NCBI GenBank assembly: GCA_031269535.1
Contig: JAISZA010000033.1
Location: 1 to 32,898 of the forward strand
Origin: Tannerellaceae bacterium
Lineage (GTDB): Bacteria; Bacteroidota; Bacteroidia; Bacteroidales; Tannerellaceae
Length of the DNA stretch: 32,898 bases
Reading direction: 5' to 3'
Shown here piece after piece: positions 1 through 32,898 of the stretch (positions within the stretch are counted from its first letter, which is position 1; every line of letters begins with the position of its first letter). The notes below the pieces were generated by a model, which was not told where the DNA came from, made no database searches, and was given only the letters and a program-made list of their open reading frames with translations. The translations under genes were made by a program, and so were the position numbers.

Positions 1-722
1 AATGTTTTGATTTCTTCGGTTATTGCCGGTGTACCGAGTATGGCGTCAAAGTAACTGCGCGGCGCTTCGATGCGGGCGATTTCTCCGTGCCAGCGCACGC
101 GGCAGCCTTCCATACCACGTTTGCGCAATGTTTCTTCAGCCGCCTCTACGATGGATAGCCGTTCTTTTGTGATTTCAAAACCATACGGAATCCGTGACGA
201 CAGGCAGGCGTTGGCCGGCTTGTTCCACGTCGTTACGCCCAGTTCGCGGCTGTAGCGGCGAATGGCTTCCTTTGTCAGTCCGCAATCAACCAAAGGACTT
301 ATGACTCCTATTTCACGTCCGGCTTTCAGTCCGGGACGGTATTGCGACTGTGCATCGTCGGCATTTTGTCCGTCGGCAACGCATGTGATACCATGTTTAT
401 GAGCAACTTCCAGTATCAGTGTATAATTGTTTCTCTTGCAGAAATAACAGCGCATACGGCTGTTTTCAGCAAATTCGGCAGAGGCAAACGGATCTTCTTC
501 CACCACTTCATATGGTATGCCCTGTTTCTCAAGCAAGGCAATCGCATTGTTCTTGTCGCGACGTGCTAAAACAGGCGAATCTATCAGAACTGCCAAGACG
601 TCATTGCCTAACACTTCGTATGCAATATGTACTAAAAACGACGAATCAACGCCGCCCGAATAGGCTACGCAGAGTTTTCCATAAGAAGCAATCGTATGTC
701 TTAAACTTTCTAATTTATCCAT
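1..722 (-). CDS. larE: LarE-type ATP-dependent sacrificial sulfur transferase, 3' end cut by window edge
   Basis: The first 240 codons are visible and the C-terminus runs off the left edge. LarE is a PP-loop (NAD/GMP synthase-like) enzyme that adenylates a pyridinium dicarboxylate intermediate and inserts sulfur from one of its own cysteines during synthesis of the nickel-pincer nucleotide cofactor. Visible marks are the PP-loop SGGVDS near residue 22, an RCYFCK motif near residue 90, DGQNADD, and NACLSSRIPYG. The cysteine in the last motif is, from memory, in the place of the sacrificial Cys176 of the Lactobacillus enzyme. The start ATG overlaps the stop of the upstream permease (ATGGATAA, 715-722), so the two are probably translationally coupled. 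No larA, larB or larC is visible, but they could lie beyond the left edge. Family call is strong; the physiological client (lactate racemase or another LarA-like epimerase) is unknown. Confidence 0.88.
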   Translation of the reverse strand, partial: MDKLESLRHTIASYGKLCVAYSGGVDSSFLVHIAYEVLGNDVLAVLIDSPVLARRDKNNAIALLEKQGIPYEVVEEDPFASAEFAENSRMRCYFCKRNNYTLILEVAHKHGITCVADGQNADDAQSQYRPGLKAGREIGVISPLVDCGLTKEAIRRYSRELGVTTWNKPANACLSSRIPYGFEITKERLSIVEAAEETLRKRGMEGCRVRWHGEIARIEAPRSYFDAILGTPAITEEIKT

Positions 723-1404
723 TTGTCAAGTTAATATAAACCACATAACAACCGTAGGCAAAACACAAAACCGACGATACGAGCACCAATGCCGTACGCA
801 GCCATCTCAAATTAATCAGTTTTTTAGAAAATGGGACACTGAATACTCCCGCGACAAGCGTCATCCCGATTATTGAGCCGACGCCGAATATCGCCAAATA
901 CAACAGGCTGCTTGTCAAAGTTTTAATCTGAGTCATTACCAACACCACCAAAGCACCGCTTCCAGCCAGACCATGAACCAGACCGATGCCATAAGAAGCT
1001 TTATGAAGGTTTTCATTCCTGAAATGTACATGGATATGGGGCATACGGTTTTCTCCGGCATGTTCATGCTTATGCGTGTGCACGGTTTCGGAACGTTCTT
1101 TTTTGAAAAAAACGTAAAGGCGATACGATGCCACCAGTATGAGCATCAATCCTACGGCAGCCTCAAAATAGGAGAACGAACTGTCGGGGATGTTTACCTT
1201 GAAGAAAATCATGATGATTCCAATCAGAAAAATCGTGGACGTATGCCCTAATCCCCATAAAATCCCGTCTTTTAGCGCAGGAAAAATTTTATTGCGTTGC
1301 GACACGATATTCGTAACAGCCAGTATGTGGTCGGCTTCAAAGGCATGAAGAAGTCCTTCATACAAGGCGTAAATCAACAAAATAAACAAAGGTAGAGTGT
1401 TCAT
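715..1404 (-). CDS. UreH/NicO-like nickel-cobalt permease
   Basis: A 229-residue membrane protein with about six hydrophobic segments. Segment 1 carries HAFEADH (residues 20-26), which fits the HX4DH metal-selectivity signature of nickel/cobalt transporters. Further family-like motifs are GLGHT (51-55) and GLVHGLAGSGAL (141-152). The central cytoplasmic or periplasmic loop (about 109-127) is very histidine-rich, with HTHKHEH and HIHVHF, consistent with metal binding. It reads directly into larE with an 8-base overlap, so the likely job is nickel supply for the LarE-dependent nickel-pincer cofactor. That link is inferred from context. A TATCTTTG -7 box and a palindrome lie just upstream. Other names for the same fold are urease accessory UreH-like and sulfite exporter TauE-like; the HX4DH motif and the LarE neighbour favour nickel. 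Confidence 0.8.
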   Translation of the reverse strand: MNTLPLFILLIYALYEGLLHAFEADHILAVTNIVSQRNKIFPALKDGILWGLGHTSTIFLIGIIMIFFKVNIPDSSFSYFEAAVGLMLILVASYRLYVFFKKERSETVHTHKHEHAGENRMPHIHVHFRNENLHKASYGIGLVHGLAGSGALVVLVMTQIKTLTSSLLYLAIFGVGSIIGMTLVAGVFSVPFSKKLINLRWLRTALVLVSSVLCFAYGCYVVYINLTNG

Positions 1405-1426
1405 GAGTTCTTTAATTATCCGTCCA

Positions 1427-1434
1427 CAAAGATA
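1427..1434 (-). promoter_or_regulatory. Bacteroidetes-type -7 element for permease-larE operon
   Basis: On the minus strand this reads TATCTTTG, a full match to the Bacteroidetes -7 consensus TAnnTTTG. It lies about 22 bases upstream of the permease ATG. I see no convincing -33 TTTG at the expected spacing. Confidence 0.6.
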
Positions 1435-1457
1435 ACACTTTTTTATAAAAACGTGTT
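1434..1457. promoter_or_regulatory. 24-bp near-palindrome, candidate operator upstream of permease-larE
   Basis: The arms are AACAC and GTGTT around an A/T-rich core (T-run, TA, A-run), with only one mismatched pair across 24 positions. It begins at the last base of the -7 box and covers the spacer and -33 region of the minus-strand promoter. A bound regulator there would block RNA polymerase. The metal-transport context makes a metal-responsive repressor an obvious guess, but the motif is not one I can assign to a named family. Confidence 0.4.
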
Positions 1458-1589
1458 ACATTTGATTTGTTCTTTTGCAATCAACCTGGAACATCCGCTA
1501 TCGATAATTAAATTTGAGTTTAGCCGTGAGGAAGTAAATCATGGATGCCGCTCCCATGGAATTTAACCTTTCTTTTTTCGATATCGGCT

Positions 1590-1693
1590 GTTTTTTGTTG
1601 TCCGACCTGGGTCAAACAGCTGTCCGACCTGGGTCGAATAGCTGTCTGACCCGGGTCGGACAGCTGTTTGACCCGGGTCGGACAATAAAAAAC
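1590..1693. repeat. 104-bp palindrome of four tandem 22-bp palindromic units
   Basis: Four consecutive 22-bp units start at 1599, 1621, 1643 and 1665. Each has the core TGTCYGACCYGGGTC, which is itself palindromic around CCYGGG. The whole block is an inverted repeat centred between 1641 and 1642, flanked by a T-run on the left and an A-run on the right. Read as plus-strand RNA, nearly every non-Watson-Crick pair is a G-U wobble (1597/1686, 1608/1675, 1630/1653, 1636/1647, 1639/1644); the one exception is A-C at 1637/1646. It lies between two divergent genes, so it is not an ordinary terminator of either. It may be a dispersed intergenic repeat. Confidence 0.85.
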
Positions 1694-1922
1694 TTCAAAC
1701 GCTGACTCTTATTCTGTTCCTCTACGGGAAGTTTTTCCGGGCTGAATCCCGGTATATCCCAGCCCAGCGGCAACGCCCTGGGAAGCAATCCAGGTTTTTG
1801 TAACGTTTATTTCCTGACAATGCCTAAATAGTAAGCACTGATCCCCTTGATTCTTTTCCGTCCGATGAGCAGCGTCTGTTTCAAAAAGAGAAAAGAATTA
1901 GCCTGCGAATGAAAAGTATTCG
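1694..1922. other. Intergenic stretch, no gene seen; small GC-rich hairpin-bearing segment
   Basis: I find no credible reading frame here. Around 1733-1793 a GC-rich segment stands out from its A/T-rich surroundings. It contains the inverted repeat TCCCAG (1757-1762) / CTGGGA (1778-1783). It resembles the short GC-rich intergenic remnants common in Bacteroidales genomes, but I cannot name a family. Function unknown. Confidence 0.35.
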
Positions 1923-1930
1923 TATCTTTG
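1923..1930 (+). promoter_or_regulatory. -7 element upstream of NIPSNAP gene
   Basis: TATCTTTG matches the Bacteroidetes TAnnTTTG consensus and lies 43 bases before the ATG, which leaves a normal 5' leader. No clear -33 partner is visible. Confidence 0.55.
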
Positions 1931-1973
1931 GAGCAATTCCATTATAAATACTTAATTCTAATCCTTTCAGGCT

Positions 1974-2744
1974 ATGCAAAGAAGAAACTTTATGAAAATG
2001 GCAGGATTACTCGCTACCGTACCTGCATTAAAGGGGATTGCCTCTCCTACCCTATCAGAGGCTGAAGAAAAAGCAATTTTCGAATGGCGCATCTATACCT
2101 TGCCTACAGAAAATGCTGATTTAGATACGTTTTACCGGGACGTACTCATCCCTGCGTACAACCGCAAGAAAATCACCGTAGGCGCTTTTGCCCCGTATCA
2201 GAAGACAGAGAGCATACAACGCTTCTACCTCTTTGTCTATCCCAACCTCCTTACCTACCACAAGGTCAAGCTCGACATCTGGAAAGATGCCGGGTTCAGG
2301 AAGGAAGCCCAGCCTTTTTACGACACAAGCGCCGTCAGTCCGGTCTATTCCGGCTTCGAAACGTTCCTCTGTGAAGCCTTCGACCGGGTACCTCAACTGA
2401 TTGCACCGGATAAGAGCCGTACCTTGTTCGAGTTTCGCAACTACAAAAGTCCGAATGAAGAAGCCAACCAGCGGAAAGTGAAGATGTTTAATGCCGATGA
2501 GATTGCTGTTTTCGACCAGGTAGGCATCCATTCCGTCTGCTACGGCGAAGTACTGGCAGGCCCCCGTATGCCCTCGCTTATCTATCTCACTTGGTATAAA
2601 GACGAAGCGTCACGCAACGAAGCCTGGAGAAAGTTCAGCGCCCATCCGGACTGGAATCGCATCCGGGCCTTACCCGAATATGCCCATACAGCTACCGACA
2701 ACCGGAATCTGCTGCTTTCGCCCCTGCCTTATTCGCAGATATAA
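1974..2744 (+). CDS. Tat-exported NIPSNAP-domain protein
   Basis: A 256-residue protein with an N-terminal twin-arginine signal (RRNFMK at residues 3-8, then a hydrophobic stretch and an Ala/Ser-rich region to about residue 30). The mature part has two NIPSNAP-like ferredoxin-fold halves. The first begins near EWRIYTL (residue 37) and the second near LFEFRNY; the second also holds the family-like YLTWYKDE and a tryptophan-rich end (HPDWNRI). The biochemical role of bacterial NIPSNAP proteins is not settled. Tat export implies that it folds, possibly with a ligand, before leaving the cytoplasm. It stands alone with its own promoter box and is followed by secDF 150 bases downstream, which has its own promoter. 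Domain call is good, function unknown. Confidence 0.8.
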   Translation: MQRRNFMKMAGLLATVPALKGIASPTLSEAEEKAIFEWRIYTLPTENADLDTFYRDVLIPAYNRKKITVGAFAPYQKTESIQRFYLFVYPNLLTYHKVKLDIWKDAGFRKEAQPFYDTSAVSPVYSGFETFLCEAFDRVPQLIAPDKSRTLFEFRNYKSPNEEANQRKVKMFNADEIAVFDQVGIHSVCYGEVLAGPRMPSLIYLTWYKDEASRNEAWRKFSAHPDWNRIRALPEYAHTATDNRNLLLSPLPYSQI

Positions 2745-2835
2745 AGGCCTTTTGCCGGGTACCTCCGCCGGGAGCGAAAATATGAAATGCAGAGACATTA
2801 TTCCTGCTTTTGCTCTTTGGGAAAGAAAAAAAGCC

Positions 2836-2843
2836 TATATTTG
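2836..2843 (+). promoter_or_regulatory. -7 element upstream of secDF
   Basis: TATATTTG matches TAnnTTTG and lies 52 bases before the secDF ATG. TTTG sequences upstream at 2809-2812 and 2816-2819 give spacings of 23 and 16, neither the usual 19-21, so the -33 assignment is open. Confidence 0.55.
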
Positions 2844-2894
2844 CAGCCTGTGAAAAATAAAATAAATAATACATAATATAAATACAAGATTCAA

Positions 2895-5800
2895 ATGCAA
2901 AACAAAGGATTTGTAAAAGTCTTCTCGGTATTGCTTACGCTTGTGTGTCTGTTTTATCTGTCATTCTCGTTTGTGACGGCGCATTACAACAGCAAAGCAA
3001 CGGAGTATGCAGCAGGAGACCCCGCGAAAGAGAGTGCCTATTTAGACTCTTTAGCTACTAAAAAAGTCTGGCCGGGCTTGTCGTTCTGGCCGGGCTACTC
3101 ATTGAAGGAATGTCGTGAAATGGAAGTCACTTTAGGCCTTGACTTAAAGGGAGGGATGAATGTCATCCTTGAGTTGAATGTGGCCGATGTGATCCGTTCG
3201 CTTTCTAACAACAATCAGGATGAGAACTTCAACAAGGCACTGGTCTCGGCGTATGCACGCCAAGCTTCCAGCCAGAGCGACTTTATCGACCTGTTTGCCG
3301 ATGAGTACAAAAAACTGGACCCCGGTGCACGCCTGTCGGCCATATTCAGTACATTCGATTTAAGAGAGAAAATAACGCCGCAGAGTTCAGATGCCCAGGT
3401 TACTGCTGTTCTGAAAGATGAATTGAAGAGCGCCATCGACAACTCGTTCAATGTTTTGCGTACACGTATCGACCGCTTCGGGGTTGTATCTCCCAATATC
3501 CAGCGATTAGAAACAACGGGGCGTATCCTGGTGGAACTGCCGGGCGTAAAAGAGCCCGAACGTGTGCGTAAGCTCCTGCAGGGAAGCGCAAACCTGGAAT
3601 TCTGGGAAACATTTGACCTGGCGGATATTTATCAGTCTCTGATAGCTGCTGATAATTTGCTGGCTACGCTTCAGGCAGCACAGACCTCCTCCGGAGAACA
3701 AGCCGGGGAAGAAGAAACGCCTGCCGGAAATCAGACCAACGAACAGGCCGGCGACCAGACGACCCCTCCGGCAAGCGAAGCCGATTCTTTATTAGCCCAG
3801 CTTACACCGGAAGCAGCCAACGCGCAGCAACAGGCACAGTCGCTCGAAGAATTTGCCAGACAACATCCTTTGTTTGCCCTCCTGAATATCAATAACTATA
3901 ACGGACAGATTGTGCCCGGCCCCGTAGTAGGCTACGCTCAAGCATCGGATATGGCCAAAATAGACGAACTTCTCAGCCGGAAACAGGTGAAAGACCTTTT
4001 GCCCCGCTACCTCACATTCAAATGGAGCGTGAAGGCGATGAGCGATGATGAGCAGTTTTATCAATTATACGCCATCAAGTCGAACCGCGACGGTACGCCC
4101 GCCCTGGGAGGAGACGTAGTAACCACGGCCTCAGCCGACTTCGCACAGCAGCAGGTAGGGCGTCAGGGCGAGCAGGAAGTTTCGATGACCATGAACGCCG
4201 AAGGGGCTAAAGCCTGGGCGCGCCTGACAAAAGATAATATAGGAAAATACATTGCTATTATCCTGGACGATCTGGTTTATTCAGCTCCCCGCGTAAACGA
4301 TGAAATCACCGGCGGACGTTCACAGATCACTGGGCAATTCACTCCCGAAGAAGCGAAAGACCTTGCCAATGTGCTGAGGTCGGGTAAGATGGCCGCCTCT
4401 ATCAATATCGTACAGGAAGATGTCGTAGGGCCTTCGCTGGGGCAGGAAGCTATCAATGCCGGGGTGATCTCCTTCATCATTGCCCTGCTGGTATTGATGA
4501 CCTATATGTGCGTGTTCTATGGCCTGGTGCCGGGTATGATTGCCAACTGCGCCATGCTTGTCAATATCTTCTTCACGATGGGTGTGCTTGCTTCGTTCCA
4601 GGCCGTACTCACCTTGCCCGGTATTGCCGGTATGGTGTTGACATTGGCAATGGCCATCGACGCAAATGTGCTGATATATGAGCGCACGAAGGAAGAACTC
4701 CGGGCCGGGAAAGGACTGGCGAAAGCTATTTCCGACGGGTATAGCAACGCATTCTCAGCCATCTTCGATGCGAATCTTACCTCTATCATTACGGGGGTCG
4801 TATTGTTCTACTTCGGTACGGGGCCTATCCGCGGATTTGCCACGACAATGATTATCGGTCTGTTCGCTTCCTTCCTTACGGCTGTGTTCCTGACCCGTAT
4901 CGTATATGAAGCCCTGCTGGCCAAAGACAAGATAAAGAGACTGACGTTTACCACCTCCCTGACGAAGAACTTCCTGCTGGAACCGAAAATCAACTTCTTG
5001 GGCATACGGAAAATAGGCTATCTGATACCGATAGGAATTATCGTTTTAGGAGTTCTGTCGTTATCAACGATAGGCTTGAACAATGGCATCGACTTTACCG
5101 GCGGGCGCAACTATGTCGTCCGTTTCAACCAGAGCGTTAACACGGGAGAAGTGCGCGGATTGCTGGACGAGCATCTGGACGGGGCAGTAAGTGTAATTAC
5201 AATCGGCAAGCCGGAGCAGGTACGCATTTCCACTAACTATAAGATAGAAGATTCCGATCCCAATGTGGACAGCGAAATAACCGCTAAATTGTACGAAGGC
5301 CTGAAACCCCTGCTCCAGGAAGGAACGACCCTCGAACAATTCACGAGCGAGAACATACAAAGTTCGCAGAAAGTAGGGCCCAGCATGGCCGACGACATTA
5401 AGAACAGCGCCTACCTGGCTGTGTTCTTCGCCATGATCTGTATGTCGTTGTATATCCTGCTGCGATTCAGGGATGTTGCTTTCTCTGTGGGGACGTTTGT
5501 GTCGGTGCTTGTAGTGACCTTATGCATCATTGCTTTCTACTCGCTTTTGTGGAAACTGATGCCTTTCTCAATGGAGATCGACCAGACATTCATTGCTGCC
5601 GTGCTGACAATCATCGGGTACTCAATCAACGATACGGTGGTGGTATTCGACCGTATCCGCGAGACAATCGGGTTGTATCCGAAGCGAGACCGTTATCAGG
5701 TCATCAACGACGCCCTGAACTCCACCCTTTCGCGTACGTTCAGCACTTCGTTCTCCACGTTGTTGGTTGTCGTCTGTATTTTCCTTCTGGGAAGCAGTAC

Positions 5801-5942
5801 CATCCGCAGCTTTACGTTCGCTATTCTGATCGGAGTCATTTTAGGCTCGTATTCCACCTTGTTCGTAGCCACTCCTATCGCTTACGAAATACAAAAGCGC
5901 AAAATTGCCAAAAAAGCAGCTACATTAGCAAAGAGAAAATAG
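2895..5942 (+). CDS. secDF: Protein translocase subunit SecDF (fused SecD-SecF)
   Basis: A 1015-residue single chain combining SecD and SecF, the proton-driven accessory of the SecYEG channel that pulls secreted proteins across the inner membrane. The SecD half has an N-terminal membrane segment (about 8-28), the DLKGG motif (83-87), a large periplasmic region, then a cluster of membrane helices from about 525 containing AIDANVLIYER (588-598). The SecF half begins near residue 700 with GIDFTGG (731-737) and a second helix cluster containing GYSINDTVVVFDRIRE. The fusion is usual for Bacteroidetes. Residues about 262-318 of the periplasmic domain form a Gln/Glu/Thr/Ala-rich low-complexity insertion that looks like a flexible linker. 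The gene is monocistronic by context: its own promoter box upstream and a strong terminator downstream. Confidence 0.96.
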   Translation: MQNKGFVKVFSVLLTLVCLFYLSFSFVTAHYNSKATEYAAGDPAKESAYLDSLATKKVWPGLSFWPGYSLKECREMEVTLGLDLKGGMNVILELNVADVIRSLSNNNQDENFNKALVSAYARQASSQSDFIDLFADEYKKLDPGARLSAIFSTFDLREKITPQSSDAQVTAVLKDELKSAIDNSFNVLRTRIDRFGVVSPNIQRLETTGRILVELPGVKEPERVRKLLQGSANLEFWETFDLADIYQSLIAADNLLATLQAAQTSSGEQAGEEETPAGNQTNEQAGDQTTPPASEADSLLAQLTPEAANAQQQAQSLEEFARQHPLFALLNINNYNGQIVPGPVVGYAQASDMAKIDELLSRKQVKDLLPRYLTFKWSVKAMSDDEQFYQLYAIKSNRDGTPALGGDVVTTASADFAQQQVGRQGEQEVSMTMNAEGAKAWARLTKDNIGKYIAIILDDLVYSAPRVNDEITGGRSQITGQFTPEEAKDLANVLRSGKMAASINIVQEDVVGPSLGQEAINAGVISFIIALLVLMTYMCVFYGLVPGMIANCAMLVNIFFTMGVLASFQAVLTLPGIAGMVLTLAMAIDANVLIYERTKEELRAGKGLAKAISDGYSNAFSAIFDANLTSIITGVVLFYFGTGPIRGFATTMIIGLFASFLTAVFLTRIVYEALLAKDKIKRLTFTTSLTKNFLLEPKINFLGIRKIGYLIPIGIIVLGVLSLSTIGLNNGIDFTGGRNYVVRFNQSVNTGEVRGLLDEHLDGAVSVITIGKPEQVRISTNYKIEDSDPNVDSEITAKLYEGLKPLLQEGTTLEQFTSENIQSSQKVGPSMADDIKNSAYLAVFFAMICMSLYILLRFRDVAFSVGTFVSVLVVTLCIIAFYSLLWKLMPFSMEIDQTFIAAVLTIIGYSINDTVVVFDRIRETIGLYPKRDRYQVINDALNSTLSRTFSTSFSTLLVVVCIFLLGSSTIRSFTFAILIGVILGSYSTLFVATPIAYEIQKRKIAKKAATLAKRK

Positions 5943-5966
5943 ATAAAGCTTTCAGGCTTTTTCCCT

Positions 5967-6007
5967 AAAAAAAGTTTGCTCCCTTTTCCGGGAGCAAACT
6001 TTTTTTA
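5967..6007 (+). terminator. Intrinsic terminator of secDF
   Basis: An 11-bp perfect stem, AGTTTGCTCCC (5973-5983) with GGGAGCAAACT (5990-6000), a 6-base loop, and a following T-run. A preceding A-run extends the pairing. It lies 25 bases after the secDF stop. Confidence 0.92.
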
Positions 6008-6084
6008 TTGCCCTCCCCTGCTCCGGTTCTACTGCACATCAACAAAAAAGTAACAATTTTGTCATGTTTATTTAAAGACATTTA

Positions 6085-6132
6085 TTGGGGATTCAAAAAA
6101 TCTCATGTACATTTACACTTCATAAAGTGTAC
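6085..6132 (+). promoter_or_regulatory. Candidate promoter and inverted repeat upstream of ECF sigma gene
   Basis: TTG (6085-6087), 20 bases, then TACATTTA (6108-6115) resembles the Bacteroidetes -33/-7 pair, with one mismatch in the -7 box. It overlaps the inverted repeat ACACTT (6115-6120) / AAGTGT (6125-6130), which lies near the expected transcription start. The repeat could be an operator or a 5' RNA hairpin. The start codon is 21 bases further on. Confidence 0.4.
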
Positions 6133-6152
6133 AATAAAAAGGGATAATATGT

Positions 6153-6704
6153 ATGAATCTTCTATATTCAGTTGCTAATGATGAGAGAGGTTCTTTCGAT
6201 ATGTTTTACAATATCTATTATGAACAGGTGTTCCGTTTTGTTTACTATTTTTTGAAAGACAAAGAATCCTGCCGGGAAGTGGTAGCAGACGTTTTTTACG
6301 GAATCTGGCAATCCCGTAAACGATTGAAAGATATTGAAAACATCAATACTTACCTCTATATTACTGCGCGGAATAAATCCATTCGTTTTATGAAGCAGAA
6401 TTTTTCTTCTTTTTTATCATTAGAAGAAATTCCCATTCTTTTAGAAAAAAGTGAAGAAGTATCTCCTGAAGACGAGATAATAAACAAGGAAATCGAAACA
6501 CTTCTGACTAAGACAATAAATGAATTACCTGAAAGATGCCGTATCATATTTTTAATGATACGGTCAGAAGGGTTAAAAGCCAGGGAAGTCGCCGAGATAC
6601 TATCCATAAAAGAAAGTACGGTCCGGGCCCAGATGAAAATAGCTATAGAAAAAATAACTGAAGCCATCAAACCTTATTACCCCAACCTCAGGGCAAACCA
6701 TTAA
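6153..6704 (+). CDS. ECF-type RNA polymerase sigma factor (FecI-like)
   Basis: A 183-residue sigma-70-family protein with only regions 2 and 4, the extracytoplasmic-function layout. Region 2 spans about residues 15-75 (FDMFYNIYYEQVFRFVYYF through YITARNKSIR). Region 4 spans about 125-175 (ELPERCRIIFLMIRSEG, then an HTH with AREVAEILSIKESTVRAQM). It is followed 73 bases later by a FecR-type anti-sigma gene and then a SusC that carries an STN domain. This is the classic trans-envelope signalling set in which substrate binding at the outer membrane releases the sigma factor. It probably directs transcription of the downstream susC promoter. Base composition is notably A/T-rich compared with the hut operon. 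Family assignment is firm; the target promoters are inferred. Confidence 0.92.
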   Translation: MNLLYSVANDERGSFDMFYNIYYEQVFRFVYYFLKDKESCREVVADVFYGIWQSRKRLKDIENINTYLYITARNKSIRFMKQNFSSFLSLEEIPILLEKSEEVSPEDEIINKEIETLLTKTINELPERCRIIFLMIRSEGLKAREVAEILSIKESTVRAQMKIAIEKITEAIKPYYPNLRANH

Positions 6705-6777
6705 ATTTGGTTAAAAATCCTATTTGGCTTAAACGAAAACGAATATTCCCGGCTCCTCTTTATAACAAACATAAGGA

Positions 6778-7728
6778 ATGAGTAGCACAGAAGACAAAAC
6801 AAATGGTTCAACAGATGAATGCTCCGGCAGGAATTCAGGAGAAACATTATCCGATAAAACGGATATTTGTGAACTTATTGAGCGAATCGAAGTTTCTCCA
6901 GACATATCTGCCATGGGTGAAGAAATACGTGAATCCATATTGAATCAAGTACATTTGCGCATAAATAAAGCCATCCGTCGTTCTGTCCGGATAAAAATCA
7001 GCTTAGCCGCAGCTTCGGTTGTTTTATTGTTATGTGTCAGCAATTATATTGCCTACAAACAGGGATACAGGCAATTGAACAAGCAGATTGTTCAGTTGGT
7101 AAATCCTTTGGGTATGCAGTCATCCATTGTTTTATCAGACGGGACAAAAGTCATTCTCAATGCCGGAACAACTTTAAAATATCCAACTGCCTTCACTGGC
7201 AAAAACAGAGAAGTAGAAATTGAAGGAGAAGCATTCTTTGAGGTCATACATAATACCTATCAGGTATTTATTGTAAAAGCAGGGAATGTTATGCTACAAG
7301 TATTGGGTACGAAATTTAATCTGAAAGCCTACGAAGAAGAAAAATACATAACAATAACATTGGAAGAAGGGAGTGTTGAAATAAATCTTGAAAACCAAAA
7401 GAATAGTCTCCGGATAAATACCGGTCAACAGCTCCTTTTTGATAAATCCAGTCTGACATTTTCGAGAAAACAGGTAAACTCAAGCCTCTATACAGCCTGG
7501 AAAGAAGGCAATTTCTATTTTAACAGCATGACATTAGAGGATATTGCCCGGCAATTAGAACGTCATTTTAATGTACATATAAATATTACCTCCGATAAAT
7601 TAAAACATATCATTTATACCGGGGATTTTATCCGTAAAGAAAGTCTGGAGCAGGTTTTGAATGTTATAACAGCAGACAAACGAATGCATTACAAGATAGT
7701 AAACGATCAGGTACAAATATCAGATTAA
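6778..7728 (+). CDS. FecR-family anti-sigma factor
   Basis: A 316-residue inner-membrane protein. Residues 1-70 form an acidic/Ser-rich cytoplasmic N-terminus that would hold the sigma factor. A single membrane helix lies at about 72-95 (SLAAASVVLLLCVSNYIAY). The periplasmic part has a FecR domain (SSIVLSDGTKVILNAGTTLKYP, reported here in part, from about 119; then EIEGEAFFEV and VQVLGT-like LQVLGTKFNL) and a C-terminal DUF4974-type domain (FNSMTLEDIARQLERHF onward, with YTGDF). That C-terminal domain is expected to contact the STN domain of the partner SusC. The gene lies between the ECF sigma gene and susC. The assignment rests on domain order and neighbours. Confidence 0.92.
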   Translation: MSSTEDKTNGSTDECSGRNSGETLSDKTDICELIERIEVSPDISAMGEEIRESILNQVHLRINKAIRRSVRIKISLAAASVVLLLCVSNYIAYKQGYRQLNKQIVQLVNPLGMQSSIVLSDGTKVILNAGTTLKYPTAFTGKNREVEIEGEAFFEVIHNTYQVFIVKAGNVMLQVLGTKFNLKAYEEEKYITITLEEGSVEINLENQKNSLRINTGQQLLFDKSSLTFSRKQVNSSLYTAWKEGNFYFNSMTLEDIARQLERHFNVHINITSDKLKHIIYTGDFIRKESLEQVLNVITADKRMHYKIVNDQVQISD

Positions 7729-7800
7729 CAACAAATATGCAAACAAAGAAGTCTAATTATAAAATCTATCTGCCTATGGGAAATAAATAAAAAAACGAAA

Positions 7801-7833
7801 AAAACGGAAAATGCTACCCACATCTTCCGTTTT
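7801..7833 (+). terminator. Hairpin between fecR and susC, possible weak terminator
   Basis: AAAACGGAA (7801-7809) pairs perfectly with TTCCGTTTT (7825-7833) over a 15-base loop. The T-run after it is short on the plus strand. It would separate sigma/anti-sigma transcription from the susC transcript, which in such cassettes is usually driven from its own sigma-dependent promoter in the following 60 bases. Confidence 0.45.
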
Positions 7834-7892
7834 AAATGACTTTAGTGAGAACTACTTTTACTTAATTATAACTCTAAAATCCATGCAAAAGT

Positions 7893-10800
7893 ATGAATTT
7901 ATTATCACATAGAATGCATAATTCTACCAATCTTTTTTGCGATAAAATCTTTAATAATATGAAATTGTCCGTAATATTATTAATAATAGCGACCTTTTGT
8001 GCTTTTACCCCTACCAGCCATTCCCAGAAAGTGGAAGTAAACTTAAATCTGTTGAATGTATCTACGCAGGAGGTGTTAGATGCCATAAAACAACAAACCG
8101 GTTTCTCATTCTGGTACAGGGACGAAGAAATAAACCTGAACAAGATTATCTCTGTAAATGCAAAAAATCAAGACGTGAGGAGCGTATTAAATGCAATACT
8201 ATCGGAGCAGAATCTGTCATATACCATAGACGAGAAACATATCGTCATTTATAAAAAGGAAAGGGGCATGTCCAATCTGTTACAACAGCAAACCCACAAT
8301 ATCAAGGGAATAGTCACCGACAACCGTGGAGAACCTATTATCGGCGCTAATGTGATAGAAAAGGGGACAACAAACGGTATTATCACCGATATCAATGGTA
8401 AATACTCTCTGAATATCCAATCAGCCTCTTCTGTTATAGTGGTTTCGTACATCGGATATCTACCGCAGGATATTATGGTCGGAAACCGAAGTGAAATCAA
8501 TATCCAATTAATGGAAAATCTGCAGGCTCTGGAAGAAGTAGTCGTCATCGGTTACGGTATTCAGAAGAAAAGTAATCTAACTGGTTCGATAGCCGTTGTG
8601 GACCGTGAAAAATTGGAAAACAGGCCCATTACCAATGCAACCCAGGCCTTGCAAGGCGTGCCGGGTCTTTATGTAAACCAAGTCGGTGGGCAACCTGGAG
8701 CTGATGCAGCCATGATCCGTATCCGAGGGATTGGAACCATCGGGGGAGCTGCTAAACTCAATCCGCTGGTGTTGGTTGATGGCGTGGAATATCCCCTGAA
8801 TGATATCAATCCAAATGATATCGAAAGCATTAGTGTACTGAAAGATGCTGCATCAACGGCTATCTACGGATCACGCGCCGCCAATGGTATCATTCTGGTG
8901 AAAACCAAGATAGGGAAGACAGACCAATCATCCGTAGAGTACAGCAATTACCTGGGTTTCCAGGAAGCAACATTCTTGCCCGACGCAGTGAGTAATTCTG
9001 CAGATTTCATGGAATATTATAATAAGGCAATCGTGAACCAGGGAGGATCGCCTTACTATACCGAAGAGCAAATCAATGAATTTCGTACAAATCCTACCAG
9101 TCAATTATATCCTAATACGGATTGGATGGATGTGATGTTCCGCCAGGCGTTTGTTCAGGAACATAACCTGCGTTTCTCCGGTGGAACATCAAAAACAAAA
9201 TACAGCCTTTCCGGAGGCTTTCTTGACCAGAAAGGAGTTGTGTTAGGTAGCGGCACAAAGCGCTATGCCACTAATTTACGAATCAACTCGGAAATAACCA
9301 AACGTTTATCTATTGAAGGTGGCATTATGGCGAACCGCTGGGATGTGGATAATCTCGCATACGGAATGGAAAACGGGATGAATCGTATCTTCCGGATGGT
9401 ACCGATACAACCACTCGGTAAATTGCCGGATGGAACCTGGCCCAATAGAAGAATATTGACTCCCGGTCAGAACTCATACGAAAATCCTGTGGTAATGGCG
9501 GAAGAGTTCTACCGTAAAGAGATTACCGACAGGCTCATGCTTAATTTCAATCTGAATCTGGAATTGTTTGATGGCTTGACTTACAACCTGAATGCGTCGG
9601 CTACCGAAAGACAATATTACGGGAAAGTATGGTATCCACAAATCACCTTATATCCAATCAGAGAAGGAGAACCGTCGTGGACATGGCGGGCGACAGCTCA
9701 GCTATGGGATAACCGGACGAAGGATGAGCGATTGAACACCACACAATTGCTGACATATAAAAAAATATTCAAGCAAAAACACGACCTGCTGGCAATGGTA
9801 GGTACAAGCATGGATCAATACATGACCAATAATTTAGGTGCTTCCAAAACGGAATTTCCTTCTTCCAATGATTTACAGGAAATGTCGGTTGGTAATGTTA
9901 TGAATGCCATCTCAGGAACATCAGCCAAAGACGTATTATTGTCTTATTTCGGAAGAATGCAATATGCTTATCAGGACAAATACTTATTTGAGATGAACGG
10001 ACGCTTCGACGGTTCTTCCCGTTTTGCCGACGGATATCGCTGGGGCTTCTTCCCGTCTTTTTCAGCCGGATGGCGCATTTCGGAAGAATCTTTCATGCAG
10101 GCAGAGGAATGGATAGATGCGTTAAAAATCAGGATATCGTATGGCAGCATTGGTAATCAGGAAATAGGACGTTTCCAATTTGTCAACTCCATAGCTTTAG
10201 GCATCGGTTATCCTTTTGGAGAGACTTATCAGGCCGGCTCAGCCATTACACAAATGAAAGATGAGCGGATCAGTTGGGAAACTACCACTATGATGAACGG
10301 GGGGATAGACTGGGTATTCTTCAATGGCATATTGTCCGGAGAATTTGATTTGTTCCACAGGCGTACGGATGGTATTCTGCGGCAAGTAACCCTTCCGGCA
10401 CAGGTAGGCGCTTTGGGAGGCCCTACTTCCAACATTGCTGTAGTAGATAATACCGGCTTCGAATTATCGCTCAATCATAACAACCGGATCGGAGATTTTT
10501 CTTATCAGGCAGGTTTCAATCTTACAAAAATAAAAAATAAAGTAATCGACCTGAAAGAAGAAATTATTTATTCCGGATCAAGGATTACCCAGGAAGGATA
10601 TGCTATTGATTCGTGGTACATCTACCAGACAGACGGCTTGTTCCGGACACAAGACGACTTAAATTCCAGTCCGAAGATTACCAGCAGAGTCGGTTTGGGA
10701 GATGTGAAATATGTAGACCGGAACAATGACGGGAAGATTGACGGTGACGACCGCTATATTGCAGGAAATTCCTTCCCCGATTACACCTATGGGTTTAATA

Positions 10801-11264
10801 TCGGAGGTAGCTACAAAGGTTTCTCGCTGACAACGGTATGGCAAGGAGTACAAAACATCAGCGTCTGGTTAACCGGAAATCTAATCCTGCCTTATAATAA
10901 TGGCGCAGGACTCACCAAGAAATGGATTACTGATTCATGGTCGCCTGAAAATCCCGATGCTCCCTTACCTCGCATCACAACACGGCATGGATACACGGCA
11001 GAGAACTTTTCCCCATCCGATTTCTGGTTACAGGATGCTTCTTATTTGCGCCTGAAAAATATACAGTTGGCTTATGATTTCCCAAACCTGGGATTCTTAA
11101 CCAAGGCAGGAGTAAAACGATTGAAACTGTTTATCAATGGACAAAATTTGCTTACATTCACTAAAATGACCGATTTTGACCCTGAACAGGATGTTTCGGT
11201 GGAGAGTTTGAACAAATATCCTTCCGTCAGAACGGTTACAGGTGGAATCAATTTAAACTTTTGA
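7893..11264 (+). CDS. SusC/RagA-family TonB-dependent outer-membrane transporter with STN signalling domain
   Basis: A 1123-residue TonB-linked outer-membrane protein. The N-terminus carries a hydrophobic signal segment (about 23-45). An STN domain follows (about 46-120; NVSTQEVLDAIKQQTGFSF), then a carboxypeptidase-regulatory-like beta domain (about 136-208; IKGIVTDNRGEPIIGANV). Next comes the plug (from about 213; EEVVVIGYG, ATQALQGVPGLYV, VLVDGVE, IYGSRAANGIILVKT), followed by the 22-strand barrel. The STN domain matches the upstream ECF/FecR pair, which reads occupancy of this transporter. A shorter start at 7959 would give a more compact signal peptide, but long N-terminal extensions are common in this subgroup, so the 7893 start is kept. 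The lidded pore works with the SusD gene that follows. The substrate cannot be read from the sequence. Confidence 0.94.
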   Translation: MNLLSHRMHNSTNLFCDKIFNNMKLSVILLIIATFCAFTPTSHSQKVEVNLNLLNVSTQEVLDAIKQQTGFSFWYRDEEINLNKIISVNAKNQDVRSVLNAILSEQNLSYTIDEKHIVIYKKERGMSNLLQQQTHNIKGIVTDNRGEPIIGANVIEKGTTNGIITDINGKYSLNIQSASSVIVVSYIGYLPQDIMVGNRSEINIQLMENLQALEEVVVIGYGIQKKSNLTGSIAVVDREKLENRPITNATQALQGVPGLYVNQVGGQPGADAAMIRIRGIGTIGGAAKLNPLVLVDGVEYPLNDINPNDIESISVLKDAASTAIYGSRAANGIILVKTKIGKTDQSSVEYSNYLGFQEATFLPDAVSNSADFMEYYNKAIVNQGGSPYYTEEQINEFRTNPTSQLYPNTDWMDVMFRQAFVQEHNLRFSGGTSKTKYSLSGGFLDQKGVVLGSGTKRYATNLRINSEITKRLSIEGGIMANRWDVDNLAYGMENGMNRIFRMVPIQPLGKLPDGTWPNRRILTPGQNSYENPVVMAEEFYRKEITDRLMLNFNLNLELFDGLTYNLNASATERQYYGKVWYPQITLYPIREGEPSWTWRATAQLWDNRTKDERLNTTQLLTYKKIFKQKHDLLAMVGTSMDQYMTNNLGASKTEFPSSNDLQEMSVGNVMNAISGTSAKDVLLSYFGRMQYAYQDKYLFEMNGRFDGSSRFADGYRWGFFPSFSAGWRISEESFMQAEEWIDALKIRISYGSIGNQEIGRFQFVNSIALGIGYPFGETYQAGSAITQMKDERISWETTTMMNGGIDWVFFNGILSGEFDLFHRRTDGILRQVTLPAQVGALGGPTSNIAVVDNTGFELSLNHNNRIGDFSYQAGFNLTKIKNKVIDLKEEIIYSGSRITQEGYAIDSWYIYQTDGLFRTQDDLNSSPKITSRVGLGDVKYVDRNNDGKIDGDDRYIAGNSFPDYTYGFNIGGSYKGFSLTTVWQGVQNISVWLTGNLILPYNNGAGLTKKWITDSWSPENPDAPLPRITTRHGYTAENFSPSDFWLQDASYLRLKNIQLAYDFPNLGFLTKAGVKRLKLFINGQNLLTFTKMTDFDPEQDVSVESLNKYPSVRTVTGGINLNF

Positions 11265-11290
11265 TTTTTAATATATTTAAAATAGATTGT

Positions 11291-12841
11291 ATGAAAACGA
11301 ATATAAATGCAGCTGTCGCCAGGATAATGATTATCTATGTATGTTGTGTAGCTTCTGCCTGTAATGATATGATGAATATTGACGCAACAGATTTCTTCAG
11401 AGACGACGCATATTGGCAAACGGAAAACCAGGCAATAGAAGCTGTAAATGGCTGTTATCGTGCATTAAACGATGCGGATTTATATGGCAACGGCGGAGCA
11501 GGAGCAGCAATCAATAATTATGAATGCATGACCCCTAATGCTTATCATAAGGACAATCTTTACAATACACATGATTTTGCTATAGGCTCTCAATCAGCTA
11601 CTACTCTGGGCATGAATCTGATTACCTGGAGAGGTTGCTACCGTGGCATCGGCCGGTGCAATAATGTGATAGATAAAATTACCGGCATCAGCATGGATGA
11701 AAAATTAAAAACAAGACTCATCGCTGAAGCAAAGTTCTTAAGGGCGCTTTATTATCATAAGATGAATGTCGTATTCAATGGTGTGCCTTTAGTGCTGACA
11801 CCTCCCAATGTAGAAGAACACAGCCGGTTAGCCCGTGCTTCGTACGAAGAAGTAAAAGCACAAATACTGAAAGACCTGGACGAAGCTGTGCCTGCACTCG
11901 AAACTAAATATCCTTCAGAGCAGGACGGCAGAGCAACCAAAGGCGCAGCATTTGCATTGAAAGCGAAGGTCTTGCTGCAGGATTTGGATTACTCCGGAAC
12001 GATAGGCGCTTGTGAAAGTTTATTTGCCCTCAATCGCTATGAATTGTTTCCTGATTATAACGGCATTTTCAGACAAGCAAACACAGGTAATTCCGAGGTT
12101 ATTTTTGATGTCCGTTGGAAATACCCGAATACAAACTGCGATTACGACATTATTCACGCCCAGTATAATGTGCAGGCTCCTGTACAGGAACTGATTGATG
12201 CCTATCAAATGATTGACGGAAAATCAATCACAGAAAGCCCCTTGTATGACTCTGCCAATCCTTACGAAAACCGCGATCCGAGGTTTAACCAAACGATTCT
12301 CTGGATCGGGAAACCCTGGCGAAACCGAATTGCCGACGCATCCGATCTGCACCAAACTGGTTATGGTTTTATTAAATATACGGAATACACGGCTACTACA
12401 ACAGGAGCACTTTCTACCTCAGATATTCCGTATGTAGTTTTGCGCTATGCCGATGTGTTGCTGATGTATGCGGAAGCGCTGAACGAATTGCTGGCAGCGC
12501 CTGATGAGAAAGTGTACCGGACGGTCAACGAGGTGAGAGGCAGGGAATCGGTAAATATGCCTCCACTGCCCGACGGGCTGACAAAAGAACAGATGCGGGA
12601 GGCCATACGACTGGAACGACGGATAGAAATGGCGGGAGAAGATGATTATTTCTATGCCATCCGCCGCTGGAAAACCATTGAAACAGATATGAATGCAAGC
12701 GTACATACCTGCTCAATAGCACCTTATACGGGCGCTGTGATTGAAACCAGACATTTTAATCCGGCACGCGATTATTATTGGCCTATACCCTATACGGAAA
12801 TTGATTTGAATCCGGAATTGGAGCAAAATCCGGGCTATTGA
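11291..12841 (+). CDS. SusD/RagB-family substrate-binding outer-membrane lipoprotein
   Basis: A 516-residue lipoprotein that caps the SusC barrel at the cell surface. The ATG at 11291 is preferred over an in-frame ATG ten codons earlier. It gives a clean lipoprotein signal ending VASAC (lipid-anchored Cys24), and it starts 26 bases after the susC stop rather than overlapping it. SusD-like features are the N-terminal NIDATDFFRDDAYW, helical TPR-like segments (LIAEAKFLRALYYHKMN; ADVLLMYAEALNE), RLERRIEMAGEDDYFYAIRRW and the C-terminal RDYYWPIPYTEIDLNPELEQNPGY, whose IP..E..LNP..QNPGY pattern is typical. It is co-transcribed with susC and the following hydrolase gene. Confidence 0.94.
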   Translation: MKTNINAAVARIMIIYVCCVASACNDMMNIDATDFFRDDAYWQTENQAIEAVNGCYRALNDADLYGNGGAGAAINNYECMTPNAYHKDNLYNTHDFAIGSQSATTLGMNLITWRGCYRGIGRCNNVIDKITGISMDEKLKTRLIAEAKFLRALYYHKMNVVFNGVPLVLTPPNVEEHSRLARASYEEVKAQILKDLDEAVPALETKYPSEQDGRATKGAAFALKAKVLLQDLDYSGTIGACESLFALNRYELFPDYNGIFRQANTGNSEVIFDVRWKYPNTNCDYDIIHAQYNVQAPVQELIDAYQMIDGKSITESPLYDSANPYENRDPRFNQTILWIGKPWRNRIADASDLHQTGYGFIKYTEYTATTTGALSTSDIPYVVLRYADVLLMYAEALNELLAAPDEKVYRTVNEVRGRESVNMPPLPDGLTKEQMREAIRLERRIEMAGEDDYFYAIRRWKTIETDMNASVHTCSIAPYTGAVIETRHFNPARDYYWPIPYTEIDLNPELEQNPGY

Positions 12842-12868
12842 TAATATAAATGTAAAATAAAATCATGT

Positions 12869-13903
12869 ATGAATAAAAATGAATCTATTTTAGGACTAAC
12901 ACTGTTTGTATTGCTGCTTTTGTCTCCTCTTTCAGAATTATCTGCCCAGCAAAGATCAGACTATTGGGGAAACAGTGAACTTTACCTTCAGGATCAGGCG
13001 TCTTTTATCTTTGAACAAGCCTATAAAGTGCTGGATACCTACCCACCTGTGCCGGAAGCGGGTATTGAACGCAAATTGGCACTATCGGCACTGGATGCCT
13101 TGTTACACGACACCCATTCAGATAAAGGAGAAGCTTTTTACCGGTATATGGAATTTGTGGGACAAAGAATTGTTGATGCACTTAAAAAAGAGAAAAATCC
13201 GAAAGAAATACGCTTCTTCCGTTTTTATAATCATGGCTTCATTGTCCGGACACCTACAATCACTATAGGTATCGACCTGATCAAAGGAGGAAGTCAAGAG
13301 AAGCCTTTTTTTACTGATTCTTTGATGAGGTCGATTGTCAGCCAATGCGATATCCTCTTTGTCACCCATGCCCACGGTGATCACGCAAACTTTAGCGTTG
13401 CAAAAATGTTCTGCGAACAAAACAAACCGGTAATTGTTCCTACCGGGCTGTGGGAAAATGAATCTCCCTGTATCAAACCCATTCGCGGCGCTTCTGTGGT
13501 AAAAGAATCCTTCAGTTTGCCCGGACTGAAAGCGCCGCTCGTTTTTTATGTCTTCCCCGGACACCAGGATGATATGCTGAATAATGTATATGCTATCGTC
13601 ACACCGGAAGGAAAAACCGTCATGCATACCGGAGACCAGTCCAATACCGGGGATTTGAAATGGATAGCCCAAATCCGCAATCAGGTAAAAACAGACGTAC
13701 TATTGGCTCATTGCTGGATGAGACCATTGAACGAAATCATTACTGCTATCCAACCGGCTTTAGTCATTAGCGGACACGAAAATGAGATGGGACACACGAT
13801 TGACCACAGAGAGGCGTATTGGCTTACGTTCAGGCGGATGGCTAATATAAAACCTCCGTATATCGTTATGGCATGGGGAGAATCATACCTCTTCCCGCTG
13901 TAA
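12869..13903 (+). CDS. Secreted metallo-beta-lactamase-fold hydrolase
   Basis: A 344-residue protein with a Sec signal peptide (hydrophobic 8-20, cleavage near LSAQ at 24-27), so it is periplasmic or surface-exposed. The metal-site motif THAHGDH supplies His167, His169, Asp171 and His172. Likely further ligands are His232 (FPGHQDD), Asp256 (MHTGDQS) and His303 (ISGHENEMGH). This set fits a binuclear-metal hydrolase of the metallo-beta-lactamase superfamily, in the general UlaG-like/Lactamase_B_2-3 direction. The first roughly 100 residues are a helical extension I cannot assign. It starts 27 bases after susD and is the only enzyme of this SusCD locus, so it probably processes the imported ligand. 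Substrate (ester, lactone, amide or phosphodiester) is unknown. Confidence 0.82.
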   Translation: MNKNESILGLTLFVLLLLSPLSELSAQQRSDYWGNSELYLQDQASFIFEQAYKVLDTYPPVPEAGIERKLALSALDALLHDTHSDKGEAFYRYMEFVGQRIVDALKKEKNPKEIRFFRFYNHGFIVRTPTITIGIDLIKGGSQEKPFFTDSLMRSIVSQCDILFVTHAHGDHANFSVAKMFCEQNKPVIVPTGLWENESPCIKPIRGASVVKESFSLPGLKAPLVFYVFPGHQDDMLNNVYAIVTPEGKTVMHTGDQSNTGDLKWIAQIRNQVKTDVLLAHCWMRPLNEIITAIQPALVISGHENEMGHTIDHREAYWLTFRRMANIKPPYIVMAWGESYLFPL

Positions 13904-13912
13904 GAACGGATT

Positions 13913-13976
13913 GAAATTCGCTCCCGTCCGGTTTTTATTTGCTCCCGTCCGAAAAAAAACCGGACGGGAGCAAATT
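13913..13976 (+). terminator. Three-arm intrinsic terminator after the ECF-SusCD locus
   Basis: The arm CTCCCGTCCG occurs twice in direct orientation (13921-13930 and 13942-13951), and its complement CGGACGGGAG occurs once (13961-13970). The complement is followed by CAAATTTT. Either upstream copy can pair with the downstream arm. The second copy gives the tighter hairpin with an A-rich loop; the first gives a longer stem that also pairs T-run with A-run. It lies just after the hydrolase stop and before the hut operon. Its TTTGCTCCC segment is shared with the secDF terminator. Confidence 0.75.
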
Positions 13977-14005
13977 TTGTCCGGATGCAGGCGAAACATT
14001 GTCAT

Positions 14006-14098
14006 TATGTTAATAAACATATCCGGGGGAAGTTGCTGTTCCCGGCAAAATACATACATTGCGCACCGTTTACGGATGAATTACTTACAATCTGTAAG
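14006..14098 (+). promoter_or_regulatory. hut operon leader with inverted repeats, candidate operator region
   Basis: Two perfect inverted repeats lie in the leader: TATGTT/AACATA (14006-14021, 4-base gap) and CTTACA/TGTAAG (14084-14098, 3-base gap). The second ends 24 bases before the hutU ATG. I see no exact TAnnTTTG box here. These are plausible regulator-binding sites or RNA stems for an operon expected to be inducible by histidine or urocanate. No hut regulator gene is present nearby. Confidence 0.35.
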
Positions 14099-14122
14099 AA
14101 GATAAATAAATTACTCCTGATT

Positions 14123-16123
14123 ATGAAAACAAAGTTCGCTCATCTTTCATCATTTCCTGATTATCCGGCCTTCGAAGCCGGCATACGGAGAGCGCCTGAC
14201 CGGGGCTATTCACTGACTCCCCCGCAAACAGCCGTCGCGCTGAAAAATGCCCTCCGCTACATCCCCGTAGAATGGCACGAAGCACTGGCTCCCGAATTTA
14301 TGGACGAACTGCTTACCCGGGGACGCATCTATGGATACCGCTTCCGCCCGGAAGGAGACCTGAAAGCCCAACCTATCGACCAATATAAAGGGAACTGCCT
14401 GGAAGGAAAAGCCTTTCAGGTGATGATAGACAATAACCTCTGTTTCGATATCGCTCTTTACCCCTACGAACTGGTGACGTATGGAGAGACCGGGCAGGTC
14501 TGCCAGAACTGGATGCAATACCGCCTGATTAAACAATATCTGGAAATGATGACACAGGAACAGACCCTGGTTATCGAATCAGGACACCCGCTGGGACTCT
14601 TCAAATCCAGACCCGATGCGCCAAGGGTCATCATTACCCATTCGATGATGGTAGGGATGTTTGATAATCCCCGTGAGCATCATATCGCTGCCCAGATGGG
14701 AGTCGCCAACTACGGGCAGATGACGGCCGGCGGATGGATGTATATCGGCCCGCAGGGAATTGTACACGGAACCTTTAATACGCTGCTGAACGCCGGACGG
14801 AAAAAATTAGGCATCCCGCAGGATAAAGACCTCAGAGGGCGACTCTTTGTCTCGTCCGGACTGGGAGGTATGAGCGGAGCGCAGCCCAAAGCGGCCGTCA
14901 TTGCCGGAGCTGCCTGTATCATCGCCGAAGTGGACGATTCGCGCATCCGGACCCGTTTGAAACAAGGCTGGGTGGAATGCGCCACCAACGCACCGGAAGA
15001 AGCCTTCCGCTTAGCTACAGCAGCGGCGAAAACAGCCCGGCCCCTCTCTGTAGCCTACTATGGTAATATCGTGGACTTGCTGGAATACGCCGGTTCACAA
15101 AGTATTACAATCGACTTACTGAGCGACCAGACTTCCTGCCACGCCGTGTACGAAGGAGGATACTGCCCTGCCGGCCTCTCTTTCGGGGAGCGCACCGAAC
15201 TGCTGGCGCAGCAACGCGAGCTGTTCTGCGCAAAAGTAGATGCTTCCCTGAGACGGCATTTCGAAGCCATCCGCAAGCTGACAGCCGGGGGAAGCTATTT
15301 CTTCGATTACGGCAACTCCTTTCTGAAAGCCCTGTACGATGCCGGAATAAAAGAAATTTCACGGAACGGGACAGACGAAAAAGACGGATTCATCTGGCCC
15401 TCTTACGTAGAAGATATCATGGGGCCGGAGCTTTTCGACTATGGATACGGCCCTTTCCGCTGGGTATGCCTGAGCGGAAAACCCGAAGACCTGGAAGCTA
15501 CCGACCGCGCCGCCATGCAGTGTATCGACCCCGAACGGAGAGGGCAGGACAGGGATAATTATAACTGGATACGCGAGGCGGCCAGGAACCAATTGGTCGT
15601 AGGTACGCAGGCAAGAATACTCTATCAGGATGCCGAAGGCCGGCTGAAGATAGCCCTGCGCTTCAATGAGATGGTGCGCAAGGGAGAGACAGGCCCTATC
15701 ATGCTCGGACGAGACCACCACGACGTAAGCGGGACAGACTCTCCCTTCCGCGAAACAGCCAATATATACGACGGGAGCAGGCTTATGGCCGATATGGCCG
15801 TGCAGTGTTTTGCCGGAAATGCAGCGCGGGGCATGAGCCTCGTCGCCCTGCATAACGGAGGCGGTGTGGGCATCGGAAAAGCCATCAACGGAGGCTTCGC
15901 CATGCTGCTCGACGGAAGCAGACGGGTGGACGAAATACTCCGCTCAGCCATCCTCTGGGACGTGATGGGAGGCGTCGCCCGGCGCTCGTGGGCGCGAAAC
16001 ACAAACGCCATGCATACGGCTGCCTCCTTCAACCAGGCGTATGGCGCAGACTACCACCTCTGCCTCCCTTACCTGGCCAGCGAGGAACTGATACAACAAA
16101 CCGTGCAGAATTACCTACATTAA
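14123..16123 (+). CDS. hutU: Urocanate hydratase (urocanase)
   Basis: A 666-residue cytoplasmic enzyme for the second step of histidine degradation: urocanate plus water gives 4-imidazolone-5-propionate, using tightly bound NAD+. The start at 14123 (MKTKFAHL) is chosen over an in-frame ATG 46 codons upstream because the extra segment has no family resemblance and runs back toward the terminator. Urocanase motifs are ESGHPLGLFKS (152-162), TAGGWMYIGPQGIVHGT (201-217), the NAD-site SGLGGMSGAQPKAA (about 245-258), the SDQTSCHAVYEGGYCPAG region, and HNGGGVGIGKAINGG near the C-terminus. It is longer than the roughly 555-residue proteobacterial enzyme, as is usual for Bacteroidetes versions. It is the first gene of the hut operon; the next starts 11 bases after its stop. 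Confidence 0.95.
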   Translation: MKTKFAHLSSFPDYPAFEAGIRRAPDRGYSLTPPQTAVALKNALRYIPVEWHEALAPEFMDELLTRGRIYGYRFRPEGDLKAQPIDQYKGNCLEGKAFQVMIDNNLCFDIALYPYELVTYGETGQVCQNWMQYRLIKQYLEMMTQEQTLVIESGHPLGLFKSRPDAPRVIITHSMMVGMFDNPREHHIAAQMGVANYGQMTAGGWMYIGPQGIVHGTFNTLLNAGRKKLGIPQDKDLRGRLFVSSGLGGMSGAQPKAAVIAGAACIIAEVDDSRIRTRLKQGWVECATNAPEEAFRLATAAAKTARPLSVAYYGNIVDLLEYAGSQSITIDLLSDQTSCHAVYEGGYCPAGLSFGERTELLAQQRELFCAKVDASLRRHFEAIRKLTAGGSYFFDYGNSFLKALYDAGIKEISRNGTDEKDGFIWPSYVEDIMGPELFDYGYGPFRWVCLSGKPEDLEATDRAAMQCIDPERRGQDRDNYNWIREAARNQLVVGTQARILYQDAEGRLKIALRFNEMVRKGETGPIMLGRDHHDVSGTDSPFRETANIYDGSRLMADMAVQCFAGNAARGMSLVALHNGGGVGIGKAINGGFAMLLDGSRRVDEILRSAILWDVMGGVARRSWARNTNAMHTAASFNQAYGADYHLCLPYLASEELIQQTVQNYLH

Positions 16124-16134
16124 AAAATAAAGAT

Positions 16135-17040
16135 ATGAGCCATTGGAATAAATTGATGGAATGTGTGCCCAACTTCAGCGAGGGACGCGATCCGGAAAAG
16201 ATAGAGAAAATAGCCGGCGCCTTCCGCGCAAAAGAAGGCGTCAAACTGCTGGATTACAGCAACGATACGGATCATAACCGGATGGTCGTCACTGCCGTGG
16301 GAGAACCCGGAGCCTTGCAGGCGGCCGTAGTGGAAGCCATCGGGACGGCTGTCGGGCTGATCGACCTGAACGGGCATAGCGGGCAGCATCCCCGCATGGG
16401 AGCTGTCGATGTAGTCCCCTTTATCCCCCTCCGGGGCTGTACGATGGAGGAGGCGATAGCACTCTCGGAAGAAACAGGCCGGGAGGTGGCAGAACGGTTC
16501 GGACTGCCGGTCTTTCTTTACGAGAAGTCGGCCTCGGCGCCTCATCGCGAGAATTTAGCAAACATACGCAAAGGCGGGTTTGAAGGCTTAGACGAGAAAC
16601 TCTGCCTTCCGGAATGGGTACCCGACTTCGGGCCGTGCCGGAAGCATCCGACAGCCGGAGCAGTAGCTATCGGTGCACGGATGCCCCTGATAGCCTATAA
16701 TGTGAATCTGAGAACCGCCGATCTGGACATCGCCCGGAGCATCGCCCGGAAAGTGCGCTTCCTGGACGGAGGACTCCGTTACTGCAAAGCCATGGGAGTA
16801 GCCCTGAACGAGCGGGGCATCGTACAGGTGTCGATGAATATGACAGACTATTCGCATACCTCTCTCTACCGGGCTTTCGAACTGGTGCGGATCGAGGCCC
16901 GTCGCTACGGCGTAGCCGTTGCAGGGAGCGAAATCATCGGTCTGGCGCCTCTGGAAGCCCTGGTAGATACGGCCGTTTACTACCTGGGGCTCGAAAACTT
17001 CTCCGTCCGCCAGGTATTGGAAGCACGCATCATGGAATAG
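16135..17040 (+). CDS. ftcD: Glutamate formimidoyltransferase
   Basis: A 301-residue protein equal to the N-terminal half of mammalian FTCD. It transfers the formimino group of N-formimino-L-glutamate to tetrahydrofolate, releasing glutamate. The start at 16135 (MSHWNKLMECVPNFSEG) follows the hutU stop by 11 bases; a longer in-frame extension overlapping hutU is rejected. Motifs are MECVPNFSEGRD (8-19), DHNRMVVT (46-53) and GHSGQHPRMGAVDVVPF (80-96). His85 in GQHPRMG corresponds to the catalytic histidine (His82 of the mammalian enzyme, from memory). The cyclodeaminase half that follows in mammals is here a separate gene two positions downstream. Together they move the imidazole C2 carbon of histidine into the folate pool. 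Confidence 0.94.
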   Translation: MSHWNKLMECVPNFSEGRDPEKIEKIAGAFRAKEGVKLLDYSNDTDHNRMVVTAVGEPGALQAAVVEAIGTAVGLIDLNGHSGQHPRMGAVDVVPFIPLRGCTMEEAIALSEETGREVAERFGLPVFLYEKSASAPHRENLANIRKGGFEGLDEKLCLPEWVPDFGPCRKHPTAGAVAIGARMPLIAYNVNLRTADLDIARSIARKVRFLDGGLRYCKAMGVALNERGIVQVSMNMTDYSHTSLYRAFELVRIEARRYGVAVAGSEIIGLAPLEALVDTAVYYLGLENFSVRQVLEARIME

Positions 17041-17043
17041 TAT

Positions 17044-18297
17044 ATGACGGAAGGGAATTTACTGATACTCCACGCAGCGCAATTGCTCAGCTGTTCGGGC
17101 TTCGCTGCCAGAAAAGGCCGGGAAATGGCGGATATCGGACTGATTGAAGACGGGGCCGTAGCCATTTCCGGCGGGATCATCACCCATACAGGAAGCAGCC
17201 GCGAAGTCCTCGCCCAGGTAAACGAAAACGATTATGTATCGATCGACGCCCGGGGGAAAACCTTGCTTCCCGGTTTTGTGGATAGCCATACCCACTTCGT
17301 CTTTGGCGGATACCGCGAGGAGGAGTTCGCCTGGAGGTTGCGCGGCGACAGCTATATGTCGATCATGGAACGGGGAGGCGGGATACTCAGCACCATGCAG
17401 GCCACACGTGCGGCCGGTTTGGATGAGTTGGTGGAAAGCGCCGGCGCCCGTCTGGATGAGCTGTTCGGTATGGGAGTCACCACCGTAGAAGGGAAAAGCG
17501 GCTATGGATTGGATCGGGAGACCGAGCTGAAGCAGCTACGCGTAATGGAAAAGCTGAATGCCCGGCATCCCATCGACATCGTACCTACCTTCCTGGGCGC
17601 TCATGCCTTGCCCCCTGAATACCAGGGGCGCCCGGAGGCTTATCTGGATTACCTTATCACCTGTGTATTGCCGGTAGTAAGGGAGGAAGGCCTGGCAGAA
17701 TTCTGCGATGTGTTCTGCGAAAAAGCAGTCTTCAGCCCGGCACAGAGCGAGCGCCTCCTGCGGGCTGCCGCGACATTCGGGCTGAGGCCCAAGCTGCACG
17801 CCGACGAGATCAGCCCCTCCTTCGGGGGAGCCGAACTGGCCGCCAAGCTACAGGCCGTAAGCGCCGACCACCTCCTGCAAACCTCCGGCGAAGGCATCCG
17901 CCGCTTAGCCGCAAGCGATACGATAGCGACACTCCTGCCGCTTACCGCCTTTTCCCTGGGCGAGCCTTTTGCACGGGGAAGAGAAATGATCGACGCCGGC
18001 TGCGCGGTCGCCTTAGCCTCAGACCTGAACCCGGGGAGTTGCTTCTCCGCCTCCATCCCCCTGCTCTTCGCACTGGCCTGTATCTATATGAAGCTGACTC
18101 CCGAAGAAGCCGTTATCGCACTTACTATCAACGGAGCAGCAGCCGTAGGACGGGCCGGCTCGATCGGCAGCATCGACGTGGGCAAGAAAGCAGACCTGAT
18201 TCTGCTGCGCTTCCCCTCCTACCGCTTCCTACCCTATCATACCGGAATGAATAGCGTAGCCTGTGTGATCAAAGACGGAACAGTTTACAGGCCTTGA
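17044..18297 (+). CDS. hutI: Imidazolonepropionase
   Basis: A 417-residue amidohydrolase-superfamily enzyme that opens 4-imidazolone-5-propionate to N-formimino-L-glutamate. The metal-binding DSHTHFVFGGYREEE (His82 and His84) is followed by KSGYGLD, the central LHADEIS histidine, SADHLL, and SDLNPGSC, which supplies the last metal-ligand aspartate. The C-terminal GSIGSIDVGKKADLILL is the usual amidohydrolase closing strand. It begins only 3 bases after the formimidoyltransferase stop, so translational coupling is likely. Length and all motifs are intact, and it is expected to be cytoplasmic. Confidence 0.96.
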   Translation: MTEGNLLILHAAQLLSCSGFAARKGREMADIGLIEDGAVAISGGIITHTGSSREVLAQVNENDYVSIDARGKTLLPGFVDSHTHFVFGGYREEEFAWRLRGDSYMSIMERGGGILSTMQATRAAGLDELVESAGARLDELFGMGVTTVEGKSGYGLDRETELKQLRVMEKLNARHPIDIVPTFLGAHALPPEYQGRPEAYLDYLITCVLPVVREEGLAEFCDVFCEKAVFSPAQSERLLRAAATFGLRPKLHADEISPSFGGAELAAKLQAVSADHLLQTSGEGIRRLAASDTIATLLPLTAFSLGEPFARGREMIDAGCAVALASDLNPGSCFSASIPLLFALACIYMKLTPEEAVIALTINGAAAVGRAGSIGSIDVGKKADLILLRFPSYRFLPYHTGMNSVACVIKDGTVYRP

Positions 18298-18327
18298 ATA
18301 ATTATCCAAACACACAAAAAATAACGT

Positions 18328-18900
18328 ATGCTGACAGAATTAACTATCAGAGAATTTCTGGCTAAGACAGCCAGCAATGCACCCGTACCCGGAGGGGGAA
18401 GCATAGCCGCACTCAACGGAGCTATCGCCCTGTCGCTGACAGAAATGGTGGCGCGACTCACCATCGGGAAGAAAAAATATGCCACCGTGGAAGACGAAAT
18501 GTGTCAACTTATCGAGAAAACCGCTCCCTTGCGCGAACGCCTGACAACCTATATTGATAAAGACAGCGAGGCCTACGAACAGGTATTCGCCGCCTTCAAA
18601 CTGCCGAAAGAGACTGAAGCAGAGATGGAGATACGCGACCGGGCCATCGAAGAAGCGACCCGGCAGGCCACCCTCATCCCCCTGCAGGTAGCCGAAACCC
18701 TGATGCAGGCCGGAGACTCCATCCGCTATGTCGGCGAATACGGCAACCGCAACGCAGCAAGCGATGCCCAGATTGCCCTCCAGACTGCGCGTTGCGCCAT
18801 GGATGGCGCCCTCCGGAACGTGAGGATAAACCTCCCCTCCATCAAAGACCGGGCATTTGCAGAAGAGGTATGTAAACGAATGGAGAAGTGCGAACTATGA
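18328..18900 (+). CDS. fchA: Formimidoyltetrahydrofolate cyclodeaminase (FchA-type)
   Basis: A 190-residue all-helical protein of the cyclodeaminase/cyclohydrolase family, matching the C-terminal half of mammalian FTCD. It converts 5-formimino-THF to 5,10-methenyl-THF and ammonia. The N-terminus has the family signature NAPVPGGGSIAALNGAIAL (17-35). The C-terminal helices include GNRNAASDAQIALQTARCA, also typical. It follows hutI by 30 bases and ends in an ATGA overlap with hutH, so the two are coupled. Having separate transferase and deaminase genes means the formimino-THF is passed between two proteins rather than channelled in one chain. Confidence 0.93.
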   Translation: MLTELTIREFLAKTASNAPVPGGGSIAALNGAIALSLTEMVARLTIGKKKYATVEDEMCQLIEKTAPLRERLTTYIDKDSEAYEQVFAAFKLPKETEAEMEIRDRAIEEATRQATLIPLQVAETLMQAGDSIRYVGEYGNRNAASDAQIALQTARCAMDGALRNVRINLPSIKDRAFAEEVCKRMEKCEL

Positions 18901-20390
18901 GTAATATACATCACATAGGCACCGAACCGCTTACCTTCGGAAAGATAGAAAAGATACTGGCCGGCAATATGAGGCTGGAGCTTACCCCCGCAGTGGCGAA
19001 ACGCATCCAGCATTGCCGCGACTACTTAGACCGGAAAATAGAGCAGCAGGACGGGCCGCTATACGGAATCACTACCGGCTTCGGCTCATTGTGCAACAAA
19101 ACAATCTCGCCCGACGAACTCAGCACATTGCAGGAAAACCTGGTGAAAAGCCATGCCTGTAGCATCGGAGAGGAAGTAAGCCCCGTCATCGTGCGCCTGA
19201 TGATGTTGCTGAAGGCGCACGCACTCTCGCTGGGACATAGCGGCGTGCAGGTCATCACCGTACAACGCATCCTTGATTTCTTCAACAACGACATCCTCCC
19301 CATCGTGTACGACCGCGGCTCGCTGGGCGCTTCGGGCGACCTGGCGCCTCTGGCCAACCTCTTCCTCCCCCTTATCGGCGTGGGCGATGTGTATTACAAA
19401 GGGAAAAAGCGGGATGCGATCGGCGTATTAGACGAGTACGCCTGGAAACCGGTCAGGCTCAAAAGCAAGGAAGGCCTGGCGCTCCTGAACGGAACACAGT
19501 TTATGAGTGCCAATGGCGTGTTTGCGCTGATGCGGGCTTTCCGCATCTCACGCAAAGCCGACCTGATAGCCGCCCTTTCGCTCGAAGCTTTCGACGGGCT
19601 GATCGACCCTTTTATGGACTGCCTCCAACAGATACGCCCTCACAAAGGACAGATAGAAACCGGCGAGGCCTTCCGCCATATCCTCGAAGGCAGCGAACTG
19701 ATCGCCCGCAAAAAGAGCCATATCCAGGACCCTTATTCCTTCCGCTGCATCCCGCAGGTGCATGGAGCCACGAAAGATGCCATCCGCTATGTGTCGGAGG
19801 TGTTGCTGACTGAAATCAACTCCGTCACCGACAATCCGACCATCTTTCCCGACGAAGACCGTATTCTCTCAGGGGGTAACTTCCACGGACAGCCGCTGGC
19901 TATCTCGTTCGACTTTCTGGCCATCGCCCTGGCTGAGCTGGGGAATATATCCGAACGGCGGGTAGCTCAGCTTATCATGGGACTTCGCGGCCTGCCGGAG
20001 TTTCTGGCCGCCAGTCCGGGGCTTAACTCCGGTTTCATGATTCCGCAGTACGCCGCCGCCAGCATGGTGAGCCAGAACAAAATGTATTGCTATGCCGCTT
20101 CGAGCGACTCCATCGTTTCGAGCAACGGGCAGGAAGACCACGTCAGTATGGGGGCAAATGCCGCCATTAAACTATTCCGGATCATGGATAACTTAGACCA
20201 TATCCTGGCTATCGAACTGATGAACGCTGCCCAGGGCATTGAGTTCCGCCGTCCGGCAAAGACTTCTCCCCTGCTGGAAAAGCTACTGAAAAACTACCGG
20301 AAGGAAGTCTCCTTCATCCGGGAGGATGTCGTGATGTATCCGGAGATACACCGCACGGTAGCCTTCCTCCGGCGGATGGAAGAAGATTGA
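18897..20390 (+). CDS. hutH: Histidine ammonia-lyase
   Basis: A 497-residue homotetrameric lyase that removes ammonia from L-histidine to give trans-urocanate, the first step of the pathway. The Ala145-Ser146-Gly147 triad in GSLGASGDLAPLAN cyclises to the MIO electrophile. Tyr56 in GPLYGITTGFGSL and the SSNGQEDHVSMGANA segment complete the active site. The ATG at 18897 overlaps the cyclodeaminase stop as ATGA; an earlier GTG three codons upstream is rejected in favour of this ATG. It is the last gene of the operon, although its enzyme acts first. Directly downstream comes a GC-rich repeat array and then a convergent operon. Confidence 0.96.
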   Translation: MSNIHHIGTEPLTFGKIEKILAGNMRLELTPAVAKRIQHCRDYLDRKIEQQDGPLYGITTGFGSLCNKTISPDELSTLQENLVKSHACSIGEEVSPVIVRLMMLLKAHALSLGHSGVQVITVQRILDFFNNDILPIVYDRGSLGASGDLAPLANLFLPLIGVGDVYYKGKKRDAIGVLDEYAWKPVRLKSKEGLALLNGTQFMSANGVFALMRAFRISRKADLIAALSLEAFDGLIDPFMDCLQQIRPHKGQIETGEAFRHILEGSELIARKKSHIQDPYSFRCIPQVHGATKDAIRYVSEVLLTEINSVTDNPTIFPDEDRILSGGNFHGQPLAISFDFLAIALAELGNISERRVAQLIMGLRGLPEFLAASPGLNSGFMIPQYAAASMVSQNKMYCYAASSDSIVSSNGQEDHVSMGANAAIKLFRIMDNLDHILAIELMNAAQGIEFRRPAKTSPLLEKLLKNYRKEVSFIREDVVMYPEIHRTVAFLRRMEED

Positions 20391-20718
20391 TCGACCCGGG
20401 GGAAAAGCCGCCGGAAATTGTCGGCAGATAATTTCCCGGGGGGGAAAAGCCGCCGGAAGTTGTCGGCAGAAAATTTCCCGGGGGGGAAAGCTGCCGGAAG
20501 TTGTCGGCAGAAAATTTCCCGGGGGGGAAAGCTGCCGGAAATTGTCGGCAGATAATTTCCCGGGGGGGAAAGCTGCCGGAAGTTGTCGGCAGAAAAATCC
20601 CCGGGGGGGAAAGCTGCCGGAAGTTGTCGGCAGATAATTTCCCGGGGGGGGAAAGCTGCCGGAAGTTGTCGGCAGAAAATTTCCCGGGGGGGGAAAGCTG
20701 CCGAAAGTTGCCGGCAGC
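20391..20718. repeat. GC-rich 41-42-bp tandem repeat array, about seven units
   Basis: Units begin with CCGGAA at 20411, 20453, 20494, 20535, 20576, 20617 and 20659. A degraded eighth starts at 20701 and a half unit lies before the first. The spacings are 42, 41, 41, 41, 41, 42 and 42. Each unit holds two inverted repeats, GCCGGAAGTTGTCGGC and TTTCCCGGG(n)GAAA. Unit-to-unit changes are few: GATAAT versus GAAAAT, GCCG versus GCTG, and the length of the G-run. It fills the 357-base gap between hutH and the convergent MFS gene. Open frames read through it on both strands, but they only reflect the repeat. It may serve as a bidirectional transcription barrier; function is not known. Confidence 0.92.
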
Positions 20719-20747
20719 CTTTCCTACGGAAGGAGCGGTCTCCCGGA

Positions 20748-22130
20748 TTACTGAAGCATGGTTTCTATTTCTTCCAGAGAACGGCCGCTCGTCTCGGGCA
20801 GTAATTTCCAGGTGATGAGAAGATAGGGAATACACATAAGCCCGAATAACCAGAATACACCGAAGGGAGCCAGATGGGCAAGCAGCCAAGGCGTTAACTG
20901 CCCGATCAGATACGTGCCTATCCACAGGGATAAACCGGCAGCCGACATGGCGGCCCCCCGTATTTTCGCAGGATACATCTCCGACAACAATACAAAAATG
21001 ACGGTGCAAACCGAGATGGCACAGAAAAAGATGTAAAGACCAATCAAGGCCAGCAGCAATTCAGGCAACAGGGAATACCATGACTGCAGGAGAAAATACA
21101 AACCAATCAGAGCCAACGTAACAATCATCCCCGAAACACCTGAATAGATCAGCTTCTTCCGGCCTATCCGGTCGATCAGCCACATGCCTAAGACTGTGGA
21201 AACGACATTGATCGCGCCTATAACAATCTGGAAGTCGAGCGAACTGTCTCTGCCCAATCCGGCCTGCTCAAAAAAGACCGGGCCGTAATACAGCACAGCG
21301 TTCACTCCCATAAACTGTCCCAGCATGGCCAGACTAATGCCGATAAATAAAGCCTTACGGAATCCGGGTTGCCAGAGCAGGCGCCAGTTGGTCTTCACTT
21401 CCGAGCGGAGTAATTCCTTTATTTCTGCGATTTGCCTGGATGCAGCTTCTTTGCCGAACAAACGGTTCATGACAAGGCTTGCTTTAGTCTCCTGTAAATG
21501 GACAATCTGCCAGCGTGGACTTTCCGGGATAAAGAATAAGACCATAAAAAACAAGAAAGCCGGCAAAGCCCCGACACCTAACATAGCCCGCCAGTATTCG
21601 CCGACAAAAACAGTCTGCAACCATGCTACGGGCAAGGAGGGAGCCGATAAGGCATATTTAAGCAAGGCAGCATTGACTAAATAGGAACTCAAGATACCGA
21701 CAGTAATGGCAAACTGATATAAAGCAACCAATCGCCCGCGATAACGGGCTGTGGATATCTCTGAAATATAGAGCGGCGATACGATGGAGGCGACCCCTAT
21801 GCCGATTCCACCGGCAATCCTGTAAATCACCAGCTCGGTCTCACTGCCCGACAACATGCAGCCTATTGCCGACAAAGAAAATAAGACTGCGGAAAGAAAC
21901 AAGACCGGTTTGCGCCCCAGGGCATCACTCAGCCAACCGGCAAACACGACACCGATAACCGACCCCATCAGCGCACAGCCCACATACCAGCCGGTCTGCA
22001 GCTCATCCAGCCCAAACTGAGCCGATACACTCCGGATGGTACCGGATATGACAGCCGTATCATAGCCGAAAAGAAAACCTCCCAGTGCGGCCACCACAGA
22101 CAGGAAGATTATGTATGCAAAAGACTTCAT
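20748..22130 (-). CDS. Sugar-porter-family MFS transporter
   Basis: A 460-residue inner-membrane protein with 12 predicted helices. The ATG at 22130 is used; a TTG two codons earlier is also in frame. Sugar-porter signatures are clear: GGFLFGYDTAVISGT near the N-terminus (helix 1), GWLSDALGRKP in loop 2-3, RYRGRLVALYQ in loop 4-5, PESPRW in the central loop, DRIGRKKL in loop 8-9, and the C-terminal PETSGRSLEEIE. Members import hexoses, pentoses or related polyols with protons. It is the last gene of the minus-strand ROK-AGE-SusCD-DUF4434 locus, 11 bases after the second DUF4434 gene. Its likely role is importing the monosaccharide released in the periplasm. The exact sugar cannot be told from the sequence. 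Confidence 0.92.
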   Translation of the reverse strand: MKSFAYIIFLSVVAALGGFLFGYDTAVISGTIRSVSAQFGLDELQTGWYVGCALMGSVIGVVFAGWLSDALGRKPVLFLSAVLFSLSAIGCMLSGSETELVIYRIAGGIGIGVASIVSPLYISEISTARYRGRLVALYQFAITVGILSSYLVNAALLKYALSAPSLPVAWLQTVFVGEYWRAMLGVGALPAFLFFMVLFFIPESPRWQIVHLQETKASLVMNRLFGKEAASRQIAEIKELLRSEVKTNWRLLWQPGFRKALFIGISLAMLGQFMGVNAVLYYGPVFFEQAGLGRDSSLDFQIVIGAINVVSTVLGMWLIDRIGRKKLIYSGVSGMIVTLALIGLYFLLQSWYSLLPELLLALIGLYIFFCAISVCTVIFVLLSEMYPAKIRGAAMSAAGLSLWIGTYLIGQLTPWLLAHLAPFGVFWLFGLMCIPYLLITWKLLPETSGRSLEEIETMLQ

Positions 22131-22141
22131 TGCCAATCGGA

Positions 22142-23224
22142 TTATCGGATATTGAAATAATCTTTATACCGGTTATATAAATTACCTGCCTGTAAATAAC
22201 CCGACTGAGGGCTCATGAAATGAGAGAACTCAAAAGTGATGGCTTTGCTGTAGCCCGCCCGCTGGGCCGCTTCGAGCTTCATACGCAGCTTATCAAATTT
22301 GATGGGCAGGAATTTGATGGGCATATCCCGGTCGAATGATTCGGCATTTGTCCAGCATTGCAGACCGTATTTATCGGCCAGTTTCTTGTTGACTTCAAAG
22401 AAAGCATCCAGCTCATCATACTCAATATGACCATCCTGAAAAGCGCAGGCGTCAATGGCGCCGCTTACGCCCTCAAAGATTTCGCTCCATTCACGCTCGT
22501 GTTCCTCTACCGATACAGCCTCCGCCTTTGACAACTGTCCGGATGCCGCCATCACTGCTTTCTTGCCGTCTATCCAGGGTGAGATAAGTGTCGGCAATCC
22601 ATCCGACACGTCCTTACATTGCCGGCCCATCGCGCGGAAAGCTTCCACAGCGCCTTTGGTTTTCCGGCTGATTTCGGTACTTATGTACCAGCCTCCAAAA
22701 CTCTGGTGATGCCCATACTGATTCCAGACTTCTTCTATCACATATTTATTGTCTTCTATCTCCCAGGTCAGATCGCCGGTATCCCAGTACCTGCCGGAAT
22801 CGTATAATCCGAACCAGAGCCGGATGCCATGCTTCGCGGCCAATTGCAGGAACATCTCCAGTAAGTCCACAGACGGTTTATAGCATCCGTACTTCTTCAT
22901 TAAATAGGCAGAAGGATAGGTAATGAACTTGCGGTATCCCGAACGAATCATGATAACCGTGTCGATACCAATTGCTTTCATGTATCCGAAATCCCGATCC
23001 CATTCCGTCCGGCTCCAGTTCTGATGAGGGATATCATGAGATATCTCATCCAGGAAAGTCCCGGTAATTTTCAAGCCTTGTCCACGGGGAACAATCCATG
23101 TATCCGGCTCCGGCGTGGAGCCGGCAAGGGGTTTCTCACGGGTATCCGTACTGCAACCCGCCAATGGAGAGACGCCCGCAAGTGTGGCAAGCGCCGTTAT
23201 TTTCTTCAAAAAATCTCTACGCAT
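22142..23224 (-). CDS. DUF4434 protein B, Tat-type lipoprotein, putative TIM-barrel glycosidase
   Basis: A 360-residue exported protein whose signal combines a twin-arginine motif (RRDFLK, residues 2-7) with a lipobox LAGC (Cys24), so a membrane-anchored Tat lipoprotein is predicted. The mature part looks like DUF4434, a TIM-barrel family of unproven activity: GTFLDE (55-60), a strand ending in IRSGY, LWFGLYDSGRYW, GWYISTE (178-184), LISPW, AFQD (261-264), WTNAE (291-295) and a final TFEFSHFMSP. The same ordered motifs occur in the second DUF4434 gene of this locus with low overall identity, so the two are diverged paralogues. Glu184 and Glu295 are candidate catalytic acids. It lies 17 bases after the phosphoesterase gene. 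Glycosidase activity is inferred. Confidence 0.75.
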   Translation of the reverse strand: MRRDFLKKITALATLAGVSPLAGCSTDTREKPLAGSTPEPDTWIVPRGQGLKITGTFLDEISHDIPHQNWSRTEWDRDFGYMKAIGIDTVIMIRSGYRKFITYPSAYLMKKYGCYKPSVDLLEMFLQLAAKHGIRLWFGLYDSGRYWDTGDLTWEIEDNKYVIEEVWNQYGHHQSFGGWYISTEISRKTKGAVEAFRAMGRQCKDVSDGLPTLISPWIDGKKAVMAASGQLSKAEAVSVEEHEREWSEIFEGVSGAIDACAFQDGHIEYDELDAFFEVNKKLADKYGLQCWTNAESFDRDMPIKFLPIKFDKLRMKLEAAQRAGYSKAITFEFSHFMSPQSGYLQAGNLYNRYKDYFNIR

Positions 23225-23241
23225 AAATATTTATCATTTTT

Positions 23242-24078
23242 TTATTCTTCCAATGATACAAAATCCCATGAAAAATGATGGTCCGGATACATGGTAAGTA
23301 AGCGAAAACCTGCCGGATGGTCGTCGAAATTCACACTGGTTGTTTCAGCATTCAATATCGCCATACCACTGCCATAATAACGCTCTGCAGTCGTATGGAT
23401 ATGTCCTGCTAACCAGATGATCACTCCGTTGTCTTCACATAATCGGAGTATTTCGTAGCGAACAGCCTTTGGTAAATTAAAATACGCTTCTTTTTCATCA
23501 ACGGATGAGACGAAAGGCGGGATATGGGTCAGCAAAATAACAGCTAAGCCTTTCTTTCTTGCTTCCTGCAGAGCGTCACGAAGTTTTTGATCCTGTTGCC
23601 GGCATTCTTCATCCGGCGCTTTTCGCCATAGTTGCGAGTTAGCAGAAATGATACATCGGCCGGCATATTCATGTACTGTGAAATCCTGGCCAAAGACCGA
23701 GCGGTAACGCTTCAATCCATCTAAAGTAACAGGATCAGGCAAATCGTGATTACCGGGAGTCAGAATGACTGGCGTACGAATTTTTGCTATTAGTTTCGAA
23801 ATCGTTGCAACAGCATATTCGTCATTTATGTCATTCACCATATCTCCGGCAATAAGAGTCACGTCCGGCGATAATTCGTTTACCCGACGGATGGCTTGTT
23901 CAAAGCGTGCCGAATCGGCAGAAAAACTATCCTCGTAAAACCCTAATTGGGGGTCGCATAAATGGGCGATGACCAAGGGTTTTTCCGCTCCCTGCCCGTA
24001 GAGCTTTGCCCAACCAGCGAAAGCAAACGCGGTAAACAGGCACAGACAGCTCATATAGGTACGGCTTTCTTTATTCAT
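23242..24078 (-). CDS. Secreted calcineurin-like metallophosphoesterase (CPPED1/CSTP1-like)
   Basis: A 278-residue protein with an N-terminal hydrophobic signal (about 9-29), predicted periplasmic. The five metallophosphoesterase motifs are in order: AHLCDPQLG (Asp42), IAGDMVND (Asp79), PGNHD (109-112 core), LLTHIPP (His185) and AGHIH (His225, His227). The first motif is D-P-Q rather than the usual D-x-H, a variant I associate with CPPED1/CSTP1-type phosphatases. Its ATG overlaps the upstream DUF4434 stop (ATGAATAA, 24071-24078), so the two are coupled. Presence inside a sugar-uptake locus suggests that it strips phosphate, or cleaves a phosphodiester, from the incoming ligand. That substrate link is inference. 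Confidence 0.85.
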   Translation of the reverse strand: MNKESRTYMSCLCLFTAFAFAGWAKLYGQGAEKPLVIAHLCDPQLGFYEDSFSADSARFEQAIRRVNELSPDVTLIAGDMVNDINDEYAVATISKLIAKIRTPVILTPGNHDLPDPVTLDGLKRYRSVFGQDFTVHEYAGRCIISANSQLWRKAPDEECRQQDQKLRDALQEARKKGLAVILLTHIPPFVSSVDEKEAYFNLPKAVRYEILRLCEDNGVIIWLAGHIHTTAERYYGSGMAILNAETTSVNFDDHPAGFRLLTMYPDHHFSWDFVSLEE

Positions 24079-25123
24079 GACGGGATGTATTTAGCCAACG
24101 GACATAATCAGTATATAATTTCTCAGAGCTTTCGGGTCCGGCATAAGCCGGCGAACCCGGTTTATTCATCATCCCCTGGTATTGATAGGCTAAAATATGC
24201 TCTACATAAGGCGACACATCGGCTAATTGCTGCAGCACTCTTTCAAACGATGCCGGCAATGCGCCTGTATGATAAACCTCGCCCTCAAATTCGAAGAGTT
24301 CCACGTCTGCCCATAACCTTGACCTGCCGGCTTTCGTATGCATCTTATATAAGTCCTCAAAATACTTACCGGCCTCTCCCACTTTTGTTTTCTGCACGCC
24401 TATCTCATCCTGATAAGCGATGATGTCGATATCCAATTGTTCTAACTGACGGATATAGCGATCATCCTGCCGGACATATTGCGTGCCGTAAGGAGCAATC
24501 AGCGTAACGGCATCAGGCATTAAGGCATGTACTTTGCGCGAACATCGGTTGATATAAGTAACTGATAAGTCGTCAAAGACCTGATGAAGCTGGGATTCAT
24601 TGGGATAGTACCAGCCATAAAAGCTCTTATGATGTGCATATTTCTCAGCGGTTTCTTCCATGCCTTTTTCGCGTATATACCAGATAGTTTCTTCTTCCAT
24701 TGCTTTTTCTACCTTTCTCCAGTCTGCCCAATAATCATTGCTGACGAAAAACTTTATGCCACATTCGTCAGCTGCTGAGAGAACAGCTTCCAGGGGGTCC
24801 TGGCATACAAAATCATGCCTTGGTTGTAAGGCTGAAGGATAATATGTTTTCCCTTCGTATGCCACGGAAAGCAGCACGAGATATTCCATACCTATCTCAT
24901 GCATCTCGAAGATTTTTGCTCTCCACTGTTCCGTTGTAAATCCGGGCAGCGCCTGATTCCAATACTTTGCGCCCACTTGGTTATGGTGTTCAAATTCGAA
25001 CCAGGAGCCTACAATCGGTTTAATGTAAGAAGGGTGTGCCTGCCGGTTGGCAGACACACAGGATACAGCAGGCAGCCCCGCAGCTAACGCTGCTGATGTC
25101 AGAAAGCGACGACGATCCATCAT
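24071..25123 (-). CDS. DUF4434 protein A, Tat-type lipoprotein, putative TIM-barrel glycosidase
   Basis: A 350-residue exported protein. The start at 25123 (MMDRRRFL; 25120 is equally possible) follows the susD stop by 4 bases; an 80-codon longer frame inside susD is rejected. The signal has a twin-arginine motif (RRRFL) and a possible lipobox AVSC (Cys22). DUF4434-type barrel motifs are GSWFEFE (39-45), LLSVAYEGKTYYPS, FFVSNDYW, GWYYPNE (170-176), LIAPYG, AYQD (236-239), WADVE (271-275) and ILAYQYQ. The NE ending of GWYYPNE (Glu176) resembles the strand-4 acid/base of clan GH-A hydrolases, and Glu275 would sit like a strand-7 nucleophile. This is an inference from motif order. Sandwiched between susD and the phosphoesterase, it is probably a core enzyme of the locus. 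Confidence 0.75.
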   Translation of the reverse strand: MMDRRRFLTSAALAAGLPAVSCVSANRQAHPSYIKPIVGSWFEFEHHNQVGAKYWNQALPGFTTEQWRAKIFEMHEIGMEYLVLLSVAYEGKTYYPSALQPRHDFVCQDPLEAVLSAADECGIKFFVSNDYWADWRKVEKAMEEETIWYIREKGMEETAEKYAHHKSFYGWYYPNESQLHQVFDDLSVTYINRCSRKVHALMPDAVTLIAPYGTQYVRQDDRYIRQLEQLDIDIIAYQDEIGVQKTKVGEAGKYFEDLYKMHTKAGRSRLWADVELFEFEGEVYHTGALPASFERVLQQLADVSPYVEHILAYQYQGMMNKPGSPAYAGPESSEKLYTDYVRWLNTSRHE

Positions 25124-25127
25124 ATGC

Positions 25128-26690
25128 TTATTTATATCTTCCCGTATCCCACCAGACACGTACATGCTGCCCATCTCCTTTTCCTCCGTTGAGAGCCGGA
25201 TTTTTTGCATTCTCAGCATTCGACTCCAGTTCTTTATTGACATACCTGAGTTTTTTGATAAATTCTCCGGCAGCTGCGTTGATCGACGGGTCGTCGCTAC
25301 GAACAACGGGAGTGAGCCTGGGGTAACCCGTACGTCTGACTTCAGCCCATCCTTCCGTTCCATTTGGGAATAAAGAAATCCATTTCTGCGTGATGATCTT
25401 TTCTAATTTGGTTTCGAAATCATCCGCCTCTTTCCACTGTACGTTTCCGGTACGGATATAGACCTCGTCGTTTGCTGTGGAATAAATATCCGGACTGACA
25501 TCCAATCTGGCTTCATTGAATGATGCACGAATCCCGTTCTCATAATTTGCCTGAGCGCTCCCTGCGTTTGTCCATCCCCTGACGGCAGCTTCCGCCTTCA
25601 GGAAACATACTTCCGAATAAGACATGATATCAAAGAGATAGGCCTGGGTGAACGAAGTCGGTTTAATATGCTCGGAATTCCAGGTAGGCGCCCATAACAA
25701 TCCCCACGGATTGGACGCCGAATTATAATCAGGAAGCTGGTCACTGGGCAGTCCGTTCGGGATTCCTTTAATATCAGGTGTCCCCTCCTGAATAGATTGC
25801 ACCGTGACTCCCCAGCGGCATTCCATCCGTGGGTCGGGAACGGTACTCCAGGTTTTCAATACTTTTTCCAGCGTAGCGCTCATCCGGAATTCGTTCCAGT
25901 TGGATATAACGAATAAGGGATGTCCGTCATTCACGGTTGCCGTGACTGTATAGGCTTTATCATCCATACTTCCCATTAATGCAGAAGCTAAGGCTGCTTC
26001 GCCTTCCTGCTTGGCTTTCTCCGGATCGGCAAAAGAGATACGCAAAGCAAAGCGTAACCGGAGCGAATTGCCGAACTTTATCCATTTCTCTACATTCCCC
26101 CCATAGTAGATATCCGATGCCCCGTACTTTTTCTGTTCAACAGCAAAGCCTTTGCTCAAGGCTGTTGTTGCCTCTTTCAGTTCATTCAGGATATCGTAAT
26201 AAATCTCTTTCTGTGCATCATATTTGGGTTTATCCATCCCTCTCCCGGCTTCACTATAAGGAATATCGCCGAAAATATCGGTTGTACGCGCCAGACTCAA
26301 TGCTGCGACAATCCTGGCTATATGATACATCTCTTCGTACTCGGGATAGGTCTCCGCCATGCTTTTAATATCCAGAATATCTTTCAGGACATACGTATAA
26401 TAGGGATTCCAGAAAGCCGATGTTACCCAACCGTCGTTATACTCATACCGGTCTGAATTAAAATAAGAAATGCTGTTGCTTATCCATTGACAATACAAAT
26501 TGGCAAACAGGTTTTCTCCTCGTTGATAATTGAATGCTTCGGAATTGATCGTTTCGCGTTGCATTTTAGGCAAAAGCAGAGCAGGATTTACCTCCGTAAT
26601 CGTATTCGGATTCTTATTCATTTCATCGAAATCACCTGTACACCCTGCCATAAGCATAAGCATTCCGTATAAAAACAATATCTTTTTCAT
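25128..26690 (-). CDS. SusD/RagB-family nutrient-binding outer-membrane lipoprotein (SusD-like_2 type)
   Basis: A 520-residue lipoprotein with signal MKKILFLYGMLMLMAGC (Cys17). The mature N-terminus GDFDEMNKNPNTITEVNPALLLP is characteristic of the SusD-like_2 subgroup. Other family features are NLYCQWISN, the helical segment IARIVAALSLARTTDIFGDIPYSEA, the repeated SNWNEFRMS region, SEVCFLKAEAAVRGW, and the C-terminal EKIITQKWISLFPNGTEGWAEVRRTGYPRL. It begins 13 bases after the susC stop and is followed within 5 bases by the first DUF4434 gene. It would form the surface lid for the neighbouring SusC. The ligand is unknown; this subgroup is not restricted to polysaccharide loci. Confidence 0.93.
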   Translation of the reverse strand: MKKILFLYGMLMLMAGCTGDFDEMNKNPNTITEVNPALLLPKMQRETINSEAFNYQRGENLFANLYCQWISNSISYFNSDRYEYNDGWVTSAFWNPYYTYVLKDILDIKSMAETYPEYEEMYHIARIVAALSLARTTDIFGDIPYSEAGRGMDKPKYDAQKEIYYDILNELKEATTALSKGFAVEQKKYGASDIYYGGNVEKWIKFGNSLRLRFALRISFADPEKAKQEGEAALASALMGSMDDKAYTVTATVNDGHPLFVISNWNEFRMSATLEKVLKTWSTVPDPRMECRWGVTVQSIQEGTPDIKGIPNGLPSDQLPDYNSASNPWGLLWAPTWNSEHIKPTSFTQAYLFDIMSYSEVCFLKAEAAVRGWTNAGSAQANYENGIRASFNEARLDVSPDIYSTANDEVYIRTGNVQWKEADDFETKLEKIITQKWISLFPNGTEGWAEVRRTGYPRLTPVVRSDDPSINAAAGEFIKKLRYVNKELESNAENAKNPALNGGKGDGQHVRVWWDTGRYK

Positions 26691-26703
26691 TTCCGTAATT
26701 TTT

Positions 26704-29700
26704 TTAGAATGTTAGACTGATATTAAAACCGATATTCCGGGTAGAAGGGAGCGAGTTTTGTTCAAACCCCTGCGCCCAGTCCGAACGGGTAGAAGCTCCT
26801 TCGGGGTCTGTTCCCGGAGTTTCTTTCAGGAAATAGAACAAATCTCTTCCCACCAGAGAAAGTCCTGCCTTTTTGATATACTTTGTTTTCTGCAACCATT
26901 GAGCAGGCAGCTGATACGCCAGAGACAGTTCTCTCAATTTCACATACGTGCCGCTATACAGGAATGTTTCGCCTATACCGGTTGCTGATCCTCCGACAGC
27001 CTGCCAATATTGCTGGGCGGTGATTTGTTTGGTATTCGCCTGCCCCGTTGAGGCTACAATTCCATCAACAACCATCCCATCCCGGCCCTCTAACGTACGG
27101 GCGCCGGTGCCCGAAGCTGATGCAATCGCATCGGTAACAGAAATAAGGTCGCCTCCATAACGGACATCAACCAGGGCATTCAGTATGAAATTTTTGTATT
27201 GTAAGCGGTTGGTAACCGAACCTGTCCACTTGGGAGATATATTCCCGATTGTTTCGTATTCGCTCGATTTAATCGGTATGCCGTTATCATCCACCAGTAT
27301 GTTCCCCTTATCGTCTTTCATAAAAACGCGGCTGCGGATATCGCCATACTTTCCTCCATCCTCAACCACAACTTCTCCGATGCGCATGGAACCTAATACA
27401 TGCCTGGGGATGGATTCATAGAGTTCGACACATTCGCTCCGGTTGCTGCCGTAATTCAGATTCAAATCCCATCTCAGCGTTTTAGTCTCCACCGGAGTCG
27501 TATTCAACATGATTTCCAAGCCTGAACTATTCATTTTTCCGGCATTGATATACCTGCTGACATATCCGCTGGAAGAAGGAACAGCTAAAGAGAGAATCTG
27601 ATTGATGGTATGGGAGCGGTACCAGGTAAAATCAAGACCGATTCTGTTCCGGAACATTCTGAAATCAAACCCGAATTCCACCGACGTGGTCTGTTCCGGC
27701 TTCAGGTCGTTGAATGATTTAACCGTACCTATATCTGCAAATCGTACATTGCCGTTGATCAATCCAAGCTCATACGAGGCCAGTGTCCGGTAGGGATCGG
27801 TATCATTACCGACCTGCGCCCAGGAGCCTCTCAGTTTCAGAAACGTCACCTGCGCAGGCAGGGAAAGCATATCCGAAAGAATCCCGCTCAGACTGACCGA
27901 TGGATAAAAATAAGACCGGTTCTGAGAGGGCAATGCCGACGACCAGTCGTTTCTCGCCGTGACGTCTAAGTATAAATAATTATTGTAGCCCAGCTGGAAA
28001 TTTCCCAATACAGAATGTATTTCCTTCTCCGTTGAATAATCGGAGGCATCTATGCTGGAGCCGTTTGACAGACGATTGAATCCATATAGAATCAGCGGGC
28101 CGGAGGACGCATTGATTCCGTCGGATTTCAGGTTCATCACAGCTGCACCGATATTGGATACAACCGAAAACGCATTCAGTGTCTTATTGATATTCAACAT
28201 GGCATCGGCATTGGTTTCTTTGATGTTCCCGATCGAACGGTAATAGTCCGGATTAATCAGATTGGAGCCTTTTAAACCATACGAGAAGTTATTATTCTGC
28301 ACATTATCCTGTCCGATTTTTGCCGTAACTCCCAACCAATCCGTAAACCGGTAGTTTGCGGTTAAAACAGCGATCAGGCGGTTTCGTTTCTGATTCGTCT
28401 CTTTTTTATCCGTAATATAATTGTATGGATTTATATATTCATTACTCGGGCCGCTCCAGTTCATCGGCACATCATCAATTGTCATATTGTCTTTCAGGTC
28501 TTCCGTGCGGATATTCGAGGGCATTTTGTTAAACATCTGCATCATACCATATTCTCCCAGGCCGACAGGGTTTAAAAGGGTTTGCGTGCTATAGGTAGCT
28601 TTCAGGTTGACCGTCAGCCGGCTGTACTTATAATTCGTATTCATATCAAAATACTGCCTTTCCACCGTATTGCCCACAGTTATGCCCTGATTCCTCGAAT
28701 CGGTAAAAGAGAAGCGGGAAGCCAGGTTTTTACCACCTCCTTCGATAGATACGGTATTGCTGGTATTAAAGCCGGTCCGGAAGAAGTCTTTTATCCTATT
28801 CTTTTGCGGAGTCATCGCATAATCGGCAACATCTTTTCCGTAAAAATGATTTCGCCAGTTCGGGATCATTTGCCCGGTCATCTCCGGGCCCCAGCTGTCT
28901 AAGGCAGATATACTGAACTCTCCGTTATTCCCCTGGCCATATACCCATTGGTAATCATATCCTCCATATATTTCACTCCAACTGAAGTTGCTGTTATAGG
29001 TGACACTCATCGGTTGTTCCTGACCGGCGCTTTTGGTAGTGATTACAATAACGCCGTTCTGTGCCCGCGAGCCATACAAAGCGGCTGCGTTAGGCCCTTT
29101 CAATACGGAGATACCGGCAATATCATCGGGGTTTATTTCAGAAGCTGTTCCCGCAGCGTCCGAGCCTCCCCATTGATAAAAATCGGCGGATGAATCATCC
29201 CTGATGGGAATACCATCTACCACCCATAAAGGCTGGTTATTTCCTGTCAATGAATTCATCCCCCGCATAATGACGCGCGTAGAGCCATTTATTCCGGTAG
29301 CCGACTGGCTGATTTGCACACCGGCCACTTTCCCTTGCAACATATTGGCTACGCTTTCCCTTTTTACATCCAGCAGGTTATCGGTTTTTACTTCCTGCAT
29401 GGCATATCCAAGGGCTTTTTTCTCTCTTTTCATCCCCAGGGCTGTAACGACCACTTCGTCTATTTCCGTAAAACGTTCCGGTAATATCACATTAATCTCA
29501 CGCTGGTTGCCAACGACTACTTCTTTCGTTGAATAACCGATGAGTGAAAATACCAAAACCGCATTGTCATCGGAAATACGAATCGTATAATTACCATTTA
29601 TGTCTGTTACAGCTCCCTGTGTTGTTCCTTTAATAACCACATTAACACCCGGCAGAGGAAAGCCTCCCTCATCTGCGACACTCCCTTTTACTGTTTTTTC

Positions 29701-29838
29701 CTGTAAAACAGCTATGGGATTGTTGCTTTCAGCTTTTAATCCGCGGATATCAACATACATGGCGCCAACAATAAATAATGCCGTCAGCCAATACCGGCTA
29801 AGCAGCAGTGTTCTTTTGTATTCCTTTCTAAGGTCCAT
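26704..29838 (-). CDS. SusC/RagA-family TonB-dependent outer-membrane transporter (no STN domain)
   Basis: A 1044-residue TonB-linked outer-membrane protein. After the signal segment (about 12-36) comes a carboxypeptidase-regulatory-like domain (about 48-120; KGSVADEGGFPLPGVNVVIK, TDINGNYTI). The plug follows (from about 125; EVVVTALGMKREKKALGYA, VANMLQGKVAGVQI, PLWVVDGIPI, LYGSRAQNGVIVITTK), and then the barrel ending in RNIGFNISLTF. It has no STN domain, in contrast to the SusC at 7893, which agrees with the absence of a sigma/anti-sigma pair here and with control by the ROK regulator or another system. It starts 76 bases after the epimerase stop. Confidence 0.94.
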   Translation of the reverse strand: MDLRKEYKRTLLLSRYWLTALFIVGAMYVDIRGLKAESNNPIAVLQEKTVKGSVADEGGFPLPGVNVVIKGTTQGAVTDINGNYTIRISDDNAVLVFSLIGYSTKEVVVGNQREINVILPERFTEIDEVVVTALGMKREKKALGYAMQEVKTDNLLDVKRESVANMLQGKVAGVQISQSATGINGSTRVIMRGMNSLTGNNQPLWVVDGIPIRDDSSADFYQWGGSDAAGTASEINPDDIAGISVLKGPNAAALYGSRAQNGVIVITTKSAGQEQPMSVTYNSNFSWSEIYGGYDYQWVYGQGNNGEFSISALDSWGPEMTGQMIPNWRNHFYGKDVADYAMTPQKNRIKDFFRTGFNTSNTVSIEGGGKNLASRFSFTDSRNQGITVGNTVERQYFDMNTNYKYSRLTVNLKATYSTQTLLNPVGLGEYGMMQMFNKMPSNIRTEDLKDNMTIDDVPMNWSGPSNEYINPYNYITDKKETNQKRNRLIAVLTANYRFTDWLGVTAKIGQDNVQNNNFSYGLKGSNLINPDYYRSIGNIKETNADAMLNINKTLNAFSVVSNIGAAVMNLKSDGINASSGPLILYGFNRLSNGSSIDASDYSTEKEIHSVLGNFQLGYNNYLYLDVTARNDWSSALPSQNRSYFYPSVSLSGILSDMLSLPAQVTFLKLRGSWAQVGNDTDPYRTLASYELGLINGNVRFADIGTVKSFNDLKPEQTTSVEFGFDFRMFRNRIGLDFTWYRSHTINQILSLAVPSSSGYVSRYINAGKMNSSGLEIMLNTTPVETKTLRWDLNLNYGSNRSECVELYESIPRHVLGSMRIGEVVVEDGGKYGDIRSRVFMKDDKGNILVDDNGIPIKSSEYETIGNISPKWTGSVTNRLQYKNFILNALVDVRYGGDLISVTDAIASASGTGARTLEGRDGMVVDGIVASTGQANTKQITAQQYWQAVGGSATGIGETFLYSGTYVKLRELSLAYQLPAQWLQKTKYIKKAGLSLVGRDLFYFLKETPGTDPEGASTRSDWAQGFEQNSLPSTRNIGFNISLTF

Positions 29839-29914
29839 AATTAAACAATTTGTTTGATAAGTAATTTATAATTGATACACTAATAATGAACTTGGTTATA
29901 ATCATTCAAAGATT

Positions 29915-31081
29915 TTAATCATCACATTTCTCTAATAGTTTCCAGCACTGATACAAAGCTCTCGGCACATGGAAACAGCCTTTCCATTTTCCTCCTTTCA
30001 AAGGGAGCAAGACCTCTCCCTGCCTGTTGAGATAACCAAACCATTCCGGATATTCCGGGTCTTTGAAATGCGACCAGGTATAATGATGTAATTTCTCAAA
30101 CCACTCCAGGCATTGCCGGTTTCCTGTGCACCGATATCCTTTCAGCATACCGATCAAAGCCTCTGCATGAACCCACCATAATTTCTGATCCCACTCCAAT
30201 TGCTGAGGAGGATAGCCACAACGATCCAGATAATAAAAAATACCTCCATACTTTTCGTCCCATCCATAATTAATCATCTTCAATGAGATATCAACCGATT
30301 TCTCTATCAATTCCGGACGGTTCAGGCGTAGCCCCAGATCCATAATAAACCACATGGCCTCAATGGCATGCCCGGGATTGAGCAGACGGCCTTCAAACGA
30401 ATCGGAGAGTTGCCCGTCTTTCGTTACATTCTCGACGATCAACCCGATTTCCGGGCGCCAGAAAACATCCAGTATTTCGTGTAAACAGGTTTCAATAGTA
30501 CGGTCTAATACTTCTTTATTCAGCAAGGGCTCGATATCCAGCGAGAGATTGCACAGGATCATGGGCAGGGCAAAGTTCTTCAGATCGCGTGTCCCCGGAA
30601 TCGCTTTATTCCATTGCGCTTTGGGGTTTCCAAACCGGAGAAGAATCGCATCGTATGTTTTCCTTGCCACATCGGCATAGACCGGATTCCCTGTTGCTAT
30701 GCTCAACTGCCCGAATGCCATGGCCGCAAACGTATATGAAAAGATATTGTATGGCGCAATCAAAGGCTTGCCTTCCCGATTTAATGAGAAAAACCAGTTA
30801 TAGCAACCATCATGCCCATACGTATTCAGGAACTCAGCGCCCTGAATGGCACAATCCAACCATTCCTTCCGCTTCTCTACCTGATTATATAGGTATGCAA
30901 AAAACCAGACCTGACGTCCTTGTAACCAGATAAATTTATCTGTATCAAACACGGTTCCATCCCGGTTCAGACAAGTAAAATAACCTCCATACTGCGTATC
31001 CTGCGATTTGTCTAACCAGAAAGGGATAACCTGATGGAGTAATTCACTTCTATAGACTTCCGCTAACTTTGCACTGTTCAT
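29915..31081 (-). CDS. AGE-family sugar 2-epimerase (N-acylglucosamine 2-epimerase-like)
   Basis: A 388-residue cytoplasmic (alpha/alpha)6-barrel enzyme without a signal peptide. The family active-site set is visible: Arg56 in WLQGRQVW, His238 and Glu241 in LNPGHAIEA, His305 and Glu307 in WWVHAEA, and His371 in CFHVPRALYQCW. AGE enzymes interconvert the C2 epimers of hexoses or N-acetylhexosamines (GlcNAc/ManNAc), while relatives act on cellobiose, mannose or mannosyl-glucose. The sequence reads most like the GlcNAc 2-epimerase (renin-binding-protein) branch, but I cannot exclude a mannose or disaccharide epimerase. It lies between the ROK regulator and susC, with its own -7 box. It would act on the sugar delivered by the MFS porter. 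Confidence 0.88.
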   Translation of the reverse strand: MNSAKLAEVYRSELLHQVIPFWLDKSQDTQYGGYFTCLNRDGTVFDTDKFIWLQGRQVWFFAYLYNQVEKRKEWLDCAIQGAEFLNTYGHDGCYNWFFSLNREGKPLIAPYNIFSYTFAAMAFGQLSIATGNPVYADVARKTYDAILLRFGNPKAQWNKAIPGTRDLKNFALPMILCNLSLDIEPLLNKEVLDRTIETCLHEILDVFWRPEIGLIVENVTKDGQLSDSFEGRLLNPGHAIEAMWFIMDLGLRLNRPELIEKSVDISLKMINYGWDEKYGGIFYYLDRCGYPPQQLEWDQKLWWVHAEALIGMLKGYRCTGNRQCLEWFEKLHHYTWSHFKDPEYPEWFGYLNRQGEVLLPLKGGKWKGCFHVPRALYQCWKLLEKCDD

Positions 31082-31099
31082 AGATTTTCATGATATATT

Positions 31100-31109
31100 A
31101 TTAAATATT
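31100..31109. promoter_or_regulatory. Downstream copy of 10-mer ATTAAATATT
   Basis: An exact second copy of a 10-mer present upstream of the epimerase promoter box (31165-31174), 65 bp away in the same orientation. The pair brackets the start of transcription and is a candidate twin operator for the ROK regulator. A/T-richness makes chance recurrence possible. Confidence 0.3.
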
Positions 31110-31156
31110 CAGTTTGCTTTATGGCAATCAATCCCGCTTTGTTTGAATTACCACCG

Positions 31157-31164
31157 CAAAGATA
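31157..31164 (-). promoter_or_regulatory. -7 element of the epimerase-SusCD operon
   Basis: Reads TATCTTTG on the minus strand, a full TAnnTTTG match, 75 bases upstream of the epimerase ATG. It probably drives the epimerase and the downstream susC-susD-DUF4434 genes, since no stronger box is seen before susC. Confidence 0.6.
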
Positions 31165-31179
31165 ATTAAATATTTTAAT
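31165..31179. promoter_or_regulatory. Inverted repeat ATTAAA-TAT-TTTAAT, candidate ROK operator
   Basis: A perfect 6-bp-arm inverted repeat directly adjoining the upstream side of the -7 box, so a bound protein would cover the promoter spacer. It contains the ATTAAATATT 10-mer that recurs at 31100. A/T-rich palindromes of this type are typical operators of NagC/XylR-like ROK repressors, and a ROK gene is immediately upstream. Confidence 0.4.
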
Positions 31180-31209
31180 AATACGAGGTGATGTATAGCT
31201 ATTTTTTTA

Positions 31210-31230
31210 ATAAAAACTTGTTGTTTTTAT
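31210..31230 (-). terminator. A/T-rich hairpin after the ROK gene, weak terminator candidate
   Basis: ATAAAAAC (31210-31217) and GTTTTTAT (31223-31230) form an 8-bp perfect stem eight bases beyond the ROK stop, followed on the minus strand by an A/T run. The stem has only one G-C pair, so termination would be inefficient and read-through into the epimerase is likely. Confidence 0.35.
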
Positions 31231-31237
31231 CCGATGC

Positions 31238-32443
31238 TTAAAGAAGCCCCAGTATTTTACTACGAGAAAGTAAACATGCACCTATCAATCCGGCGCGTTC
31301 GCCTAATTTGGAAATGACTAAGTCGGTATCTTGATTGACTAAGTTCAATGAATATTTTTTCATAGCGCTCTTTATGGGCAGGCGGATATAATCCTGTGTG
31401 CGCGAAAGCGGGCCTCCGATTATGACAAGCTCGGGGTTGAAGATATTAATCATTCCGGCAAGCCATCTTCCCAGGTTAAGTCCCATATACTCCACAATCT
31501 CGATAGCGAGTACATCTTCTTTCAAGACAGCATCCACAAATTCGGAGAGTGAAACCTCCCCTTTCTCGACAATCAGTTCGGAGAGAATGGTCGTACTGCC
31601 CTGTCTGCAACGTTCCACCAGCAGGCGCTGCATAGCAAACCCGGAGGCTTCGGTTTCAATACATCCTTTCTTCCCACATCCGCAAATCACTTCATTGTCA
31701 AACGCACAGATATGCCCGAACTCACCGGAATAACCGGATTTACCATAATACAATTTTCCGTCCAGAATCAATCCGGCTCCCAATCCCCAATTCAAATTGA
31801 CAAAAAGTATATGTTTTTCGCCTTTAACTATTCCGGCCATATATTCCCCATACGCCATGGCGCGTGAATCGTTCTCCAGCGTTATCGGGACACCGGTCTT
31901 TTCTTCAATGATCTGAGAGAGGGGACGTTCGCCGAAGTAAAAGAAGCTATGCGAATAGCCCGAAGAAGTGCTAATACGACCGCTGAGACTGACGCCTGCC
32001 TGAAGAATCTTTTCCCTGGCTACCGGAAGGTTATCAATATATTCATTGATAATTGCGCAAAGGCTGTCTAAAGATTCCTGCGTATTCGCCAGTACATAAT
32101 CGGCGCTGTAGTCTTCATCTAATTTCCTGCCGTTGAAATCAATTGTGCCAAGCATCACCTTTTTCCGGCTCACATCTACCCCTACAAAATAACCAGCTTC
32201 AGGATTTATACCATACACATTGGGGCGTCGCCCTCCATTGGAGTTCTGCTTGCCGAAATCGGAGACAAATCCTTCTTCAAGTAAATCAATCACCAGCTTG
32301 GTTACTGTAGGAACACTCATTTCGATCTCTTTGCTGATATCAGCAATAGACGATTCTCCTGCAAGAATCAGATATTGAATGATTTTCTTTTTCAATATCG
32401 TATTCTTACTGCTCTTATCCGATAATAAAAAACTTGCTCTCAT
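31238..32443 (-). CDS. ROK-family transcriptional regulator (NagC/XylR-like)
   Basis: A 401-residue protein with an N-terminal winged HTH (IIQYLILAGESSIADISKEIEMSVPTVTKLV, given here as a region at about residues 20-52) and a ROK sugar-binding domain starting near GYFVGVDVSRKK. The ROK domain carries the zinc motif CGCGKKGCIE with GEFGHI upstream, ENDSRAMAYGE, and NWGLGAGLI. The start at 32443 (MRASFLLSDK) is preferred over an ATG 18 codons upstream because a TAAATTTG -7 box falls inside the longer version's first codons. ROK regulators usually repress sugar genes until their sugar ligand binds. The gene precedes the AGE epimerase on the same strand, so it probably controls this locus and possibly itself. 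Confidence 0.9.
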   Translation of the reverse strand: MRASFLLSDKSSKNTILKKKIIQYLILAGESSIADISKEIEMSVPTVTKLVIDLLEEGFVSDFGKQNSNGGRRPNVYGINPEAGYFVGVDVSRKKVMLGTIDFNGRKLDEDYSADYVLANTQESLDSLCAIINEYIDNLPVAREKILQAGVSLSGRISTSSGYSHSFFYFGERPLSQIIEEKTGVPITLENDSRAMAYGEYMAGIVKGEKHILFVNLNWGLGAGLILDGKLYYGKSGYSGEFGHICAFDNEVICGCGKKGCIETEASGFAMQRLLVERCRQGSTTILSELIVEKGEVSLSEFVDAVLKEDVLAIEIVEYMGLNLGRWLAGMINIFNPELVIIGGPLSRTQDYIRLPIKSAMKKYSLNLVNQDTDLVISKLGERAGLIGACLLSRSKILGLL

Positions 32444-32484
32444 GGTGCGCCAAGATTGATAAAATAATTTAATAAATCCAATGA

Positions 32485-32492
32485 CAAATTTA
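32485..32492 (-). promoter_or_regulatory. -7 element upstream of the ROK gene
   Basis: Reads TAAATTTG on the minus strand, matching TAnnTTTG, 41 bases upstream of the preferred ROK start. This position argues against the longer start at 32497. Confidence 0.45.
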
Positions 32493-32569
32493 AACATTTT
32501 TTTTTATCCGCCACAGTCTTCCCCCAAACAGGGTGAATTTCCCTTTTCCCGTATGTTTAGCCATGCAAG

Positions 32570-32602
32570 TGGCACAGTTGTGCCAACCCGGTGGCACAAC
32601 TT
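32570..32602. promoter_or_regulatory. Three-arm inverted repeat (TGGCACA motifs) between the regulator genes
   Basis: TGGCACAGTTGTGCCA (32570-32585) is a 16-bp palindrome. Its right half plus two bases, AGTTGTGCCA (32576-32585), also pairs perfectly with TGGCACAACT (32592-32601). The middle arm can therefore fold with either neighbour. It lies downstream of the AraC-type gene and upstream of the ROK promoter. There is no T-run on the minus strand, so it is not an obvious terminator; it could be an operator cluster. Confidence 0.4.
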
Positions 32603-32617
32603 ATTTCTTTCGACCTA

Positions 32618-32898
32618 TTATTCTCCCTCCATCAAATTGCTTGGCGCCATATTAAACCGTTTGGTAAAACAACGGGTAAAATATTTCGGGTCGTTGAATC
32701 CTACCTCATAAGCAATCTCTGAGATATTCATATTCCGGGTAACTTTGTTCTTCTCTATCAGTTTGCGGGCAATGTTCAGCCTGTAGTTCCGGATAAATTG
32801 CCCGGTAGATTGTCCTGTCAGTGTTTGCAGTTTCTTGTTGAGCAGGCTTTTACTTACGCCCATCGCATCTATAAAATCGCCCGATTCATAAGAAGAGT
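32618..32898 (-). CDS. AraC-type DNA-binding domain, C-terminal end of a regulator cut by the window edge
   Basis: About 92 codons are visible and the frame is open to the right edge, so the internal ATG at 32863 is not the true start. The visible part is an AraC/XylS-type double HTH: helix 1 region MGVSKSLLNKKLQTLTGQS, the connector QFIRNYRLNIARKLI, and the second HTH ISEIAYEVGFNDPKYFTRCF followed by FNMAPS. The spelling is close to the C-terminal domain of hybrid two-component regulators that control Bacteroidales glycan loci, but a plain AraC regulator is equally possible without the upstream sequence. It shares the strand of the ROK gene and ends 175 bases before it. Confidence 0.85.
   Translation of the reverse strand, partial: SSYESGDFIDAMGVSKSLLNKKLQTLTGQSTGQFIRNYRLNIARKLIEKNKVTRNMNISEIAYEVGFNDPKYFTRCFTKRFNMAPSNLMEGE

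Follow-up and report, generated by a model that had tools for sequence, protein, structure and literature searches.

The closest structure to the two proteins described here, A and B, is PDB 4H41, a structural-genomics entry for BT_0435 of Bacteroides thetaiotaomicron that carries the depositor title "putative alpha-L-fucosidase". A literature search revealed no paper on BT_0435 and only unrelated matches for 4H41; a search for DUF4434 or PF14488 likewise found no paper. BT_0435 is approximately 80% identical to B, with 76% of residues identical in the structural alignment, and relatives are found next to the same MFS, AGE and ROK genes. By alignment, E184 and E295 of B correspond to SEQRES positions 165 and 275 of 4H41. 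A second point of comparison is the GH164 beta-mannosidase Bs164 (PDB 6T5O), a clan GH-A TIM barrel whose catalytic residues are Glu160 (strand 4) and Glu297 (strand 7), the acid/base being preceded by Asn159 (PMC7105311). It aligns with the models of both A and B at Z ~20 and shares with A the asparagine preceding the acid/base, which B lacks. Unlike A and B, Bs164 possesses extra domains and a GH42-like insertion, and no overall sequence family link was seen.

The window analysed, a stretch of 32,898 nucleotides, includes a run of eight genes on the same strand, extending from 32497 down to 20748 with gaps of at most 156 bases (Table 1). The gene order is ROK regulator, AGE, SusC, SusD, A, phosphoesterase, B and sugar porter, A being the fifth and B the seventh gene. 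With a SusC/SusD pair, predicted exported glycan enzymes and a regulator, all in one direction, the run has the composition of a gut-type Bacteroidetes polysaccharide utilisation locus.

Table 1. Features of the DUF4434 operon and predicted active-site residues of proteins A and B
Feature	Position	Strand	Basis
ROK-family regulator with winged helix (NagC/Mlc-like)	31238..32497	-	profile match
N-acyl-D-glucosamine 2-epimerase (AGE)	29915..31081	-	above NCBIfam equivalog cut-off
SusC-like TonB-dependent transporter	26704..29838	-	Pfam
SusD-like outer-membrane lipoprotein	25128..26690	-	Pfam
Protein A, DUF4434, A-type subfamily, 350 aa	24071..25123	-	ORF and Pfam; twin-Arg signal, lipobox-like Cys
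A Asn175, precedes Glu176	24599-24601	-	
A Glu176, predicted acid/base, just past strand 4 (PNE)	24596..24598	-	model, profile alignment, conservation
A Asp239, predicted pocket acid, just past strand 6	24407..24409	-	model, conservation
A Glu275, predicted nucleophile, strand 7 end	24299..24301	-	model, conservation
Secreted calcineurin-like metallophosphoesterase, between A and B; 8-base overlap with the end of A	23242..24078	-	
Protein B, DUF4434, B-type subfamily, 360 aa, lipoprotein-like	22142..23224	-	ORF and Pfam
B Glu184, predicted acid/base, past strand 4, preceded by Thr183	22673..22675	-	model, profile alignment, conservation
B Asp264, just past strand 6	22433..22435	-	model, conservation
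B Glu295, predicted nucleophile, directly past strand 7	22340..22342	-	model, conservation
B Glu332, just past strand 8 (327-330)	22229..22231	-	model, tree/alignment
Sugar porter family MFS transporter, last operon gene	20748..22136	-	profile match

Both open reading frames lie where an earlier, sequence-only reading of this DNA had placed them, and the residues which it named are correct at the codon level, including the correspondence of N175 in A to T183 in B. Against PF14488 (DUF4434), for which the curated Pfam cut-off is 30 bits, A scores 193.9 bits (profile positions 2-281 of 283) and B 285.2 bits (positions 1-281); the two proteins exhibit 23% identity over 340 columns (BLASTP, E 2e-10). 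A is predicted to be exported by virtue of a twin-arginine signal with a lipobox-like cysteine, and B, which is lipoprotein-like, is probably exported as well. A TatC gene is present in the genome. Among GTDB contigs the family is found widely in Bacteroidota and extends to Acidobacteria, Bacillota and other groups; a single genome can carry up to six or more copies. We propose, at a probability of roughly 0.8, that both A and B, members of the uncharacterised family DUF4434, are exported enzymes that act as retaining glycosidases of the GH-A type.

AlphaFold2 modelled both proteins as eight-stranded TIM barrels, with a mean pLDDT of 90.1 for A and 83.6 for B; confidence is low in the N-terminal signal regions and, for B, also in a loop near residues 221-240. 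Strands 4, 6 and 7 span residues 168-172, 234-238 and 269-275 in A, and 176-181, 259-263 and 289-294 in B, and the three motif acids are situated at the C-terminal ends of these strands in both models. E275 is the final residue of strand 7, while E295 is the first residue past it. The sequence-only reading had likened the glutamates to a glycosidase catalytic pair, and the models support this, since both are TIM barrels with one glutamate after strand 4 and the other at the end of strand 7; a fold placing them apart was not seen. The motif spacing is similar, as it described: in A the third acid follows the first after 99 residues, in B after 111.

VIA-align places 4H41 at Z 31.6 to A and 46.6 to B, followed by GH164, GH5, GH2, GH42 and Cwp19 at Z ~18-21 over 243-280 residues. 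Below 4H41 almost all of the best matches are clan GH-A enzymes; across the structural matches as a whole, nearly all are TIM-barrel glycosidases, mostly of GH-A. Searched directly against PDB sequences, A gave no match, and PF02449 (GH42) matched neither A nor B in Pfam at E 0.5. Profile-to-profile alignment with HHalign, by contrast, related the DUF4434 profile to GH42 with a probability of 95.9 and an E-value of 5e-9, setting the GWYYPNE of A on the GWQVDNE acid/base motif of that family; B aligns in the identical register (E 8e-9). GH5 gave a low-probability match (E 7e-4) with its NE motif in register, whereas alignment with GH5 in global mode was meaningless. Of the control TIM-barrel families, GHL10 (4e-5) and AP_endonuc_2 (9e-5) matched over the early strands only, and the remaining control and neighbouring families gave E-values of 0.0028 or worse. 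GH27, tried as a relative of DUF4434, showed no homology, and the same is true of most other neighbouring families. In an independent profile search of PDB sequences, the acid/base glutamate again falls on NE motifs, those of a GH2 beta-glucuronidase and of GH42 beta-galactosidases, with marginal E-values. The homology with the GH42 beta-galactosidases comprises strands 2-4, including the acid/base motif, within the same fold (Z ~18-19); unlike A and B, those enzymes have insertions and extra domains. Since profile alignment of the C-terminal half with GH42 or GH5 yields nothing usable for the nucleophile glutamate, this residue was assigned by its strand position and invariance.

A family alignment of 145 DUF4434 sequences was assembled from relatives in whole genomes and GTDB contigs. 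E176/E184 and E275/E295 are each identical in 145/145 sequences, so that the free variation of the glutamates which would have counted against the sequence-only reading is not seen, and among the 49 acidic residues of A, E176 and E275 alone are invariant. D239/D264 is present in 142/145, the remaining three being gaps, with no substitution. The earlier statement that exactly these acids are retained is somewhat overstated: a further glutamate, E157/E165, is near-invariant (142/145), and Y172 and F277 are the sole invariant positions besides the two glutamates. The proposal that E176 resembles the strand-4 acid/base of clan GH-A is upheld by the GH42 register, its invariance and its location just past strand 4; that for E275 as the strand-7 nucleophile is likewise sustained, on a positional basis, by its place at the end of the strand and its invariance. 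Because the only two invariant acids occupy the positions of the GH-A catalytic glutamates, A and B are very probably active glycosidases.

In the family tree, A-type sequences form a clade of 82 (support 0.85) and B-type sequences a clade of 38 (support 1.0). As A and B fall into these separate supported clades, they represent two ancient subfamilies and are not recent duplicates. Directly ahead of the acid/base, 76/82 A-type sequences, A among them, carry Asn, as against 0/38 of the B-type, which have Gly (19), Gln (14) or Thr (3). Asn before the strand-4 Glu is common in clan GH-A but does not define it; its absence from the B-type speaks against the GH-A reading. Position 273 (N293 in B) is Asp in 82/82 A-type and Asn in 38/38 B-type sequences, and position 314 at strand 8 (E332 in B) is Gln in 82/82 and Glu in 38/38. 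Fixed acid/amide exchanges of this kind, at or near the catalytic positions, are easier to reconcile with both enzymes being active on different substrates than with one of the copies having decayed. The different specificities predicted from the sequence are in keeping with these fixed clade differences at 175, 273 and 314, and with a Bacteroides locus containing six DUF4434 genes (see below).

From the models and the conservation we infer the following catalytic roles. E176/E184 on strand 4 would act as the general acid/base and E275/E295 on strand 7 as the nucleophile, in a double displacement proceeding via a covalent glycosyl-enzyme, while D239/D264 on strand 6 would position the substrate or tune the nucleophile. 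The exchanges in the pocket (N175 to G/Q/T, D273 to N293 and Q314 to E332) should result in different linkages or sugars being cut.

A GH-A-like pocket could also serve an inverting reaction, or cleavage of a non-classical bond by a transglycosylase, a lyase or an enzyme acting on a phosphodiester-linked glycoside, with D239/D264 itself catalytic. This we regard as unlikely, since the strand-4 and strand-7 glutamates are the only invariant acids and have the layout of a retaining GH-A enzyme, and homology links the strand-4 Glu to the acid/base of GH42; speaking for it are the complete absence of substitutions at D239/D264, the loss of Asn and gain of a strand-8 Glu in the B-type, and the structural matches. 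Next to 4H41, B matches best the lytic transglycosylase Cwp19 (Z 21.2), and the inverting GH156 and the PgaB barrel each align with A at Z ~18.

That A and B are alpha-L-fucosidases, as the title of 4H41 and probably automatic annotations would have it, is very improbable. The nucleophile of GH29 is an Asp on strand 4, whereas past strand 4 DUF4434 has a single invariant acid, a Glu in GH-A register, and the residue-level homology points to GH42 and GH2. Apart from the depositor title, the fucosidase assignment can draw on a weak profile match to fucosidases (E 0.005), which is limited to strands 1-2; in the Foldseek list of A, GH29 chains appear only long after 4H41 and the leading GH-A enzymes, with lower TM-scores, and GH29 occurs in neither A's nor B's best 50 VIA-align matches listed. 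In view of the resemblance in strands 1-2 only and of the invariant Glu where GH29 has Asp, we consider the label of 4H41 to be wrong. It is equally hard to credit that A and B are binding or scaffold proteins which retain the glycoside hydrolase fold without catalysis, because strict conservation of the catalytic pair across several phyla, despite divergence to ~23% identity, would be unusual for a dead barrel; in favour of this reading, none of the DUF4434 members has a reported activity.

The gene neighbourhoods of the family offer some indication of what A and B might cleave. A sugar porter directly adjoins the B-type gene in 24/31 B-type loci, and within six genes of it an FAD-dependent oxidoreductase is found in 18/31, AGE in 11/31 and ROK in 8/31 loci. 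The Bacteroides finegoldii locus runs from ROK through DUF4434-B, sugar porter, AGE, one hypothetical protein, SusC and SusD, and then on to DUF5018, DUF4855, alpha-N-acetylglucosaminidase, GH3 and SGNH hydrolase. A Bacteroides timonensis contig has a single cluster with six DUF4434 genes. Some DUF4434 loci have AP_endonuc_2, Gfo/Idh and PfkB genes nearby. A GPI-anchor or inositol-glycan substrate, suggested by these three neighbours, was considered but seems less probable, the alpha-mannosidases expected for such a substrate being absent from the annotated neighbours.

The association with phosphoesterases extends beyond this operon. Natural fusions of the arrangement Metallophos-DUF4434-GDPD occur on contigs of three Bacteroidetes genomes (L126, where the protein has 989 aa, L129 and L141), and partial ones at two further loci (DUF4434-GDPD in L127, Metallophos-DUF4434 in L107); the fusion of DUF4434 between a metallophosphoesterase and a GDPD is a new finding here. 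The fused DUF4434 barrels retain the catalytic motifs, and L126, L127, L129 and L141 possess AGE and/or homologues, 56-59% identical, of this operon's sugar porter. In further loci, as in this operon with its phosphoesterase, an unfused gene for a phosphoesterase, a GDPD or a phosphodiester-glycosidase (NAGPA) lies near DUF4434. Counted from seeds without fusions and by domain range, 15/108 DUF4434 loci contain a gene or domain of one of these three kinds, as do 0/40 control windows of the same phylum (Fisher p 0.007). This overstates the contrast, as most of the controls are not glycan loci and several of the DUF4434 loci are related to one another.

The fusions point to phosphodiester-containing amino-sugar glycans, perhaps teichoic-acid-like, as the substrate. 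Given the association with phosphoesterase and GDPD and the presence of AGE, a glycan of this type is the most economical guess. Two teichoic-acid phosphodiesterases of Bacillus subtilis, GlpQ (a GDPD) and PhoD, represent the same broad domain types, GDPD and metallophosphoesterase, as are found at the DUF4434 loci (PMC7086022); unlike DUF4434 they have no glycosidase barrel, and the parallel is a substrate lead only. The wall teichoic acid of Gram-positive bacteria contains a ManNAc-beta-1,4-GlcNAc linkage unit (PMC7086022), and one candidate activity of A or B is the removal of beta-N-acetylmannosamine from such a unit, AGE then making GlcNAc from the ManNAc. In the proposed pathway the glycan would be taken up by SusCD and trimmed by A, B and the phosphoesterase; the freed sugar would be imported by the sugar porter and the released amino sugar epimerised by AGE, with the ROK protein as the sensor. 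The broader claim, that DUF4434 constitutes a new clan GH-A family which acts together with phosphodiesterases on phosphodiester-linked amino-sugar glycans, is a doubtful one for the present.

DUF4434 has been a family without known function, with one crystal structure under an ill-fitting label. The phosphoesterase and GDPD fusions hint at a class of glycan which Bacteroidetes may eat and to which a glycosidase has yet to be assigned. With a predicted catalytic pair and two subfamilies now named, the family becomes directly testable by two point mutants.

An FAD-dependent oxidoreductase (PF12831) is encoded within six genes of the B-type DUF4434 gene, the subfamily named after protein B, in 18 of the 31 B-type loci, but this recurrent companion is missing from the operon of the window. 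Downstream of that operon, a 41-base tandem repeat lies between the converging genes for a histidine-ammonia-lyase-like protein (+) and the sugar porter (-); no other copy of its core was found in the genome with up to two mismatches allowed.

Proteins of 710-750 amino acids without a clear Pfam family also adjoin DUF4434 genes, and some of these recur. An apparent DUF4434 match above the cut-off occurred in the E. coli genome used as the search control.

Features in the window and in the compared DUF4434 loci (L-numbers)
Feature	Location	Remark
Tandem repeat, 41-base unit x 7.7	window 20398-20717	intergenic
Metallophosphoesterase + GDPD fusion	L126:10492-13458	single open frame
Metallophosphoesterase + GDPD fusion	L129:10489-13428	single open frame
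Metallophosphoesterase + GDPD fusion	L141:2479-5433	single open frame
Partial fusion (DUF4434-GDPD)	L127:10521-12629	single open frame
Metallophos-DUF4434 fusion	L107:10024-12192	single open frame
710-750 aa protein	L117:5464-7620	beside DUF4434
710-750 aa protein	L112:9139-11382	beside DUF4434
710-750 aa protein	L195:19715-21853	beside DUF4434
NAGPA-type phosphodiester glycosidase gene	L083:5119-6513	near A-type DUF4434
FAD-dependent oxidoreductase (PF12831)	L081:11534-13285; also L054, L060	examples

The A-type DUF4434 gene of L083 has a NAGPA-type phosphodiester glycosidase gene nearby, homologues of which adjoin A-type genes in two further MAG loci (L085 and L087). In five loci DUF4434 is itself joined to a metallophosphoesterase and a glycerophosphodiester phosphodiesterase (GDPD) domain, with DUF4434 in the middle, or to one of the two; these fusions hint that the substrates of DUF4434 may contain phosphodiesters.
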